Part shown: piece after piece, positions 1 to 64,000 of the stretch | How the letters are laid out: each line of letters opens with the position of its first letter | How positions within the stretch are numbered: position 1 is the first letter of the stretch | Assembly (NCBI RefSeq): GCF_028823635.1 | Contig: NZ_JAPEHU010000004.1 | Coordinates: 62,001-126,000 of the forward strand | Direction: 5' to 3' | Source of the DNA: Demequina sp. B12 | GTDB taxonomy: Bacteria; Actinomycetota; Actinomycetes; Actinomycetales; Demequinaceae | DNA: 64,000 bases | Made by a program: the position numbers and the translations under genes | Notes under the pieces: model-generated | Databases searched by the model: none | Seen by the model: the letters and a program-made list of their open reading frames with translations, nothing else | Told to the model about the DNA's origin: nothing

Positions 1-924
1 CATCCCACGGTGTTGTGGCAGGGGGCCGCGGCGCGTGGTCAGCAAGCGTTGATCTCTGAGGCGGTTCGCGGCGAGGGGGCTTACCTGCTGAATGCCGATG
101 GTGAGCGGTTCATGGTGGGGCGTCATCCGATGGCCGAGTTGGCTCCGCGCGATGTGGTGAGCCGGGGCATCGTGGCCATGATGGAAGAGGAGGACTCGGA
201 GAACGTGTTCCTCGACTGTCGTCATCTGGGCGGCGCCTTCCTGCAGGACCGTTTCCCGACCATCTTTGAGCGACTTGCGGAGCAGGGCGTCGATATGGCG
301 CATGACCTGATCCCGGTGGCTCCGGCCCAGCACTATCACTCGGGCGGCATTCTCACGGATTTGCGGGGGCGCTCAACGCAGGCGGGCTTGTATGCGATTG
401 GTGAGGCGGCGTGCACGGGCGTGCACGGGGCGAACCGGTTGGCGTCGAACTCATTGCTGGAGGGGTTGGTGTTTGGCAAGCGTGCGGCGGCCGATGCTGC
501 GGCGACAGTTGCCAGTGGCACGGTACGGCAGCACGAACCTGTCGACAGGCCTGGTCCTACGGCGTTGGTGCCAGCAGCGACGAGGACTCAGATTCAGACG
601 ATTACCCAGCGCGGAGCGGGCCCGTTGCGTGATGCGGAGGGCTTGACTCGGGCAGGGGAGAAGCTAGCGAGGATCCGCCAGCGCTATCAGACGGAACCGG
701 CGGCGTCGGGTGCTCCGCAGATCGCTGAGTGGGAGTCGTCGAACGTCTTGGCGACAGCATCGTCCCTGGTGGCGGTGGCTTTGGAGCGGCAGGAGACCCG
801 CGGCGGTCACGTGCGTGAGGACTTTCCGGAGACGGACAACCTGCACTGGCGGGTGCGGGTGGCGGCTCACCTGAATGCGGATGGCGATCTGAACGTGGTG
901 CATGCGCCGCTTGAGTTGGGCTAG
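1..924 (+). CDS. nadB: L-aspartate oxidase, C-terminal part (cut by window start)
   Basis: FAD enzyme that oxidises L-aspartate to iminoaspartate, the first step of de novo NAD synthesis; NadA then makes quinolinate. The reading frame is open from base 1, so the N-terminal FAD-binding part lies outside the window. The visible 307 residues start at the conserved HPTVLW stretch and continue with SEAVRGEGAYLLN, an FMVGRHPMAELAPRDVVSRGI segment, the PAQHYHSGGI substrate-site region and the flavin-contacting GEAACTGVHGANRLASNSLLEG block. All are typical of the succinate dehydrogenase/aspartate oxidase flavoprotein family. The C-terminal helical domain follows to a TAG stop. nadC, normally the next gene in actinobacterial nadABC operons, is here 7 kb downstream at 7869. 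Confidence 0.93.
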   Translation, partial: HPTVLWQGAAARGQQALISEAVRGEGAYLLNADGERFMVGRHPMAELAPRDVVSRGIVAMMEEEDSENVFLDCRHLGGAFLQDRFPTIFERLAEQGVDMAHDLIPVAPAQHYHSGGILTDLRGRSTQAGLYAIGEAACTGVHGANRLASNSLLEGLVFGKRAAADAAATVASGTVRQHEPVDRPGPTALVPAATRTQIQTITQRGAGPLRDAEGLTRAGEKLARIRQRYQTEPAASGAPQIAEWESSNVLATASSLVAVALERQETRGGHVREDFPETDNLHWRVRVAAHLNADGDLNVVHAPLELG

Positions 925-969
925 TCGCGTCGTTACATAGTTGAGACTTGTTTAGTCAACATTGACTAT
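911..969 (+). promoter_or_regulatory. Promoter and palindromic operator ahead of the flavin transporter operon
   Basis: Candidate -35 TTGAGT (911-916) and -10 TACATA (934-939) are 17 bp apart. Just downstream, 952-969 reads TTAGTCAA-CA-TTGACTAT, a near-perfect palindrome. The same motif, perfect, lies at 6741-6758 in front of the flavin reductase gene, also just after a TACATT -10. A repressor bound here would cover the start point. The PadR protein encoded at 6106-6672 is the obvious candidate. The -35 overlaps the end of nadB. Confidence 0.7.
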
Positions 970-1020
970 GTTACCTTCGCTCCACCAGTCAACGGTGATT
1001 GGTAGACGAAGGGAATACCC

Positions 1021-2130
1021 ATGGCTCACACGTCCCCGGGAAGCCATCGCTTCCGTGGTGCCAGCACGGTTTCCACCGCTCTCGCCGCCGCAGTGCTGCT
1101 CACTGCATGCGGCTCGAACGTGGAAGCAACGTCATCTGCGCAAGGCGCAGCTGACGTCTCCGACGCCTGCACTCGCAACCAAGAGGCCGGCACCATCACC
1201 TACATCTCCGGCTACGGATACTCTGCCTCCGCCGGCCAGCTCGACGTGTTCCTCGCGGAGGAACTCGGTTACTTCGACGACCTATGCCTTGACGTCGAGA
1301 TCAACGCCTCAGGTGCCAACGGCCAGCAGCTCGTGTCCTCCGGCCAAGCCCAGTTCACTGCACTCGGATCTGCCTCTGACGTGATGCTGGCTGCCGCCAA
1401 CAGCGACAACCTCACAGCCGTCGCCACGTACGGCACCACCCCGCCCTTCTCCATCTTTGGCAACGAGAAGCTGGACAGCCTCACCGACCTCGAAGGTGGG
1501 TCACTGGGCTACTTCATCAACCTCACGCCCATCGCGATCGGCATGCTCGATGCTGCCGGCGTCGACATGGACCAGGTCGAGCAGATCAAGATGACCAACT
1601 ACGACCCCACGGTGGTGGTGCGCGAACAGGTCGACGCGATCGTCGGCTACGCCTCGAACCAGCCGGAAGCGTTGCGCGCAGCGGAACTCCCGTTCAGCGA
1701 GTTCTTGCCCTCCGACCTGGGCGTGGAAGGCACCTACAACGTGATGGAAGTCAACACTGCCTTCCTCGAGGAGAACCGCGAGGTCGCTGCCGACTTCATG
1801 CGCGCCTCCCTCAAAGCGCTGCAGTACTGCCTCGACGAAACCGACGCCTGCATCGACACCATCGCCCGGCTCGCCGAGGAAGGCGACCAAGGTGCAGCCT
1901 TCCCGCGCGAACAGTTGGCACGTACCTGGGCAGTCGAGTCCGCATGGGTCCGCACCTCCGAAGGTGGCGCTCCCGGAGTGCAGCAGGCAGCCCTGTGGGA
2001 GCCTGAGCGCGACCTCATCCTCCAATACGCACTCGTGGACTCCCTTCCAGAGATCACGGACATGATGGACGAGTCACTGGTGGCTGACCTCTACGCTGAC
2101 GGCGAGCTCATCTGGGAGGCCCACCAGTGA
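1021..2130 (+). CDS. NMT1/THI5-like ABC transporter substrate-binding lipoprotein (putative riboflavin importer)
   Basis: Secreted, lipid-anchored solute receptor of 369 residues. The N-terminus has basic residues, a hydrophobic stretch and the lipobox LLTAC, with Cys30 as the anchor. The mature part has the NMT1/SsuA-type periplasmic fold: ISGYGYSASAGQLDVFLAEELGYFDDLCLDVEI-like opening, then GSASDVMLAAAN and the hinge region EQVDAIVGYASNQPEAL. Family members bind pyrimidines, thiamine precursors, sulfonates or riboflavin (RibY). GAAGGG at 1008-1013 supports the ATG at 1021. It is first in a tight operon with the ATPase (4-bp overlap) and permease. Given the riboflavin-degrading enzymes downstream, riboflavin or a related flavin is the best substrate guess; this is inference from context. 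Confidence 0.85.
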   Translation: MAHTSPGSHRFRGASTVSTALAAAVLLTACGSNVEATSSAQGAADVSDACTRNQEAGTITYISGYGYSASAGQLDVFLAEELGYFDDLCLDVEINASGANGQQLVSSGQAQFTALGSASDVMLAAANSDNLTAVATYGTTPPFSIFGNEKLDSLTDLEGGSLGYFINLTPIAIGMLDAAGVDMDQVEQIKMTNYDPTVVVREQVDAIVGYASNQPEALRAAELPFSEFLPSDLGVEGTYNVMEVNTAFLEENREVAADFMRASLKALQYCLDETDACIDTIARLAEEGDQGAAFPREQLARTWAVESAWVRTSEGGAPGVQQAALWEPERDLILQYALVDSLPEITDMMDESLVADLYADGELIWEAHQ

Positions 2131-2924
2131 TGGCCGCCGCTCACGGAGGCGTCCGCGTACGGCACGTCTCCAAGTCCTTTCACGTCGACGGGCAAGCAGT
2201 GCCCGCACTGTCGGACGTGTCGCTCTCCATCGGTATGGGCGAGTTCGTGTCCGTCATCGGCCCCAGCGGATGTGGCAAGTCCACACTGCTGAAAGTCGTG
2301 GCGGGCCTCGTCGACGCTGACTCCGGCGACGTCACGGTCGACGGCGAAAGCGTCAAAGCCGCATCGGCAGAAAAGAAGATTGGTCTGGTGCCGCAGTCGC
2401 CCGCGCTACTGCCGTGGCGCACGGTGCTGGAAAACGTCACGCTGCCGCTACAAATCAACAAGTCCGGTAACGAAGGGCGCGACCTGCGCGACCCTAAGGA
2501 ACTCCTGGAGATGTTCGGCCTGGGAAAGGCCATGAACAAGTATCCCATGCAGCTATCCGGAGGCATGCAGCAGCGGGCCGCGATCGCACGTGCGTTCGTG
2601 TTTGACCCCGCCATCATGCTGATGGACGAGCCGTTCTCCGCACTCGACGAGATGAACCGCGACCTTCAGCGCCTCGCGCTCGTGGACTTCTGGCAGTCCA
2701 ACCGCAAGGCCGTCATGTTCGTCACCCACTCCGTGCCAGAAGCAATCATGCTGTCGGACCGGATCGTCGTGATGGCGGCCCACCCGGGGCGAATCGCAGC
2801 CATCATCGATGTGCCCCTTCCGCGGCCTCGCACCGAAGCCACCTACGCGACGGACGAGTTCCGTGACCTCGAAGGCCACGTTCGTCAGGTCCTGCGCGAC
2901 CAGATGGAGGTGGCTCATGTCTGA
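2127..2924 (+). CDS. ABC transporter ATP-binding protein (SsuB/TauB/ThiZ type)
   Basis: Cytoplasmic ATPase, about 265 residues, that powers the importer encoded on either side. Walker [10 protein letters not shown]-loop at VPQSP, signature LSGGMQQR, Walker B IMLMDEPFSALD and the H-loop in FVTHSVPEAIML are all intact. The start is GTG 2127, overlapping the upstream stop as GTGA, or ATG 2130, one codon later; both imply translational coupling. The permease start (2917) overlaps its end by 8 bp. The nitrate/sulfonate/taurine family ATPases are the closest relatives by motif spacing. No regulatory C-terminal domain is present. Confidence 0.93.
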   Translation: MMAAAHGGVRVRHVSKSFHVDGQAVPALSDVSLSIGMGEFVSVIGPSGCGKSTLLKVVAGLVDADSGDVTVDGESVKAASAEKKIGLVPQSPALLPWRTVLENVTLPLQINKSGNEGRDLRDPKELLEMFGLGKAMNKYPMQLSGGMQQRAAIARAFVFDPAIMLMDEPFSALDEMNRDLQRLALVDFWQSNRKAVMFVTHSVPEAIMLSDRIVVMAAHPGRIAAIIDVPLPRPRTEATYATDEFRDLEGHVRQVLRDQMEVAHV

Positions 2925-3747
2925 TGTGACTGTCTCCCGTGTCGCTCGTGTCTCTCGCGCATCGGCTTCCCGCAAGGTGCCACGTTGGATGCACTGGCGT
3001 GCCTGGCTGCCAACCACGGTGATGTTCGCCTGTGTTGCCGTGCTGTGGCAGGTGGTCGCCTTCTCGAACCCCTACGTCCTGCCCACGCTTGGCGACATTG
3101 GGTCGAGCCTGGTGAACGACGCCGGCATGTACTGGTCGAACTTCCTCATCACCTTGCAAGAGATCGTGGTGGGTGCCGGAGCGGGAATCCTCGCCGGGTT
3201 TGCGCTCGCCGTCGTGATGGCCGAGTTCCGCATCGTGGAACGTGCCGTGATGCCGCTCGTGGTCATCATCATGGTGACCCCCATCGTGGCAATCGCACCT
3301 GCGCTGGTGGTGGCGTTCGGGTTCGGCATGATCCCCAAGTACATCGTGACGGGCCTGGTGGTGTTCTTCCCCATGTTGGTGAACTCCCTGGCAGGTTTGC
3401 GCAACGTGGACCAGCGTGCGCTTGACGTGATGAAGACCCTGCATGCCAGCCGCCTAGAAGTGTTCCGGTTCCTGCGCCTGCCCGGCTGTATGCCGTACGT
3501 GTTCGCTGGCTTGCGCATCGCCCTGCCCATGGCCGTCGTGGGTGCCGCCGTCGCCGAGTTTGTGGCGGCCGGTCAGCAGGCCGGGCTCGGCTCGCTTGTC
3601 ACCACGTCCGCCGCACAAGCCAACCTCGCAGTGACCTGGGGTGCGATCACCCTGCTCGCTCAAACCGGTGTGATGCTCGTCATCCTCCACGCAGTAGTGC
3701 GCAAGCGCGTCCTGTGGTGGAGCGAAGACGACGTCACCGCCCGCTAA
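2917..3747 (+). CDS. ABC transporter permease (BPD family, SsuC/ThiX type)
   Basis: Inner-membrane subunit of about 276 residues with roughly six hydrophobic segments (first at ATTVMFACVAVLWQVVAF-like residues 30-48). The EAA-type coupling loop appears in the LDVMKTLHASRLEVFRFLRLPGCMPYVFAGLRIALP region, where the motif contacts the ATPase. An in-frame upstream extension to 2809 exists but overlaps the ATPase gene and has no conserved character, so ATG 2917 is chosen. It completes a three-gene importer with the NMT1-like receptor and ATPase. A strong stem-loop follows before the monooxygenase gene. Confidence 0.92.
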   Translation: MSDVTVSRVARVSRASASRKVPRWMHWRAWLPTTVMFACVAVLWQVVAFSNPYVLPTLGDIGSSLVNDAGMYWSNFLITLQEIVVGAGAGILAGFALAVVMAEFRIVERAVMPLVVIIMVTPIVAIAPALVVAFGFGMIPKYIVTGLVVFFPMLVNSLAGLRNVDQRALDVMKTLHASRLEVFRFLRLPGCMPYVFAGLRIALPMAVVGAAVAEFVAAGQQAGLGSLVTTSAAQANLAVTWGAITLLAQTGVMLVILHAVVRKRVLWWSEDDVTAR

Positions 3748-3756
3748 CCACACTCT

Positions 3757-3806
3757 GTCGACAGATCCCGCCGCGCCCCTCGATGGCGTGGGCGGAATCT
3801 GTCGAC
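3757..3806 (+). terminator. Intra-operon stem-loop between permease and monooxygenase
   Basis: Arms 3757-3772 and 3791-3806 (GTCGACAGATCCCGCC against GGCGGAATCTGTCGAC) pair over 16 bp with one mismatch around an 18-nt loop. There is no T-run. It probably works as a partial terminator or mRNA stabiliser that sets different levels for transporter and enzymes. No new promoter was evident between it and the monooxygenase ribosome-binding site. Confidence 0.55.
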
Positions 3807-3845
3807 CCCTCCCACACCCACGAACCCTGAAGGAAAGGTCCTCTC

Positions 3846-5198
3846 ATGTCTAAGCGCTTCAGCCTGGGACTGTTCGAAAACGCCCAAGCCAACGACTCCG
3901 GAACCGCCACCTGGCGTCACCCCGACAACCGCCGCTCCGAGTTCGACTCCCTGGATTACTGGCGTGCGAACGCAAAACTCGCAGAAGAGGCAGGCTTTGA
4001 CTTCATGTTCCTGGCCGATGCTTGGGGCTGGGCCGACGTCAACGGCGAACGGCCGGAAGTCTGCACCGTGGAAGGACTGGACCTACCGCGCCTGGATCCG
4101 GCGATCGTGATCGCTGCGCTGATCGGCGAGACCGAGCGGTTGGGGCTGGTCGTGACGGGATCGACCCTGCTGGAGCCCCCGTACTCCTTTGCCCGACGGA
4201 TGGCGACCTTGGACATTCTGTCTGGTGGGCGCATCGGCTGGAATGTGGTGACTACTGGAACTGCTGACACCGCCGTACAGGCGTTCGGTGTGGACATGGT
4301 TGCCCACGACGAGCGCTACGTGATGGCCGATGAGTTCATGGACGTGGTCTATCAGCTGTGGGAGGGCGCCTGGGATGAGGGCGCCTTGGAGCGGGACAAG
4401 GACGGCCGGTTCGCTGATCCTGCGAAGGTGCACCGCATTGCGCACGAAGGAAAGTACTTCCGTTCCCATGGGTTCGGCAACACGGCGCGTTCCCCGCAGG
4501 GAACCCCGGTGCTGTTCCAGGCGGGGGCGTCGCCTGCTGGGCGCGCGTTTGGCGGCAAGCACGGTGAGGCAATCTTTGTAGGGTCGGGGTCGGTGGAGCA
4601 GTTGCGCGAGCACTCCGCAGCTATTCGTGAACAGGCCGCGGCGAACGGTCGCGATCCGCGTAGCGTCAAGATCATGTCGGCCTTTGCTGCAGTCGTGGGT
4701 GCCACTGAGGAAGAGGCGCAAGCAAAATACGCGTCCGTTGCGGACGCGCAAACGCCGGACGTCACCGTGGCGTCGTACGCCTGGTTCACCGGGCTTGACT
4801 TGTCGGAGTACCCGCACGACACCCCCATGACAGATTTGTCGACGGAACTGTCGCAGACCCAGGTCGCGCGTTTCGCGGGCAAGACCGTGGGGGATGTGTT
4901 GCGTGACTGGCACGCCCACGGTGTGGGTGCCCGCCCGGTGGTGGGCACACCGGAACAGATTGCCGACACCATGTGTGCGCTCGCTGAGGGTGCGGACTTG
5001 GACGGCTTCCTCTTCGCGCCGGTGATCCCACCGGCTTCCACGGAGGACTTTGTAGAGCACGTGATGCCGCTACTGCGGGAGCGTGGTGTGATCGCCTCTC
5101 CCTCCCAGGAGGTCACCACCTTGCGCGAGCGTCTCACGGGCGCCTCCTCGCCGGCTCTGCCCAAGTCTCACCCCGGCGCTACGTACCGGAACTCCTAA
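3846..5198 (+). CDS. LLM-class flavin-dependent monooxygenase, candidate riboflavin lyase (RcaE-like)
   Basis: 450-residue luciferase-like monooxygenase of the NtaA/SnaA/DszA subgroup. Typical motifs: N-terminal FENAQANDSGTATWRHPDN, LAEEAGFDFMFLADAWG, the WNVVTTGTADTAVQAFG FMN-site stretch, HEGKYFRSHG, and QAGASPAGRAFGGKHGEAIF. Members use reduced FMN from a partner flavin reductase. Here a flavin reductase, a kinase-only riboflavin kinase and a ribokinase lie in the same block. In Microbacterium, RcaE is a member of this family that cleaves riboflavin to lumichrome and ribose using reduced FMN. I infer that function from the partner genes. The alternative is another aromatic or heterocycle monooxygenase of the family. 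AAGGAAAGG precedes the ATG. Confidence 0.8.
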   Translation: MSKRFSLGLFENAQANDSGTATWRHPDNRRSEFDSLDYWRANAKLAEEAGFDFMFLADAWGWADVNGERPEVCTVEGLDLPRLDPAIVIAALIGETERLGLVVTGSTLLEPPYSFARRMATLDILSGGRIGWNVVTTGTADTAVQAFGVDMVAHDERYVMADEFMDVVYQLWEGAWDEGALERDKDGRFADPAKVHRIAHEGKYFRSHGFGNTARSPQGTPVLFQAGASPAGRAFGGKHGEAIFVGSGSVEQLREHSAAIREQAAANGRDPRSVKIMSAFAAVVGATEEEAQAKYASVADAQTPDVTVASYAWFTGLDLSEYPHDTPMTDLSTELSQTQVARFAGKTVGDVLRDWHAHGVGARPVVGTPEQIADTMCALAEGADLDGFLFAPVIPPASTEDFVEHVMPLLRERGVIASPSQEVTTLRERLTGASSPALPKSHPGATYRNS

Positions 5199-5209
5199 GG
5201 AGAGTCGCG

Positions 5210-6085
5210 ATGCCTGGTCCTGTCGTCGTTGTCGGTAGTGCGAATGTTGACCGCGTTGTCTCTGTGGCCCGTCCCCCTCAGGTGGGCGAGACATTGTTGG
5301 GTGAGCATGCGGGCCGATTCGCGGGCGGCAAGGGTCTCAACCAGGCCATCGCGGCGGCGAAGAGCGCTGCCCCGACCGTGCTGTGCGCGGCGGTCGGGGC
5401 AGACGCTGACGGAGATTTGCTTCAGCAGGCGGTGAGTGCGGCTGGAGTGGAGGGGGCTTTGGTGCGGGCGGCCGATGCTGCGACAGGGGTGGCGCACATT
5501 CTGAGCTTCCCGGATGGCGACAACTCGATCGTGGTGGCCCAGGGGGCCAACGGCAAGTTGTCTGTTGCGGATGCGCGGGCTGCGGTCGCTGGGGCGAGTG
5601 TGGTGGTGGTGCCTCTTGAAGTGCCGCTTGAGGTCGCGGGTGCGGCGTTGGAGGCGGGGCAGGCGAGTGGCGCTGTGACGGTGCTCAATGCGGCACCCGC
5701 GCACGCTGAGGCCTTGGGCCTGGTGCGGCACGCCTCCGTCGTCGTCGTCAACGAGTCGGAGTGTGAGGCGCTTGGGGGTGCTGCGGCGTTGGTGGCCGCT
5801 GGCGTTCAGGATGTCATTGTGACGTTGGGCGCGCGTGGTGCTGCCTGGCACCGCAGGCATCACATGGAGTCGTTTCCGGCTTTCCCCATTGTTCCCGTGG
5901 ACACCACGGGTGCTGGCGACGCCTTTTGTGGTGCCCTTGCTGCGGCGTTGTGGGCGGGGGAACCGATGCCTGAGGCGATCCGGCGGGGGTCGGCCGCTGG
6001 CGCGTTGACGGCATTGTCGGCGGGTGCCAACACTGCGGACATTGGCCCGGAGGCCGTGGCAGCGCTCATGGAGCGTGGGGACTGA
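5210..6085 (+). CDS. Ribokinase-family sugar kinase (PfkB; RcaD/RbsK-like)
   Basis: 291-residue PfkB-family kinase expected to phosphorylate D-ribose to ribose 5-phosphate. The N-terminal VVVGSANVDRVV strand and GRFAGGKGLNQAIAAAK glycine motif form the sugar site. The C-terminal signature DTTGAGDAFCGAL holds the catalytic Asp of the anion hole. AAGGAGAG overlapping the upstream stop places the ATG at 5210, so it is co-transcribed with the monooxygenase. No rbs transporter or RbsR regulator is nearby, which fits ribose being generated inside the cell by riboflavin cleavage. It matches RcaD in the described pathway by role. Confidence 0.88.
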   Translation: MPGPVVVVGSANVDRVVSVARPPQVGETLLGEHAGRFAGGKGLNQAIAAAKSAAPTVLCAAVGADADGDLLQQAVSAAGVEGALVRAADAATGVAHILSFPDGDNSIVVAQGANGKLSVADARAAVAGASVVVVPLEVPLEVAGAALEAGQASGAVTVLNAAPAHAEALGLVRHASVVVVNESECEALGGAAALVAAGVQDVIVTLGARGAAWHRRHHMESFPAFPIVPVDTTGAGDAFCGALAAALWAGEPMPEAIRRGSAAGALTALSAGANTADIGPEAVAALMERGD

Positions 6086-6105
6086 TGTCCTTGTGGCGTG
6101 GCGGT

Positions 6106-6672
6106 CTACTCTTCGCCAGCGAAGGTGTATTCGCCTGCGCGGAGTCTTTCCAGGAGTGCGTTTGCCCAGGTCTTTTCTGCGCTGAGGCGGGCGGTGGAGA
6201 GGTCGAAGATTTCTCGCACGTAGTCGGGGGTAGTTTCCGAGCTGAGGGTGTCTTCCACGTTGAAGCCGTTGGATGTGATGATCGCATCGGACTTGGCGAT
6301 GCGGTGTTCCAGACCGCTGATGACTTCGTCGCGGCTCAGCAGGAACATGAACGAGGCGACGGTCATGATGGCTTGGGTGTCGAAGGGGGCGACATTCCAC
6401 AGGCGGTCACGAAGCATCCGGTTGAGTTCTACTTCTCCCGCTGGGGTGATCGAGTAGGTGGTGCGGGCGGGGCGTTTGCCTTCGGTTTCGGTGCCGCTTT
6501 CGACGATGTATCCGTCGACTTCGAGGGCCCGCAGGGCGTTGTAGATGGACCCGGGTTGGATGTTCGCCCATTGGTCGACCATCCAGGTCATGAGTTCTCG
6601 ACGCAGGAAGTAGCCGTGTACCGGCTGGAACTGCTTGACGGCCCCCAGGACAACCAGTCGCGTCGTTGACAT
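6106..6672 (-). CDS. PadR-family transcriptional regulator of the flavin block
   Basis: 188 residues. The N-terminal winged helix (about 1-90) has the PadR pattern LVVLGAVKQFQPVHGYFLRREL, the recognition part NIQPGSIYNALRALEVDGYI, and the wing KRPARTTYSITPAGEVELNRML. The C-terminal half is the helical dimerisation domain of the longer PadR subgroup. PadR proteins of this kind sense flat aromatic molecules, and LmrR is known to bind riboflavin. It is divergent from the flavin reductase gene. It appears leaderless (TAGCAT box 6 nt before its ATG). It probably binds the palindromes at 952-969 and 6741-6758 and so controls both halves of the block and itself. Confidence 0.9.
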   Translation of the reverse strand: MSTTRLVVLGAVKQFQPVHGYFLRRELMTWMVDQWANIQPGSIYNALRALEVDGYIVESGTETEGKRPARTTYSITPAGEVELNRMLRDRLWNVAPFDTQAIMTVASFMFLLSRDEVISGLEHRIAKSDAIITSNGFNVEDTLSSETTPDYVREIFDLSTARLSAEKTWANALLERLRAGEYTFAGEE

Positions 6673-6706
6673 GCGGTCATGCTACCGGCACGCCGCTCCA
6701 CATTCA

Positions 6707-6758
6707 TTGCTCGAATCGCACAGCACTAGTACATTGGTTATTAGTCAAAGTTGACTAA
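6707..6758 (+). promoter_or_regulatory. Promoter and perfect PadR-type operator before the flavin reductase
   Basis: -35 TTGCTC (6707-6712), 17-bp spacer and -10 TACATT (6730-6735) are followed by TTAGTCAA-AG-TTGACTAA at 6741-6758, an 8-bp-arm perfect palindrome covering the expected start point. It is the second copy of the operator at 952-969. Confidence 0.75.
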
Positions 6759-6775
6759 CGAAAGGGATGGTTCCC

Positions 6776-7303
6776 ATGGTGTCCCCGCCAGCACGTCAGG
6801 ACCACGCACGATCACTCCGCGAAGCCTTCTCGCTCTACCCCACCGGAGTCGTCGCGCTCGCGGCGTCCATCGGTGGCGAGCGCGTGGGCATGGCAGTGAA
6901 CTCGTTCACTTCCGTCTCGCTCGACCCCGCGCTTGTCGCCGTCAGCGCGGCTCGCACCTCCCGCACCTGGCCCCGCCTCTCCGCCGCACCCGAGCTGGGG
7001 ATGAGCGTGCTCGCTGACCACCACGGCGACCTCAGCCGACGCCTTGCATCCCGCGAAGGCGACCGCTTTGCCGGTCACCGCTGGACGGACACCCCGGGCG
7101 GCGCACTCCTCTTGGAGGGGGCGGCACTGTGGCTGTCCTGCCGACCCCACAGCCGCTTCGACGGCGGCGACCACGAGATCGCGCTATACGAAATCGTGGA
7201 CGTCGAAGTGTTCTCCCAGGTGCGCCCGCTGGTCTTTCACCAAAGTCAGTACCGCGCCATCGAACACCCCGAGCAGCCCGCACGCACCGCCGCGGCTTCG
7301 TAA
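6776..7303 (+). CDS. Flavin reductase family protein (RcaB-like)
   Basis: About 175 residues of the flavin reductase (split-barrel, FMN-binding) family, which uses NAD(P)H to reduce free flavin and supply it to a monooxygenase. Characteristic parts: REAFSLYPTGVVALAA at the start, GMAVNSFTSVSLDPALVAVS (flavin-binding strand-loop), SRTWPRLS, the GDRFAGHRW stretch and the C-terminal HEIALYEIVDVEV block. Two ATGs are possible. AAAGGG at 6761-6766 is correctly spaced for 6776 but abuts 6767, so 6776 is preferred. It is the natural electron donor for the monooxygenase at 3846 and matches RcaB in the riboflavin pathway. Confidence 0.88.
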   Translation: MVSPPARQDHARSLREAFSLYPTGVVALAASIGGERVGMAVNSFTSVSLDPALVAVSAARTSRTWPRLSAAPELGMSVLADHHGDLSRRLASREGDRFAGHRWTDTPGGALLLEGAALWLSCRPHSRFDGGDHEIALYEIVDVEVFSQVRPLVFHQSQYRAIEHPEQPARTAAAS

Positions 7304-7333
7304 CGCCGCCTACGCGAGCGAGGACAGCGCATC

Positions 7334-7810
7334 ATGGTGTGGGCACACGACCCCTCTGCAGCCTCACCACCGCCGGTGGACGGCATGACGGGCCTGTCCG
7401 GGACCGTCGTCCACGGACAGGGAAGAGGCACCGGTTTGGGCTTCCCCACCGCCAACATCGACTGCCCAACACACCAGTTGCCCGCAGACGGGATCTACGC
7501 CGGGGTGGTCCACGTGGAACACGACCCCGTGCTGCGCTCCGCTGTCATGAGCGTGGGCTCAAACCCCACCTTCGGCAACCACCTCTCCCGCCGGCTGGAA
7601 GTCCACCTGATCGACTTCGATGGCGACCTGTACGGCCAACGCCTCGTCGTAGACCTTCTGCTCAGAATGCGCCCCATGGAACGCTACGACGGCGCCGAAG
7701 TGATGGTCCAGCAGGCGCTCGCGGACCTGGAACGGTGCCGCGCGCTGTTTGCGGCGTTGAATGCGCAGTCGTACGACGGCGTGCCGGTCCGCGACTTGGA
7801 GTGTTGGTGA
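7334..7810 (+). CDS. Stand-alone riboflavin kinase (RcaA-like)
   Basis: 158-residue riboflavin kinase domain that converts riboflavin to FMN with ATP. GTVVHGQGRGTGLGFPTANI carries the GxGRGxxLGFPTAN nucleotide/flavin loop, followed by the DGIYAGVV strand, SVGSNPTFG, and LEVHLIDFDGDLYGQ with the usual catalytic Glu region. The normal bacterial RibF is about 310 residues with an N-terminal FAD synthetase; that domain is missing here. A kinase-only copy fits a catabolic cluster that must make FMN cofactor for the riboflavin lyase, and it matches RcaA. ATG 7334 is assumed; ATG 7386 is an alternative. Confidence 0.88.
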   Translation: MVWAHDPSAASPPPVDGMTGLSGTVVHGQGRGTGLGFPTANIDCPTHQLPADGIYAGVVHVEHDPVLRSAVMSVGSNPTFGNHLSRRLEVHLIDFDGDLYGQRLVVDLLLRMRPMERYDGAEVMVQQALADLERCRALFAALNAQSYDGVPVRDLECW

Positions 7811-7855
7811 GTCCCGTGGGACTTGCGGCCCTCCATGGCTCTCATGAAGCGCGCG

Positions 7856-7868
7856 TACCCTGTAAGCC
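7856..7868 (+). promoter_or_regulatory. -10 box of a leaderless nadC transcript
   Basis: TACCCT at 7856-7861 ends 7 nt before the GTG start of nadC and no Shine-Dalgarno sequence is present. This lets nadC be transcribed although it is now separated from nadB by the flavin block. Confidence 0.55.
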
Positions 7869-8792
7869 GTGACTGAACACTCCGCTGCGACTCACCCTGA
7901 AGATCTTCCCCAAGACCGACCGCTGTCGGTGTCTTGGCTTGCCGGCGCGGTAGCGCAGGCCCTCGACGAGGACTTGGGTGATGATCCTGGCCGTGACGTC
8001 ACCACGCAGGCCACCATCGATGCCGCGGCAATCGTTTCCGGGGACATTGTGATGCGTGAGGCGGGAGTGATCGCCGGCCTGCCAGTGATCGCTGAGACCC
8101 TGACGCAGGTCGCTGACCGTCTCAATGTGAAGCGCCCCTCCGTTGAGGTACATGTGTCCGACGGTGACCGGGTCGCTGCAGGCACGGCGGTGGCGTCGAT
8201 TTCCGGTTCTGGACACGTGGTCCTCATCGCTGAGCGCACGATCTTGAACTTCTTGTCCCGAGCCTCCGGGGTGGCGTCTCACACCCGGCGTTGGGCCGAT
8301 GCTCTGGAGGGCACCAGCGCTGCCGTCCTGGATACGCGCAAGACCACTCCGGGGTTGCGGGAGTTGGAGAAGTACGCCGTGCGTTGCGGCGGCGGAACCA
8401 ACAAGCGCTTTGGTTTGTATGACTGCGCGATGGTGAAGGACAACCACATCGTGGCCGCGGGTTCGGTGGCCGATGCCGTGGTGGCGATCGCTCGCCAGTT
8501 CCCCGGGGTGCCAGTGCAGGTGGAAGTGGAGACGGAGGCGCAGGCGCTTGAGGCGCTTGAGGCCGGCGCGCGTTTCCTCATGATCGACAACATGGCGCCG
8601 GAGCCGATGCGTGAGCTCGTGACCACTATCCGTGCCCGGGAGTCAGTGGTGGGCAAGGTGCGGCTCGAAGCAACGGGCGGGCTGACGCTCGATACCGCTC
8701 GCGACGTGGCGCTGACCGGGGTTGATTACATGTCGGTGGGTGGTCTCACTCACTCCAGCCCCATCATTGATTTGGGTCTCGACCTGGCGTAG
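7869..8792 (+). CDS. nadC: Nicotinate-nucleotide diphosphorylase (carboxylating)
   Basis: 307-residue quinolinate phosphoribosyltransferase, which joins quinolinate to PRPP with CO2 loss to give nicotinate mononucleotide. Recognisable blocks: [16 protein letters not shown] at the N-terminus, [56 protein letters not shown] (PRPP/quinolinate site with Lys and Arg) and the C-terminal [10 protein letters not shown] barrel strand with [15 protein letters not shown] 7869 is supported by the TACCCT box 7 nt upstream. It completes de novo NAD synthesis with nadB at the left edge. Confidence 0.96.
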
Positions 8793-8872
8793 CGAAGTTC
8801 TGGCGGCGGTGCCGCAGTGCTCGTGGGTGCTGCGCGAATGCGCGAGGCGTGTCCGCCGGTACCCTAGAGGGC

Positions 8873-10381
8873 GTGAATGACACCACCTCCACTCCCGACC
8901 AGGACGTTCCCGAGCAGATGCGTGTGCGTCGCGAGAAGCGCGACCGCCTGATCGCGGAAGGCGGGCAGGCGTACCCCGTGTCGGTGCCCCGCACTCACGA
9001 GATCGCTGATGTGAAGCGTGACTACTCCCACCTTGACGACGGTCAGGAGACCGAGGACACGGTGGCGGTTGCCGGGCGTGTGGTCTTTGTGCGCAATACG
9101 GGCAAGCTGTGCTTTGCGGCTATTCAGGATGGCGCCGGCGAGCGCCTCCAGGTCATGGTGAGCCTGGCTGAGGTGGGCGAGGATTCGCTCGCCGCGTTTA
9201 AGGCCGATGTTGACTTGGGCGATCACCTGTTTGCCAAGGGTCGTGCCATTAAGTCCAAGCGCGGCGAGGTTTCCGTGTTTGTTTCCGAGTGGTCGATTGC
9301 CGCGAAGGCGCTGCGTCCGCTTCCGGTGCTGCACAAGGAACTGTCGGAAGAGTCGCGAGTGCGCCAACGCTATGTGGACCTCATTGCGCGCCCGCTTGCA
9401 CGTGACACGGTTCGCAACCGTGCACATGTGATGCGTTCGCTGCGGGAGTCTCTCCATTCGCGCGGGTTTATTGAGATCGAGACGCCGATGCTGCAGACGC
9501 AGCCCGGTGGTGCCGCAGCGCGTCCGTTTGTGACGCACATGAACGCCTATGACATTGACTTGTACATGCGGATCGCGCCGGAGTTGTTCCTCAAGCGCGC
9601 AGTCGTGGGCGGTGTGGAGAAGGTCTTCGAAATTAACCGGAACTTCCGTAATGAAGGCGCTGACTCGTCGCACTCGCCGGAGTTCTCGATGCTTGAGGCG
9701 TATGAGGCGTACGGCGACTACAACACGATGGCGACGCTGACACGCGAGCTGATTCAGGGCGCCGCGCAGGACGTGTTCGGCACCACGACGGTCACTCTCG
9801 CGGACGGCGAAGAGTACGACCTGGGTGGCGAGTGGACTGAACTCACCATGTACGGCTCGTTGTCGGAGGCGATGGGTGAAGAGGTCACCCCGGAAGCTTC
9901 GGTCGAGCAGCTGCAGGCCTGGTGCGACAAGGTCGACGTGTCCGTTGACCCCAAGCGTGTGAACCACGGCAAGTTGGTCGAGGAACTGTGGGAGCACTAT
10001 GTCGGCAACGACCTGACTGCGCCCACGTTCGTGCGTGACTTCCCGGTAGAGACCAGCCCGTTGACGCGTGACCATCGCTCTCTCGAAGGAGTCGTGGAGA
10101 AGTGGGACCTGTACGTACGCGGCTTCGAACTGGCCACGGCCTATTCGGAGCTGGTCGATCCGGTCATTCAGCGCGAACGTTTTGAGCAGCAGGCGCGCAT
10201 GGCTGCTCAAGGCGACGATGAGGCCATGCCTCTCGACGAGGACTTCCTGACCGCGATGGAGTACGCCATGCCTCCCGCCGGAGGTATGGGTATGGGTATG
10301 GACCGTCTTCTCATGGCGCTCACCGGTTTGGGTATTCGCGAGACGATTACCTTCCCGTTGGTGAAGCCGAGCGACGTCTGA
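8873..10381 (+). CDS. lysS: Lysyl-tRNA synthetase, class II
   Basis: About 502 residues. The N-terminal OB-fold anticodon-binding domain (roughly 45-150) has [18 protein letters not shown]. The class II catalytic domain has motif 1 around [21 protein letters not shown], motif 2 [20 protein letters not shown] and motif 3 [15 protein letters not shown]. It charges tRNA-Lys. An upstream in-frame GTG (8849) exists, but TACCCT at 8860-8865 lies 7 nt before GTG 8873, so a leaderless start there is preferred. The stop overlaps the next gene as TGATG. Adjacency of lysS and lsr2 is conserved in many actinobacteria. Confidence 0.96.
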
Positions 10382-10605
10382 TGCCCACCTGGCAGGCCGT
10401 AGCGATTGGCATCATTCCCTCCATTGGGGTGGGGCTGGTGTTCTGGTTCGCGATGCGTGCTGTGGTGAGGGCTGACCGTAATGAACGTGCTGCGCTAGCA
10501 AAGGCAGATGCGGAGCAGTCTGCGGAGCGTGCCCAGAGCGAAACCAATGCGGTGCCGGATGCCGACGTGCGTAGCGCGGCCTCCGACGGAGAAAGCCAGG
10601 ACTGA
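10381..10605 (+). CDS. Small single-pass membrane protein of unknown function
   Basis: 74 residues with one N-terminal transmembrane helix (about residues 7-27, VAIGIIPSIGVGLVFWFAMRAV), then a basic turn and a charged Ala/Glu/Ser-rich cytoplasmic tail (ALAKADAEQSAERAQSET). Its ATG overlaps the lysS stop (TGATG), so it is translationally coupled. Comparable small membrane proteins are found after lysS in related actinobacteria; no function is known to me. Real coding is supported by the coupling and the membrane-segment pattern. Confidence 0.7.
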   Translation: MPTWQAVAIGIIPSIGVGLVFWFAMRAVVRADRNERAALAKADAEQSAERAQSETNAVPDADVRSAASDGESQD

Positions 10606-10706
10606 ATCTCGTTCCGGCATTCGTTTTCCACAATGGTATTCCTGCGGTTGACGTAAATGCTGGAAATGTGTGACGCTGAAGACACTCTTTTAGGAAAGGA
10701 AGTCTG

Positions 10707-11018
10707 ATGGCACAGAAGGTTCAGGTTATCCTCGTCGACGACGTCGACGGTGGTCCTGCGGACGAGACGATTAATTTCTCACTCGACGGCGTGAACTATG
10801 AAGTTGATCTTTCCTCCGCTCACGCGAAGGAACTGCGCCAGTCGTTCGAGACGTGGACAGCGGTTGCCCGTAAGACCTCGAACCGTCGTAGCGCCAGTCG
10901 GGGTCGTGGTCAGGACACCGCCAAGATTCGCGCATGGGCCAAGCAGAATGGGTACGCCGTTTCCGAGCGCGGCCGCATTTCTGCCGAGGTTCGCGAGGCT
11001 TACGCCAAGGCGAACTAA
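10707..11018 (+). CDS. lsr2: Lsr2-family nucleoid-associated protein
   Basis: 103-residue xenogeneic silencer that bridges AT-rich DNA. The N-terminal dimerisation part begins AQKVQVILVDDVDGGPADETI and continues with the FSLDGVNYEVDLS strand. A basic linker (RKTSNRRSASRGRGQ) leads to the C-terminal DNA-binding domain with IRAWAKQNGYAVSERGRIS, where the RGR hook inserts into the minor groove (the AT-hook-like RGR of the family). AGGAAAGGA sits just ahead of the ATG. A G-U-tolerant terminator follows at 11036-11074. Confidence 0.96.
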   Translation: MAQKVQVILVDDVDGGPADETINFSLDGVNYEVDLSSAHAKELRQSFETWTAVARKTSNRRSASRGRGQDTAKIRAWAKQNGYAVSERGRISAEVREAYAKAN

Positions 11019-11035
11019 GTCGAGTTGATGTGAGT

Positions 11036-11074
11036 GACGGCTTCGGTCCCTTGGATGGGGCCGGGGCCGTCTTT
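11036..11074 (+). terminator. Intrinsic terminator after lsr2
   Basis: Arms 11036-11050 and 11057-11071 pair over 15 positions (three as G-U in RNA) with loop TTGGAT, followed by TTT. Confidence 0.75.
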
Positions 11075-11114
11075 CGTCGCCGCGGTGAGGCGACGCGACA
11101 GGGAAGAGGGAGAC

Positions 11115-12194
11115 ATGACTGACAACGTCTGGTGGGGAACGTACCCCGAGGCGGGACTGGGTTCGCCCACGGGTGTCGGAGAAGGTATCTGGCGACAGAC
11201 GCCTCAGGATGCGGCGCTTGCCTTAGAGCTTCCCGCGCCGTCGTTCATGGTTTTGCATCCCTCGCTTCCGCTGTTGTACGCCGTCAGCGAGGAAGACGAA
11301 TCCGTCGTCCATGCGGTCGACGTCAGCGAGCCAGCAGCGCCGCGCGTCGTGAGTTCCGTAGCAACACTCGGCGCGGGTGCCTGTCACGTGCTGATAGCAG
11401 CCGATGCACGCACGCTCTACGTCAGTCACTACACGTCCGGCACGCTTGCCGTGGTGTCGGTGGGAGAGGACGGGCACTTCACCGACGACTCACCGGCACA
11501 GGTTTTCTCTCACCAAGGATCTGGTCCGAACGCAGACCGGCAGGACGCTCCGCATGCCCACTTCGCTGGCTTCGGCCCAGGTGGACACCATGTGCTGGTC
11601 GCCGATCTCGGCACCGATGAGTTGCGCCGCTATGCGCTGCGACCGGACGGGCTCCTCGACAACCACGGCGTTGCTGCCCGGCTTCCGGGCGGTTCAGGTC
11701 CTCGCCACTTCGTGGTGAACGGTGACCTCATCTATGTGGCGTGCGAACTGACCGGCACCCTCGTCACCCTGCGATGGGACGCCCACGCCGGCGAAGCAGA
11801 GGCCATCGACATTCAGGACGTGACCACCGCGCCGCCTCGGACCGCAGACCAGAACTACCCGTCCCACCTGATCCTTCACGACTCGCTCCTCTTGACCGGG
11901 GTCAGGGGCGCTGACGTCATCTCGGTTCACGACCTGTCCCCAGAAGGGCACTTGAACTACCGCACGGCGTTCGACGCCGGCCACTGGCCGAGGCACTTCG
12001 CCATCAACGGTGACACGCTGCACGTGGGCGCGGAGCGCGGCCACGAAGTCCGCGCCTACGCTCTTGCGGATGTTGAGGCCCTCGATCCCGAACAGGAAGT
12101 CGGCCAGGTCGTCACGCTCGCGCATGCTGCAGCCGCTCTCCCCAGCCCCGCCTTCGCCATCGGTCACCGCGGCTCAGGCACGTTCCGCGCGTAA
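11115..12194 (+). CDS. Lactonase family beta-propeller protein (6-phosphogluconolactonase-like)
   Basis: About 359 residues of the YbhE/Pgl-type seven-bladed propeller family (COG2706), which hydrolyses 6-phosphogluconolactone or related lactones. Visible repeats: PSFMVLHPSLPLLYAVSEED, CHVLIAADARTLYVSHYTSG, DAPHAHFAGFGPGGHHVLVADLGTDELRRY, GSGPRHFVVNGDLIYVACEL, YPSHLILHD and HWPRHFAINGDTLHVGAE. The paired PRHF motifs and HAH-like histidines are typical of the family. An earlier start at 11034 would run through the lsr2 terminator. GGGAAGAGGGAGA before ATG 11115 decides the start. The physiological lactone is unknown. Confidence 0.85.
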   Translation: MTDNVWWGTYPEAGLGSPTGVGEGIWRQTPQDAALALELPAPSFMVLHPSLPLLYAVSEEDESVVHAVDVSEPAAPRVVSSVATLGAGACHVLIAADARTLYVSHYTSGTLAVVSVGEDGHFTDDSPAQVFSHQGSGPNADRQDAPHAHFAGFGPGGHHVLVADLGTDELRRYALRPDGLLDNHGVAARLPGGSGPRHFVVNGDLIYVACELTGTLVTLRWDAHAGEAEAIDIQDVTTAPPRTADQNYPSHLILHDSLLLTGVRGADVISVHDLSPEGHLNYRTAFDAGHWPRHFAINGDTLHVGAERGHEVRAYALADVEALDPEQEVGQVVTLAHAAAALPSPAFAIGHRGSGTFRA

Positions 12195-12274
12195 CTGACC
12201 CCAGCATCGGCCCGCCACACGGGAGGCACCAAGGTCCCACTGACCACGGTAGGGAACGGCGCTAGGCTAAATCC

Positions 12275-13018
12275 ATGACCTACACACTGATCCTGCTTCG
12301 CCACGGCGAAAGCGAGTGGAACGCAAAGAACCTGTTCACCGGCTGGGTGGACGTCGAACTCAACGAAAAGGGCTGGGGCGAAGCCAAGCGCGGCGGCGAG
12401 CTGCTCAAGGCTGAAGGTGTCCTGCCTGACGTTGTTCACACGTCGCTGCTGCGTCGCGCCATCATGACCGCGAACCTGGCGCTGGACGCCGCCGACCGTC
12501 ACTGGATCCCCGTCAAGCGTGACTGGCGCCTCAACGAGCGTCACTACGGAGACCTCCAGGGCAAGAACAAGGCCGAAACCCTCGAACAGTTCGGCGAAGA
12601 GCAGTTCATGACCTGGCGCCGTTCCTACGACGTGCCGCCGCCCGTGATCTCGGAAGACAACAAGTTCGGCCAGGCCGGCGACCCCCGCTACGCGGGCGAG
12701 CCCGTGCCGCAGACCGAATGCCTCAAGGACGTGCTTGAGCGTGCGCTGCCCTACTGGGAAGGCGAGATCGTTCCGGACCTCAAGGCCGGCAAGACCGTGC
12801 TGGTCGCCGCACACGGCAACTCGCTGCGTGCCATCATCAAGCACCTCGACGGCATCGCCGATGACGACATCGTGGGCGTCAACGTTCCTACCGGCATCCC
12901 GCTGGTGTACGAACTCGACGAGGAAACCCTCAAGCCCGTCACGGCTGGTGGAACCTACCTCGACGCAGATGCCGCGGCCGCTGCCATTCAGGCAGTCGCC
13001 AACCAGGGCAAGAAGTAA
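12275..13018 (+). CDS. gpmA: 2,3-bisphosphoglycerate-dependent phosphoglycerate mutase
   Basis: 247 residues; interconverts 3- and 2-phosphoglycerate in glycolysis. The N-terminal [27 protein letters not shown] carries the phosphorylated His in [35 protein letters not shown] (catalytic Glu region) and [16 protein letters not shown] with the second His are all present. TAGGCT at 12263-12268 lies 6 nt before the ATG without a Shine-Dalgarno, so the transcript is probably leaderless. Neighbouring phoU/senX3/regX3 is the arrangement known from mycobacteria. Confidence 0.97.
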
Positions 13019-13043
13019 CGTTTCGCGGCACTAGCCGCAACGA

Positions 13044-13080
13044 ATGAAGGCCCCCAGCCACAGTGGCTGGGGGCCTTCAT
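13044..13080. terminator. Bidirectional terminator between gpmA and phoU
   Basis: Perfect 17-bp stem: arms 13044-13060 and 13064-13080 (ATGAAGGCCCCCAGCCA and its complement) with loop CAG. It lies between convergent genes and can serve both strands. Confidence 0.9.
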
Positions 13081-13109
13081 GCATGCCAGGCGAGCGCCGG
13101 GCATCTGCG

Positions 13110-13769
13110 TTAGAAGTGCGAACGCGATCCGGTGTGGTCGCCCGTCACCAAGTACACAATCTGGCGGGACACGGAGACCGCGTGGTCACCGAAGCGCTCA
13201 AAGAACCGCGCCATCAGCGCGATGTCCAACGTCTCCTGAACGGAACCGGTGTAGCCGCTCTCCAGCAGCGTCTTGTACGACGCCGAGTGCAACTGGTCCA
13301 GTTCGTCATCGTCGGAAACGATGCCGGCCGCGACGTTCAGGTCACGGTCCTCCAGCAGAGTCACCACTTCACCGGCCGCGCGCTTGGCGGCTTCCGTCAT
13401 ACCCGTGATGATCTCGAGGTGGCCCTCGGGGATCGCGGATTCCGGGTAGGCGCGGCGTGCGCTTTCGGCGATGTGCTGAGCAAGGTCTCCCATGCGCTCA
13501 AGCGACGCGGAGATGCGCAGCGACGAGATGATGGTGCGCAGGTCAAGACCCACGGGCTGCTGCTGAGCGATCAGCAGCACACAACGCTCGTCTACGGTGG
13601 CTTCCAGCTCGTCGAGCTTGGCGTCGTCAGCAATCACCTTCTGGGCAAGGTCTACGTTTTGTGTGAGCAGGGCCTCGGAAGCGCGCGTAATTGCGGACTC
13701 CACGTGGCGGCTCATCTGGATGAGGTCGTCGGCCAGTTCCGACATCTCTGCGGTGAACAGCGTGCGCAT
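13110..13769 (-). CDS. phoU: Phosphate uptake regulator PhoU
   Basis: 219 residues forming two three-helix bundles. The metal-binding E/DxxxD-type motifs are in the usual places: EMSELADDLIQMSRHVESAITRA and ADDAKLDELEATVDERCVLLIAQQQPVGLDLR in repeat 1, ERMGDLAQHIAESARRAYP and DDDELDQLHSASYKTLL, ALMARFFERFGDHAVSVSRQIVYLVTG in repeat 2. PhoU restrains the Pst transporter and the sensor kinase when phosphate is ample. It is divergent from senX3. The shared intergenic region holds PHO-box-like repeats at 13847-13885. Confidence 0.96.
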   Translation of the reverse strand: MRTLFTAEMSELADDLIQMSRHVESAITRASEALLTQNVDLAQKVIADDAKLDELEATVDERCVLLIAQQQPVGLDLRTIISSLRISASLERMGDLAQHIAESARRAYPESAIPEGHLEIITGMTEAAKRAAGEVVTLLEDRDLNVAAGIVSDDDELDQLHSASYKTLLESGYTGSVQETLDIALMARFFERFGDHAVSVSRQIVYLVTGDHTGSRSHF

Positions 13770-13846
13770 GACTCTCCTTCAGTGTCGCGTCGCACCCTAG
13801 TCTGTCACTCCCCGTTGCTGGGGACGATGCGAAGCGACAGACACGC

Positions 13847-13906
13847 GGTAAACATCCGGTGACGTGAGGGAAACTTTCGGTGAACTCCCTGAGCCGTCGA
13901 TACTGT
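13847..13906 (+). promoter_or_regulatory. PHO-box-like repeat array and -10 box of senX3
   Basis: Four direct repeats at about 11-bp spacing: GGTAAAC (13847), GGTGACG (13858), GGGAAAC (13868) and GGTGAAC (13879). Read on the minus strand these are GTTCACC-like, as in RegX3/PhoP PHO boxes. The last repeat covers the -35 position of a promoter whose -10 is TACTGT (13901-13906), 6 nt before the senX3 ATG. This is the layout expected for autoactivation, and phoU on the other strand may share it. Confidence 0.65.
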
Positions 13907-13912
13907 GGCCAT

Positions 13913-15025
13913 ATGACCCCCGAGATGTGGCTTGCCGTTGCTGCTGGTTTCGTGCTTGGCGCTGCTGTGGTGGGACTGGGCTTCTTGCGCCGCGAAAAGG
14001 CGGTGGCTCAGGCCGGCACGCTGATTCCACACCGCACCAGGGAAGTGCTGTCTGCATTGCAGTCGGGCACGGTCATTGTGCGCCGGGACCGTCGGTCTGC
14101 ATTCTCGAACCCCACGGCTGCGGCCTTGGGAGTTGCGCGTCCGGACGGCGCGCTACACCCCGGCGTTGCCGATCTCGCGGAGGCCGCGTGGGCGGCAGAC
14201 GCACCCGTCGAGGACGAGGTTGTGGTGAGCCGTGGCGTGCTGGGAGTGTCGTCGATTGTTCACGTGCGCGTCACCCCGTTGCGACACGACCTGGCCCTGG
14301 CCATCGCCAACGACAACACCGAGCAGCGTGCCGCCGAACAGACGCGCCGCGAGTTCGCCATCAACGTGTCCCACGAACTGAAGACCCCGGTCGGGGCGCT
14401 GTCGTTGCTGGCGGAGACCATCGAGGACAACGCGGACGACACCGAGATGGTCCGGGACTTCGCCAAGAAGATCCGCAAGGAAACCCGCCGCCTCACCAAG
14501 TTGATCCACGAGATCATCCAGATTTCCCGTATCCAAGGTGGCGAGTCCGTCCTGGAGTTCGAGGAAGTTCCGCTCGCAGAAGTCATCGAGGAAGTGGTCG
14601 AGGGCGCGCATGTCACGGCAGAAGCACGCGGCCTTGAGGTGGGTGCCGACGTGTCCGCACGCCCCACGATCATGGGCGACCGCGACCTTCTCGTGATGGC
14701 GTTGCGGAACTTGGTCGAAAACGCCATCAACTACTCGGAGCCTGGCGCACACGTCACCGTCTCCCTCGCAGCCGAGGACGATGTCGCGGTCGTGAAGGTG
14801 ATCGACGCTGGCATCGGCATTGCGTCAGAAGACCAGGAGCGAATCTTTGAGCGCTTCTACCGCGCCGACCCCGCTCGTTCTCGCGAGACCGGTGGTACCG
14901 GTCTCGGCTTGTCCATTGTGAAGCACGTCGTACTCCAGCACTCCGGAGTTGTTGATGTGTGGTCCAAGCCCACTGTGGGTTCTACCTTTACCGTCCGTCT
15001 CACCATCCACCGGGAGGAACAGTGA
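13913..15025 (+). CDS. senX3: Phosphate-sensing sensor histidine kinase SenX3
   Basis: About 370 residues. One N-terminal membrane helix (LAVAAGFVLGAAVVGLGFL), a short PAS-like region (about 45-140), the dimerisation/phosphoacceptor box FAINVSHELKTPVGALSLLA with the phospho-His, then the HATPase domain with N box NLVENAINYSEPG, G1 VIDAGIGIASED, F box FERFYRADPARSRETGGTGLGLSI. It works with RegX3 in phosphate-starvation signalling, linked to Pst/PhoU. An in-frame GTG at 13880 lies inside the PHO-box array; ATG 13913 with its TACTGT -10 box is preferred. The stop overlaps regX3 as GTGA. Confidence 0.94.
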   Translation: MTPEMWLAVAAGFVLGAAVVGLGFLRREKAVAQAGTLIPHRTREVLSALQSGTVIVRRDRRSAFSNPTAAALGVARPDGALHPGVADLAEAAWAADAPVEDEVVVSRGVLGVSSIVHVRVTPLRHDLALAIANDNTEQRAAEQTRREFAINVSHELKTPVGALSLLAETIEDNADDTEMVRDFAKKIRKETRRLTKLIHEIIQISRIQGGESVLEFEEVPLAEVIEEVVEGAHVTAEARGLEVGADVSARPTIMGDRDLLVMALRNLVENAINYSEPGAHVTVSLAAEDDVAVVKVIDAGIGIASEDQERIFERFYRADPARSRETGGTGLGLSIVKHVVLQHSGVVDVWSKPTVGSTFTVRLTIHREEQ

Positions 15026-15717
15026 CCGAGGCGCGCATCCTTGTCGTCGAAGACGAGGAGTCGTATCGTGATTCCCTGAAGTACCTGCTACGTCGCGAAG
15101 GATTTGAAGTCCTTCTCGCAGAGAATGGCCAGCAGGGAGTTGACGCCTTTGTGCGCGATGGCGCCGATGTGGTGTTGCTCGATCTTATGTTGCCGCGCAT
15201 GTCAGGTACTGAGGTGTTCCGCGAGATCCGCGAGCGTTCCAACGTCCCCATCATCATGGTGACGGCCAAAGACGATCAGGTCGACAAGATCATTGGCCTC
15301 GAGCTGGGTGCGGATGACTATGTGACGAAGCCGTACAGCGCGCGTGAACTTGTGGCACGCATTCGCGCGGTGTTGCGCCGTCAGGGAGCTGGATCCACGG
15401 ATATCCCGGACGAGCCCGAACGGCTCACCGTCGCGGGTCTCACGATGGACCCGGAGCGCCTGTCGGTCACACGTGGCGATGAGGTGCAGAACCTGCCGCC
15501 CAAAGAGTTCGCGTTGTTGTACTTGTTGGCGCAGAACCACGGACGTGTGCTGCCACGTCAGGTCATTATCGACCGGGTGTGGGGTGCCGATTACTTTGGC
15601 GACACCAAGACGCTCGATGTCCACATCAAGCGCTTGCGCGGCCGGATCGAAGCTGATCCGTCTGTCCCCGTGCTGATTCAGACGGTTCGTGGAGTGGGCT
15701 ACACCTTCGAGGGCTAG
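15022..15717 (+). CDS. regX3: Response regulator RegX3 (OmpR/PhoB family)
   Basis: 231 residues. The receiver domain starts ARILVVEDEESYRDSL with the acidic pair. The phosphoacceptor Asp is in DVVLLDLMLPRMSG, the conserved Thr in PIIMVTAKDD and the Lys in DDYVTKPYSARELVARI. The C-terminal winged helix has LPPKEFALLYLLAQNHGRVL and GDTKTLDVHIKRLRGRIE, ending VRGVGYTFEG. GTG 15022 overlaps the senX3 stop by 4 bp with GGAGGA upstream. It is the expected activator of pstSCAB and of its own operon through the PHO boxes in this window. Confidence 0.95.
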   Translation: MTEARILVVEDEESYRDSLKYLLRREGFEVLLAENGQQGVDAFVRDGADVVLLDLMLPRMSGTEVFREIRERSNVPIIMVTAKDDQVDKIIGLELGADDYVTKPYSARELVARIRAVLRRQGAGSTDIPDEPERLTVAGLTMDPERLSVTRGDEVQNLPPKEFALLYLLAQNHGRVLPRQVIIDRVWGADYFGDTKTLDVHIKRLRGRIEADPSVPVLIQTVRGVGYTFEG

Positions 15718-15751
15718 CCCGCCGCCCCCTTTCCGCCGCCTCTTTCTCCGT

Positions 15752-15792
15752 CAAATGGCTCCATTTGGTGGTTTTAGTTGACTAAGACCACC
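15752..15792. repeat. Palindromic intergenic element, partial copy A
   Basis: Left outer arm CAAATGGCTCCATTTG (15752-15767), then inner hairpin GGTGGTTTTAGT-TG-ACTAAGACCACC (15767-15792). The right outer arm found in copies C and D is missing, replaced by unrelated sequence. It begins 34 bp after the regX3 stop. Confidence 0.8.
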
Positions 15793-15904
15793 GTTTCTTT
15801 CCACTAGGGACGATGCTGGCATAGGTCAGCGATGGGTGCGTGGGGTGGCAGAGGGCTACCGGACCCCACCCGGGCCGCTCCCAGTGGCGCCCACCTCCCA
15901 AGCG

Positions 15905-15933
15905 TGTTTACCTAACGTTCATCGGAACTTCAG
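15905..15933 (+). promoter_or_regulatory. PHO-box-like repeats upstream of pstS
   Basis: GTTTACC-TAAC-GTTCATC-GGAA-CTTCAGT: 7-bp direct repeats spaced by 4 bp, the RegX3/PhoP pattern. They lie about 100 bp before the pstS start. The orientation is opposite to the array in front of senX3. The -10 could not be fixed. Confidence 0.65.
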
Positions 15934-16033
15934 TTTTACCCCTAGGTCCCGTTACCTGCCGTCCCTACGTTGGTTGATGTCCGGCACAAGGCCGGAAGTT
16001 CCCTAAGACTTCAAACAAGTGAGGACCACCACT

Positions 16034-17179
16034 GTGAAGATCATGACCCGCACCGGAGCCGTCGCATCGGCCGCTGCGCTCACCTTCGCTCTCGCCGCTT
16101 GCTCGCCTTCGAACGAGCAGCCCACCGAGTCCGCAGAGTCCACCTCGACCGCCACCGCTGGCACTGAGGAGACCTCCACTGTCACCATCGCCGGCAACCT
16201 TCAGGGTGCCGGTGCTTCGTCGCAGGAGTCCGCGATGGACGCCTGGCGCGCAGAGTTCCAGAACGCCAACGCTGAGGTCACGGTGGGCTACGACCCCGTC
16301 GGCTCCGGTGGCGGCATCGAGCAGTTCCTGTCGGGTGCTGTTCCCTTCGCCGGCTCGGACGGTCTCCTTGACGCCTCCGAGTACGAGCAGGCCGTGCAGC
16401 AGTGCGACGGTGACGGTGGCGCTTACCACCTCCCCATGTACATCTCGCCTGTTGCAGTGATCTTCAACATCGACGGCGTTGACTCGCTCAACCTTGACGC
16501 TGCCACCATTGCAGGCATCTTCGATGGCACCGTGACCACTTGGGATGACGAGGCCATCGCTTCGCAGAACGAGGGCGTCGAGCTGCCTTCCTCCACCATC
16601 ACCGTGGTGCACCGTTCGGACTCGTCCGGTACGTCGGAGAACTTCACCGACTACCTTGAGCAGGCATCGGACGGCGCATGGCCGTACGAGGCTTCCAAGG
16701 AGTTCCCCGAGACCTCCGCACAGCGCGTGGGTGCTGACGGCACCTCGGCTGTTGTCGACAACGTGACCACCACTGCGAACTCGATTGGCTACGCCGACGC
16801 TTCGCGTGCCGGTTCGCTGGGTACCGTCGCCATCAAGGTCGGCGACGAGTACGTGCCGTTCTCGCCTGAGGCAGCCGCGAACATCGTTTCTGCTTCGCCG
16901 CTGTCGGCAGAGGCCAACGGTGAGAACGACCTCGCATACGAGATCGACCGCACCACGACCGACTCCTCGGCCTACCCGCTGACCCTCGTGAGCTACCACA
17001 TCGTCTGCTCGCAGTACGACGACGAGACCGAGCGCACGCTGGTCACCGAGTTCGAGAAGTTCGTTGCTTCGGAAGCTGGCCAGCAGGCATCGGCCACTGC
17101 CGCAGGCTCCGCCCCGCTGACCGCTGAACTGTCCGCCCAGATCACCGCGATCTTGGACGGCATTGCAGCGAACGCCTAA
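16034..17179 (+). CDS. pstS: Phosphate ABC transporter substrate-binding lipoprotein PstS
   Basis: About 381 residues. Signal peptide with lipobox LAAC, then a Ser/Thr/Glu-rich linker typical of actinobacterial PstS. Binding-site motifs follow: GAGASSQESAMDAWRAEF, VGYDPVGSGGGIEQFLSG, FAGSDGLLD, VVHRSDSSGTSENFTDYL and NSIGYAD. It captures inorganic phosphate outside the membrane for PstCAB. GAGG at 16021-16024 is spaced for GTG 16034 rather than GTG 16019. A stem-loop at 17196-17229 separates it from pstC, which usually lets the receptor be made in excess. Confidence 0.96.
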   Translation: MKIMTRTGAVASAAALTFALAACSPSNEQPTESAESTSTATAGTEETSTVTIAGNLQGAGASSQESAMDAWRAEFQNANAEVTVGYDPVGSGGGIEQFLSGAVPFAGSDGLLDASEYEQAVQQCDGDGGAYHLPMYISPVAVIFNIDGVDSLNLDAATIAGIFDGTVTTWDDEAIASQNEGVELPSSTITVVHRSDSSGTSENFTDYLEQASDGAWPYEASKEFPETSAQRVGADGTSAVVDNVTTTANSIGYADASRAGSLGTVAIKVGDEYVPFSPEAAANIVSASPLSAEANGENDLAYEIDRTTTDSSAYPLTLVSYHIVCSQYDDETERTLVTEFEKFVASEAGQQASATAAGSAPLTAELSAQITAILDGIAANA

Positions 17180-17195
17180 GCACTAGGCCCCCATG

Positions 17196-17229
17196 GTGGT
17201 GGGCTCACCCGTTAGGGTGAGTCCACCAC
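17196..17229 (+). terminator. Attenuating stem-loop between pstS and pstC
   Basis: Arms 17196-17210 and 17215-17229 (GTGGTGGGCTCACCC against GGGTGAGTCCACCAC) pair fully if one G-U is allowed. The loop is GTTA, followed by TTCC without a T-run. Probably partial termination or 3'-end protection of pstS mRNA. Confidence 0.7.
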
Positions 17230-17268
17230 TTCCATTCCAGTGATCACACAATTGAGGGAGACCTACAC

Positions 17269-18270
17269 GTGACCACGAGCCCGTCGTCCACTGGCGTTGA
17301 GCCAGCGGAAAGCGACTACGGTACGCATCCTGGCGCAGCGGCCAACCGGATCTTTAAGGGACTGTCCACCGGTGCCGGTGCGCTGATTCTTGTGACGTTG
17401 GCAGCCGTTGCGACGTTCCTTTTGGTGGAGGCATGGCCTGCCTTCACGATGTCGTCTGCGGAACTTGGTGAAACGGTCTCCTTCATCAAGCCTGACAATG
17501 GTCAGTCGCTGATGCAGATCATCGGCTACCTGGTGTACGGCACCTTGGTGATGTCTGCGATCGCGCTGATCATTGCTACCCCGGTGTCGATCGGGATTGC
17601 GTTGTTCATTTCGCATTACGCGCCCCGACGGCTCGCGCAGACGCTCGGCTACCTGATTGACCTGCTCGCTGCGGTGCCGTCCGTGGTGTACGGCTTGTGG
17701 GGCGTCGCGATTTTGGTGCCGTTCCTTGAACCGTTCTTCCAGTTCCTTGCGGACTACCTAGGCTTCATTCCGATCTTTGCGCCGCCGGAGTCTGGTGAGA
17801 TCTTCACTGGCCGAGTGGCGATGGCTGCCGGCATTGTGTTGGCCATCATGATCCTGCCGATCATCACCGCCGTGTCCCGTGAGGTCTTCCTGCAGACCCC
17901 CACCCTTCACGAAGAAGCGGCGCTCGCGATGGGCGCCACGCGGTGGGAAATGATCAAGATGGCCGTGTTCCCGTTTGGCCGTTCCGGAATGGTCGGAGCG
18001 ACGATGCTGGGGTTGGGTCGTGCGCTCGGCGAGACGATGGCGGTGCTGATGATCATCAGTCCCGGACTGACGTTCTCGCCCAACATTTTGCAACCGAATC
18101 AGCACAACACGGTCGCTGGTTACATTGCGCTGCAGTTCCCAGAAGCGAACTCGATGGGTGTGAACTCCCTGATCGCGATGGGTCTGGCGCTGTTTGTCAT
18201 CACCTTGCTCGTCAACATGCTTGCGCGTTGGATTGTGTCGCGCCGTAGCGAATTCTCGGGAGCGAACTAA
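17269..18270 (+). CDS. pstC: Phosphate ABC transporter permease PstC
   Basis: 333-residue inner-membrane permease with about six helices after a short cytoplasmic N-terminus. First helix in STGAGALILVTLAAVATFLLV. A long external loop with VSFIKPDNGQSLMQIIGYLVYGT comes before the core domain. Typical motifs: LIDLLAAVPSVVYGLWG, and the EAA coupling loop EEAALAMGATRWEMIKMAVFPFGRSGMVGA-like region. It pairs with PstA. GTG 17269 is used, with GAGGGAGA upstream; the stop overlaps the pstA start (TAATG). Confidence 0.96.
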   Translation: MTTSPSSTGVEPAESDYGTHPGAAANRIFKGLSTGAGALILVTLAAVATFLLVEAWPAFTMSSAELGETVSFIKPDNGQSLMQIIGYLVYGTLVMSAIALIIATPVSIGIALFISHYAPRRLAQTLGYLIDLLAAVPSVVYGLWGVAILVPFLEPFFQFLADYLGFIPIFAPPESGEIFTGRVAMAAGIVLAIMILPIITAVSREVFLQTPTLHEEAALAMGATRWEMIKMAVFPFGRSGMVGATMLGLGRALGETMAVLMIISPGLTFSPNILQPNQHNTVAGYIALQFPEANSMGVNSLIAMGLALFVITLLVNMLARWIVSRRSEFSGAN

Positions 18271-19229
18271 TGGCTACGACCGTAGAGAGCCCCTTGGGCC
18301 AAATCTCGCGATCACGCCGCGTCAAGAACCGCGTGATGACCATCACGATGTATGCGGCATTCGTGCTCGCTGTCATTCCGTTGGTGTGGCTGCTGGCAAC
18401 GGTGGTCATCAAGGGTATGGACCGCTTCTTTGTGTCCGATGCTGCGGGGGCCGATGCCGGCTTCAACTTGGAGTTCTTGAACCAGACCATGCGTGGTGTC
18501 TTCGGTTCGGAGGCACCGTACGGCGGTATCGCTCACGCTGTCACGGGTTCGTTGATGATGACGCTCGCTGCGACCGTGATCTCGGTGCCGGTGGGCTTGT
18601 TGACTGCCATCTACTTGGTCGAATACGGCAAGGGCAAGCTGCAGAAGGGCATCCGCTTCTTCGTTGACGTGATGACGGGAATCCCGTCCATCGTCGCCGG
18701 TTTGTTCGCATACTCGTTGTTCGCCATCACCGTGGGGCCCGGCACCAAGCTCGGCATCGTGGGTGCGATTGCGTTGTCTGTGTTGATGATTCCGGTCGTG
18801 GTGCGTTCCAGCGAGGAGATGCTGCAGCTGGTTCCGAACGAGTTGCGCGAAGCGTCGTATGCGCTGGGTGTGCCCAAGTGGCTGACAGTCATCAAGGTGG
18901 TGCTGCGTACCTCGATCGCGGGTATCACCACGGGCGTCACGCTCGCGATTGCGCGTGTCATCGGTGAGACAGCGCCGCTGCTGGTGGCAGTAGGTGTGTC
19001 CGACTCACTCAACTGGAACCTGTTTGAGGGGCGCATGATGTCGCTCCCGGTGTACATCATCTCCGAGTACGAAAAGGGCCTCCTGCCGTGTGACACCGCC
19101 ACGTGTGTCGCGGAGATCGCTCAGTATCGCGCCTGGGGCGCCGCACTCGTCCTCATTCTCATCGTCATGGGCCTGAACCTCATCGCCCGCCTCATCGCCA
19201 AGTACTTCTCCCCGAAGAGCGGCCGCTAA
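18270..19229 (+). CDS. pstA: Phosphate ABC transporter permease PstA
   Basis: 319-residue permease with six predicted helices. [38 protein letters not shown] and the EAA-type loop [28 protein letters not shown] are diagnostic. It forms the membrane channel with PstC. Its ATG overlaps the pstC stop. An Asp/Cys-containing external loop ([18 protein letters not shown]) precedes the last helix. It is followed 25 bp later by pstB. Confidence 0.96.
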
Positions 19230-19254
19230 GGGCCGAGCAAGATCGGAGCATTCT

Positions 19255-20034
19255 GTGTCTAAGCGCATCGACATCAACAACCTGAACGTCTACTACGGCC
19301 AGTTCCTGGCGGTCGAAGACGTGTCACTGTCGATCGAACCCAAGTCCGTCACCGCCTTCATCGGCCCGTCGGGATGTGGCAAGTCCACGTTCCTGCGGAC
19401 CCTGAACCGTATGCACGAGGTCATTCCCGGCGCCCGCGTCGAGGGTGAAGTGCTCATGGACGGCGTCGACCTGTACGGCAAGGACGTGGACCCGGTGACG
19501 GTGCGCCGTCACGTCGGTATGGTCTTCCAGCGTCCCAACCCGTTCCCGACCATGTCGATCGCGGAGAACGTGCTCGCTGGCTTCCGCCTCAACAATAAGC
19601 GTGTCTCCCGTTCCGAGGCCGATGAGCTCGTTGAGACCTCGCTGCGTGGCGCGAACCTGTGGGATGAGGTCAAGGACCGTCTGGACAAGCCTGGCTCGTC
19701 ACTGTCTGGTGGTCAGCAGCAGCGTCTGTGCATCGCGCGTGCCATTGCCATCAAGCCGGACGTGTTGTTGATGGATGAGCCTTGCTCGGCTCTGGACCCG
19801 ATCTCTACGCTCGCGATCGAGGACCTGATCGCTGAGTTGAAGGACCAGTACACGATCGTGATCGTGACCCACAACATGCAGCAGGCCGCGCGTGTGTCTG
19901 ACCGTACCGCGTTCTTCAACATCGCTGGCACGGGCAAGCCCGGCAAGCTGATCGAGATGAATGACACCAAGGTCATGTTCGCTACGCCGTCGGAGAAGGC
20001 CACCGAGGACTACATCTCGGGCCGCTTCGGGTAA
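19255..20034 (+). CDS. pstB: Phosphate ABC transporter ATP-binding protein PstB
   Basis: 259-residue ATPase of the high-affinity phosphate importer. Walker [19 protein letters not shown]-loop [14 protein letters not shown], signature [16 protein letters not shown], Walker [17 protein letters not shown] and switch His in [20 protein letters not shown]. The RPNPFP and EPCSALDP wording is specific to PstB. GTG 19255. A strong terminator follows the stop. Confidence 0.97.
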
Positions 20035-20054
20035 AACTTCCTTCTCTGGAAGAC

Positions 20055-20089
20055 GGGCGTCGCGACCTCACCGGTCGCGACGCCCTTTT
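20055..20089 (+). terminator. Intrinsic terminator of the pst operon
   Basis: Perfect 13-bp stem GGGCGTCGCGACC (20055-20067) with its complement (20073-20085), 5-nt loop, then TTTT. Confidence 0.93.
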
Positions 20090-20164
20090 GCTGTCTCCAG
20101 CATCGTCCTACACGCGCTTTCTCCGCGCCTACCCCGTCAGGGGGCTCCTAGTGGAACAAAATCG

Positions 20165-20206
20165 CTGTTATCGCCGGCTAAAACAGGCAAATGGAGCCAT
20201 TTGACG
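20165..20206. repeat. Palindromic intergenic element, partial copy B
   Basis: Reverse-oriented half element: imperfect inner hairpin (CTGTTATCGC-CG-GCTAAAACAG, 20165-20186) followed by the complete outer arm CAAATGGAGCCATTTG (20188-20203) and TGACG as in copies C and D. The left outer arm is absent. It sits between the pst terminator and a convergent lipoprotein gene. Confidence 0.75.
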
Positions 20207-20233
20207 CGGATGGGGCGGCGAGCGGGGAGGTGG

Positions 20234-20704
20234 TTAGCCGATCGAGTCGACGAGCTCCTGGTACTCGGGCAGCGTGCCATCGAGGATCGGAACGTCCTTG
20301 GAGTAGCTCTGGCCGCCCATGACGTCGAAGGTGGCGGTGGCGAGCAGGCCCGGCTGCGCTGTTGCAGTACCCGAGACCTCGGTGTCGCCGTCTTCGGGGC
20401 TGAGCTTGATGGTCTCGCCAGCGGCAACGGACAACTGTGTGGTGGTGGCGTTGTCGAAGGTGACCACGAGGTCGATGTCTTCGTCGCCACTGTTCACGAG
20501 GGTGCCGATCATCGTGGCGGGGCTGTCGACAGCCTCCGCAATCACGATCAGGTTCAGTGCCTCAACATCTCCCGCGATGACCTGCGTGCCGTCTGAGGCC
20601 GCGTAGTTCTCGTGGGTAGTGATGGGGTTGACGTAGGAGCATCCGGCGAGTGCGGCGGCTGCCAGAGCGGTCGTCGCAATGGCGGCGGGGACGGTGTGCT
20701 TCAC
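20234..20704 (-). CDS. Secreted lipoprotein of unknown function
   Basis: 156 residues. Signal peptide with lipobox LAGC and a mature domain of alternating beta-like segments (VIAGDVEALNLIVIAEAVDSPATMIGTLVNSGDEDIDLVVTF). The pattern suggests a small immunoglobulin-like or DUF-type domain dealing with secondary structure seen in actinobacterial copper-chaperone-like (PCuAC) proteins, but the Met/His copper ligands of PCuAC are not visible, so no function is assigned. It is convergent with pstB and divergent from carD. Similar lipoproteins next to carD are common in actinobacteria. Confidence 0.8.
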   Translation of the reverse strand: MKHTVPAAIATTALAAAALAGCSYVNPITTHENYAASDGTQVIAGDVEALNLIVIAEAVDSPATMIGTLVNSGDEDIDLVVTFDNATTTQLSVAAGETIKLSPEDGDTEVSGTATAQPGLLATATFDVMGGQSYSKDVPILDGTLPEYQELVDSIG

Positions 20705-20803
20705 TGCGTGGGCCTTTCACGGGGACGGGGACGAAAATAAGGATACTGGTCGCGCGTGAATGCCGGGAACGGCGCGTCGTTCCCAGCCCCGGATGAATGC
20801 CCC

Positions 20804-20832
20804 TGTTAATGCAACGGGCCCGGTGGTAGAAT
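20804..20832 (+). promoter_or_regulatory. Promoter of carD operon
   Basis: TGTTAA (20804-20809), 17-bp spacer and TAGAAT (20827-20832), giving a transcript start about 20 bp before the ribosome-binding GAAGGGG and the carD ATG. Confidence 0.5.
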
Positions 20833-20860
20833 CGTTCCGACACGAAGGGGCTCATTTCAC

Positions 20861-21343
20861 ATGAACTTTGCCGTCGGCGAGACCGTCGTCTACCCGCACC
20901 ACGGTGCGGCTGAAATCCAGGACATCAAGAAGCGCGTCATCAAGGGCGAGGAGAAGACGTACCTCAAGCTCAAGGTGGCGCAGGGTGACCTCACTATTGA
21001 GGTGCCTGCGGAGAACGTTGACCTGGTCGGCGTCCGTGACGTGGTTGACAAGGAAGGCCTGGAGAAGGTTTTCGATGTCCTGCGTGAGCCCTACGTAGAG
21101 GAGCCGACCAACTGGTCGCGCCGCTACAAGGCCAATGTCGAGAAGCTTGCTTCGGGTGACGTGATTCGCGTTGCCGAAGTGGTGCGCGACCTTTCGCGCC
21201 GCGACACCGACAAGGGCCTGTCCGCTGGCGAGAAGCGCATGTTGCACAAGGCTCGTCAGATTCTCGTGAGCGAGCTTGCGCTTGCCGAGAAGTGCGACGA
21301 AGAGACCGCTGAGGCCCGCTTGGACCAGGTTCTCGCCTCGTGA
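20861..21343 (+). CDS. carD: CarD family transcriptional regulator
   Basis: 160-residue RNA polymerase-binding protein that stabilises open complexes, essential in mycobacteria. N-terminal RNAP-interaction domain: [52 protein letters not shown]-terminal helical DNA-interacting domain: [32 protein letters not shown] with the conserved Trp that wedges at the -10 upstream edge, and [24 protein letters not shown]. The stop overlaps the ispD start as GTGA. The carD-ispD-ispF-cysS-rlmB order is conserved in actinobacteria. Confidence 0.97.
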
Positions 21344-22023
21344 CTGTTGCGGCGGTCATCACGGCCGCCGGTTCCGGATCTCGGCTTGGTGCTGAGGTGC
21401 CCAAAGCGCTCGTCCCTATTCAGGGGCGGGCGCTTGTCGTATGGGCGACGGACACGGTCCGGCAGGTGGCCGATGCCATCGTCGTGACAGCTCCCGCCTC
21501 CCACCTTGATGAGTTCCGTGCGGCTTTGCCTGACGTCACAGTGGTGGCCGGCGGCAGCACCCGTCAAGACTCAGTGGCGAGGGGGCTTGCGGCGTTGCCG
21601 GAGGGGTCCAGCATCGTGCTCATTCATGATGCGGCCCGCGCCTTCCAACCCGCGAGCGTGATGCAGACCGCGATCGACGCCGTGCGGGCAGGTGCAGACG
21701 GGGCTGTTCCCGTGGTTCCGGTGGTGGACACGTTGGTGGAAGTTGGTGCGGACAACCCGGCCACGGCATCGGCCCCTGAACTGGGCGCCACCGTGGATCG
21801 TGAGGGTTTGCGTGCGGTGCAGACGCCGCAGGTGTTGACGGTGGAGGCGGCGTTGGCGGCACATTCGAGTGGCGTGACAGGGGCCACGGACGACGCCCAG
21901 TTGGCGAAGGCTGCGGGCTTCACCGTGGTGGAGGTGCCTGGTGATGAGCGGGGTTTCAAAGTGACGCGGCCACTGGACGTGGCACTTGCTGTGCATGTCG
22001 CAGGCTTGATGGAGGATGCATGA
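21340..22023 (+). CDS. ispD: 2-C-methyl-D-erythritol 4-phosphate cytidylyltransferase
   Basis: 227 residues; third step of the MEP isoprenoid pathway (MEP + CTP to CDP-ME). The CTP-binding loop [28 protein letters not shown] has the conserved Arg and Lys. [23 protein letters not shown] and the downstream [15 protein letters not shown] region complete the signature. GTG 21340 overlaps the carD stop by 4 bp and the ispF ATG overlaps its stop, so the three are coupled. Confidence 0.96.
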
Positions 22024-22499
22024 TTCCGCGGACTGGTATTGGCGTGGATGTTCACGGCTTTGGCGGTGACGGGGTGCTGGCCATCGCGGGTCTCACCTGG
22101 CCAGGGGAGACGCCGCTGAGCGGTCACTCGGACGGCGATGTGGCGGCACATGCCGCGTGTGACGCGTTGCTGAGCGCGACAGCCCTGGGTGACTTGGGGT
22201 CCAACTTCGGTACGGACCGGCCCGAATGGGCGGGAGCCGCGGGTACCGCACTGCTTGCCGAAACCGCGAAGCGTGTGCGCGTCGCAGGGTTTGAGATTGG
22301 CAATGTCGCGATTCAGGTGATCGGCAATCGGCCAAAGTTGTCGCCTCGCAGGGCAGAGGCGGAGGCCGTACTGAGTGAGGCCATCGGCGCCCCGGTGACT
22401 GTCAGCGCCACGACGACCGATGGTTTGGGTTTGACGGGTCGTGGTGAGGGTGTGGCTGCGATCGCGACCGCGCTGGTTGTTCCTGCACAGTCCCGGTAG
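22020..22499 (+). CDS. ispF: 2-C-methyl-D-erythritol 2,4-cyclodiphosphate synthase
   Basis: 159-residue trimeric zinc enzyme of the MEP pathway. [13 protein letters not shown] carries the Asp and His zinc ligands, [33 protein letters not shown] has the third ligand and substrate loop, and [21 protein letters not shown]-like C-terminus closes the active site. It overlaps ispD by ATGA. The end of the gene carries the -10 box of cysS. Confidence 0.96.
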
Positions 22500-22508
22500 C
22501 CTGGCTGC

Positions 22509-23924
22509 GTGACTTTGCGCCTTTTTGATACCGCCACCCGCACCGAGCGTGACTTTGTGCCGCTCGAGCCTGGGAAGGTGGGCATCTACCTGTGTGGACC
22601 GACCGTTCAGAGTTCGCCGCACGTGGGGCATCTGCGCAGCGCAGTCGCGTTTGATGTGTTGCAGCGTTGGCTGGAACGCAACGGCACCACGGTCACGATG
22701 GTGCGCAACGTCACGGACATTGATGACAAGACGCTCGCAAAGGCGGCCGATGCTGGCACGCCATGGTGGGCGTGGGCGCTGAAGCATGAGCGTGAGTTTC
22801 AGGCGGCGTACGCTGCGGTGGGGGTGTTGCCACCGGCGGCAGAGCCGCGTGCGACGGGCCACATCCCGGAGATCCTTGCGCTCGTGGAGCGTCTGATTGA
22901 GCTGGGCCACGCGTATGAGCAGGACGGCTCGGTGTACTTCGATGTGCGTTCGTATGCGGATTACGGCTCGTTGACGCGTCAGGCGCTTGAGGATTTGACG
23001 CCTGCGCCGGACGCTCCTTCGGATGACAAGCGGGATCCGCGTGACTTCGCGTTGTGGAAGGCCCGCAAGGCTGGTGAGCCGGAGACGGCTGCGTGGGACT
23101 CGCCATGGGGTCCGGGACGGCCTGGTTGGCACATTGAGTGCTCGGCGATGGCGCGGCGCTTCTTGGGTGACGCGTTCGACATTCACGGTGGCGGTCTGGA
23201 CTTGCGTTTCCCGCATCATGAGAACGAGCAGGCGCAGTCTCGCGGCGCCGGCTACGACTTTGCGAACGTGTGGATGCATTCCGCGTGGGTGACGCAGTCG
23301 GGCGCGAAGATGTCGAAGTCATTGGGCAATGGCTTGTTGGTGTCGGAGGTGTTGTCGCGTTACCCCGCGGCGGCGCTGCGGTTGGCGTTGGCGCAGGTGC
23401 ATTACCGATCCATGCTGGAGTATTCCGAGCAGACGATGGAGGACGCGACTGCCACGTGGGCGCGTCTGTCGGGCTTTGTTCAGCGGGCTTCTGATCGTGT
23501 GGGCGCGGTGACGGCCGATGCCGTGGCGAGCGCCGTTCTCCCTGAGCCTTTCGTCGAGGCGATGGATGATGACTTGTCTGTGCCGCGTGCGTTGGCTCAC
23601 GTTCATGAGACGGTCCGTGCCGGTAATGCGGCGTTGACGTCGGGGGACGAGGCCGCGGTGTCGGAGGCGCTGGTGACGGTGCGCGCAATGCTGGACGTGT
23701 TGGGTCTTGACCCGGCTTCTGAGTGCTGGGCAACGTCGGATAACGGTGCCTCGGTTGCTATGACGGCGTTGGACTCACTGGTGCAGGCCGACATTGCCGC
23801 TCGTGCGGCTGCGCGTGAGGCCAAGGACTGGGCCACGGCGGACGAGATCCGTGACCGTTTGGGTGCTGCGGGCATTGTGATTGAGGATGGTGCTGACGGC
23901 GCACGCTGGTCGCTGCAGGACTAG
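22509..23924 (+). CDS. cysS: Cysteinyl-tRNA synthetase
   Basis: 471 residues, class I. The HIGH-type motif appears as [19 protein letters not shown] and KMSKS as [11 protein letters not shown]. Zinc ligands include the early YLCGPTVQ Cys and the later WHIECSAM Cys with HHENEQAQ histidines. C-terminal DALR and anticodon domains follow. GTG 22509 lies 6 nt after TAGCCT (22497-22502), whose TAG is also the ispF stop, so the start looks leaderless. Confidence 0.96.
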
Positions 23925-23998
23925 TCTCGGTCGGCTGATCGGTGGCGCGGGGCGCCGCAGATGAGCCTGTCACGCCATGCGGCGACTACCCTTGTCTC

Positions 23999-24952
23999 AT
24001 GGCTGGAAACTCGAAGCGCCGCGGCGCCACTCGCAACGCGGGTTCTAAGAAGGGCGCAACCGTCGGTACTGGCGGTCACGGACGCAAGGCGCTTGAGGGC
24101 AAGGGCCCTACCCCTCGGGCAGAGGACCGCCCCAACCACAAGGCGTATAAGGCTAAGAAGCGCGCAGAGGCTGAGGCCGCGAAGCGTCCGCAGGTGAGGC
24201 GCGCCGGTCCGCGGGACAAGACGTCCACGTCCCATGAGCTGGTGGTAGGACGTAACAGTGTGGTCGAGGCGTTGCGGTCGCACATGCCGGCGTTGGCGCT
24301 GTTCGTGTACAACCGCATCGATGCTGATGACCGGGTGACGGAGATCGTGTCACTGGCCGTGGAGCATGGCATCGAGGTGCGTGAGGTTCCCAGGACCACT
24401 TTGGACACGCTCGCTGGAGGTAGCCCTCACCAGGGTGTGGCGTTGGAGGTTCCGCCGTACGAGTATGCGGAGCCTGAGGACTTGTTGGAGGCGGACGGCC
24501 GTCAGTTGATCGTCGCCCTGGACGGCATTCAGGATCCGCGCAACTTGGGTGCGATCATGCGTTCCGCTGCTGCCTTTGGCGCTACCGGTGTGCTGGTGCC
24601 CGAGCGGCGTGCTGCAGGTGTGACCGTGGCGGCGTGGAAGGTGTCCGCGGGTGCTGCGGCACGTCTTCCTGTGGCACGGGCCACCAACCTGACCCGCGCG
24701 CTCGAGGCATACAAGAAGGCCGGGCTGTTCGTGATCGGTTTGGACGCGCACGGCGAGGTCGACCTTCACCAGTCGGAACTGTTGGATGGCCCGCTCGTGA
24801 TCGTGGCCGGCGCGGAGGGTGCGGGCTTGTCGCGTCTGGTGCGGGAGACGTGCGATCAGATTGTGTCGATTCCCATTGGTGGCGAAACGGAGTCCCTGAA
24901 CGCGTCGGTCGCCGCGTCAATCGCTTTGTATGAGGCGTCCCAGCGCGGCTAG
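23999..24952 (+). CDS. rlmB: 23S rRNA 2'-O-ribose methyltransferase (RlmB/TrmH family, SPOUT)
   Basis: About 317 residues. A long basic, Gly/Lys/Arg-rich N-terminal extension (about 1-75) is typical of the actinobacterial form. Then an L30e-like substrate domain ([15 protein letters not shown]) and the SPOUT domain with motif 1 [23 protein letters not shown], motif 2 [17 protein letters not shown] and motif 3 [23 protein letters not shown]. It methylates a guanosine ribose of 23S rRNA. TACCCT at 23987-23992 is 6 nt before ATG 23999, favouring this over the in-frame upstream codon at 23942. Confidence 0.94.
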
Positions 24953-24963
24953 AACGCAGCGCA

Positions 24964-26292
24964 CTACCGCTTCTCCGTGCTGGTGCCGGTGTCGATGGTT
25001 CCTGTGGTGATGCGCGGGGACGAGCGGGGTAACTGCCAGGCCTGAATGGCTCGAGTTTCTGTCCCCGTTTCGGCGTCACCTTCAGCGCCGATGGCTTGGC
25101 CCAAAACTGCCTGCTCGTCGGGTCGGTTGGGCAGGACGTTTTTGACGTAGGACGCGACTGCTTCGGGCATCGTCACATCGGAGCGCTTCTCTGCCAGGAA
25201 CCACCGGTGGTCCAGGACCTCGTGGAACACCTGGGCCGGTTCCAACTTGCGACGGAACTCTCGTGGCACCGCGCGCACGGTGGGTTCGAAGACTCGTGCA
25301 AGCCATTCGTGTGCGACGAAAGACTCGTCTTCATCGGGGCTGAAGACGGCACGGAACTCGTCGAGGTCGTTGAGCAGGCGCCGTGCCTGGTTTTCTTGCA
25401 CGTCCAATCCGGTGAGGCGCAGGAGCCTGCGGGAGTGGTGCCCGGCATCCACGACCTTGGGGCGGATGGATAGCTCGCGCCCGTCGCCGGTCTGGGTCAT
25501 GTCGAGTTCGGCGACATCGAAGCCTAGTTCGTTGAGCGCCTTCACACGTTCGGCAACGTGGTACCGAATGTTGTCTTTGAACGTTTCCTTGCCGGTGAGC
25601 GTGGACCACAGCTCCTTGTAGCGCTCTTCGATGCGGTCGCCCAGTTCGAGCGGATCCACCGCGTCGTCGAGTTCCTCGGCGGCCTGGAGGTCGAACATTT
25701 CACCGATGATGTTGGTGCGTGCAAGGTCGATGTCGTACGCACGCTGCCCGGGGGTGAGATGCGTGTGGAGGTCTCCCGTCTCAGCATCGACGAGGTAGGC
25801 GGAGAATGCTTCTGCATCGCGCCGGAAGAGGGCGTTCGAGAGGGAGACGTCGCCCCAGTAGAAGCCCAGCAGGTGCAGGCGTACCAGGAGTACTGCGAGC
25901 GCATCGGTGAGCCGGTCCAGGGTGTCGGAGCGCAGAGCTTGGCTGAAGAGCGCGCGGTACGGCAGGGAGAACTGCAAGTGCTCGGTGACGAGTGCGGCAG
26001 CGAGTTCATTGCCATCGGCGTCGACACGGCCGTCGACGACGGCGAACGGGGTGACGCAGGGCGCGCCCATGCGGCCCAGCTCCTTCAGCATGTCGAACTC
26101 GCGGTGCGCGATCGGCCCGACCGTTTCTTTCACTGCGAGGACTCTGCCGTTGAACCGCACGAACCGGACAACGTGACGAGAGATTCCGCGGGGCAGTGCT
26201 GCGAGAGTGTCGTCCGGCCAGGTTTCGAGCGGAGTCGACCAGGGCAGGTCCAACAGTTCAGGGTTCACCGCGCCGGTGATGTTGAGCGCCAT
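24964..26292 (-). CDS. DUF4032 protein with a kinase-like fold
   Basis: About 442 residues. The N-terminal half has features of the lipopolysaccharide-kinase/protein-kinase fold: RFNGRVLAVKETVGPIAHREFDMLKEL (candidate ATP Lys and helix-C Glu), FYWGDVSLSNALFRRD (catalytic-loop like, with Asp and Asn), and AYLVDAETG (metal-binding Asp of a DFG-like motif). The C-terminal DUF4032 part (about 190-360) is specific to actinobacteria and of unknown function. The longer frame to 26535 is rejected: TACGAT lies 6 nt before ATG 26292 and the extension overlaps a terminator. Substrate unknown. It is downstream of, but separated by a terminator from, the sugar-ABC ATPase. Confidence 0.85.
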   Translation of the reverse strand: MALNITGAVNPELLDLPWSTPLETWPDDTLAALPRGISRHVVRFVRFNGRVLAVKETVGPIAHREFDMLKELGRMGAPCVTPFAVVDGRVDADGNELAAALVTEHLQFSLPYRALFSQALRSDTLDRLTDALAVLLVRLHLLGFYWGDVSLSNALFRRDAEAFSAYLVDAETGDLHTHLTPGQRAYDIDLARTNIIGEMFDLQAAEELDDAVDPLELGDRIEERYKELWSTLTGKETFKDNIRYHVAERVKALNELGFDVAELDMTQTGDGRELSIRPKVVDAGHHSRRLLRLTGLDVQENQARRLLNDLDEFRAVFSPDEDESFVAHEWLARVFEPTVRAVPREFRRKLEPAQVFHEVLDHRWFLAEKRSDVTMPEAVASYVKNVLPNRPDEQAVLGQAIGAEGDAETGTETRAIQAWQLPRSSPRITTGTIDTGTSTEKR

Positions 26293-26372
26293 GTGTCCAT
26301 CGTAGGCGGGCAAGGTCCCGTGTTCCTGCCGTGATGGGGGACCAGGTGGAAGCCTTGCGTTGGCGGGGAAAA

Positions 26373-26410
26373 CACTGAAGGGGCGGCCCGTGTGGACCGC
26401 CCCTTCAGTG
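26373..26410. terminator. Terminator downstream of the sugar-ABC ATPase gene
   Basis: Perfect 14-bp stem: CACTGAAGGGGCGG (26373-26386) with CCGCCCCTTCAGTG (26397-26410), 10-nt loop. It lies after the stop of the minus-strand ATPase gene. Confidence 0.85.
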
Positions 26411-26447
26411 GTGTCTGCTTCAGGCGTCGCGCCTGGTGCAGGGATGC

Positions 26448-27593
26448 TTACTTGGCAGTGTGGACTGCGCCCGACAGACGGTCGCCCGATGCCGACGAGA
26501 AAACGTGCTGCTCGCCCTCGCGGATCTTGACCCACACAGCGTCGCCCTTGGCGGGGACGTCACGGGGGTCGATACGGACGATGACTTCGGAGTCACCGGC
26601 GTCGAAGTGGATCTCGCCAGCGCCGGGAGCGCCGGAGGGGATCGAGCCGTAGACGAAGGCGTCCGAACCGAGTTCCTCGACGACGTCGACGGTGATGGGG
26701 AAGGCGCCTTCGGTGTTGGGCGACACGCGGTCGAGCGACTCGGGGCGGAAGCCCAGCACGACCTTGTTGTGGTCTTCGGCCTTGAGGCCTGCGACAGCCT
26801 CACGGTTCAGTGCGACCTGGCCGTTACCGATCTGGGCGAAGCCACCGTTGACCGAGTAGGTGCCGATGTTCATGGCGGGCGAGCCGATGAAGCCTGCAAC
26901 GAAGACGTTCGCGGGGGCGTCGTACATGTCGCGGGGGGTGCCGACCTGCTGGAGCAGACCGTCCTTGAGGACTGCGATGCGGTCACCCATGGTCAGTGCC
27001 TCGACCTGGTCGTGGGTCACGTAGACGGTGGTGGTGCCCAGGCGGCGCTGCAGTGCAGCGATCTGGGTACGGGTCTGGACGCGGAGCTTGGCGTCGAGGT
27101 TCGACAGCGGCTCGTCCATGAGGAACACCTGCGGCTGGCGCACGATGGCACGACCCATGGCGACACGCTGACGCTGACCACCGGACAGAGCCTTGGGCTT
27201 GCGGTCCAGGTACTCGGTCAGGTCAAGGATCTTCGCGGCAGCTTCAACGCGCTGGCGGATTTCTGCCTTGTCGACCTTGGCGATCTTCAGGGCGAAGCCC
27301 ATGTTGTCGGCCACAGTCATGTGGGGGTAGAGCGCGTAGGACTGGAACACCATGGCGATGTCGCGGTCCTTGGGCTGCACGTGAGTGACGTCGCGGTCGC
27401 CAACCCAGATGGATCCGGCGTCGATGTCCTCGAGGCCTGCGAGCATGCGCAGCGAGGTCGACTTACCGCAACCGGAGGGGCCGACGAGGACGAGGAACTC
27501 GCCGTCAGCAATGTCGAGCTCGAGAGCGTCGACAGCCGGGCGCTCGGTGCCCGGGTAAATACGCGAAGCCTTGTCAAAAGTAACGGTGGCCAT
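26448..27593 (-). CDS. Orphan sugar ABC transporter ATP-binding protein (MsiK/MsmK/UgpC type)
   Basis: About 381 residues. ABC domain: Walker [18 protein letters not shown]-loop VFQSYALYPHMTVADN, signature LSGGQRQRVAMGRAIVR, Walker B VFLMDEPLSNLDAKLR, switch His VTHDQVEALTMGDRI. The C-terminal OB-type (TOBE) domain matches multi-sugar ATPases. There is no permease or binding-protein gene nearby. In actinobacteria such orphan ATPases (MsiK) energise several carbohydrate importers, which is the likely role. ATG 27593 with GAAGGGA ahead is preferred over the GTG at 27608. Operator-like palindromes lie in its promoter region. Confidence 0.92.
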   Translation of the reverse strand: MATVTFDKASRIYPGTERPAVDALELDIADGEFLVLVGPSGCGKSTSLRMLAGLEDIDAGSIWVGDRDVTHVQPKDRDIAMVFQSYALYPHMTVADNMGFALKIAKVDKAEIRQRVEAAAKILDLTEYLDRKPKALSGGQRQRVAMGRAIVRQPQVFLMDEPLSNLDAKLRVQTRTQIAALQRRLGTTTVYVTHDQVEALTMGDRIAVLKDGLLQQVGTPRDMYDAPANVFVAGFIGSPAMNIGTYSVNGGFAQIGNGQVALNREAVAGLKAEDHNKVVLGFRPESLDRVSPNTEGAFPITVDVVEELGSDAFVYGSIPSGAPGAGEIHFDAGDSEVIVRIDPRDVPAKGDAVWVKIREGEQHVFSSASGDRLSGAVHTAK

Positions 27594-27607
27594 GAAAGGT
27601 CCCTTCA

Positions 27608-27695
27608 CTGGCAGGTACGTGCCAGACGATCCGTGGTGAAGAGTGCCGGTGTGGTGTCCACAATGACACTAACTCCAGCAGGTGTTGCTGAAGTT
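27608..27695. promoter_or_regulatory. Two operator-like palindromes between the ATPase and kinase genes
   Basis: CTGGCA-GGTACG-TGCCAG at 27608-27625 (perfect arms, 6-bp spacer) lies in the ATPase leader. AACTCCAGCA-GGTGT-TGCTGAAGTT at 27671-27695 (one mismatch) lies near the likely ATPase promoter. LacI- or ROK-type regulation of the sugar ATPase is plausible; the regulator is not in the window. Confidence 0.45.
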
Positions 27696-27755
27696 GGACA
27701 TATCTTCTCACATGGTTTGCCCTCATCCAACCGGCCTGGCTGTAGCGTGATAGCC

Positions 27756-29399
27756 ATGGCAGGAGTGGCGCGCGACGTTGGTGAACAGATCGGCGGCTAC
27801 ACCATTGTTGATCACTTGGGCAGGGGCGGCTCCGGGGCGGTCTACAAGGTGGTGGACGACGGGGGTGGCGAGGCTGCGCTGAAGTTGGTGGACGCGAAGG
27901 CGGACGATGTTGCCGCTGAGCGTTTGGCGCGCGAGGTGCGGGCCTTGCAGTCGATGGATCACCCCGCGGTTCCGGCCATTTTGGATGCCGAACTCGACGG
28001 GGACGAGACCTTCGTGGTCTTTGAGTACATCCCGGGGGTGAGCTTGTGGGACTACGTTCAGGACAATGGCCCGCTGGCGGGGAAGGCGTTGGCGGACTTC
28101 GCTGACCGGACGTCGTCGGCGTTGGAGGCCGTGCATGCCACAGGTGCGATCCACCGTGACGTGACGCCGTCGAACATCATGATGGGGCCTGAGGGTCCGG
28201 TGTTGATCGACTTTGGTTTGGCGCATCGGGAAACCGATAGTCGTCTCACGCGGGACGGGCTGGTGTCGGGGACGGCAGGCTATGTCGCGCCTGAGGTGAT
28301 CGACGGTGAGGAGCCCGGGGCACTCGCGGATCGCTGGTCGTGGGCAGCCACGGTCGCGTATGCGATGACGGGCAAGGCCCCGTTTGGCTCGGGCACCGGT
28401 GCGATTTCGCGCACGCTTGAGGCGCAGGTGGAGCTGCCGGACGTTCCGGGAGCCGATGCGGTCAAGGCTGCGTTGGGGCGCGACATTGCGGCGCGCCCAG
28501 GGCCGCGCGATGTGGTGGCGGCGTTGCGCGGAGCCACGGTGGTGTTGCCGGTGCCGGACGAGATTCCGGCGACGGCGGTCGCTGCGGTTGCCCCGACTGC
28601 GGTGATGGGGTCCGGCCCTCGCAGCCCAGAGACCTTCGACGCGGCGGCCTTTGGCTCCACGGAGTCGGGAGAGGGAGCCGATGCGACGGAGATGCTTGAC
28701 TCCCGTGTGGGGGCTGACGATGACCCGGACTTCGACGGCGACGTCGTGGGCGATGAGGGGGCGGTTGGCGACGAGGATGAGGCACCCACTACGGATGAGC
28801 TTCTTCCCCCGGCGCCGCGTCGCAAGGTGATGATCGCCGCCTTGGCAGCGGCTACTGCATCGACTGCGGCTCTCGCGCCGTTTGTGGCGTTCCTGGTGAT
28901 GGCGCTGGCCGCAATCTTGGCGCGTGCCATCCAACGACGGGCACTTGCCATCGCGGTTTCCCGTGCCAAGCGCGGACCGCGACGCGGCGACGCGGCCCTC
29001 CAGACCATTGGCCTGCCGTGGCACGTGTTGAGGGCAGCCGGTGAAGCCTTGCCTGCGATCATCCTCGCGGGTGTGGTGGGCGTAGGTGTCGGCACGCTGG
29101 GCTGGTGGCTCGTGACCAGTCAGGACCTGGCCGGAGCGAGCGTTGAAGCCACGACTTGGGGTCAAGCCGCCGCGCTCTTCGCTGGAGGCGTGGCGGCAGC
29201 GATCGCTATGTGGTGGGGTCCGTGGGCAGAACTCACTCGTGAAGGTGCGCATCGGCTGGCTTCCATGGTGGCACCGTCGCGGGGCCCAGTGACGGCATGG
29301 GTGGTCGTGTCGCTCGTGGGACTCGCTGTCGTCGTGCTGTCCGTCTACCTGCTGGCACCACCACTGTGGTGGCCACTGCCGCGCGCCCCCGGAGCCTAA
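27756..29399 (+). CDS. Membrane-bound serine/threonine protein kinase
   Basis: About 547 residues. Hanks-type kinase domain (about 10-260): glycine loop LGRGGSGAVYKV, VAIK-equivalent EAALKLVD, catalytic loop HRDVTPSNIMM, DFGLAHR, GTAGYVAPEV and WSWAATVAYAMTGKAPFG. The catalytic loop has T in place of the usual K/L (HRDVTPSN), common in actinobacterial kinases. A low-complexity acidic linker (about 300-350) leads to several hydrophobic segments near the C-terminus (LAAATASTAALAPFVAFLV and three more), so it is multi-pass rather than the single-helix PknB/PASTA type. TAGCGT 7 nt before ATG 27756 suggests a leaderless start. The open frame extends far upstream, but that is the antisense of the ATPase gene. 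Confidence 0.9.
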   Translation: MAGVARDVGEQIGGYTIVDHLGRGGSGAVYKVVDDGGGEAALKLVDAKADDVAAERLAREVRALQSMDHPAVPAILDAELDGDETFVVFEYIPGVSLWDYVQDNGPLAGKALADFADRTSSALEAVHATGAIHRDVTPSNIMMGPEGPVLIDFGLAHRETDSRLTRDGLVSGTAGYVAPEVIDGEEPGALADRWSWAATVAYAMTGKAPFGSGTGAISRTLEAQVELPDVPGADAVKAALGRDIAARPGPRDVVAALRGATVVLPVPDEIPATAVAAVAPTAVMGSGPRSPETFDAAAFGSTESGEGADATEMLDSRVGADDDPDFDGDVVGDEGAVGDEDEAPTTDELLPPAPRRKVMIAALAAATASTAALAPFVAFLVMALAAILARAIQRRALAIAVSRAKRGPRRGDAALQTIGLPWHVLRAAGEALPAIILAGVVGVGVGTLGWWLVTSQDLAGASVEATTWGQAAALFAGGVAAAIAMWWGPWAELTREGAHRLASMVAPSRGPVTAWVVVSLVGLAVVVLSVYLLAPPLWWPLPRAPGA

Positions 29400-29472
29400 A
29401 AACAGCATCGGCCCTGGTGAAGTGGCCACCCGCAGGGAACAATGGTGTGACCCTGTACGTTGGGGCCACGAC

Positions 29473-29495
29473 AGCGGTTCCGTGACGGAACCGCT
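29473..29495. repeat. Perfect inverted repeat before the MauE-like gene
   Basis: AGCGGTTCCG-TGA-CGGAACCGCT, 10-bp arms. It could end the kinase transcript or fold in the leader of the next operon; there is no T-run. Confidence 0.5.
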
Positions 29496-29521
29496 TCGCA
29501 ATGGGTGAGGGAGTCAGATCA

Positions 29522-30052
29522 ATGACGTTCGCGGACCGCTTCCGTGTGGCGCAGCCATGGCTGTCGCTGCTGGTGCGACTGGGCATGGCAGGCATCCTGA
29601 TTGCCGCCGCGATCCCCAAGATGCAAGACATCCCGCAATCGATCATTGCGGTGCGCGCTTACCGACTGCTTCCCGAAGCGGTCGTGCCCCTCGTGGGCAC
29701 CATGCTGCCGTTTGTGGAACTTGCGCTCGCGGCGTGGCTACTGCTGGGCCTGTACACGCGGTGGGCTGCCGGCGCCTGGCTGGTGTTCATGGCCGCCTTC
29801 ACCTTTGGCGTGATCTGGGCGTGGGCCAACGGTCTTTCCATTGACTGTGGCTGCTTTGGTGGCGGCGGCGAAGTGGAAGAAGGCACCGCGACGTACGGCG
29901 CTCACCTCCTTGAACGCGCAGCATTCATTGCGCTCGGCTTGTTCCTGGTGATCTGGCCGCGCTCGAAGTTCTCTCTAGACTCCTGGGTGGCACCCGCGCC
30001 GTCCGCAGAAGAAGCAGACGAACTCACCGAGTCCGTCGATACGCACGAATGA
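29522..30052 (+). CDS. MauE/DoxX-family membrane protein with CGCFGG motif
   Basis: About 176 residues with four predicted membrane helices (LVRLGMAGILIAAAIPKM, LVGTMLPFVELALAAWLLLGLY, AAGAWLVFMAAFTFGVIWAWANG, AAFIALGLFLVIWP). Between helices 3 and 4 is SIDCGCFGGGG, the CxCFG motif of MauE-like proteins that act in disulfide relay with thioredoxin-like partners. A DsbA-like protein follows directly. GAGGGAG (29506-29512) selects ATG 29522 over ATG 29501. Likely role: membrane redox partner of the DsbA-like protein; inferred from motif and pairing. Confidence 0.85.
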   Translation: MTFADRFRVAQPWLSLLVRLGMAGILIAAAIPKMQDIPQSIIAVRAYRLLPEAVVPLVGTMLPFVELALAAWLLLGLYTRWAAGAWLVFMAAFTFGVIWAWANGLSIDCGCFGGGGEVEEGTATYGAHLLERAAFIALGLFLVIWPRSKFSLDSWVAPAPSAEEADELTESVDTHE

Positions 30053-30073
30053 CCCTGAGGTAAGGAAAGCCCC

Positions 30074-30889
30074 ATGGCAAAGAAGAATCAGCAGTCCAGC
30101 AACAGCAAGGCCGCTGCCGCTCGCGCACAGGCGCAGGCGCAGGTGCGGGCGCAGGAACGTAAGACCGGAGTCATCATCGCCGCCGTGGTCGGCGTCGTGG
30201 TGCTGGTTCTCGCGGGCCTGGTGATGTTCATCGTGAACTCGGGCAAGGTTCCCGGCCTCGATGAGTCTGGCGCTGTGCTGCCCGCAGGTTCGGATGAGAC
30301 CGGCGGCATCGCTGTCGGTACCGCTGGAGTGGTGGGCGAGGACGTCCCTGACGACGTCACGCGAGTGGACGTCTACCTCGACTTTATGTGCCCCATCTGT
30401 CACCAGTTTGAGCAGACCAACGGTGAAGACCTGAGCGAACTGCGCGAGTCCGGCGAGATTGCCCTGTACTACCACCCCATCTCCATCCTTGACCGTTACT
30501 CCTTGGGCACGCAGTACTCGACGCGTAGCGCGAACGCGGCGGCGACGGTTGCGGACCGCGCGCCCGAGTCCTTCCTTGACTTCGTCGAGGCCCTCTACCT
30601 GAACCAGCCCGCTGAGAACACTGAAGGGTTGACCGACGAGCAGATCGAGCAGATCGCGATCGACGCAGGTGTCCCCGAGGGCGTTGCCGCTCAGTTCGAA
30701 GACGGCGACTTCAACAAGTGGGTGATTGCGGCAAGCGACCGTTCCTCGCAGGACGGACTGTCCGGCACCCCGTCGATCCACATCGCCGAAGCTGGCCAGA
30801 CCTTCGACGAAGGCGCCATGGTTCCGCAGACCGAGGTGCCGTTCATGCAGGCAGGCGTTCTGCGCGCGCACCTGGAGAGCCTGTCGTAA
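30074..30889 (+). CDS. Membrane-anchored DsbA-like thiol oxidoreductase
   Basis: 271 residues. A Lys/Ala/Gln-rich cytoplasmic N-terminus, one membrane helix (about 33-57, GVIIAAVVGVVVLVLAGLVMFIV), and an extracellular thioredoxin-fold domain with the CPIC redox centre (Cys106, Cys109) in DFMCPICHQFE. The helical insertion and the cis-Pro loop SGTPSIHI match the DsbA/DSBA-like thioredoxin 4 family. It forms or shuffles disulfides in exported proteins. Paired with the upstream MauE-like gene, 21 bp away, with AGGAAAG before the ATG. Confidence 0.92.
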   Translation: MAKKNQQSSNSKAAAARAQAQAQVRAQERKTGVIIAAVVGVVVLVLAGLVMFIVNSGKVPGLDESGAVLPAGSDETGGIAVGTAGVVGEDVPDDVTRVDVYLDFMCPICHQFEQTNGEDLSELRESGEIALYYHPISILDRYSLGTQYSTRSANAAATVADRAPESFLDFVEALYLNQPAENTEGLTDEQIEQIAIDAGVPEGVAAQFEDGDFNKWVIAASDRSSQDGLSGTPSIHIAEAGQTFDEGAMVPQTEVPFMQAGVLRAHLESLS

Positions 30890-30906
30890 GGGTTTCCACC
30901 CGTGAG

Positions 30907-30948
30907 GGATACCGGCTTCGTGCCCTTGAGGCTACGGAGCCGGTATCC
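30907..30948. terminator. Stem-loop between dsbA-like gene and tRNA-Thr
   Basis: 15-bp stem with one G-U (GGATACCGGCTTCGT, 30907-30921, against 30934-30948). Its 3' arm ends in TATCCT (30944-30949), which can also serve as the -10 of the tRNA gene starting 27 bp later. Confidence 0.65.
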
Positions 30949-30975
30949 TCGTGGAGCGGCGTTTGCGCGTCGCAT

Positions 30976-31048
30976 GCTGGCATGGCGCAATTGGTAGCGC
31001 ACCCGACTTGTAATCGGGCGGTTGCGGGTTCAAGTCCCGCTGCCAGCT
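30976..31048 (+). tRNA. tRNA-Thr (anticodon UGU)
   Basis: 73-nt cloverleaf. Acceptor GCTGGCA pairs with TGCCAGC; D arm GGCGCAATTGGTAGCGCA; anticodon stem CCCGA/TCGGG with loop CTTGTAA giving TGT (31009-31011); T arm GCGGGTTCAAGTCCCGC. Discriminator T. The 3' CCA is not encoded. Confidence 0.95.
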
Positions 31049-31050
31049 CT

Positions 31051-31731
31051 CTACAGCAGTCCTGACCCCCACCGAATGGGTGGCGCGCCCTGCGCTTGGA
31101 GTGCGGCGTTGACACGCGAGAACGGCTGCGAACCGAAGAACCCCCGGTGTGCGCTCAGCGGACTGGGATGGGCGCTCGCCACCACAGGGATGTCGCCGAG
31201 CAGCGGTGCGAGAGACTGCGCATCGTTCCCCCACAAGACTGCGACGAGCGGTCCGCTCCGTTTCCCCAACGCCGCAATCGTGGCTTCCGTGACCTGTTCC
31301 CAGCCGATGCCGCGATGGCTTCCCGCTTGTCCTTTCCCCGCCCGCACGGTGAGGACACGGTTGAGCAGCAGGACTCCCTGCTCCGCCCAGTGGCTGAGGT
31401 CGCCGTCGTGCAGGAACTCACCGGTGTCGTCGTGAAGTTCACGCGCGATATTGCGCAGGGATGGCGGGAGCCGATGTCCGGGTGCAACGGAGAAACTCAG
31501 TCCCACGGCGTCGCCCGGGGTGGGGTAGGGGTCTTGACCCACGATGAGGACGCGCACCTCAGCGAGAGGCGTGGTGTAGGCGCGCATGACGGTGGAGGGC
31601 TCCGGAAGCCAGGCGCGTCCCGCTTGGGCTTCCTGCTCGAGGTGTGCACTGATGCCAGCAAACGTGGGTGCCAACGGTTCCAAGATGGGGCGCCAGTCGG
31701 AAGCGATGGACTGGTCCCACACGAACGTCAT
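31051..31731 (-). CDS. ung: Uracil-DNA glycosylase, family 1
   Basis: About 226 residues; removes uracil from DNA. The water-activating loop VLIVGQDPYPTPGDAVGLSFSV has the catalytic Asp, followed by SLRNIARELHDD, LLLNRVLTVRAGKGQAGSH, and the His loop ASAHPSPLSAHRGFFGSQPFS. TAGGGT lies 7 nt before ATG 31731 on the minus strand; the longer frame to 31815 is not supported. It is convergent with the tRNA-Thr gene, whose 3' end lies 3 bp from the stop. Confidence 0.96.
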   Translation of the reverse strand: MTFVWDQSIASDWRPILEPLAPTFAGISAHLEQEAQAGRAWLPEPSTVMRAYTTPLAEVRVLIVGQDPYPTPGDAVGLSFSVAPGHRLPPSLRNIARELHDDTGEFLHDGDLSHWAEQGVLLLNRVLTVRAGKGQAGSHRGIGWEQVTEATIAALGKRSGPLVAVLWGNDAQSLAPLLGDIPVVASAHPSPLSAHRGFFGSQPFSRVNAALQAQGAPPIRWGSGLL

Positions 31732-31854
31732 GCGTGCCACCCTAGCCTCGCCCGCGCATGTTTTCCCCAGCCTGGGGACCCGTCGGAGCGGGAGAATGAC
31801 ACCTGTGTATCTCACCGATTACGCTGGGGGCCACATTCACGGGCGGAGGCTGAC

Positions 31855-32133
31855 ATGACGGGTGCTGACGGCACGCAGTCCATGCTGTCCGCCCAAGACA
31901 AGGCGGTCCTTGCGATGGAAGGCCGATGGTGGTCGTCAGCAAGTGCCAAAGAAGACGCAATTCGTGACGAGTTGTCGATGTCAGCCACTCACTACTACCA
32001 AGTGCTGGGGGCGCTACTCGAATCGCCTGCGGCACTCGAACACGCCCCGATGGTAGTGACGAGACTCCAACGTTTGCGCGACTCGCGTAGGCGTGGGTCG
32101 GCACGTGCATGGACCTCAACGAGTGCAGGTTAG
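31855..32133 (+). CDS. DUF3263 domain protein
   Basis: About 92 residues. Core LSAQDKAVLAMEGRWWSSASAKEDAIRDELSMSATHYYQVLGALLESPAALEHAP is typical of DUF3263, a small actinobacterial family that resembles a helix-turn-helix DNA-binding domain; the actual function is unknown. GGAGG just before ATG 31855 fixes the start. The downstream LytR_C gene follows after 10 bp, an association seen in many actinobacteria. Confidence 0.88.
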   Translation: MTGADGTQSMLSAQDKAVLAMEGRWWSSASAKEDAIRDELSMSATHYYQVLGALLESPAALEHAPMVVTRLQRLRDSRRRGSARAWTSTSAG

Positions 32134-32143
32134 GGTGTGACGC

Positions 32144-32779
32144 GTGGCAAAGGATGCACCAGTGTTTGAACCTGACGAGTTCGACCATCTTGCTCAGAGC
32201 TCTGGGCCGGTTGGCGTCCACCGTGCGCCCCGGCCATGGTGGTCGAAGGTGCTTCCTCCCCTGATCGCGTTCGTGATCGCGGGCCTTGTGGCCTACGGAA
32301 TCGCGATGATCCTGTGGAACTTGGGCCAGGGCGGTGACGATGAAGCGGAGCCTTCAGTCACGGTGACGGCTTCTGCAGATCCTTCAGCCGAGCCCACGAC
32401 GTCGCCGTCGTCTGATCCTTCGACCTCGCCTTCTGACGAGCCCTCGAGTTCTCCCACCCCGACTCCCACGGAGTCTCCGGAACCGGAGCCTGTCATCGAA
32501 TACGGTGCGCAGGTCCACGTCCGCAATGGTGCCGGGATCCAGGGCCTTGCGGGTGAACAGCAAGCCGAGCTTGAAGCGGTTGGGTACACCAACCTTGCTG
32601 CGAACAACATCTCTTCGTCGCTGATCCCGAACGGTGTGAACACCGTTGTCTACGGGGACGATGCCTTGGCTGACACAGCTCAGGACATCGCCGACACCTT
32701 GGGTATCGACGCTGTCCAGGGCGGCGGAACGCCAGGTGGCGCTGAGATTGAGGTTCTGCTGGAATCCAACCCTGGGTGA
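32144..32779 (+). CDS. LytR_C domain membrane protein
   Basis: 211 residues. Short cytoplasmic N-terminus, one membrane helix (about 35-58, VLPPLIAFVIAGLVAYGIAMIL), a Ser/Pro/Thr/Glu-rich wall-spanning linker (about 70-115) and an extracellular LytR_C domain (about 118-208) with YGAQVHVRNGAGIQGLAGEQQAELEAVGY. LytR_C domains are usually found at the C-terminus of wall-polymer ligases; the ligase domain is absent, so a cell-wall accessory role is inferred. GTG start. Confidence 0.88.
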   Translation: MAKDAPVFEPDEFDHLAQSSGPVGVHRAPRPWWSKVLPPLIAFVIAGLVAYGIAMILWNLGQGGDDEAEPSVTVTASADPSAEPTTSPSSDPSTSPSDEPSSSPTPTPTESPEPEPVIEYGAQVHVRNGAGIQGLAGEQQAELEAVGYTNLAANNISSSLIPNGVNTVVYGDDALADTAQDIADTLGIDAVQGGGTPGGAEIEVLLESNPG

Positions 32780-32840
32780 TCCCGAAGTCTGACGCAGGGG
32801 CTCTGCTTGTGCGCCCTGGGTGAACAGACGGTGGCAGTGG

Positions 32841-32901
32841 TTTGCACTCGGCAGGGGAGAGTGCCAGAATCGCTTTAGCACTCCCTACCCGAGAGTGCTA
32901 A
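32841..32901 (+). promoter_or_regulatory. groEL promoter with two CIRCE (HrcA) operators
   Basis: Perfect CIRCE at 32875-32901: TTAGCACTC-N9-GAGTGCTAA. A degenerate copy lies at 32841-32867: TTTGCACTC-N9-GAGTGCCAG. TTGCAC (32842-32847) and CAGAAT (32865-32870) form a promoter with 17-bp spacing, so one operator covers the promoter and the other the start point. HrcA is expected to repress. Confidence 0.93.
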
Positions 32902-32984
32902 GAGAATTCGGCTTCGCAGTCGAGATGCCTCTCCTCGTCGTGACGTGAACGGCGCGGATGGCATCGTCCGTCGCGGGCGACTAG

Positions 32985-34643
<1,659 letters not shown>

Positions 34644-34674
34644 GCCTCACCGCCAGCGTTCGCGCTGACTGACA

Positions 34675-34710
34675 CGAGACCCCCAGGGCTGATGCCCTGG
34701 GGGTCTCGTT
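34675..34710 (+). terminator. Intrinsic terminator of groL
   Basis: Perfect 15-bp stem (34675-34689 with 34694-34708), tetraloop TGAT, followed by TT. Confidence 0.92.
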
Positions 34711-34776
34711 GCGTTCCGGGGGTGTGGCGAGATGTGTGCGTTGCGCGCGGGGCCCACGCGGGGCATAGACCCGCGG

Positions 34777-35046
34777 CTACAGGCGACGTTGAGCGGCGGT
34801 GACCCGCAGTCCTGAGTCGCGGAGCCTGCGGACCAGTTCACGTGCGTCGAGTAGTTCGGCACCGAGCGCGAGCAACGTGGGATGTAGCTCTGCGGGGACG
34901 TCGTAGTGGTCGCGATCGAAGGCGCGGGCTGGGATGCCAGCCGCGCGGGCGAGAGCATGGAGTTCGTCTAGGGACTGATCAGAGACCATGTGGCCCCACA
35001 CCTTGCCGTGGCGGGGCCACAGCGGCGGGTCGATGAGCACGGTCAC
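34777..35046 (-). CDS. DUF4031 domain protein
   Basis: 89 residues. VTVLIDPPLWPRHGKVWGHMVSD, then LHALARAAGIPARAFDRDHYDVPAE, matches the small DUF4031 family found in actinobacteria; function unknown. The frame continues upstream to 35220, but that part overlaps the WXG100 gene and is not conserved. TAGGCT lies 7 nt before the GTG at 35046 on the minus strand, so a leaderless start is chosen. Convergent with groL. Confidence 0.83.
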   Translation of the reverse strand: MTVLIDPPLWPRHGKVWGHMVSDQSLDELHALARAAGIPARAFDRDHYDVPAELHPTLLALGAELLDARELVRRLRDSGLRVTAAQRRL

Positions 35047-35096
35047 GAGCCCGAGCCTACGCGTGGCAGGCCCGGGCTCGTTGCAGCGGGCGTCAG

Positions 35097-35390
35097 TTAG
35101 CGTGCGCTGAACAGGCGGGACGCGGTGTCTTCCGCCGTAGCGTAGGTCTGTGCGGCCTGGTTGAGCGCTGTGGAGAGTGACTCCAGAGCGGTTTCCACCT
35201 GGGCCTGGGCGCCGCGCCATTGGTCCAGGACGACGGCGTAAGCCGCAGATGCGTTGCCCTGCCAGGTGCCCTCCAAGGCGGTGAGGTGGCCCATCATTGC
35301 CGAGACCTCTGCGCGAATGGACTCTCCGGTGACGTGCGCCTGTGAAGCGGCGCTGGCGACCTGGGCGCTGTCGACGTTGAACTGACTCAT
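35097..35390 (-). CDS. WXG100-family (ESAT-6-like) protein
   Basis: 97 residues, two-helix hairpin with the turn motif LEGTWQGNASAAY (WxG with Q before G: W-Q-G) in the middle. The C-terminal YATAEDTASRLF resembles the YxxxD/E secretion signal. Such proteins are substrates of type VII secretion or, as single genes, of unknown role. No EccC-type ATPase or partner WXG gene is in the window. AAGGAG before ATG supports the start. Confidence 0.9.
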   Translation of the reverse strand: MSQFNVDSAQVASAASQAHVTGESIRAEVSAMMGHLTALEGTWQGNASAAYAVVLDQWRGAQAQVETALESLSTALNQAAQTYATAEDTASRLFSAR

Positions 35391-35542
35391 GTGGTTCTCC
35401 TTGCGGTCGGGTTGTTGACCCTTATGACGGTAGGGAGAGGTGAGTGCGCGGCGCCGGTCCGGCCTTGCATCTGGGGATAGCTGAGCGCCGGACGCGGACC
35501 TGGGGAAAGCCGCGCCACCCGGGGCGCGCAGTGGCGGGGGAG

Positions 35543-36235
35543 TTAGGCAGCCGATGCTGCGGCTATGTCGCGTTCAAGACGAGACAGTTCCGCGGTCACG
35601 TTCTCGCGTGCTTGTCGTTCCCAGCCCCTGGCGAGCGGTGACAGGTAGATGCTGTCGCGGGCCATGAGTCGCTTCAGGATGCGGTGACGCGTCTCCAAGT
35701 ACTCGAGCGGCGCTACGTGTGCGTACTCCTGGCGGACCTGGTCGGTGTAGACCTTGTAGCGCTGAGGTTCGGTGGCGAGGACAGCGAGGTCTGCGTCGGA
35801 CAGGACTGCTGCGTCCAGGTCGCGCAGTGAAGGGCTGTGACGTTCCAGGCCTTGGACGAGCGCCACCACCTGCTCCACCGGCTTCTCGTCAACGCCGAGC
35901 GCGGTCAGTTCCTCGCGCGCGTACTCGGCGCTAGCAGCCTCGTTCTCGCCGAGTCGACTGTCTTTGGCTGCGGCCCGCTCCTCGGCGTCAAACACTGCGC
36001 CGTGATACCAGGCCGCGAGGCGCACCAGGTGAGGCCGGGCGGCTTCTTGCTGAAGCTCGTCGACGCGTTGGAGAAGGTCGATCAGGTGGCCGATGCTGTG
36101 GAACCGGCGATCTGGCTCGGTCCAGCGCTCGATCAGGCGATCCGCCGCTGCGTCGATAGTGGAGGCGGAAGCTGTCGCTCCCGCTGCGATGGCGGACCGT
36201 TGAAAGGCAGGAACCAGCCACTCGGGAACCGGCAC
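35543..36235 (-). CDS. Predicted HD-superfamily metal-dependent phosphohydrolase (COG4339)
   Basis: 230 residues, all helical. RRFHSIGHLIDLLQRVDEL supplies the first His pair, LVRLAAWYHGAVFDA the HD-equivalent (here YHG..FD), EYAREELTALG and LERHSPSLRDLDAAVLSDADLAVLA the remaining ligands (H, D). This pattern is that of the uncharacterised COG4339 family, proposed to hydrolyse phosphoesters of nucleotides. The C-terminal LETRHRILKRLMARDSIYLSP segment is also typical. GTG start with GAGGTGG ahead. Confidence 0.85.
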   Translation of the reverse strand: MPVPEWLVPAFQRSAIAAGATASASTIDAAADRLIERWTEPDRRFHSIGHLIDLLQRVDELQQEAARPHLVRLAAWYHGAVFDAEERAAAKDSRLGENEAASAEYAREELTALGVDEKPVEQVVALVQGLERHSPSLRDLDAAVLSDADLAVLATEPQRYKVYTDQVRQEYAHVAPLEYLETRHRILKRLMARDSIYLSPLARGWERQARENVTAELSRLERDIAAASAA

Positions 36236-36405
36236 TACGCCACCTCACTTTTATGCCTCGTACGTCAGTCCTGCTTGTCACCAGTGTGCTACCTGGATTG
36301 GCTCGCTGGCAAACCGTGCCCCAGGACTCAGAGTGCTCCTGTGGATGACAGCTAGACTGAGGGTGCGCCGAACTCGCGGCGCCAGAGATTTTCAGTGAGG
36401 TTGAT

Positions 36406-36789
36406 GTGCCCACCGGTCGTGTGAAGTTCTTCGACGCAGACAAGGGTTTCGGCTTCATCGCCAGTGACGATGGCGGTGAGGTGTTCCTGCACGCCTCTGC
36501 GCTCCCCGCAGGCGTGACCGCTCCCCGACAGGGAACCCGTGTGGACTTCTCGGTGGCGGATGGCCGCCGTGGCCCGTCCGCGCTGTCGGTCACGCTGATC
36601 GATCCCGCTCCGTCGGTGTCGCAGGGGCTGCGCAAGAAGCCTGACGAGATGACGGTCATCGTCGAAGACCTCATCAAGATGCTTGATGGGGTGTCGAACT
36701 CGCTGCGCAAGGGTCACTACCCGGACCAGGCTCGGGGCAAGAAGGTGGCGTCCGTCCTGCGGGCTGTCGCCGATCAACTGGAGGCGTGA
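36406..36789 (+). CDS. Cold-shock domain protein with C-terminal extension
   Basis: 127 residues. The cold-shock domain (about 1-65) has GRVKFFDADKGFGFIASDDGGEVFLHASAL, containing RNP1 KGFGFI and RNP2 VFLHAS, for single-stranded nucleic-acid binding. A 60-residue extension (GLRKKPDEMTVIVEDLIKMLDGVSNSLRKGHYPD) is found in the actinobacterial long form. Start GTG 36406 with GAGG upstream. DUF3027 follows after 10 bp, a conserved pair in actinobacteria. Confidence 0.93.
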   Translation: MPTGRVKFFDADKGFGFIASDDGGEVFLHASALPAGVTAPRQGTRVDFSVADGRRGPSALSVTLIDPAPSVSQGLRKKPDEMTVIVEDLIKMLDGVSNSLRKGHYPDQARGKKVASVLRAVADQLEA

Positions 36790-36798
36790 TCGAGTTTC

Positions 36799-37758
36799 AT
36801 GGACACAGTTCTGGACAAGGCTGTCGACCTTGCGCGTGATGTCGCAGTTGAGGTCGCCGAGGATGCCGTGTGGGTGGGCGAGTACCTGGGTGTGAATGAT
36901 GTGGCGGACCGCCTCGTCACCCACCAGTTCGCATGCGCCATGCCTGGCTACCGTGGCTGGGTCTGGGCTGTGACGCTGTCCCGCGCGCCGCGTGGCCGTG
37001 AGGCCGCCGTGTGCGAGGCTCACTTGGTTCCTGCGGACGATGCTCTGTTGGCGCCCGCATGGATTCCGTGGGCGGACCGGATTCGTCCCGGTGACCTTGA
37101 GCCTTCGATGGTGCTGCCCAAGATTGTCGAGGACGTCCGGCTTGAGCCTGGCTATGAGCTGCACGGTGAGGACGAGGACGCCCTGGAGATCTGGGAGTTG
37201 GGGTTGGGGCGCGAGCGTGTCTTGGCACCTGAGGGCCGCAACGGTGCTGCGGAACGTTGGTACCGCGGTTCTCACGGTCCCACCGCTTCTAGCGCCGTGG
37301 CATCGGCTTCTCCGTGCTCGACCTGCGCCTTCTTTATCCCGCTGACTGGTTCGCTACGGACCACCTTTGGTGCGTGCTCGAACGAGTGGTCGCCCTCGGA
37401 CGGCAAGGTTGTCTCTGTCGATCACGGTTGCGGGGCGCACTCGCAGACGGACATCGAGCGCCAAGGCACCAAGTGGCCTGACCCGGACCCCGTTTTCGAC
37501 ACGGACGCCGTGGCGTCGCTGACACTGGAGACGCCGGAAGACACCGTTGAGGAAGCCGCGCCGGACAAGGACGCCGCTCCCGAAGCATCGGCCGATGCTG
37601 CCGCGCCTGAGCCGGAAGGCGACGCCGTCCTCGAGGCTGAGCCCACGTCTGTCGTCACGGCAGAGACTGAGGTTGCGCCCGAGGCCTCCGCCCAGAGTGC
37701 TTCCGCCGTTGAGGCGCCCGCAGAAGACGCTCCCGCCGAGGAATCCCCCGCGAACTAG
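36799..37758 (+). CDS. DUF3027 domain protein with acidic Ala/Glu/Pro tail
   Basis: 319 residues. The N-terminal two thirds match DUF3027: VGEYLGVNDVADRLVTHQFACAMPGYRGWVWAVTLSRAPR, AWIPWADRIRPGDLEPSMVLP, RWYRGSHGPTASSA, and CSTCAFFIPLTGSLRTTFGACSNEWSPSDGKVVSVDHGCGAHS, with several Cys/His that could bind a metal (C..C, C..HGCGAH). The final 80 residues are disordered acidic repeats of Glu, Ala, Pro. Function unknown; always near a cold-shock gene in related genomes. Confidence 0.87.
   Translation: MDTVLDKAVDLARDVAVEVAEDAVWVGEYLGVNDVADRLVTHQFACAMPGYRGWVWAVTLSRAPRGREAAVCEAHLVPADDALLAPAWIPWADRIRPGDLEPSMVLPKIVEDVRLEPGYELHGEDEDALEIWELGLGRERVLAPEGRNGAAERWYRGSHGPTASSAVASASPCSTCAFFIPLTGSLRTTFGACSNEWSPSDGKVVSVDHGCGAHSQTDIERQGTKWPDPDPVFDTDAVASLTLETPEDTVEEAAPDKDAAPEASADAAAPEPEGDAVLEAEPTSVVTAETEVAPEASAQSASAVEAPAEDAPAEESPAN
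37584..37599. repeat. Inverted overlapping pair of the dispersed octamer GCCGATGC
   Basis: AGCATCGGCCGATGCT, a perfect 16-bp palindrome inside the DUF3027 gene. It is the tightest of about 49 occurrences of GCCGATGC/GCATCGGC counted across the window (see findings). Confidence 0.7.
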
Positions 37759-37780
37759 GACGTGGCCCAGGGACCGCGGT

Positions 37781-38644
37781 CTACTGGAAGTTGACCGTCG
37801 AGTACCAGGTGTTGCCGTCGGCTGTGACCGCCATGCCAGCGCCCATGACAGACCAGGCCGGGTTCATGATGTTCAAGCAGTGGCCGTTGGAGTACATCCA
37901 CTCATAGTGCGCCTTCGCCGCTGCGGCGCTTTGGGAGTGCCCGCGCGAGGCGTAACTGACTGCCACGTTCTCCCCGCCCGCAGGACGGTTGGGGTTGTGG
38001 CGCATGGCGTCGATGAGAGCGTCGGTCTGGGAGTCTTCCGCTGCCATCGTCTGGGACCACGAGGTCGCCGCCGATGCCAGTGAACCCGACCAGGACAAAG
38101 GTGCGATTCCGAGCCGCGCGCGTTCTTGGTTCGCGGCCGCGAGCATGCCTTGCGGACTGCTAGCCGAGAACGGGCTCGACGGGGAAGCGCAGTATGAGGT
38201 GTACGACTGCGTTGCAGGAGCGCTCTTCGTGGAGCCAGACGACGTAGAGCCACCGCTCGTGCCCGCGGAGGTATTGCCACTGCCGCCAGTCGAGGCCTTG
38301 CTGCCAGTCGATGCGTTGCCGCCGGTGCTGTTAGCAGCAACCGGGGCGGGGGTCACGACGGGCTCTGGGGGCAGAGAAACGGAGACCTGCGGCACTGCGA
38401 TGCCGTAGTCAGCGCCGAGCGCATCGGAGCCTGCCGTCACTGACTCGATTGACGCATCGGCCGTGGTGACGGCCTGCGCCACAGCATCAGCGGAGCCGGC
38501 CTCGACGACTGTGTTGCCCTGCCAGGCGCCAGCGGCAGCACCGGTGGTGGCAACAACTGCGACGGGAAGAGCTGTGAGCAAGAGGGCACTGAGGGGGAAT
38601 CGGCGTGCGGGTCGGGTCCCGGTGTCCTCTTGCGTGGGCGTCAT
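37781..38644 (-). CDS. Secreted CAP (SCP/PR-1) domain protein
   Basis: 287 residues. One N-terminal hydrophobic segment (SALLLTALPVAVVATTGAAAG) as signal or anchor, a Gly/Ser/Thr-rich linker (about 105-150), and a C-terminal CAP domain (about 155-287) with MLAAANQERARLGIAPLSWSGSL, GENVAVSYASRGH, HYEWMYSNGHCLNIMNPAWSVMGAGMAV. The cavity residues H/E/E/H are partly recognisable (GENVA Glu, NGHCLNIM). Role outside the cell unknown. Its ATG overlaps the serC stop, so it is co-transcribed with serC. Confidence 0.9.
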   Translation of the reverse strand: MTPTQEDTGTRPARRFPLSALLLTALPVAVVATTGAAAGAWQGNTVVEAGSADAVAQAVTTADASIESVTAGSDALGADYGIAVPQVSVSLPPEPVVTPAPVAANSTGGNASTGSKASTGGSGNTSAGTSGGSTSSGSTKSAPATQSYTSYCASPSSPFSASSPQGMLAAANQERARLGIAPLSWSGSLASAATSWSQTMAAEDSQTDALIDAMRHNPNRPAGGENVAVSYASRGHSQSAAAAKAHYEWMYSNGHCLNIMNPAWSVMGAGMAVTADGNTWYSTVNFQ

Positions 38645-39765
38645 GTCAGCGTTCTCTCCAAAAGCCAGTCAAGGCAACGTGTCAGCGCGGTGACGTCATC
38701 CGGATCGACGGCGGGGAACATCCCCACCCGAATCTGGTTGCGCCCGAGCTTCCTATAAGGGTCGATGTCGACCACACCGTGAGCGCGCAACGTCGAGACG
38801 AGCGATGATGCGTCTACCGGTGGAGTCAGGTCGACCGTAGCGACCACCTGGGAACGCTGGGAAGGAACTGTGACAAATGCCTCAGCAGCGGACACTGCGT
38901 CTGCCCAGGTATAGATGCGCTGTGCGGACTCCGCGGTACGGGCCGTCGTGAAGTCCATGCCGCCATTGCTGAGCATCCATTCCAGCTGGTTGCGCATCAT
39001 CACCAGGGGCGCGACCGCAGGCGTGTTGTAGGTCTGGTCCTTACGCGAGTTGTCGACCGCGGTCTTGAGGTCGAGCGAAGCCGGAATGTAACGCCCGCTC
39101 GCGGCGATGCGTTCAATACGTTCGATCGCGGCCGGCGACACCAACGCAAACCAGATTCCGCCATCGGAACCGAAGCTCTTCTGTGGCGCAAAGTAGTAGA
39201 CGTCCGTCTGGGTCACGTCAAGCGCCAGGCCTCCCGCAGCCGACGTGCCGTCGATCACTGTCAGAGCGCCCTCGGATCCTGCAAGACGCTGGACCGGCGC
39301 CATCGCACCCGTCGAGGTCTCGTTGTGTGGCCACGCGTACACATCGACGCCGTCGCTCAAACGCGGTGTCGCAATCTGACCCGCGGGAGCGTTCACGACG
39401 TCGGGGTCGTCGAGGTGCGGGGCCGATCGTGTGACTTCTGCAAACTTCGCACCGAACTCACCAAAGGTGCAGTGCTGCGCTTTGCGTTCCACAAGAGAGA
39501 AAGCCGCGGCATCCCAAAACGACGTAGACCCACCGTTGCCGAGCAGAACCTCGTAGCCATCGGGCAGCTCGTATAGCTCCGCGAGCATGCGCCGCACGTC
39601 GCCCACCACGCCGCGCACCGGCGCCTGGCGGTGGGATGTGCCCAAGACCGTGGGCTGGGCGTCAACGATGGCCTGAATCTGAGCGTCCCGCACGCGTGAC
39701 GGTCCCGAACCAAAACGGCCGTCGGCGGGCAGCAACTCAGCGGGAATAGTGAGTTCAGTCGACAT
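38641..39765 (-). CDS. serC: Phosphoserine aminotransferase
   Basis: 374 residues, PLP enzyme of serine synthesis (3-phosphohydroxypyruvate to phosphoserine). FGSGPSRVRDAQIQ, GTSHRQAPVRGVVGDVRRMLAELY, LLGNGGSTSFWDAAAFSLV, and YFAPQKSFGSDGGIWFAL with the PLP Lys are the mycobacterial-type SerC signature. TACGCT lies 6 nt before the ATG. Divergent from manA with 41 bp between starts. Confidence 0.95.
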   Translation of the reverse strand: MSTELTIPAELLPADGRFGSGPSRVRDAQIQAIVDAQPTVLGTSHRQAPVRGVVGDVRRMLAELYELPDGYEVLLGNGGSTSFWDAAAFSLVERKAQHCTFGEFGAKFAEVTRSAPHLDDPDVVNAPAGQIATPRLSDGVDVYAWPHNETSTGAMAPVQRLAGSEGALTVIDGTSAAGGLALDVTQTDVYYFAPQKSFGSDGGIWFALVSPAAIERIERIAASGRYIPASLDLKTAVDNSRKDQTYNTPAVAPLVMMRNQLEWMLSNGGMDFTTARTAESAQRIYTWADAVSAAEAFVTVPSQRSQVVATVDLTPPVDASSLVSTLRAHGVVDIDPYRKLGRNQIRVGMFPAVDPDDVTALTRCLDWLLERTLT

Positions 39766-39806
39766 GGCTACAGCGTAGTGGTGCGCCCAATGGCAGACTT
39801 GCGCCT

Positions 39807-40979
39807 GTGCATCTGATCAGTCCAGTACTTCGTGACTATGCGTGGGGGACCCACGACGACATTCCTCGAATGCTCGAAGTCGAGCCCACCGGCGGGCCAG
39901 TCGCGGAGGCCTGGTGGGGTGCACATGACTCCGGTCCCTCGCAGGCCGACATGGACGGGGCGCTGTGTGCGCTTGATGAAGCGATCGCCCGCGAACCCGA
40001 GTCGATGCTGGGTGCGCGGGCGGTCAAGCGCTGGGGCGACCGCCTTCCTTACCTGTTGAAGGTCCTGTCGATTGGCAAGCCGTTGTCGATCCAGGTTCAT
40101 CCCACGCTGGCACAGGCGCGTGAGGGGTTTGCACGTGAACAGCGCGGCACTGGCGGCGCGCCTCATCACTTCCTCGACCCGTTCCACAAGCCAGAGATGG
40201 TGGTGGCGATCACGCGCATGGAGGTGCTGTCTGGCGTGCGGCCTATCGAGGCCACCGCTTCCGATCTGCGGGCGCTGAAGACGGGTCGTGCGCTGGGCCT
40301 GGCATCGTCCCTTGAGAACTCGGGAGACGTTCGCGACTTCATCCGAGGTGCGTTGTCGGGCGGGGTCGATCAAGAAACGCTGGAGGCGCTCGCGCGCCTC
40401 GGAGCGAACGCAGACCCGTCGAGCTCGCTCGCTGCTGCTGCCCGGGCACTCCGCCACTTCCCAGGCGATGCGGGTGCGATCGTGGCGCTCGGTATGCATG
40501 CGGTGCGGCTGGAGCCGGGAGACGCCGTCTTTGTGGGCGCAGGAGTGCTGCACTCGTACCAGTCAGGCATGGGCCTGGAGATCATGGCCAACTCTGACAA
40601 CGTGGTCCGCGCCGGCCTTACGCCAAAGACGGTCAACGTCCCGCTGCTGCTTGACCTCCTGAACCCGGAAGCCTGCGATCCGGTGGGGCCGCAGGTGCGT
40701 TTCGACGGGGCAGCACGGCACCTGATCACTCCCGCAGACGAGTTCGCACTCACCATCATCAACGACGGGCGAGTGAACGTGGCGGCCGGACCGCGCATCG
40801 TCCTGTGTGTGCGTGGTGAATGCCATCTGGTTGCTGGTGGTCGCGAGTTGACGTTGACTCACGGGCAGGCAGCTTTTGTCCGAGACAGCCTCGGTCAACT
40901 GGAACTTTCGGTCGACGGGGGTGCTGTTGTTGCGCGCACTCCCTATGAGACGGAGCGCCCTGTCACACACGCGGGCTAA
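39807..40979 (+). CDS. manA: Mannose-6-phosphate isomerase, class I
   Basis: 390-residue zinc enzyme linking fructose-6-P and mannose-6-P. YAWGTHDDIPRML, AEAWWGAHDSGPS, LPYLLKVLSIGKPLSIQVHPTLAQAREGF with the QxH zinc ligands, HFLDPFHKPEMVVAITRMEVLSGVRP with the Glu ligand, and VFVGAGVLHSYQSGMGLEIMANSDNVVRAGLTPK with the last His are intact. It may feed GDP-mannose for glycans together with the nearby ugd. GTG start; stop TAA is also part of the ugd -10 box. Confidence 0.96.
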   Translation: MHLISPVLRDYAWGTHDDIPRMLEVEPTGGPVAEAWWGAHDSGPSQADMDGALCALDEAIAREPESMLGARAVKRWGDRLPYLLKVLSIGKPLSIQVHPTLAQAREGFAREQRGTGGAPHHFLDPFHKPEMVVAITRMEVLSGVRPIEATASDLRALKTGRALGLASSLENSGDVRDFIRGALSGGVDQETLEALARLGANADPSSSLAAAARALRHFPGDAGAIVALGMHAVRLEPGDAVFVGAGVLHSYQSGMGLEIMANSDNVVRAGLTPKTVNVPLLLDLLNPEACDPVGPQVRFDGAARHLITPADEFALTIINDGRVNVAAGPRIVLCVRGECHLVAGGRELTLTHGQAAFVRDSLGQLELSVDGGAVVARTPYETERPVTHAG

Positions 40980-40989
40980 TCTGGAGCGC

Positions 40990-42321
40990 ATGAGCGAGCG
41001 GATTTCCGTTTTTGGTACGGGGTACCTGGGTGCCACCCACGCGGCTGGAATGGCTGAGTTGGGGCACGAGGTTGTCGGCGTTGATATTGATCCTGAGAAA
41101 GTTGCCCGCCTGTCGCGCGGGGAACTTCCGTTCTACGAACCCGGTCTGCCGGAACTCGTGCGCAAACACGTGGACTCCGGCCGCCTACGGTTCACCACAG
41201 ATGCTTCCGTCGCCGCAGAGTTTGCCGATGTCCACTTTGTTGGTGTGGGTACTCCACAGAAGCAGGGTGAGTACGCGGCGGACGTGAGTCAGGTTGAAGC
41301 GGTCATTGAGACGCTCGGGCCGATGCTCGACCGTCCTGCCACGATCTTTGGCAAGTCGACGGTGCCCGTGGGAACCGCTCAGCGTCTTGCGGACCGTTTG
41401 CGAGAGATTGCCCCGGCAGGCGAAGACGTCTACTTGGGATGGAATCCCGAGTTCCTGCGTGAGGGCTTCGCGGTCGAGGACACGCTGCGTCCCGACCGCA
41501 TCGTTCTGGGTGTGGACCGCGATCGGCCGGGAACGGTAGAAGAAGTCGCGCGCCGGGTCTACGCCGACATGCTTGACCGCGACACGCCGTTCTTGGTGAC
41601 GGACTTCGCTACGTCGGAGTTGGTCAAGGTCAGCGCCAATGCTTTCTTGGCGACCAAGATCAGTTTCATCAACGCCATCGCAGAGGTGTGTGAAGCGTCT
41701 GGCGCCGATGTCCGGGACCTTGCCGACGCGATCGGTCACGATGAGCGCATCGGGCGTAAGTTCTTGGGCGCTGGTTTGGGCTTCGGTGGGGGATGCCTGC
41801 CCAAGGACATTCGTGCGTTCATGGCGCGCGCCAGCGAGTTGGGCGTGGACCAAGCGCTGATGTTCCTCCGGGAAGTTGACGGGGTCAACATGCGGCGCCG
41901 CGAGCATGCAGTCACGCTCGCTGACGACCTCGTGGGCGGTTTGAGCGGCGCCACTGTGGCGGTTCTTGGCGCCGCTTTCAAGCCCAACAGTGACGACATT
42001 CGTGATTCGCCGGCGCTGGACGTTGCGGGCACTCTCCATTTGCGTGGCGCGCAGGTACGTGTCCACGACCCGGAAGCGAACGCGAATGCTGCCCGCGTGT
42101 GGCCCACCCTGACGTATGTGGACGATCCCATTGAGGCGTGCACCGGTGCGGACCTGGTGATTGTTGCTACTGAGTGGAAGCAGTTCCGCGACCTTGACCC
42201 GGCAACGGTCAAGGCGGTGGTGAACGAGGCCCGCATCATCGACGGTCGCAACTGCTTGCCGGCGCAAGAGTGGATCAATGCGGGTTGGCAGTACCGGGGC
42301 ATGGGAAGGCACTCGCAGTGA
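40990..42321 (+). CDS. ugd: UDP-glucose 6-dehydrogenase
   Basis: About 443 residues. N-terminal Rossmann domain RISVFGTGYLGATHAAGMAELGHEVVGVDIDPEKV (GxGxxG), LPFYEPGLPELV, GTPQKQGEYAADVSQVEA, KSTVPVGTAQRLADRL and WNPEFLREGFAVEDTLRPDRIVLGV. The catalytic Cys is in GLGFGGGCLPKDIRAF. The C-terminal domain has AFKPNSDDIRDSPALDVA. It makes UDP-glucuronate for surface polysaccharide. TAATCT, including the manA stop, is 7 nt before ATG 40990. The stop overlaps the dtxR-like start as GTGA. Confidence 0.96.
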   Translation: MSERISVFGTGYLGATHAAGMAELGHEVVGVDIDPEKVARLSRGELPFYEPGLPELVRKHVDSGRLRFTTDASVAAEFADVHFVGVGTPQKQGEYAADVSQVEAVIETLGPMLDRPATIFGKSTVPVGTAQRLADRLREIAPAGEDVYLGWNPEFLREGFAVEDTLRPDRIVLGVDRDRPGTVEEVARRVYADMLDRDTPFLVTDFATSELVKVSANAFLATKISFINAIAEVCEASGADVRDLADAIGHDERIGRKFLGAGLGFGGGCLPKDIRAFMARASELGVDQALMFLREVDGVNMRRREHAVTLADDLVGGLSGATVAVLGAAFKPNSDDIRDSPALDVAGTLHLRGAQVRVHDPEANANAARVWPTLTYVDDPIEACTGADLVIVATEWKQFRDLDPATVKAVVNEARIIDGRNCLPAQEWINAGWQYRGMGRHSQ

Positions 42322-43022
42322 CTGATCTGATTGACACCACAGAGATGTACCTGAGGACCATCTACGAGTTGATCGAGGACGGCGTAGTCCCGATGCGTGC
42401 CCGCATCGCGGAGCAACTCGATCACTCCGGTCCCACGGTCTCGCAGACGGTGGCACGCATGGAGCGCGACGGTCTCGTGGTTGTTACGCCTGACCGTCAC
42501 CTTGAACTCACGCCAGAGGGACTGGAGCTCGCGACGCGCGTGATGCGTAAGCACCGCCTCGCTGAGCGACTCCTGACTGATGTCATTGGGCTGGACTTGC
42601 CCTATGTCCATGAGGAAGCGTGCCGGTGGGAGCACGTGATGAGTGACCGGGTGGAGCGGCGGCTCGTCGAAATGCTCGACGACCCGCGGGTATCGCCTTA
42701 CGGAAACCCCATCCCCGGACTGGGGGAGTTGGGGCTTGCAGAGTCCTCAGATTCGGTGGAGCGGCCCGTGGTGTCGATGGAATCTGTCGCAATTTCTGAA
42801 GTGACCAAGTTCACTGTGACGCGGATCGGGGAGGGGCCTCAAGCGGCTCATGGCTTCCTGGATCAAGCGGTTGCAATTGGCCTTGTGCCTGGGGCGACGG
42901 TGCGGATCCGACGTTCTGAGAAGCATGTGGTGACAACGGTGGGAGACGAGTCGCTCGAGCTCAGCGTGGATGCTGCTCGGCACGTCTTTGGAGTTGTCGA
43001 CTTGGTAAATCGTCACGATTAG
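42318..43022 (+). CDS. DtxR/IdeR-family metal-dependent repressor
   Basis: About 234 residues. Winged helix: TTEMYLRTIYELIEDGVVPMRARIAEQLDHSGPTVSQTVARMERDGLVVV. Dimerisation and metal-site domain: RKHRLAERLLTDVIGLDLPYVHEEACRWEHVMSDRVERRLVEMLDDP with the Met/Cys/Glu/His ligand set (ACRWEHVMS). The C-terminal SH3-like domain follows (FLDQAVAIGLVPGATVRIRRS). It represses iron-uptake genes when Fe2+ is bound, by family knowledge. GTG 42318 overlaps the ugd stop. Confidence 0.94.
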   Translation: MTDLIDTTEMYLRTIYELIEDGVVPMRARIAEQLDHSGPTVSQTVARMERDGLVVVTPDRHLELTPEGLELATRVMRKHRLAERLLTDVIGLDLPYVHEEACRWEHVMSDRVERRLVEMLDDPRVSPYGNPIPGLGELGLAESSDSVERPVVSMESVAISEVTKFTVTRIGEGPQAAHGFLDQAVAIGLVPGATVRIRRSEKHVVTTVGDESLELSVDAARHVFGVVDLVNRHD

Positions 43023-43054
43023 GTAACATGGGCGACTAGCACTAGAGAGGACAT

Positions 43055-43109
43055 GACCTCGTCAGGTCCCCCTGCTGATGGCACTTGGAGTTCCCTCCAA
43101 GGCGGCAGG
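43055..43109 (+). other. Structured leader upstream of the NlpC/P60 gene
   Basis: About 150 nt lie between dtxR and the NlpC start. Two stem-loops: GACCT-CGTC-AGGTC (43055-43068), and a nested hairpin with outer CCTGC/GCAGG (43071-43075 with 43105-43109) and inner CTTGGAG-TTCC-CTCCAAG (43084-43101). c-di-AMP (ydaO) riboswitches often precede such genes in actinobacteria, but its conserved GGGGxxACCC/GGGGTGAAT elements were not found. Role unknown. Confidence 0.45.
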
Positions 43110-43180
43110 AGAGCCGGGAACATCGACGCGCTGGAATGAGAGCCGCGCGGAAGGAACACAGCATCTTGAGGTACGGATAC

Positions 43181-43867
43181 ATGCGCGCCAGGACGCGTGC
43201 GGTTGCGGCTACGGCCGGCGCTGCGCTCGTTGTGGTGCCCCTCACGGGAGCTGCTGCGGCGGCCCTCGTCACACAAGACATCGTCCCCAGCAACCCGTTG
43301 GCAGAGTCGGCGACCATTGAGGACGCCGCCGCGGCAGATATCGCCGCTTCGGTCACGGCAGCTGATGAGGCCGGTTACGACGTCGACACCCCTGACGTCG
43401 AGTTTTCGGCCAACCCGGAGCCCGTTTACACGCCTCCGCCCACCACGACCACCACCGAGTCCAACTCGGGCACCTCGACGTCAAACTCGTCCGGTGCGCG
43501 TGAGGTATCGAACTCGGCGTCGGTGTCGGCAGCGATCTCTGGTTCTGCCGTGATCGCTGAGGCCTCGAAGTACGTGGGCGTGCCCTACGTCTCCGGTGGC
43601 TCGTCGCCGTCCGGCTTCGACTGCTCGGGCTTCACCTCGTACGTGTACGGCCAGCTCGGCATTTCGTTGCCGCGTTCGTCCGGCGCCTACTACAACGTGG
43701 GTACTCGCGTGTCGAGCCCGCAGCCTGGCGACATCATCGTGACGCCCGGTCACGTGGGTATCTACGCAGGCCCGAACCTGCAGATCGACGCACCGCGTCC
43801 CGGTAAGACCATCCAGTTCCGTCCGATCTGGCAGTCGAACCCCACGTACGTGCGCGTGACTGGCTAA
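43181..43867 (+). CDS. Secreted NlpC/P60 cell-wall endopeptidase
   Basis: About 228 residues. Signal peptide or anchor (TRAVAATAGAALVVVPLTGAAAAALV), a Thr/Ser/Pro-rich linker with PPPTTTTTESNSG, and a C-terminal NlpC/P60 domain: ASKYVGVPYVSGGSSPSGFDCSGF with catalytic Cys148, and TPGHVGIYAG with His191; the third polar residue is in the following QIDAP stretch. It cuts stem-peptide bonds in peptidoglycan. GAGG at 43168-43171 fits ATG 43181; earlier in-frame ATGs at 43136 and 43085 lie in the structured leader. Confidence 0.93.
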   Translation: MRARTRAVAATAGAALVVVPLTGAAAAALVTQDIVPSNPLAESATIEDAAAADIAASVTAADEAGYDVDTPDVEFSANPEPVYTPPPTTTTTESNSGTSTSNSSGAREVSNSASVSAAISGSAVIAEASKYVGVPYVSGGSSPSGFDCSGFTSYVYGQLGISLPRSSGAYYNVGTRVSSPQPGDIIVTPGHVGIYAGPNLQIDAPRPGKTIQFRPIWQSNPTYVRVTG

Positions 43868-43885
43868 CGCCGCCTCGTTTTGTCG

Positions 43886-43926
43886 CAACGGCCGCCTCCC
43901 CCCCCCGGGGGGGGGGTGCCCCGTTG
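43886..43926. terminator. Extreme G/C stem-loop with a C9G10 homopolymer palindrome
   Basis: CAACGG (43886-43891) pairs with CCGTTG (43921-43926). Between them nine C (43898-43906) are followed directly by ten G (43907-43916). TTGTCGTTTT follows. Probably the NlpC terminator. The homopolymer tracts may vary in length or be a sequencing weak point. Confidence 0.6.
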
Positions 43927-43947
43927 TCGTTTTCCGACCATCCGTAG

Positions 43948-43968
43948 TTTTCAAACAGTGTTTGTAAA
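43948..43968. promoter_or_regulatory. Operator-like palindrome before the aldo/keto reductase gene
   Basis: CAAACA-G-TGTTTG (43952-43964) extends with one mismatch to TTT...AAA (43948-43968). It overlaps the -35 position relative to the TATGGT -10 (43986-43991). TetR-like symmetry; no regulator gene is adjacent. Confidence 0.5.
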
Positions 43969-43997
43969 AACTGATGGGGTCCGCGTATGGTGATCTC

Positions 43998-44981
43998 ATG
44001 CGAGTCAATGACGCTTCCCGACTGAACCGTTCCGTCTCCGTCATGGGGCAGGGCTGCTGGCAGCTCGGCTCCGACTGGGGAGACGTCGATGCCGACACGG
44101 CAGCGGGCATCCTCAGCGCCGCAGTCGACCGCGGAGTGACGTTCTTCGACACCGCCGACGTCTACGGCGACGGACGCTCAGAACTCGCTGTGGGCCGCTT
44201 TATGGCGGACCACGCCGGTGACCGCATCACCGTCGCCACCAAGATGGGACGGCGCGCCAACCCGCACGTCGCGGAGGCCTACACTCTCGACAACTTCCGT
44301 CGCTGGACCGATCGTTCGCGCGAAAATCTTGGGGTCGACACGCTCGACCTCGTCCAACTGCACTGCCCGCCCACGGAGGTCTACGACGACCCCGCCACGT
44401 ATGAAGCGCTACGGGTGCTCGTGGAAGAAGGGCGCATCTCGCGCTGGGGTGTCTCCGTGGAGACCTGCGACCAGGCGTTGCGTGCCCTCCAGGAGCCAGA
44501 CCTCGCCAGCATCCAGATCATCCTCAACATCTTCCGCCGCAAACCACTCGACGCCGTGGTTCCCCAAGCCCAGGACCAAGGCGTCGCGATCATTGCCCGC
44601 ATCCCCCTGGCATCGGGCCTCCTGTCCGGAAAGTTCGACGAGGCCACCACGTTTGCACCCGACGACCACCGCACCTACAACCGCGACGGCCAGGTTTTCG
44701 ACATCGGTGAGACGTTCTCGGGCGTGCCTTACGACGTAGGCGTGCGCGCGGCCCGTGAGGTCGCGGACCTCACGCCCGACGGGTGGAGCACCGCTCAGCT
44801 CGCGCTTGCCTGGATCGCCACCGTGGGCGCGACCACCATCATCCCCGGCGCCACCAGCGTGGCGCAGGCCGCCAACAACGCCGATGCCGGCTCCCTGCCG
44901 GAACTCGACTCCACGCTCCTTGACGCCCTGGAACAGGTGTATCGCACCCACATCGAGGAACACGTCGCCGGACGCTGGTAA
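43998..44981 (+). CDS. Aldo/keto reductase
   Basis: About 327 residues, TIM-barrel NADPH oxidoreductase. The catalytic tetrad region is present: FFDTADVYGDGRSE (Asp, Tyr), VATKMGRR (Lys), VQLHCPP (His). The C-terminal cofactor-binding segment ALAWIATVGATTIIPGATSVAQAANN has the IPG and NNxxA pattern. It reduces aldehydes or ketones; the substrate cannot be predicted. TATGGT 6 nt before ATG 43998 suggests a leaderless transcript under control of the palindrome at 43948-43968. Confidence 0.92.
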   Translation: MRVNDASRLNRSVSVMGQGCWQLGSDWGDVDADTAAGILSAAVDRGVTFFDTADVYGDGRSELAVGRFMADHAGDRITVATKMGRRANPHVAEAYTLDNFRRWTDRSRENLGVDTLDLVQLHCPPTEVYDDPATYEALRVLVEEGRISRWGVSVETCDQALRALQEPDLASIQIILNIFRRKPLDAVVPQAQDQGVAIIARIPLASGLLSGKFDEATTFAPDDHRTYNRDGQVFDIGETFSGVPYDVGVRAAREVADLTPDGWSTAQLALAWIATVGATTIIPGATSVAQAANNADAGSLPELDSTLLDALEQVYRTHIEEHVAGRW

Positions 44982-45065
44982 GCCCCGCCCCGCCGCCAGG
45001 GTCATCCCGCAAGCGGCGGTGACCGGTGTGTCGCGCCGTACCGGGTACCCTGGTAGGCGCCCCAC

Positions 45066-45138
45066 GCGCCTGTAGCTCAGGGGATAGAGCACCGCTCTCC
45101 TAAAGCGGGTGTCGGCAGTTCGAATCTGCCCAGGCGCA
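45066..45138 (+). tRNA. tRNA-Arg (anticodon CCU)
   Basis: 73-nt cloverleaf. Acceptor GCGCCTG/CAGGCGC, D arm AGCTCAGGGGATAGAGC, anticodon stem CCGCT/AGCGG with loop CTCCTAA giving CCT (45099-45101), T arm GGCAGTTCGAATCTGCC, discriminator A. Reads AGG. CCA is not encoded. TACCCT at 45046-45051 is the likely -10. Confidence 0.95.
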
Positions 45139-45204
45139 CTCCACCGGCCCTGAGACTCTGTAGTGTGGCGATGTCGACTTACCGCGAGTCTTTTAGGGGG
45201 ACCC

Positions 45205-45759
45205 ATGTTGATCAGTCATCACCGCACCGCCGCCATTGTGGGCTTGGCCGTCCTGACGCTCGGCGTCGCGGGCTGCTCGTCCGACGCTGACGACGCTGCA
45301 CCCACCACCGAGTCCACGGTGGAGTCCACGGCCACGGCAGGGGAATCCACCGCTGAGACCACGGAAGAGTCAACTGACTCCGCCGACAGTGGTGCAGGCT
45401 CGTCTGACAGTGACGCTGCAGCATCGTCCAGTGAAGCGCTTGACGAGTTCGTAGCGACGTTGCAGGAGAACGCCGACACGATGCTTGCGGGCACAGAGGA
45501 CGTGTACCTCGACTTCGCTATTGAGGCGACTCACCCCGGCACGGTCGAGTACATCTACACCTTTGCCGACGAGGTTGACCCTGCGGTTGCTGCCGACGGT
45601 TTCGAGTCCACTTTGGAGACCTTCCAGGAACTCACGGACTCGGCGGCGTTCCCTGAGATGGAGGCCTTTGGCATCACCGAAGACCCCCGCATCATTTATA
45701 CGTACCTCAACCCTGACGGCTCCGAGGTGTGGACCCACGAGTTCGTTCCATCGAGCTAG
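45205..45759 (+). CDS. Secreted lipoprotein of unknown function
   Basis: About 184 residues. Signal peptide TAAIVGLAVLTLGVAGC with lipobox VAGC, a Thr/Ser/Glu/Ala-rich linker (about 30-75), and a small C-terminal domain (LDEFVATLQENADTMLAGTEDVYLDFAIEATHPGTVEYIYTFAD). It resembles the DUF4854-type lipoproteins seen in Gram-positive bacteria, but I cannot confirm this. AGGGGG is 6 nt before ATG 45205. Located after tRNA-Arg and before repeat element C. Confidence 0.82.
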   Translation: MLISHHRTAAIVGLAVLTLGVAGCSSDADDAAPTTESTVESTATAGESTAETTEESTDSADSGAGSSDSDAAASSSEALDEFVATLQENADTMLAGTEDVYLDFAIEATHPGTVEYIYTFADEVDPAVAADGFESTLETFQELTDSAAFPEMEAFGITEDPRIIYTYLNPDGSEVWTHEFVPSS

Positions 45760-45869
45760 ATTCAGGTCTCTTGCGTCCGTTTTGACGTAGAGGCCACTGT
45801 GGTCTCACAATCTCCTCCAGCGGTGCGCGTCGGCTGACTAAGTGGGCGCGCACTGTCCGGATTTTTCCT

Positions 45870-45925
45870 CAGATGGCTCCATTCGGTTGTTTTAGTGAAC
45901 TAAGACAACCAAATGGAGCCATTTG
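45870..45925. repeat. 56-bp palindromic intergenic element, complete copy C
   Basis: Outer arms CAGATGGCTCCATTCG (45870-45885, two changes from consensus) and CAAATGGAGCCATTTG (45910-45925). Inner hairpin GGTTGTTTTAGT-GA-ACTAAGACAACC. The whole element is one long inverted repeat; each outer arm is itself palindromic. It lies 60 bp before the helicase-like gene. Confidence 0.85.
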
Positions 45926-45985
45926 ACGGTTCTGGGAGCGGCGTGGTGGTCCACCCTGAGCCGTGGTCCTAGGTACCGTAGGACA

Positions 45986-48900
45986 GTGGTGGACTTCATC
46001 GGGCGCTCCCTAGTCGCGGACGCACTTCAAGAGTGGCGAGAGCAACTCCAAGCGCGCGCGACTGTGTCCCCGCTGCGAGACCTGGTCGCCACCCAGGCGG
46101 ACCTCATCGACCTGCGCCACTCCCACCCCTCAGGCCTTGCGCAACTGTTCGCGGCACGCCCCACCGCGTTGACCTCGCTGGTCCGCGAAGAACAAGCGGT
46201 CGAAGGCGCGTTGACCAAGGGCCGCGCCATCATCGACGAAGCTGAACGAGTCAAGGCCGCGACCGGCGCCTGGACAGCCGCGCTCGCTGTGGGCACCGCA
46301 TGCTGGCGCGAAGCCAGTCACGACGTTGAGATGCCGATCCTGTTGCGCGCCGTGGAACTGGACCGGCATCGCGAACGTGACCTGCACATCACGCTGCGCA
46401 ACGAGATCTGGATCAACCCCGTGATCGTGTCCCTCCTGCGTGAGCGGGCCGCGCAAGCCGGCTGGGAGAACCCGCCGGCGCTGCCGCAGATCACCCCGGG
46501 ACGCGACTTTGACCCACGTCCGCTGTGGGACGCGGTCGGTGACCGCAGCGACCTCCTGGGGGACACACTCGAGGTGCGCAACCGCCTCATCCTGGGCGCC
46601 TACGACGACCCCGAGCAGCGCCTCCTCGACGACCTTGATGACCTGGACTCCGTCATCGGCGCCTCACCCATCCTGGCCGCTGCCGCAGGGGACCGCGACG
46701 CTCTCGCCACCCTCAGCGAACCGCTCCCGGCTTTCCCCAAGGGCGACCGGGACCCGTTCGGCGAGCGTGGCATCGGCGATCTTGATGACGTGACGTTCGC
46801 GGCGCTGGATCTGATTGCGACCGGTCGAGACGTGTTCCTGGGAACCCCTCCCGGTTCGGATGCGATTGGTATCGCGGCCGCGATCGCTGCCGACGGGGCG
46901 GCCTCCGGCAGGACCGTCGCTGTCGTGGGTGGTCAGGACCGGGCCCTGCACAATGTGGGACGCAAGCTTGCGGAGTGGGGTGCTGGCGACATCGTCGTGG
47001 ACGGTACGGAAGCGGCGTGGAACACCAGTGCGCGTTCGCGGCTTCTGGAAGCGATCACGATGGGCACCCCGCAGGTGGACGATGCCGCTGTTCGCACGTC
47101 GGGTGAGGCGCTGGTGCGTGCCCGTGCCGACTTGCACCGTCGCTTCGATGCCCTGCACCGGACGTACCGTCCGTGGGGCGTGAGCGCCTTCGAGTCGGTC
47201 CAGGCCATTGTGCGGATCACGACCGCTGACCCGGCGCCGCAGACGTCGACGCGGTTGGGGGCCGATGCTGGCGCCATCGTCGCGGATCATGGTTTCGCTT
47301 CCGTGTCCGCGGCAATCGCACGGGCGTTGGCACCCGAGGACGCCGACGAGGCGGCTGTCGCGAAGCAGGCCGATGCTGCCGCCGCGGTGACACGCGATGA
47401 CGACACGGAGCCGTGGTGGTCAGGGCACGCTGAGGAAAGTGAGGGCGCGCGTCTCGATGAGGCGCTTGCGACTTTCTTGGGCCGTTCCGTTCCCAAGCTG
47501 CGTTCTGAGGCAGCGATCGCTGCCCACGAGACCGGTATTGACGAGGCGAACTCGTTGGCGGTGTGGGCTGATCAGGTGCAGATGTTCGCTGACCTGCGCA
47601 GCATCCTTGAGACATTTTCGCCGGCTGTGTTCCACCGTTCGCTTCACGACCTGGTGGCGGCATCCGCGCCGCACAGTTCACCCAAGTATGTGGACATTCC
47701 GCGGCGGGACCGCCGTGCCTTGATGCGTCGCGCGGTGGAGTTGCTGCGCCCGGGTCGCGGCAAGGAGCACATCCACGAAGACCTGGTGAAGGCTCACGAT
47801 CTTGCACTGCGGTGGCGGTCCCACTGTTCCGCTGGCGGCTGGCCCGTGGTTCCTGACGACTACGACATTTTCATCGACCGCATCGAAAAGGCGCAGGCGG
47901 AGTGGGACACCATCGCTGACGTGGTTGCGGCCGTCGCCGATGTTGATGACCTCGCCACGCATTCGTGGGAGGAACTGGTCGAGACGCTTGATCGTCTCGC
48001 GCTGGGCGTGCCCGGTTCGCTTGAGTCGTCCGATGTCGACGACCTCGACATTGATGTCGACAGCGGCGGGTTTGCCGCGTTGGTCGCTGACTTGCGTGCG
48101 CGTGATGCGTCGGGTGTGCAGATTCGCCGCGACTTGGAGTTCGCCTGGTGGGCTGCCGCGTTTGACAGCATCGTGATGGCGGACCCCACGTTGACGGAGT
48201 ACGGCGCCATCGGTGCTGCTGTCGAGGAGTTCCGTAAGCGAGATCTGGATTTCTCTGCTGCGCGGGTGGGTCCGCTGATGCGGGCCGCTGCGGAGCGGCG
48301 TCGGAGTGCGATTGCGCGCCACCCTGATATGGCACGTGACCTGTTTGCCGCCCTCGTGGAGGGCAAGGATGCCTCGTACAAGGAGTTGTGGCGCGACTTT
48401 GCGCCGTTGGTGACGTCGTTGCGTCCCGTGGTGTTGGCGAAGGCCGAGCAGGTCTCGCACCTGGCGCCGTCTTCGCTGTCCATTGATGTGGCAGTGGTGG
48501 TGGCGGGTGAATCCCTCGCTTTGGCCGAGTTGGTGCCCACGCTCGCCCGCGCCAAGCAGGTTGTGGTGTTGGGCGACGCGCACGCGGCAACCCGGTCCGC
48601 GATCGCGGCGCTCGCGACGCTGTTGCCGCAGGTCACGTTGCATGCCATGGCTCAGCCGCGCGATCCCCGTGTCAGCACGGTGTTGAGCGAGATTGCGTAC
48701 GGGCGTGCCTTGCCCACCCAGCCTGCGGCGCACGGCGCCGGTACGTTGCGCGTGGAGTGGGTCACCGCTTCCGGACAAGTAGCCGATGCTGCAGGCGAGC
48801 AGCCTGGCGCCTCCACCTCCGCTGCGGAGGTCAGGGCGGTGGCCGCGTACGTCGAGCAGCGGATGGCGGCGGGCAAGCACCGCAGCCTTGCGATCGTCAC

Positions 48901-50206
48901 GGGATCTGTGGTGCATGCCGAGGCGGTGCGTGCGGAACTCGAGGCGCGTTCCGCGAAGCTGTCCGCTGCCGTAGAGATTGAGCCGTTGGGTGAAGTCGCG
49001 GGGATGGCCGCACACGAAGTTGTGGTGTCGTTGGGCTACGCCCGCGACGAGGACGGCAACCTGCCTCCGCATCTGGGCGCGTTGTCCGAGCCGTGGGGTC
49101 GCCAGGCCGTGGTCCAGGCTCTGGTGGCTTCGCGTGAGGACGTCACGATCTTCTCGACGCTGAGCGTGGACGACCTAGGGGAGTGCGGTGCTTCCGCCGC
49201 CAGTGGCGTGGAGGACTTCCGTGAGTTGCTGCGGGTCTCCGCGTCAGCTCCTGTGGCGCCGGAACGTCCAGAGCCCGCCCCCAGTGACTGGTTGTTGGCC
49301 GATGTTGCGCAGCGTTTGCGCCACGAGGGCTACAAGGTGCGTGTGCGCTACGGCAAAGCCACTGACGCTATCCCCATGGTGGTAGCGGGGCCACACGAGC
49401 GTGACTACAGCGTGGCGATCGTGACAGACGAGGCTTCCAGCGCGGGGTCAGTGTCGTTGCGTGACCGGGTCCGGTGGCAGCGCTCTCAACTGGAGCGACT
49501 GGGTTGGACCGTGGTGCCGTTGTGGACCCTCGACGTGTTTATGGACCCCGACTCCGCGGCCGCCCAGGTCCGTGCAGCATTGCCGGAGAACGACCCCAGC
49601 CCGCAAGTCGAACAGGGAAGCCTGGACCTTGACCTGCCAGAGCCACCGGTGGACTACCCGGAGGTGGAGCCCGAAGCAGTGCCACAGCGGCCAGAACCAG
49701 AACCGATGACCTTGGGACTGAGCACCATGATGGTGGAGTCCGCGATTGATGCGGCTTCTGTGCCCTTCGACTTTGAGGCTGAGGTGGAGACCGTGCAGGA
49801 GCAGGACGAGGCCGGCGAGGTCGGCGAGGTCGGCGAAGCCGGTGAAGTCGATCAGAACGTAGAACCGGATGCCGATGCGGCCGCGGTTGACGACGGCGAG
49901 CCAGAGGACTCCGAAGGAGACGCAGACGGAGAGGCGGATCCAGAATCCGACCCTGACGCCGGAGCTGAGGATGTCGAGACTGAGGACTTCGATACCGAGG
50001 ACGTCGAAACTGAGGACGCCGATGACCCGCAGCCTGCCAAGCCGGAGCCAGTGGTGAAGCCCACGAGCGCATCGGCCCGTGCCGCCGGTGCTGACCGACC
50101 GCTGATTCCTACGCGTGCGTGGGAAGACGAAGACGCCGGTTGGGGTGGGGGCAGTTCAGGGTCGCGTGATGACGACATCCTGCGGGAGAAGCCACCGCAC
50201 TGGTAA
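45986..50206 (+). CDS. Very large helicase-like protein with eroded ATPase and nuclease motifs
   Basis: About 1,406 residues, intact frame. The layout resembles large SF1 helicase-nuclease fusions (DUF4011/AAA_11-AAA_12 plus a C-terminal Vsr/DUF559-like domain). But the Walker A position reads GTPPGSDAIG (286-295, Lys replaced by Ala). The Walker B/DEAS position reads VAVVVAGES (835-843, no Asp-Glu). Motif III GDxxQL reads GDAHAA. Motif VI NVAxTRAR reads VQALVASRE. The nuclease-like part (about 1090-1190: DWLLADVAQRLRHEGY to RSQLERLGWTVVPLWTLDVF) lacks the catalytic acids. The last 200 residues are acidic tandem repeats. TACCGT lies 6 nt before GTG 45986. Probably a pseudo-enzyme with a structural or regulatory role; function unknown. 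Confidence 0.75.
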   Translation: MVDFIGRSLVADALQEWREQLQARATVSPLRDLVATQADLIDLRHSHPSGLAQLFAARPTALTSLVREEQAVEGALTKGRAIIDEAERVKAATGAWTAALAVGTACWREASHDVEMPILLRAVELDRHRERDLHITLRNEIWINPVIVSLLRERAAQAGWENPPALPQITPGRDFDPRPLWDAVGDRSDLLGDTLEVRNRLILGAYDDPEQRLLDDLDDLDSVIGASPILAAAAGDRDALATLSEPLPAFPKGDRDPFGERGIGDLDDVTFAALDLIATGRDVFLGTPPGSDAIGIAAAIAADGAASGRTVAVVGGQDRALHNVGRKLAEWGAGDIVVDGTEAAWNTSARSRLLEAITMGTPQVDDAAVRTSGEALVRARADLHRRFDALHRTYRPWGVSAFESVQAIVRITTADPAPQTSTRLGADAGAIVADHGFASVSAAIARALAPEDADEAAVAKQADAAAAVTRDDDTEPWWSGHAEESEGARLDEALATFLGRSVPKLRSEAAIAAHETGIDEANSLAVWADQVQMFADLRSILETFSPAVFHRSLHDLVAASAPHSSPKYVDIPRRDRRALMRRAVELLRPGRGKEHIHEDLVKAHDLALRWRSHCSAGGWPVVPDDYDIFIDRIEKAQAEWDTIADVVAAVADVDDLATHSWEELVETLDRLALGVPGSLESSDVDDLDIDVDSGGFAALVADLRARDASGVQIRRDLEFAWWAAAFDSIVMADPTLTEYGAIGAAVEEFRKRDLDFSAARVGPLMRAAAERRRSAIARHPDMARDLFAALVEGKDASYKELWRDFAPLVTSLRPVVLAKAEQVSHLAPSSLSIDVAVVVAGESLALAELVPTLARAKQVVVLGDAHAATRSAIAALATLLPQVTLHAMAQPRDPRVSTVLSEIAYGRALPTQPAAHGAGTLRVEWVTASGQVADAAGEQPGASTSAAEVRAVAAYVEQRMAAGKHRSLAIVTGSVVHAEAVRAELEARSAKLSAAVEIEPLGEVAGMAAHEVVVSLGYARDEDGNLPPHLGALSEPWGRQAVVQALVASREDVTIFSTLSVDDLGECGASAASGVEDFRELLRVSASAPVAPERPEPAPSDWLLADVAQRLRHEGYKVRVRYGKATDAIPMVVAGPHERDYSVAIVTDEASSAGSVSLRDRVRWQRSQLERLGWTVVPLWTLDVFMDPDSAAAQVRAALPENDPSPQVEQGSLDLDLPEPPVDYPEVEPEAVPQRPEPEPMTLGLSTMMVESAIDAASVPFDFEAEVETVQEQDEAGEVGEVGEAGEVDQNVEPDADAAAVDDGEPEDSEGDADGEADPESDPDAGAEDVETEDFDTEDVETEDADDPQPAKPEPVVKPTSASARAAGADRPLIPTRAWEDEDAGWGGGSSGSRDDDILREKPPHW

Positions 50207-50220
50207 ACGGTGGCCGCGCG

Positions 50221-50257
50221 TCCGGTGAGGACTTGGACTGTCCGGTCAGGACTTGGA
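50221..50257. repeat. Direct repeat at the 3' end of the FmdB-like gene
   Basis: Two 17-bp copies (50221-50237 and 50241-50257) differ at one base, period 20. The second covers the last codons and stop of the FmdB-like gene, the first lies just past it, so the gene end appears duplicated. Confidence 0.6.
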
Positions 50258-50443
50258 TTTGGCGGCGGCCCGCGAGTCCGTCCGGTAGAAGCCTGAACCC
50301 TTGAACGTCACACCCACGTTGCCGAACACGCGGCGGAGCGATCCAGAGCAGGCGGGGCAGGTGACGAGCGCGTCGTCGTGAATCGACTGCACCTCGTCAA
50401 AGCGGTGGTCGCAGTCGCGACAGGCATACGAGTACGTGGGCAT
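50246..50443 (-). CDS. FmdB-family zinc-ribbon protein
   Basis: 65 residues. PTYSYACRDCDHRFDEVQSIHDDALVTCPACSGSLRRVFGNVGVTFKGSGFYRTD has the two CxxC knuckles (C8/C11 and C29/C32 approximately) of the FmdB regulatory-protein family. Small zinc-binding protein, often linked to 5-FTHF cyclo-ligase in actinobacteria, as here (10 bp downstream of it on the same strand). Molecular role not established. Confidence 0.93.
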   Translation of the reverse strand: MPTYSYACRDCDHRFDEVQSIHDDALVTCPACSGSLRRVFGNVGVTFKGSGFYRTDSRAAAKSKS

Positions 50444-50453
50444 GGGCCGTATT

Positions 50454-51077
50454 CTACGCGGGCAACGAGGTGATCCCTTGTGGCGTGATGACGGCGTTCA
50501 CGGGGCGGTCGTGAGACTCGCGCGGCAAATGGGTGCCGTCCACATGGAACTCCGAGGTAAACGTCAACGCCACCACGGGCGCTTCCGGACGTGCTTGGGC
50601 CAGGGCACGGTCGTACCAGCCGCCACCTTGGCCCAAGCGCGTGCCGTACTGATCGACGGCAAGCGCGGGCACCACCACGACATCGGCCTGGGCGAGCGCC
50701 TCACTGGGCAGGAACGTGCCGGACGGCTCCGGAGGGCGGCCCGGAGCGCGTTCTACTAGGTCGTCGGAACTGACGTAGACACCCCATCCGCGCTGAAGTC
50801 CGTCACCCAGGCACGGCACCAGGACGGTGATGTCACGTTCGTGGAGGGCCTCGATCAGGGGCAAGGTTCCCGGCTCGTGGGGCCGTGAGGCGTAGACAGA
50901 GACACAGCTTGCTGCCTGAATGGAGGGCAGTTGGAGGACCTGATCGCGGAGTTGGAGCGCGAGTTCCTCATTGCGACGCACGGAGCGGTGGAGCCTTGCC
51001 TTCCGTACCGACGCCCGCAAGTGCGCTTTGGCGTCCTCAGGAGCTTCGACGTGACTATGGCTCGGCTGCGAGGTCAT
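50454..51077 (-). CDS. 5-formyltetrahydrofolate cyclo-ligase
   Basis: About 207 residues. AHLRASVRKARLHRS near the N-terminus, VSVYASRPHEPGTLPLIEAL, VLVPCLGDGLQRGWGVYV and the ATP/folate loop DVVVVPALAVDQYGTRLGQGGGWYDRAL are the family signature (conserved GTRLGQGGGYYDR). It converts 5-formyl-THF to 5,10-methenyl-THF using ATP. ATG 51077 (MTSQPSH) is preferred; ATG 51086 is also possible, and the longer frame to 51185 is not conserved. Confidence 0.94.
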   Translation of the reverse strand: MTSQPSHSHVEAPEDAKAHLRASVRKARLHRSVRRNEELALQLRDQVLQLPSIQAASCVSVYASRPHEPGTLPLIEALHERDITVLVPCLGDGLQRGWGVYVSSDDLVERAPGRPPEPSGTFLPSEALAQADVVVVPALAVDQYGTRLGQGGGWYDRALAQARPEAPVVALTFTSEFHVDGTHLPRESHDRPVNAVITPQGITSLPA

Positions 51078-51178
51078 GCCCACCATTGTGTCAGGTTTTC
51101 GTAAACGTTCGGTATCGCCAGCGTCACGCCAACGGCGAACAGCGCGGCCACTTGCTCGGGCAGGCTGGGGGCGCAACA

Positions 51179-52393
51179 ATGCCAATCGTGACTGTCAGAA
51201 GCCTCACCGACCATAAGCGTGCGGTGAGTGCTGCGCTCGCACGCAACCCTGCTCTCGATGTGTTGATCGCCGACGCGGTGGGCGGCACCCTCGCCGAGGA
51301 CATCATCGCCCCACGCGACCTACCCGCCGTTCCCGTGGCCGCATGTGACGGCTATGCGGTGGCCAGTGCGGATGTGCAGAGCGAGTCCACCACCCTCGTG
51401 GTCTCCCACGACGTGAGTTTCGATGATCGATCACCTCGCACCCACGTCCCTGGAACAGCCGCCCGGGTGCCGTCGGGCGCGCCGCTGCCGCGGGGAGCCG
51501 ATGCTGTGGTGCCGTCCTCGCGGACGGACCTGGGGGTGGCGCGCGTCGCGATCTCTGGTGCGGTCGACAGCGGCCAGTACGTGACGGGCGCAGGCGCGTA
51601 TGTGCGCGCAGGAACCGTGGTCGTCGACGCGGGCACGCAGTTGGGGCCGCGCCAAGTGGGGGTGGCGGCAGCATTGGGTCGTCCCCGCCTCACGGTGCAT
51701 CCCGTGCCGCGCGTGGTGATCCTTTCCGTGGGTGATGAGCTCATTGATCCGGGCGCTCGCCGGCCGGGCGGCGGTGTTCCGGATGCGAACAGTCACGTGT
51801 TGGCGGGCCTGGTGAGGGAAGCCGGTGCACAGGCGTTCCGGGTGGGACCGGTGCCGGATGAACCCTTGGCGCTACGCCGTGCGATCGAGGATCAGTTGGT
51901 CCGTGCCGACGTGCTCCTCACCACAGGTGGATTGTCGGGCGGCCCCCGTGACACCGTGCCGCAGGTCATGCAGCGCCTGGGCTCGTTCGAGTTGGTTGAC
52001 GTCGCGCTCTCTCCCGGTGGCCGCCAAGGGTTGGGAGCCATCGACATGGGTGACCGTCACATTCCCGTGGTGTCGCTGTCGGGCACCCCCGCAGCAGCCG
52101 TGGTCGGGTTTGAGGCATGCGTGTGGCCCGCCCTACGGGACATGTGTGGGTACGCGCAACGTGAGCGCGACACCTACATGGCGACCGTGGGGGAGCCGTG
52201 GACCGCGACCGAAGGTGCCGTGACCGCCACTCCCGTACGCATCACCCGTCACGACGGGGGACGCATCGCGGAGGCGCTCGGCGACGGGTCTCTCACCCTC
52301 GATGCGCTCGCCCAGGCCGACGCCCTCGCGTGGACCGGACCAGAAACCGGCCATGTCGAGACCGGCATGCGCATCCACTGTTCTCGCTGGTAA
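51179..52393 (+). CDS. glp: Gephyrin-like MoeA-family protein (Glp)
   Basis: About 404 residues with MoeA domain order. Domain III/I start DLPAVPVAACDGYAVASAD (usual MDGYA reads CDGYA), middle GARRPGGGVPDANSHVLAGLVREAG (usual YDSNS reads PDANS), the MPT-binding domain TTGGLSGGPRDTVPQVM (usual TSGGVSVGDYD) and SLSGTPAAAVVGFEACVWPAL. These changes and the neighbours rimJ-like and sepX-like identify the actinobacterial Glp paralog. In Corynebacterium, Glp binds FtsZ and a membrane receptor (GlpR/SepX) in cell division rather than serving cofactor synthesis. I infer the same here. No other moa/moe gene is in the window. Confidence 0.8.
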   Translation: MPIVTVRSLTDHKRAVSAALARNPALDVLIADAVGGTLAEDIIAPRDLPAVPVAACDGYAVASADVQSESTTLVVSHDVSFDDRSPRTHVPGTAARVPSGAPLPRGADAVVPSSRTDLGVARVAISGAVDSGQYVTGAGAYVRAGTVVVDAGTQLGPRQVGVAAALGRPRLTVHPVPRVVILSVGDELIDPGARRPGGGVPDANSHVLAGLVREAGAQAFRVGPVPDEPLALRRAIEDQLVRADVLLTTGGLSGGPRDTVPQVMQRLGSFELVDVALSPGGRQGLGAIDMGDRHIPVVSLSGTPAAAVVGFEACVWPALRDMCGYAQRERDTYMATVGEPWTATEGAVTATPVRITRHDGGRIAEALGDGSLTLDALAQADALAWTGPETGHVETGMRIHCSRW

Positions 52394-52398
52394 GACCG

Positions 52399-52974
52399 AT
52401 GCGACCACAGACACTGACGCGGGGGCCCCTGGAAGTTCGGCCGCTGTCACGCGGAGACGAACTCGACTGGATCGACATCCGCCAGCGCAACCGGCGCTGG
52501 CTCCAGCCGTGGGAGGCGACCACCCCTCCCGGTAGTGCCCCAGCATCGGCTTCCTTCGCCACGATCGTGCGCCGGGACCGCAAACAATGGCGCAACGACA
52601 CGGGGTACCCCGCGGTCGCCACCTTCGATGGTGATTTGGTGGCGAGGGTGTCGATCTATGGCATCCAGTGGGGCGCTGCGCGGTGGGGGTCGCTCGGATA
52701 TTGGATCGACGAAGGGCATGCGGGGCGGGGCATCGTCCCCACGGCGGTCGCGATGCTGTCATCGATGGCCTTCGACCGTGGGCTTCACCGGCTCGAAATT
52801 GCGGTGCGTCCCGAGAACGAACGATCTGTTGCTGTCGCCCGCAAACTGGGGTTCGCCGAGGAAGGAATGCGGCGCTCCTATCTGTTCATCGACGGGCAGT
52901 GGCGGGACCACCTGATCTTTGCTCGGACTCAAGACCAGCCCCGGGTGGGCCGATATTGGGGGCAAGGCCACTGA
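52399..52974 (+). CDS. GNAT-family N-acetyltransferase (RimJ-like)
   Basis: About 191 residues. RPLSRGDELDWIDIRQRNRRWLQPWEATTPPG is the RimJ/RimL-type opening. The acetyl-CoA loop is GYWIDEGHAGRGIVPTAVAMLSSMAF, followed by LHRLEIAVRPENERSVAVARKLGFAEEGMRRSYLFIDGQWRDHLIFA. It acetylates N-termini, possibly of ribosomal protein. It sits 5 bp after glp, its conserved neighbour in actinobacteria. Confidence 0.92.
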   Translation: MRPQTLTRGPLEVRPLSRGDELDWIDIRQRNRRWLQPWEATTPPGSAPASASFATIVRRDRKQWRNDTGYPAVATFDGDLVARVSIYGIQWGAARWGSLGYWIDEGHAGRGIVPTAVAMLSSMAFDRGLHRLEIAVRPENERSVAVARKLGFAEEGMRRSYLFIDGQWRDHLIFARTQDQPRVGRYWGQGH

Positions 52975-53026
52975 CACGCCGCGCGCCTGCACGCTTCCAT
53001 GCGCGCGTGGCCGTACCGTCGTCCCC

Positions 53027-54127
53027 ATGGTGCCCGTCGGAATTCTTGCGATCATCGCCCTTGGCTTGGTGGTGGCATACGTTCTTCCGCAGCGCATCAA
53101 GGAGCGCGGCGACTACGCCCTTGTCCGGACAGAGGACCGTTACAGCGCTCAAATGCGCGTCGTGAAATCCTCTGCCGAGCGCCTAGAGAAGGCCGCGACC
53201 CGCCCCTCGACCGACTCCGGACAGGTGCCGCTCCTCTCCACGGGTGCCGTGCGTGCCCAGCAGGTCAGCGAGCAGGCCGCAGCCCGTGTCGCGACCCGTC
53301 GAGCCGAGACTCAGTCCCGCCCCGCAGGCCCCCTTGACCAGGCTGCCGTGTTTGCCCAGCGTGAACGCCTCCGTGTGCGCCGGGACCGCGCCGCTGTGCT
53401 GGCGGAGCGTGCCGCACAGGCGCGCCGCCGCCTCGTTGTCGCAGGTGGCGCCTTGGTGATTGCCCTGGTGAGCTGGGGCTTTGTTGCTTTTGCTGCCGCT
53501 TCTCCGGTTATCGGCATCATGTCGACCGGAATGCTGGCGGGTGTTCTGGGTGCGGGAGCTCGTGCCGCCGCATCCCAGCGCAAGGCGGACGAACGCATCA
53601 TGATGGTGTCCCGCGAGGTCGAAGCCGCCGCCACCGCGACGCAGGCCCTGCGTGTGGTGAGCCGTGAACGTGCCGCCGGCCTGGAAGTCGAGCCGTCAGA
53701 TGTCGCCACGCAGGCCATTCGCATCGTGACGTCCGAAGACTTGGCCCCGCTCACGGCCCCGGCCCCTGTCGCCGAGGACAAGCCCGCCGCATCGTCGACG
53801 GGTAAGCGAGCGGCGGAACAGTCGGCCGCATGGTCGCCGCGCGAAATGCCAGCCCCGTCATACACGTTGAAGCCCACGGTGCGTCAGCGTGAAGCCCGCC
53901 CCATTTCTACCCAGGACTATGACGCAGCACTTGCCCGTGCCCGTCGTTGGGGTCAGGCTCGCGAGGAGGACGCTGCCGCATCGGCTCCCCTCGCGACCGG
54001 TGTTGCTACCTCCGCTACGGGCGTCGCTACCGCAGGTGTTGCGGCGAGCGAGCCCGAGACGGAAGCCGCCACCACGACTGCGGCTCTGGACGCGATCCTT
54101 GCGCGTCGCCGCCGCGCCTCGGCCTAA
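53027..54127 (+). CDS. SepX/GlpR-like cell-division membrane protein
   Basis: About 366 residues. N-terminal membrane helix VPVGILAIIALGLVVAYVLPQ followed by RIKERGDYALVRTEDRYSAQMRVV, a cytoplasmic Ala/Arg/Glu-rich region with coiled-coil character, two adjoining helices (about 143-180, RLVVAGGALVIALVSWGFVAFAA and SPVIGIMSTGMLAGVLGA), and a long disordered Ala/Thr-rich tail. This topology and position after glp-rimJ match SepX of Streptomyces and GlpR of Corynebacterium, which tether division proteins to FtsZ/Glp. TACCGT is 7 nt before ATG 53027. Confidence 0.78.
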   Translation: MVPVGILAIIALGLVVAYVLPQRIKERGDYALVRTEDRYSAQMRVVKSSAERLEKAATRPSTDSGQVPLLSTGAVRAQQVSEQAAARVATRRAETQSRPAGPLDQAAVFAQRERLRVRRDRAAVLAERAAQARRRLVVAGGALVIALVSWGFVAFAAASPVIGIMSTGMLAGVLGAGARAAASQRKADERIMMVSREVEAAATATQALRVVSRERAAGLEVEPSDVATQAIRIVTSEDLAPLTAPAPVAEDKPAASSTGKRAAEQSAAWSPREMPAPSYTLKPTVRQREARPISTQDYDAALARARRWGQAREEDAAASAPLATGVATSATGVATAGVAASEPETEAATTTAALDAILARRRRASA

Positions 54128-54138
54128 AGCTTTCCCGC

Positions 54139-54194
54139 CAAATGGCTCCATTTGGCTGTTTTAGCTAGCTATAACAACCAAATGGAGCCATTTG
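54139..54194. repeat. 56-bp palindromic intergenic element, complete copy D
   Basis: Outer arms CAAATGGCTCCATTTG (54139-54154) and CAAATGGAGCCATTTG (54179-54194) are perfect reverse complements, each also internally palindromic. The inner part GGCTGTTTTAGCTAGCTATAACAACC is an imperfect hairpin. It starts 12 bp after the sepX-like stop, between convergent genes. Confidence 0.88.
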
Positions 54195-54203
54195 ACGGTG
54201 AAC

Positions 54204-54216
54204 GGGGGGGGGGGGG
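54204..54216. repeat. Poly-G tract (13 G)
   Basis: Thirteen G followed by A and GGGG-type runs, between element D and the stop of the glycosyltransferase gene. G-quadruplex capable and prone to slippage or sequencing error. Confidence 0.6.
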
Positions 54217-54224
54217 AGGGGTGG

Positions 54225-55568
54225 CTACCGGTGCGCGGGGAGGTTGCCGGTGAGCCGGGTCTGGCCCGCGAACTCCATGAGCCGATCAAAAACCCGCTCG
54301 CGGTCAAACTGCAGACCAAACTGCCGTGCCCGCTCGCGATGTGAGGCGCGTTGAGCGTCCGACATCCCCAGTACAGCCTCATCGAGCGCCCCCGCGATCG
54401 CGTGCGGTGCATCCACAGGCACCATCAACGCCGTGCCGCCCACCGCTTCCGGAATGCCGCCGGTCGCGCACGTGATGACGGGCCCGCCCCCGGCGAGCAT
54501 GTTCTCCACGAGGGCGATGCCGAACGTCTCCGTGAACTCCGGGCGCGGCTTGGACGGCAGGACGTACGCGGCACAGCCGGCCATGAGGTGGGGCTTTTCT
54601 TCATCGCCCACGTCGTCCAAGAAGGTGATGCGGTGGGAAGCGGCCGATGCTGCGGCGTAGTCGCGTAGGTGGGCGGCATCGGGTCCTCGTCCGGCGATGA
54701 TGAGGCGCCTTGAGTGTTGCGTCATGGATGCCGCGTAGCCGTCGATGAGGTCCTCGACCCCTTTGGCGGCGCCTAGACGGGACAGGAACAGGATGTAGCT
54801 GCCTGGGGTGAGGCCGCGGGCTTGGAGCATGGTCGCCGTGACGGCTGGGTTGAGGGCGGTATAGGCCGAGGTGTCGATGGCGGGGTAGGAGACCCCCACT
54901 CGTGCGGCGCACTGGGCGGCAAATGTGGTGCTGTGCTTGGCGTCGATGGATGCGGCCGCTTCAACGATGACTTGCTTGGTGTACTCCGACACCGCGACGC
55001 AGTGGTCCTGAGCCAAGTAGCTGGACAAGACGTGTGCGGCGGCGCCAAAACGGTCGTCTTCGACGCACGCGCGCACCACATCGGTGACGTCGGACCCAAC
55101 GGCCTCCGCAATGGTGGTGACGTTCACCGGGAGCCCGGTGGCGTGGGCTGCTCGCACAGCGTCGGTCACGGCGATGGTGTGCGGTGAGAGGTAGAGCGAC
55201 ACGCATACGGTGGGCACGCCGTCCGTGAACAGCTCGATGAGGCGCCCGGTGAGGCCAGCCTGGTAGCGGCCGTCCGGAATCTTGTATCCGCCCACAGGGC
55301 CGGGACGCTCCACCGTGATGCCAGGCGAGTACGGCAACACCGTGTCGAGGGGCTTCAACGGTAGGCCAGTCTGTTCCAGCCGTTCCAGCGGCCACGTCAG
55401 GATCCGGACATCGTCAAAGCCGCGCGTGAGCGCCACCTCCGCGAGGTTGCGTGCCTCTCCCGAGTGGCCACAAATCACAGGATCCGCACGCACCACGATG
55501 ACGAGCCGACGCTGGGGTTGGGTCTGCTGGAGGGACCCGGGCCGATGCTGGGGCTGAGGAGCGGTCAT
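54225..55568 (-). CDS. Glycosyltransferase family 4 (GT-B) protein
   Basis: About 447 residues. N-terminal half with GHSGEARNLAEVAL and SLYLSPHTIAVTDAVRAAHATGLPVNVTTIAEAV. The C-terminal nucleotide-sugar domain has YILFLSRLGAAKGVEDLIDGYA, IIAGRGPDAAHLRDYA, MAGCAAYVLPSKPRPEFTETFGIALVENMLAGGGPVITCATGGIPEAVGGTALMVP, with the EX7E-type Glu pair in E.FGIALVE. It transfers a sugar to an unknown acceptor. The ATG overlaps the GH92 stop (ATGA), so the pair is coupled. Confidence 0.92.
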   Translation of the reverse strand: MTAPQPQHRPGSLQQTQPQRRLVIVVRADPVICGHSGEARNLAEVALTRGFDDVRILTWPLERLEQTGLPLKPLDTVLPYSPGITVERPGPVGGYKIPDGRYQAGLTGRLIELFTDGVPTVCVSLYLSPHTIAVTDAVRAAHATGLPVNVTTIAEAVGSDVTDVVRACVEDDRFGAAAHVLSSYLAQDHCVAVSEYTKQVIVEAAASIDAKHSTTFAAQCAARVGVSYPAIDTSAYTALNPAVTATMLQARGLTPGSYILFLSRLGAAKGVEDLIDGYAASMTQHSRRLIIAGRGPDAAHLRDYAAASAASHRITFLDDVGDEEKPHLMAGCAAYVLPSKPRPEFTETFGIALVENMLAGGGPVITCATGGIPEAVGGTALMVPVDAPHAIAGALDEAVLGMSDAQRASHRERARQFGLQFDRERVFDRLMEFAGQTRLTGNLPAHR

Positions 55569-57823
55569 GACGTGACCTCCGATCCGGCTGAGGAGTCCGC
55601 CGTGGGCTGCGTTGGGCTGGGCGGCGTTGGGCTGGGTGGGGTCCACGACGGGGGGCGGTGTGCGTGGCCCCAGTCGCTGGGTTGTGGGCCGAGTGTGAGG
55701 TGGAGCCTGCCGCCTTCATGCAGTGAGGCGGCGTCGATCCACGCGGCGGTCAGGGGCTGGCCGTTGAAGCTCGCGGATTGGATGTACTGCACCGGCCCGC
55801 CCGGGACGGGTTCCACAAACCCCGAGGTATCGATGCTGAGGGTGCCGTGCGCCATCGCCACGGTCGCGTAATGGAAGGACGGCGGGTGGATCAGAAACAC
55901 CGACTGGCCCGCGACCGGGAAGATCCCCAGCGACGCCCACACATACCAACTGGACAAGCCCCCAGAATCGTCATTGCCGGGCAGGCCGCCTCGGCCCGTC
56001 CCGAACTGCTGGTTGACGATCGCGTGGACAACTTCCGCAGTGCGATCGGGCCGGCCCGCATAGTGGTACGCCCACGGTGCATCCATGTCGGGCTCATTGT
56101 TGAGCCCTTCAAAACGTGCCAGCGCGTAACCCTGCGCCATCTCCTCCGCGGACGGGTTGACCCCCGGCTGGGCCACGGCATCGGCCCCCATCCCAAAGAA
56201 CTGATCCAGAAGGGCCACGAACGCTTCATCACCACCACCCAGGGCGATCCGCTCCGCCATCGTGTGCAGCAGCCGGAACGAGTAGTTCGCGGCGGTGCCC
56301 TCGTAGAACGTCGAGTCCACGAGCATGCCATCGTCCCCAAATGCGGACGTCCAATGCTGGGCCAAGCGCTCAAACTCTGCCGCCAGGGCATCGTCCCCCA
56401 CCAGGCGTGCGACCGCGGTGGTGCACCAGTATCCGTACGCCAAGTCCAAGGTGTGACTGATGGGATGCGTGACTCCACGCAGCAGGTAGTCCTCGCCGTA
56501 GGTCCGGCGCAGGTCTGCCGCTAAGTGCACGAGCGCCCATTCCCAGTCGATGCCGGGCACGCCCAGCCGCGCCAGGTCCGCCAGGAAGGTGTGCGCCAAC
56601 GCGGAACCCTGCCGCCCAAACCTGTCCGAGCCGCGCGCCATCCGGTAGCCGATAGGCAAGTTGCCCTCTTGCTCGCAAATAGTGAGCAGCGCATTCGCTA
56701 ACTCGACAGCCCGCTCGGGCGCCAGTGCCGTGAGCAACGGCAGTTGGGTGCGATAGATGTCCCACATGGTCGAGATGTCGAACACCCATGGACCCTTGGT
56801 GGGCCAGAACGGGCTTTCGTCCGCGGCAAACGACGGTTTGATCAGCGAGTGGTAGACGGCGGTCGCGAACACTTCCCGGCGCTCGCGGTTGTCGGTGTGG
56901 ACGTGGATGCGGTTCACCATGGAGTCCCAGGCGGCGCGCGTCTGCGTGACACGGCGGTCGAATGCGGGAGCAGCCGCGCCACAGTCACGTTCCAGGTTCT
57001 TGCGCGCCTGTTCCACACCCCGCAGCGAGAACCCCATGCGCAGCTCCACCTGCTGGCCTTCGGTGGTGGGGCCGGCCCACATGAATCCGAACGGCCGCAA
57101 GGTGGTGGGCCGGATGTGATCGAAGGCCAGGGTGGAGCCGCCGGGCATGAGGCGGCGGTCGTACCACAGCAGTTGCCGCCAGGTTTCGACATCGCATTCG
57201 ATGTGAACGGCCAGCGGGGCGCCTTCCACCACGATCTCGCCTTGCACCACGCCGGGCTCCACGGACTCCAGGTGGGCGCGCAGTGGGACGGTCGCGCCAT
57301 AGGGAATGGCCAGGCCGCCCATGGACATGTCCACCACCACGCGCGCGTCCGGGTGGGCGGGAAAGGTGTAGCGGTGGACGGCGCTTTTGGGGCCTACCGT
57401 GAGTTCCGCGACCACACCGGAGTCCAGGCGCGTTCGGTACCAGCCGGGCGTGGCTTCCTCATCGGACAGCGCCCAGGTGCGCCCCAGGGCGTCCAGCGAC
57501 TCCAGCATGGGGGTCACGCGCATGTAGTTGTAGTACTTGCGGATAGCGCCTGTTCCGGACTGCTGAAAATGGGTGAAGCCGCTGGCGACGAGTGACTGGT
57601 GAATCTGCTCCGGCACGCCCTCCGTTGACAGGTCGTACAGGCCGTAACCCGTGGGGTACGCCCCCGAGTAGGCGGCTGCACTCACCATCCCCAACGGATG
57701 CGTTGCCCCCGGATGAGTGTTGCCGATCAGCGGCTTGGGAGCCCACCACGTGGCCGCCAACCCAGACCGTGGCGGCAAGTCCGTGACATCCACACCGATG
57801 AACGGATCCACATGGTCCAACAT
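55565..57823 (-). CDS. Glycoside hydrolase family 92 alpha-mannosidase-like protein
   Basis: About 752 residues without a clear signal peptide. VDPFIGVDV and GNTHPGATHPLGMVS (calcium/metal loop) open the family. FTHFQQSGTGAIRKYYNY, WDIYRTQLPLLTALAPERAVELANALL, GSALAHTFLADL, YEGTAANYSFRLLH, GLPGNDDSGGLSSWYVWASLGIFPVAGQSVFLIHPPSF contain the catalytic Glu/Asp region (PGNDDxGGLS). Family members are exo-alpha-mannosidases acting on 1,2-, 1,3- or 1,6-linkages. GGGAGG 5 nt before ATG 57823. It is paired with a GT4 enzyme, suggesting intracellular remodelling of a mannose-containing glycan; that is inference. Confidence 0.9.
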   Translation of the reverse strand: MLDHVDPFIGVDVTDLPPRSGLAATWWAPKPLIGNTHPGATHPLGMVSAAAYSGAYPTGYGLYDLSTEGVPEQIHQSLVASGFTHFQQSGTGAIRKYYNYMRVTPMLESLDALGRTWALSDEEATPGWYRTRLDSGVVAELTVGPKSAVHRYTFPAHPDARVVVDMSMGGLAIPYGATVPLRAHLESVEPGVVQGEIVVEGAPLAVHIECDVETWRQLLWYDRRLMPGGSTLAFDHIRPTTLRPFGFMWAGPTTEGQQVELRMGFSLRGVEQARKNLERDCGAAAPAFDRRVTQTRAAWDSMVNRIHVHTDNRERREVFATAVYHSLIKPSFAADESPFWPTKGPWVFDISTMWDIYRTQLPLLTALAPERAVELANALLTICEQEGNLPIGYRMARGSDRFGRQGSALAHTFLADLARLGVPGIDWEWALVHLAADLRRTYGEDYLLRGVTHPISHTLDLAYGYWCTTAVARLVGDDALAAEFERLAQHWTSAFGDDGMLVDSTFYEGTAANYSFRLLHTMAERIALGGGDEAFVALLDQFFGMGADAVAQPGVNPSAEEMAQGYALARFEGLNNEPDMDAPWAYHYAGRPDRTAEVVHAIVNQQFGTGRGGLPGNDDSGGLSSWYVWASLGIFPVAGQSVFLIHPPSFHYATVAMAHGTLSIDTSGFVEPVPGGPVQYIQSASFNGQPLTAAWIDAASLHEGGRLHLTLGPQPSDWGHAHRPPSWTPPSPTPPSPTQPTADSSAGSEVTS

Positions 57824-57937
57824 GCGCACCTCCCGTGCGGGGCCGGCGAGGATGCGCCGTCACCCTATGCCTGTGACGGTAGGCGGCTCGCGTTCCAAGC
57901 GCATTTCGGGAGTGTGAAGGTTCGCTTAACGCACTGA

Positions 57938-57987
57938 AGGGCCGATGCCCAGGTGCAGCGCCGTATGGCGGCCCGGGCATCGGCCCT
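57938..57987. terminator. Stem-loop made of an inverted GCCGATGC pair
   Basis: Perfect 13-bp arms AGGGCCGATGCCC (57938-57950) and GGGCATCGGCCCT (57975-57987), 24-nt loop with its own small hairpin. Downstream of the HdeD-like gene (minus strand), so a likely terminator. Each arm contains the over-represented octamer. Confidence 0.7.
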
Positions 57988-58036
57988 CCAAAGAAAGACC
58001 AGAAGCGGTGAGGTGGTTAGCCCTCGATCACCGTGG

Positions 58037-58678
58037 TTAGCCGTCGATGACCGTGTGGTGGGGGTCGGCAGCGTTGCTGGACTCGCCCACCTTGGGAAGG
58101 TTCCTGCCCAACGCGAACGCCTGTACCAGGCCCACGATGCCGATCAGGATGAATGTCACACCGGTCATCACCACCAGCGCCAGCGCGCTCCACGACGGCA
58201 CCACAATCACCACCAAACCAGCAAAGATGCCCAGGCCGCCGCGAATGTACGCGCCGGTGGCATGCTGTGAACGGCCCGCCTGCGCGAGCGTCGCCACACC
58301 TTCAATGATCCAGCCCATGCCGATCAAAATCACCACGATCAGCGTCAGCACACCTGTGGCCGCCGCCAGGTTCTTCAGCATCAGCACGCCGCCCAGCAGC
58401 AAGAAGATGCCCACGATCATGTTGAGAATGCGGAAGCCGCTGGACACGTCACGGGAGAAGATCCCAGTCGCGGTGCGCACCATGCCGGTCACCACAAAGA
58501 AGATGCCCGCAAAGACCGCCAACACTGACAGCGACTTGCCCGGCCACACCAACAGCGCAATACCGATGGCAACACCCACACCGCCCAGTACACCCATCGT
58601 AATGCGTGCAGCGTTCACCGCACGGCGGGTCAACTGCTCCGGATCGATCGCAAGATCATCGTTGAACGGCATCGACAT
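58037..58678 (-). CDS. HdeD-family (DUF308) membrane protein
   Basis: 213 residues with six hydrophobic helices arranged as three hairpins: ITMGVLGGVGVAIGIALLVWPG, LSVLAVFAGIFFVVTGMV, ILNMIVGIFLLLGGVLML, GVLTLIVVILIGMGWIIEGV, GLGIFAGLVVIVVPSW, ALVVMTGVTFILIGIVGLVQAF. DUF308/HdeD proteins are linked to acid resistance in enterobacteria; the role in actinobacteria is unknown. AGGAGGAA before the ATG. Confidence 0.92.
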   Translation of the reverse strand: MSMPFNDDLAIDPEQLTRRAVNAARITMGVLGGVGVAIGIALLVWPGKSLSVLAVFAGIFFVVTGMVRTATGIFSRDVSSGFRILNMIVGIFLLLGGVLMLKNLAAATGVLTLIVVILIGMGWIIEGVATLAQAGRSQHATGAYIRGGLGIFAGLVVIVVPSWSALALVVMTGVTFILIGIVGLVQAFALGRNLPKVGESSNAADPHHTVIDG

Positions 58679-58856
58679 CAGTTCCTCCTGGAGTGTCCGT
58701 GGGGCCTACCGTCAGCCTAGTGGCGGCGGCCGATGCGACCCGGGAGGCGCGTAGGTGGCCATGGGTGTGTGGTGGGGAGGCGCCTGACGGCTTGTGGCGG
58801 TGGGGCAGGGGTTGTGTGGCGGTAGCGTCCCAAGTGGTAATCTGTCTGAGCATTCT

Positions 58857-58932
58857 GGGGCTGTGGCGCAGTTGGTAGCGCGTCTCGTTCGCAATGAGAA
58901 GGTCAGGGGTTCGATTCCCCTCAGCTCCACCA
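58857..58932 (+). tRNA. tRNA-Ala (anticodon CGC), CCA encoded
   Basis: Acceptor GGGGCTG/CAGCTCC (one G-U), D arm GGCGCAGTTGGTAGCGC, anticodon stem TCTCG/TGAGA with loop TTCGCAA giving CGC (58890-58892), T arm AGGGGTTCGATTCCCCT, discriminator A and genomic CCA to 58932. The type I restriction operon begins 150 bp downstream. Confidence 0.95.
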
Positions 58933-58950
58933 AGATTTTTCTTATCTGCC

Positions 58951-58981
58951 AAGGCCGGAACCGTCAGGTTCCGGCCTTTAC
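58951..58981 (+). terminator. Terminator of tRNA-Ala
   Basis: Perfect 12-bp stem AAGGCCGGAACC (58951-58962) with its complement (58967-58978), loop GTCA, T-rich 3' flank. Confidence 0.88.
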
Positions 58982-58986
58982 TTATG

Positions 58987-59009
58987 CACGGCACGGCAGC
59001 CGTGCCGTG
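58987..59009. promoter_or_regulatory. 23-bp perfect palindrome upstream of hsdM
   Basis: CACGGCACGGC-A-GCCGTGCCGTG: 11-bp arms around a single base. The loop is too small for an RNA hairpin to use all pairs, so a protein operator is more likely. It lies 77 bp before the hsdM start, in the expected promoter region. Confidence 0.6.
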
Positions 59010-59085
59010 TCAGTGCTTGTCGGTAGCGTTGCTTCATCACCCCACGCAGGAACTGTCGGGGCGCGCGCGAAGGAGAGCACTGACC

Positions 59086-60654
59086 TTGACCCCTACGACT
59101 ACGGAAGCGCAGCGGACTGAGCTTCATAAGACCATCTGGCGCATCGCGAATGATCTGCGCGGCAGTGTGGATGGTTGGGACTTCAAGACGTACGTGCTGG
59201 GCATGTTGTTCTACCGGTTTATCTCGGAGAACTTGACGGCGTATCTGAACCGTGGAGAGCACGCGGTGGGGGACACGTCGTTTGACTATGCGCATCTGGA
59301 CGATGCCCAAGCGGAGTTTGGGCGTGAGGAGACGGTGAGGGAGAAGGGTTTCTACATCCTGCCCTCGGAACTGTTCCAGAACGTCCGCCGCAACGCCCCC
59401 CACGACCCGAACTTGAACGAGACGCTTGAGAGCATCTTCAAGGACATTGAAGGCTCTGCGTTGGGGCATGACAGTGAGGGCGATCTGAAGGGGTTGTTCG
59501 ACGATCTAGATGTCAACAGTTCCAAGCTGGGCAACACGGTGGCCAAGCGCAACGAGAAGCTGGTGAAGCTGCTCGATGCGATTGGGGAGTTGCCGTTGGG
59601 GAACTTTGGGGACAACTCCATTGACCTCTTTGGGGATGCTTACGAGTACCTGATGCAGATGTATGCCTCCCAGGCAGGCAAGTCCGGTGGCGAGTACTAC
59701 ACGCCGCAGGAGGTCTCGGAGGTCCTTGCGCGCATCACGGTTGCGGGTAAGTCCAGCGTGAACAAGGTGTATGACCCGGCGGCGGGCTCTGGTTCGCTCT
59801 TGCTGAAGTTCGCGAAGGTGCTGGGTACTGAGAACGTGGGTGGGTTCTACGGTCAGGAGATCAACCTGACTACGTTCAACCTTGCGCGTATCAACATGTT
59901 CCTTCACGACGTGAACTACGAGAAGTTCTCCATCGCCCACGGTGACACACTGCTGGACCCTCAGCATTGGGATGATGAGCCGTTTGAAGCGATCGTCTCC
60001 AACCCCCCGTACTCGATTAAGTGGGAGGGGGACGCCAACCCGCTGCTCATCAACGATGAGCGCTTTGCTCCGGCGGGGGTGTTGGCTCCTAAGTCCAAGG
60101 CGGACCTGGCGTTCACCATGCACATTTTGTCGTGGCTGGCCGTGAACGGTACTGCGGCGATCGTCGAGTTCCCCGGTGTGTTGTACCGCGGCGGTGCCGA
60201 GGCAAAGATCCGCAAGTATCTGATCGACAACAACTATGTGGATGCCGTCATCCAGCTACCGCCAGACCTGTTCTTTGGAACCACGATCGCGACTTGCATC
60301 ATCGTGCTCAAGAAGTCCAAGCGGGACAACTCGGTGCTGTTCTTGGATGCGTCACAACAGTTCACCCGTGTGGGCAACAAGAACCGCCTCACGTCCAAGC
60401 ACCAGCAGTTTGTGCTCGACACGCTCGCTGCGCGCGAGGACGTGGCACACATGGCGGCATTGGTGGGCAACGATGCGATTGGTGACAACGACTACAACAT
60501 CGCCGTGTCCAGCTATGTAGAGGCGGAGGACACCCGCGAAGAAGTGGACATTGTTGAACTGAACGCGGAGATCGCCCAGATCGTGGCCCGCCAGGCGGAG
60601 CTCAGGACTTCGATCGACGCGATCGTCGCGGATCTTGAGGGGGGAACCGAGTGA
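59086..60654 (+). CDS. hsdM: Type I restriction-modification DNA methyltransferase subunit
   Basis: About 522 residues, N6-adenine methyltransferase. The N-terminal HsdM helical domain begins TELHKTIWRIANDLRGSVDGWDFKTYVLGMLFYRFISENL. AdoMet motif I is DPAAGSGSLLLKF (Asp230), with FYGQEINLTTFNLARINMFLHD. Catalytic motif IV is NPPY at 306-309 in EAIVSNPPYSIKW. Start: a strong AAGGAGAG at 59070-59077 points to TTG 59086; longer frames run into the tRNA-Ala region and are unlikely. The stop overlaps the next gene as GTGA, opening a tightly overlapped operon. Confidence 0.94.
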   Translation: MTPTTTEAQRTELHKTIWRIANDLRGSVDGWDFKTYVLGMLFYRFISENLTAYLNRGEHAVGDTSFDYAHLDDAQAEFGREETVREKGFYILPSELFQNVRRNAPHDPNLNETLESIFKDIEGSALGHDSEGDLKGLFDDLDVNSSKLGNTVAKRNEKLVKLLDAIGELPLGNFGDNSIDLFGDAYEYLMQMYASQAGKSGGEYYTPQEVSEVLARITVAGKSSVNKVYDPAAGSGSLLLKFAKVLGTENVGGFYGQEINLTTFNLARINMFLHDVNYEKFSIAHGDTLLDPQHWDDEPFEAIVSNPPYSIKWEGDANPLLINDERFAPAGVLAPKSKADLAFTMHILSWLAVNGTAAIVEFPGVLYRGGAEAKIRKYLIDNNYVDAVIQLPPDLFFGTTIATCIIVLKKSKRDNSVLFLDASQQFTRVGNKNRLTSKHQQFVLDTLAAREDVAHMAALVGNDAIGDNDYNIAVSSYVEAEDTREEVDIVELNAEIAQIVARQAELRTSIDAIVADLEGGTE

Positions 60655-61121
60655 CCATGGACGCGGAGCAGGTGCGGGAGGGATTCCGCAACGCCTATCT
60701 CACTGTGCTGCAACAGGACCGCGATCTCTTGCTGTGGGATTCCAGCGAACGGTCCTTGACCCACCGCTTGGCCGTCTACCTGGAGCGGGAGTTCCCCGGC
60801 TATCACGTGGATTGCGAGTACAACAGGGACCGCGGTGGGTCCGCACGCAAGGTGCTGAGCGACGCGCAGGGCACGGGCCGTGTGTTCCCGGACATCGTGG
60901 TCCACCGGCGCGGCGGGGACGACAACGTGCTGGTGGTCGAAGCGAAGAAGTGGGGTCGCGACGGCGACAACGACATCGCACGCTTGGAAGGGTTCCGGCG
61001 TGATTTGGGTTACCTGTACGGGGCGTTCGTGGAGTTCCCGGTGGGGCCGTCCGTTGATGACCGCATGCCGGGCAAGGTCCGTTTCCTGGGGGAGAACGGG
61101 CAGCTTGAGGACTTGTTCTGA
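60651..61121 (+). CDS. Small PD-(D/E)XK nuclease-like protein inside the hsd operon
   Basis: 156 residues, not assigned to a named family. After a helical N-terminus, FPDIVVHRRGGDDNVLVVEAKKWG matches the PD...(D/E)xK core: Asp81, Glu97, Lys99 on adjacent strands. The rest (ARLEGFRRDLGYLYGAFVEFP) fits the following helix and strand. Start GTG 60651 overlaps the hsdM stop; ATG 60657 is the alternative. The end overlaps the rhuM ATG. A nuclease or nuclease-derived DNA-binding role in defence is inferred; hsdR elsewhere in the operon has its own nuclease domain. Confidence 0.72.
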   Translation: MTMDAEQVREGFRNAYLTVLQQDRDLLLWDSSERSLTHRLAVYLEREFPGYHVDCEYNRDRGGSARKVLSDAQGTGRVFPDIVVHRRGGDDNVLVVEAKKWGRDGDNDIARLEGFRRDLGYLYGAFVEFPVGPSVDDRMPGKVRFLGENGQLEDLF

Positions 61122-62137
61122 TGACTGAAAGCGCGAACGGCGAGATTGTCCTGTACCAACGCGAGGATGGTTCTCCTGGCATTGAGGTGCAGGTTGAGGG
61201 CGGCACGGTGTGGCTGACCCAGCAGCAGATCGCTGACGTGTTTCAGACCTCGCGCGAGAACATCACGATGCACTTGCGCAATGTCTACGACGAGGGCGAA
61301 CTCAGCGCTGAGGCAACTAGTAAGGAATCCTTACAAGTTCGAACCGAGGGTGCCCGGCAGGTCAAGCGCTCTGTGCTCCTGTACAACCTGGACGCGATCA
61401 TCTCTGTGGGTTACCGCGTCAAGAGTGCGGTGGCTACGCGCTTCCGCATCTGGGCCACGGACCGTCTGCGTGAGTACCTGGTCAAGGGTTTCACCATGGA
61501 TGACGCCAAGCTCAAAGAGTTGGGTGGCGGCATCTATTGGCGTGAACTGCTGGAGCGCATTCGGGATATCCGCAGTTCCGAGAAGGTCATGCACCGTCAA
61601 CTGCTTGACCTGTATGCCACGAGCGTGGATTACGACCCTTCTGCGCAGGACACCAAGCAGTTCTTCAGTGTGGTGCAGAACAAGTTCCACTTTGCTGCGC
61701 ACGGTCATACTGCCGCGGAGGTGGTGGCGGAGCGCGCCGATGCTTCTCAGCCACACATGGGCTTGACTAACTTCAAGGGCGAACGGCCCCACAAGTCGGA
61801 GGTCTCGGTAGCGAAGAATTACCTGACCGAGGCTGAACTGAAGCGCCTCAACCGCTTGGTCTCCGCATACTTTGATGCGGCCGAGTTCAGGGCCATGAGC
61901 CACCAGCCCACCTACATGAAGGACTGGCTGGAACACTTGGACCGCATGTTCACCGCCATGGATGCGGACGTTCTGGACAACGCGGGCACCGTCAGCCAGG
62001 CGCAGGCCAAGCAGGTTGCCGAGCAGGCGTATGAGGACTTCCGCCATACAGCCGATGCTTCGGAGGCCGCCGTAGAACGCGCCTACCTGGACGCGGTGAA
62101 AGACGCGGAGCGCCGGATCGAAGGGGGCAACAAGTGA
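61121..62137 (+). CDS. rhuM: RhuM-family protein
   Basis: 338 residues. The opening EIVLYQREDGSPGIEVQVEGGTVWLTQQQIADVFQTSRENITMHLRNVYDEGEL, followed by VLLYNLDAIISVGYRVKSAVATRFRIWATDRLREYLVKGFTMDD, is characteristic of RhuM/KilA-like proteins first noted in a Salmonella pathogenicity island. The N-terminal part looks like a helix-turn-helix (WLTQQQIADVF). Often encoded within type I restriction operons, role unknown. Start ATG 61121 (TGATG overlap); stop overlaps hsdS as GTGA. Confidence 0.9.
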   Translation: MTESANGEIVLYQREDGSPGIEVQVEGGTVWLTQQQIADVFQTSRENITMHLRNVYDEGELSAEATSKESLQVRTEGARQVKRSVLLYNLDAIISVGYRVKSAVATRFRIWATDRLREYLVKGFTMDDAKLKELGGGIYWRELLERIRDIRSSEKVMHRQLLDLYATSVDYDPSAQDTKQFFSVVQNKFHFAAHGHTAAEVVAERADASQPHMGLTNFKGERPHKSEVSVAKNYLTEAELKRLNRLVSAYFDAAEFRAMSHQPTYMKDWLEHLDRMFTAMDADVLDNAGTVSQAQAKQVAEQAYEDFRHTADASEAAVERAYLDAVKDAERRIEGGNK

Positions 62138-63381
62138 GCCGGATCGATGACCTGATTGCTGAGCACTGTCCTGATGGCGTGGAGTTCAAGCCGCTTGGTG
62201 ACATCGCAGCTTTGGTTCGTGGGAACGGAATGCCTAAGTCGGTGCTCACCGATGAAGGTGTGGGCGCTATCCACTACGGTCAGATCTACACCCGCTACGG
62301 GGTGTGGACCGAGACCACGTTGTCTTATGTAGCTCCTGAGACGGCGGCGCGGCTCGCTACTGCTGAGCCGGGGGACATCATCATCACCAACACAAGTGAG
62401 AACATCGACGATGTCTGCAAAGCCGTCGCCTGGCTGGGTTCATCTCCAATCGTGACAGGGGGCCACGCAACGATCATTCGGCACAGCCTGGACCCCAAGT
62501 ACCTGTCCTACTGGTTTCAATCTCCTGGGTTCGCCAAACAGAAACGTGCGCTTGCGACCGGCACAAAGGTGATTGATGTCTCGGCCAAGCAACTACACAA
62601 GGTCCGGGTACCGGTGCCGCCGCTTGAGGTGCAGCGCGAGATCGTGCGAATCTTGGACAAGTTCACTGCGCTAGAGGCGGAGCTGGAGGCGGAGCTGGAG
62701 GCTCGGCGGACGCAGTATGCCCACTACCGTGATCAGTTGATCCAGGCGGCGGATGCCACCGCGCCGTTAGGTCTCCCTATCGCGGAACTCGCTGGCGATG
62801 GCTACTTCGGAGATGGCGATTGGGTCGAATCGAAGGACCAAGACCCTAGCGGGGAAGTGCGCCTAACGCAGCTCGCCGATGTTGGAGTTGGAGAGTTTCG
62901 GGACCGCAGTGACCGATGGATGCGGCAGGACCAGGCTGCCCGGCTCAACTGCACTTTGCTGAAACCTGGAGACATTCTGATCGCGAGGATGCCGTCGCCA
63001 TTGGGCCGCGCGTGTCAGGTACCCGACGGAGTTGGTGCGGCCGCAACGGTGGTGGATGTCGCCATTCTTCGATCGAGCAGAAGCGATGTAGTTCCCCGGT
63101 ATGTCATGCACGCGCTGAACTCGCATCCCGTCCGGAAGCAGATGCTCGCATTTCAGAGCGGCGGCACTCGGCAGCGCATTTCCCGAACAAACCTTGGGAA
63201 GATCTTGGTCCCTCTGCCGACGCTGCATGAGCAGCGTCGGATCGCTTCGGAGCTTGACGAGTTCGATGCGCTGGTGAACGACCTCAGTGTTGGTCTCCCT
63301 GCGGAACTCGCGGCTCGGCGCAAGCAGTATGAGTACTATCGCGACAAGCTGTTGACCTTCAAGGAGGCGGGTCGTGACTGA
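62134..63381 (+). CDS. hsdS: Type I restriction-modification specificity subunit
   Basis: 415 residues with two target-recognition domains (about 1-165 and 205-375) separated by conserved helices. The first spacer is VQREIVRILDKFTALEAELEAELEARRTQYAHYRDQLI, the second HEQRRIASELDEFDALVNDLSVGLPAELAARRKQYEYYRDKLL. The two TRDs recognise the halves of a bipartite DNA target. The central spacer contains a duplicated EAEL tetrapeptide, see the repeat at 62674-62703. The end overlaps hsdR by 8 bp. Confidence 0.93.
   Translation: MSRIDDLIAEHCPDGVEFKPLGDIAALVRGNGMPKSVLTDEGVGAIHYGQIYTRYGVWTETTLSYVAPETAARLATAEPGDIIITNTSENIDDVCKAVAWLGSSPIVTGGHATIIRHSLDPKYLSYWFQSPGFAKQKRALATGTKVIDVSAKQLHKVRVPVPPLEVQREIVRILDKFTALEAELEAELEARRTQYAHYRDQLIQAADATAPLGLPIAELAGDGYFGDGDWVESKDQDPSGEVRLTQLADVGVGEFRDRSDRWMRQDQAARLNCTLLKPGDILIARMPSPLGRACQVPDGVGAAATVVDVAILRSSRSDVVPRYVMHALNSHPVRKQMLAFQSGGTRQRISRTNLGKILVPLPTLHEQRRIASELDEFDALVNDLSVGLPAELAARRKQYEYYRDKLLTFKEAGRD
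62674..62703 (+). repeat. In-frame 12-bp repeat in the hsdS central spacer
   Basis: GAGGCGGAGCTG occurs twice in tandem (62674-62685, 62686-62697), followed by half a unit GAGGCT, encoding EAEL-EAEL-EA. It lies between the two recognition domains at the place where EcoR124I-type enzymes carry variable TAEL repeats. Confidence 0.85.
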
Positions 63382-64000
63382 GGCACCTGCACGCAAGTAC
63401 GACCCCATCGCGGTGTCCTCAGAAAGCACCGTGGTCGCCGAGTATGAAGCGGAGCCAGCAGCATCGGCCGCCTACCAATCCGAGTCCGCCCTCGAACAAG
63501 AGTTCATCCGGCTCCTGCAAACCCAGGCCTACGAACACCTGCCCATCACGTCAGAGGCTCAACTCGTCGCCAACCTGCGCGCCCAGTTGGAAGCCCTCAA
63601 CGTCATCGGCTTCACTGACTCAGAATGGGAACGGTTCTTCGCCGCCAGCATTGCCGGCAAGAACGACGGCATAGTTGAGAAAACCGTCCGCATCCAAGAA
63701 GACCACGTCCAAGTCCTCAAACGCGACGACGGCACCACCAAAAACATCACCCTGCTAGACAAGACGAACATCCACAACAACCGTCTGCAAGTCATCAACC
63801 AGTACGAGGTAGACCGCGGCGAAGGCGGCGCCAACCATGCCAACCGCTACGACGTCACCGTCCTAGTCAACGGCCTGCCCATGGTGCACATCGAACTCAA
63901 ACGCCGCGGCGTGGACATCCGCGAAGCGTTCAACCAAATCAACCGCTACCAACGCGACAGCTTCTGGGCAGGCTCCGGACTGTTCGAGTACGTGCAACTG
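63374..64000 (+). CDS. hsdR: Type I restriction endonuclease subunit, N-terminal part (cut by window end)
   Basis: The first about 209 residues are visible, open to the last base. The N-terminal nuclease domain is recognisable: SALEQEFIRLLQTQAYEHL, VEKTVRIQEDHVQVLKRDDGTTKNITLLD, RYDVTVLVNGLPMVHIELKRRG with the PD-(D/E)XK residues Asp160, Glu174 and Lys176, then REAFNQINRYQRDSFW with the QxxxY motif. The helicase motor lies outside the window. GTG 63374 has AAGGAGG at 63361-63367 and overlaps hsdS by 8 bp. Confidence 0.94.
   Translation, partial: MTEAPARKYDPIAVSSESTVVAEYEAEPAASAAYQSESALEQEFIRLLQTQAYEHLPITSEAQLVANLRAQLEALNVIGFTDSEWERFFAASIAGKNDGIVEKTVRIQEDHVQVLKRDDGTTKNITLLDKTNIHNNRLQVINQYEVDRGEGGANHANRYDVTVLVNGLPMVHIELKRRGVDIREAFNQINRYQRDSFWAGSGLFEYVQL

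Follow-up and report, generated by a model that had tools for sequence, protein, structure and literature searches.

What keeps a giant helicase-nuclease-like frame open once the residues for both chemistries have gone? The question is raised by a Demequina gene in the window, which here means the whole 64,000-nucleotide stretch of DNA that was analysed. The first-pass annotation had read the gene as an intact frame of about 1.4 kilo-residues with the architecture of SF1 helicase-nuclease fusions and with every catalytic residue replaced, and it had proposed a structural, decoy or regulatory function; its observation is partly confirmed and its interpretation partly supported by our analysis. 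The frame is indeed intact. A single frame is open from TTG 45923 to 50206 (1427 aa), and the start GTG 45986, from which the orthologs align, was chosen from the ortholog alignment to give a protein of 1406 aa. Its features and neighbours are collected in Table 1, where q marks residue positions in the protein.

Table 1. Features of the gene and of its conserved neighbours, in window coordinates.
Feature	Coordinates	Strand	Basis or remark
CDS, putative pseudo-helicase-nuclease fused to PPHW tail, 1406 aa	45986..50206	+	start and end common to 38 aligned Demequina rows
Weak DUF4011-like N-terminal segment	46211..46426	+	16.4 bits vs cut-off 22.2, E 0.0094
Former Walker A, FLGTPPGSDAIG, q284-295, lysine lost	46835..46870	+	ortholog alignment
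Former motif II, DVAVVVAGESLALAE, q834-848, Asp-Glu lost, ESLA newly fixed in genus	48485..48529	+	ortholog alignment
Former motif III, VVVLGDAHAATRSA, q859-872, Gln lost, Asp kept	48560..48601	+	ortholog alignment
Former motif VI, AVVQALVASR, q1041-1050	49106..49135	+	ortholog alignment
MTES_1575 Vsr-type putative pseudo-nuclease domain, q1106-1199	49301..49582	+	Pfam match above cut-off
Acidic low-complexity linker, q1201-1360	49586..50065	+	low model confidence
Conserved C-terminal tail, RPLIPTRAWEDEDAGWGGGSSGSRDDDILREKPPHW, q1371-1406	50096..50203	+	homologous to separate small protein elsewhere
FmdB-type zinc ribbon protein, conserved neighbour	50246..50443	-	
5-formyltetrahydrofolate cyclo-ligase (5-FCL), conserved neighbour	50454..51185	-	
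MoeA-type molybdotransferase, conserved neighbour	51173..52393	+	frame open from 50885
GNAT acetyltransferase, RimJ-like, conserved neighbour	52393..52974	+	

The proposed architecture also stands. MTES_1575 passes its Pfam cut-off in the Demequina protein (55.5 vs 38.2 bits), and the predicted helicase part resembles Aquarius, Upf1, Sen1, Ighmbp2 and Dna2. The other profiles that the annotation had named for checking fared less well, with DUF4011 below its Pfam cut-off (Table 1) and neither AAA_11 nor AAA_12 called in the Pfam profile search of this protein. All three were above cut-off in 3 scanned orthologs with intact motifs, used as a control, and the missing calls therefore reflect real divergence. 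When the AF2 model (mean pLDDT 87.9, pTM 0.78) was compared with known folds, as had also been suggested, SF1B helicases headed the search: Foldseek gave Aquarius (E 7.5e-10), then Upf1, Ighmbp2 and Dna2, and structure matches were obtained to 9l5t_Y (Z 16.1, rmsd 5.4 over 513 residues) and to Upf1 6ej5 (Z 15.6), with low whole-chain TM-scores of at most 0.29 by query. A viral fold library returned helicases only, and a sequence search of solved structures returned one unrelated match (E 0.048). The predicted fold is that of a Upf1/Dna2-like SF1B helicase. The nuclease assignment comes from the Pfam sequence match, the fold searches having covered residues 2-1093.

When compared with orthologs that keep the motifs, the Walker A lysine is replaced by A at q293 and the motif II DE by VA at q839-840. 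Neither that lysine nor a D or E at the motif II positions is present in any of the 38 aligned Demequina rows (0/38 for both), and the lysine position varies freely among them (A 15, P 14, S 4, V 3, I 1, T 1). Q is also replaced by A in motif III (q867) and in motif V (q1005), as is the first R of motif VI (q1048). In the nuclease domain D reads P at q1130 and E reads V at q1146, leaving P...VxD for the catalytic D...ExD. The claim that every catalytic residue is replaced holds for the Walker A Lys, the motif II DE, the motif III Gln, the first motif VI Arg and the nuclease D and E. On the other hand, the window protein retains the second motif VI Arg (q1050), being one of 15/38 Demequina rows that do so, and the last nuclease acid, D1148, is D in 38/38 of the Demequina rows and in 69/69 tree rows, so that "all replaced" is slightly too strong. 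All 38 Demequina rows also retain the motif III Asp (D864). Residues flanking the former active sites are newly fixed in the ortholog comparison (PPG.D, ESLA, ATRS, VTDE): PPG and a new Asp in the old P-loop in 37-38/38 Demequina rows, and E842 in former motif II. From the alignment, the catalytic regions look remodelled. The 38 rows are de-duplicated intact frames, window included; the broken or cut copies L058/L095, L063, L094 and L064/L096/L097 were left out, as was L061, an open frame cut by a contig end. At Walker A, three of these (L058, L061, L063) have PPGAD and likewise no K.

The gene is widespread in its order, with a profile match in 391/396 genomes and in 377/379 of the good ones, counted as matches at E 1e-20 and not as individually confirmed orthologs. 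For closer comparison 83 orthologs were drawn by hand, consisting of 20 from a search for relatives, 40 of the best-scoring rows in the profile scan, 14 more from the order and 9 from other orders. The fragments L076, L086 and L087 (hence families f12 and f16) and L207 are not among the 83, nor are the ProA-like giants L088, L089 and L184-L187. In the hand-drawn set of 74 other in-order orthologs, 65 do not have the Walker A lysine, while 9 keep it together with both motif II acids; the latter belong to families f5 and f17 (G040, G058, G052, G191, G237, G296, G347, G378 and G404). These intact orthologs are like the window gene in ortholog group, length class and, where read, neighbourhood, and the PPHW small gene is either joined to them or lies immediately downstream. 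Unlike in the window gene, however, the catalytic motifs are preserved: GPPGTGKS, DEAS, TR[AS]R, the motif III Gln, and all of D, E and D in the nuclease. A tree of 69 out of 94 rows contains a 53-row clade (SH-aLRT 99) wholly without the lysine, requires a minimum of 3 changes for this residue, and places the Demequina family on a long stem (1.08). The loss of the lysine is, by this evidence, old, since neither the genus nor the 53-row clade has it. The gene is kept in genomes of 0.8-0.9 Mb. We regard it as a probable core gene of the order, vertically inherited and derived from a DUF4011/MTES_1575-type SF1B helicase-nuclease, and its product as a putative pseudoenzyme, since orthologs with active motifs exist, the catalytic residues are lost and the frame is conserved; its inactivity is read from the residues. 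A core gene of about 1400 residues would then persist across a whole order without helicase and nuclease residues in most of the sampled families. Within one ortholog group an evolutionary series runs from canonical members to fully remodelled ones, and the role of a non-unwinding helicase is therefore directly testable.

Selection on the body was estimated from pairs of orthologs. In the five closest pairs the core has a dN/dS of 0.05-0.11, indicating purifying selection; looser values are found in the 557 pairs with dS < 1.2 (median 0.39, maximum 0.68), where dS is probably near saturation. Taken with the 38 intact genus members and the order-wide presence, this bears out the view that a long frame is maintained without canonical catalytic residues. 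Its rate of divergence is close to that of MoeA and RimJ (for the gene, median identity to the window over 28 loci of 56.0%, compared to 50.3 and 57.6, respectively), while 5-FCL and FmdB evolve more slowly. Frames are broken in two Demequina genomes (L058; G009/L094) whose tested neighbours in the same stretch are intact, by either sequencing error or true loss. The neighbours of a third broken copy, L063, are likewise broken, suggesting a fault of its assembly.

For the most part the gene is found in a single stable neighbourhood, made up of FmdB, 5-FCL, MoeA and the GNAT acetyltransferase that we take to be RimJ. No helicase gene was found among the conserved neighbours, those recognised being these four and NlpC/P60. 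A mobile or phage origin was considered and rejected: out of 56 records in the plasmid search, one, from A. oris and 415 kb long, reaches a query coverage of 80% or more and is chromosome-like because its neighbourhood is the same, and the phage search gave 1 weak match.

The acidic linker (about q1201-1360) and the conserved C-terminal tail (q1371-1406) were absent from the first-pass annotation. The tail comprises the last 36 or so residues and ends ...DDDILREKPPHW; the PPHW end is present in 38/38 Demequina rows, and the tail profile has a single match in this genome, this gene. Its counterpart is a separate small downstream gene beside 47/83 orthologs, with a 4-base frame overlap in 20/47, and is fused in 17/83; at least 9 changes between the two states are needed on the tree. 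No PPHW gene was seen in the stretch read at 10/83 loci, and the pairing with the body is therefore not universal. Within the class, 85/118 genomes have the small protein, for the most part with no helicase beside it in the genome, and most of the other orders with the small protein lack the body. Ending in PPHW or PPHH, it is covered by neither Pfam nor NCBIfam, and we found no literature on it or on this ortholog group in open-access PMC; a tiny protein conserved across the class is thereby exposed. Among the 25 closest pairs, linker dN/dS is 0.19-0.95, whereas the tail remains conserved. AF2 modelling of q258-1406 placed no tail on the body, with low pLDDT in the linker (32-48) and in the last 30 residues (56-59). 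We think that the tail is the best clue to function.

Orthology, near-universal presence, old lysine loss, selection, retained fold and repeated tail fusion together lead us to read the protein as an ancient, repurposed, non-catalytic scaffold which lost its ATPase and nuclease chemistry long ago and forms one unit with the small protein, and to this we would give about an even chance. An SF1B helicase-nuclease ancestor would have lost both chemistries and then been repurposed; the body may still bind nucleic acid or a partner via the old helicase surface without ATP-driven movement; the flexible acidic linker and PPHW tail could offer a conserved partner a short linear motif; and body and small protein would act as one scaffold. 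RecC and AddB, with dead helicase or nuclease domains reading DNA, serve as our working model. Nearly all sampled members of the order keep the giant, probably as a scaffold tied to the tiny conserved protein. A further possibility, which we hold only tentatively, is that Actinomycetes have in the small PPH[W/H] protein a core component not yet described, with the dead giant as its order-specific, ATP-independent nucleic-acid-binding platform, recruited next to the peptide and fused to it more than once; if true, peptide and platform would make up a new core complex acting in actinobacterial chromosome or RNA biology. A structural or regulatory role is what we infer, and nothing points to a decoy.

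Several other explanations have to be weighed against the repurposed scaffold. The protein might be a regulatory subunit of some other helicase or nuclease, with an active partner. Precedent comes from the helicase-like domain of AddB and the nuclease-like domain of RecC, as described in the available portions of PMC4824097 and PMC1185551, where dead domains are likewise kept for a non-catalytic job, and the modelled helicase fold is in keeping with it. However, RecC and AddB, which are compared here by analogy, work within complexes that include an active helicase-nuclease, and no helicase gene is among the genes recognised in the conserved neighbourhood. We consider a subunit role unlikely. 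Rather less probable is a passenger body, in which the tail alone is needed and a dead body persists as any frame break would remove the tail. The fused tail is the sole copy of the small protein in this genome, and it is conserved behind a linker that tolerates change. Nevertheless, the 47 orthologs with a separate small gene still keep the body, most lysine-less families included, the core is under purifying selection, and a useless body would shrink, yet the frames stay full-length. We put at the same low level an anti-phage role, by which a core relative of ProA or Hhe would sense or trap phage nucleic acid without catalysis. The best curated sequence match is anti-phage ProA (NF058533; 151.2 bits, E 2.5e-44), a further match is the PADLOC candidate PDC-S37 (8.1e-40), and giant relatives combining an SF1 helicase with a novel Vsr-type REase (MTES_1575) were proposed as defence proteins in the available text of PMC3710099. 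ProA, Hhe (NF042953) and PDC-S37 share with the window protein significant profile matches and the domain order of the common part. Their models have 1797-1903 positions compared to about 1400 residues, however, and the window protein differs in its lost catalytic residues, in being core and vertical, and in scores far under the curated NCBIfam cut-offs (151 vs 1500 bits for ProA; 36.5 vs 2000 for Hhe). The PMC3710099 giants, as far as that text goes, have HEPN, transglutaminase and wHTH domains in addition and were proposed to be active. Defence genes are patchy, whereas this gene is near-universal, mostly in one place per genome, almost absent from phages, vertically inherited and kept in genomes of 0.8-0.9 Mb.

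Non-canonical catalysis, meaning NTP hydrolysis or nucleic acid cutting with relocated residues, could draw on the new P-loop Asp, E842 and D1148. The joint loss of the lysine, the motif II acids, the motif III Gln and the first motif VI Arg, together with the freely varying lysine position, makes it very improbable. Improbable in the extreme is recent decay, the loss of the gene by this copy or the genus, to which the two broken frames with intact neighbours and the long family stem might point. The third broken copy probably reflects its assembly, active-motif orthologs exist but the lysine is gone from the genus and the 53-row clade, and decay of this particular copy is rejected on the 38 intact rows, the order-wide conservation and the purifying selection.

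Further comparisons may be added. Utp25, a yeast helicase relative, is reported as a pseudohelicase in the available part of PMC9539457; unlike the window protein it acts in eukaryotic ribosome assembly, and it is compared here by analogy. The word "helicase" is absent from the available portion of the main text of a Bifidobacterium breve essentiality paper (PMC5514069), which tells nothing either way about this gene. In Actinomyces oris WVU627 (PGE45_RS12785 / PGE45_RS12780) the ortholog has also lost the lysine, but its small protein is a separate gene and not a fusion: after the ortholog come a 104-aa protein with the ending PPHWG, and then MscL, 5-FCL, Glp and a GNAT protein. PGE45_RS12785 is annotated "DNA helicase".

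The frame of the helicase-nuclease relative is unbroken, as the first-pass annotation had stated, and its product matches only once in its own genome, namely itself (see the table of coordinates). Judged from sequence, this protein is shown to be an ancient, selected and canonically dead helicase-nuclease, whose physical linkage to a small conserved peptide recurs. In the Pfam search, the Vsr-type nuclease MTES_1575 was the sole domain above cut-off; AAA_11 and AAA_12 were not above it and the DUF4011 match was weak. In three orthologs that keep the motifs, scanned as a positive control, AAA_11, AAA_12 and DUF4011 were all above cut-off, whereas an f13 ortholog and that of Actinomyces oris gave MTES_1575 alone, the same as the window protein. 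The SF1 helicase-like architecture proposed earlier was recovered when the AlphaFold2 model of residues 1-1200 (57 aligned sequences; mean pLDDT 87.9, pTM 0.78) was overlaid on known structures: the best matches were the SF1B helicases Aquarius (Z 16.1, rmsd 5.4, 513 residues), Sen1 (Z 15.7) and Upf1 (Z 15.6), with Ighmbp2 and Dna2 slightly lower. TM-scores over the whole chain were low, so the predicted similarity is that of a helicase core with large insertions. The MTES_1575 part was identified by sequence, and the fold search barely reached it.

Coordinates of the features discussed
Feature	Record	Position	Strand	Remark
Helicase-nuclease relative	window	45986-50206	+	1406 aa
C-terminal tail	window	50096-50203		last ~36 residues
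tRNA-Arg(CCT), then lipoprotein-like frame	window	45066-45759		directly upstream of the big gene; weak DUF4854 match
A. oris neighbourhood (L263)	NZ_CP116225.1	372028-393180		415-kb record filed as a plasmid

Our genus alignment consisted of 38 intact Demequina rows, including the window, and 20 rows from other families of the order. The Walker A lysine is absent from all 38 Demequina rows (A in 15, P in 14, S in 4, V in 3, I and T in 1 each), as are the motif II acids. A second set comprises 83 non-Demequina orthologs: 74 belong to the order, spread over 18 of its families, and the remaining 9 to other orders of the class. All ten scored residues are kept in 9 of the 74 (2/2 rows of family f5 and 7/9 of f17), and the lysine is missing from the remaining 65. 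Among the nine from other orders, genome G447 retains K and DE, and R replaces K in eight; this R, present in 7/7 rows of family f38 of another order (L175-L181), is a separate change. In the ortholog tree (69 rows, quick method, SH-aLRT support), rows cluster by family except for f3, which is split over two places. Eight of the nine lysine-bearing rows (f17, six; f5, two) fall into one clade (SH-aLRT 99), G447 being the ninth, while a 53-row clade (SH-aLRT 99) has no row with lysine, and at least three changes at this position are required. Parsimony does not separate gain from loss; we take the changes to be losses, a regain of the full set of motifs being implausible. Some catalytic residues were lost stepwise: the first motif VI arginine survives in 21/22 rows from the ten families whose dead copies branch earlier, and in 0/38 Demequina rows. 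The claim that every catalytic motif is eroded therefore holds for the lysine, the motif II acids and this arginine throughout Demequina, but not for the nuclease residue D1148, which is kept in 69/69 tree rows. The erosion itself is real and old.

The gene is nevertheless maintained, as the first-pass annotation had proposed. All 59 relatives searched have at least one match, and the profile matches 391/396 genomes of the order (108/109 genera), or 377/379 when only genomes with at least 90% completeness and no more than 5% contamination are counted; the five genomes without a match are all fragmented, with 170 to 610 contigs. Frames of 1205-1221 aa are retained even in three genomes of 0.8-0.9 Mb. 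For residues 1-1200, dN/dS was 0.05-0.11 in the five closest Demequina pairs and, in the 25 closest, 0.05-0.37; the 557 pairs with dS <1.2 had a median of 0.39 and a maximum of 0.68, with dS there probably near saturation. Counting against retention, the frame is broken in L058 (Demequina sediminis) and in G009 (locus L094) with the tested neighbours intact, and these breaks may be either sequencing errors or real losses. It is also broken in L063 (Demequina litorisediminis), where many other genes of the stretch are split between frames, suggesting that the assembly is rich in errors. Free decay of the former active sites is a less fitting description than remodelling: in Demequina the catalytic positions are variable and adjacent residues are newly fixed in the genus, namely PPG.D (P-loop), ESLA (after motif II), ATRS (after motif III) and VTDE (nuclease), so that the sites look remodelled. 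Median identities to the window, taken across 28 named loci, were 56.0% for the big protein (27 loci measured), 50.3 for MoeA, 57.6 for RimJ, 69.7 for 5-FCL and 74.3 for FmdB; the gene is thus among the faster-changing of its neighbourhood, yet no faster than two metabolic neighbours.

By descent the protein groups with the DUF4011/SF1/MTES_1575 giants reported in PMC3710099. The closest NCBIfam profile is that of the anti-phage giant ProA (E 2.5e-44) and the closest PADLOC profile is PDC-S37 (8.1e-40), with scores far under curated cut-offs. Since the catalytic features of helicases and nucleases are missing and the scores lie under the cut-offs of both ProA and Hhe, we assigned the protein to none of these; it is a pseudoenzyme with an undescribed partner. 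ProA-like giants separate from the core ortholog occur in G003 (L088, 2189 aa) and G041 (L089, 2167 aa), and since these genomes carry both kinds, the two lineages coexist.

Of 18 stretches (~20 kb) taken from other genera of the order, 15 contain at least one of FmdB, 5-FCL, MoeA and RimJ (FmdB: 13); among the three that lack them, one begins at a contig end. In Actinomyces oris WVU627 the order is 'DNA helicase', a 104-aa hypothetical protein, MscL, a SAF-domain protein, 5-FCL, Glp and a GNAT protein. The A. oris plasmid record in the table bears the conserved core neighbourhood, and so may be a piece of chromosome.

After the nuclease domain come a linker, acidic in the window, and the tail RPLIPTRAWEDEDAGWGGGSSGSRDDDILREKPPHW, and the protein ends in PPHW in 38/38 Demequina rows. 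In other families a homologous tail terminates a small separate gene immediately downstream. Scored with a loose pattern, by which the weakest separate cases (e.g. LPPHF in 0.8-0.9 Mb genomes) may be chance, the tail is fused in 17 of the 83 orthologs, separate in 47, not seen in 10 and running into the stretch end in 9. The fused state occurs in families f1, f6, f13, f15, f17 and f18, and at least nine changes between the two states are needed on the tree. With mechanically chosen starts, 20/47 separate genes overlap the big gene by 4 bases at their start. The small protein has PPHW or PPHH at its end and is acidic with a DxGWG motif (the window and L243-L262); no credible family was found in Pfam or NCBIfam, and a literature search for PPHW gave nothing relevant among the matches listed. 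At E 0.01 the tail profile (48 positions) matches 85/118 genomes of the class, nearly always at a single place, although weak matches near the limit may be chance. Outside the order it matches 77/110 genomes, compared with 13/110 for the body (nine being full-length orthologs), and FmdB lies in 15/20 other-order stretches fetched around tail matches, in two of which (L255 and L260) a re-scan gave no convincing tail. The small protein thus seems to predate the helicase and to be spread more widely, within the same neighbourhood.

According to PMC1185551 and PMC4824097, RecC and AddB are examples of dead helicase and nuclease domains being retained to read DNA. Here the body may use its old surfaces to bind nucleic acid or protein, and the PPHW motif would be presented to a partner by the flexible linker. 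In a second AlphaFold2 model the tail was not docked on the body, and a partner outside the body is possible.
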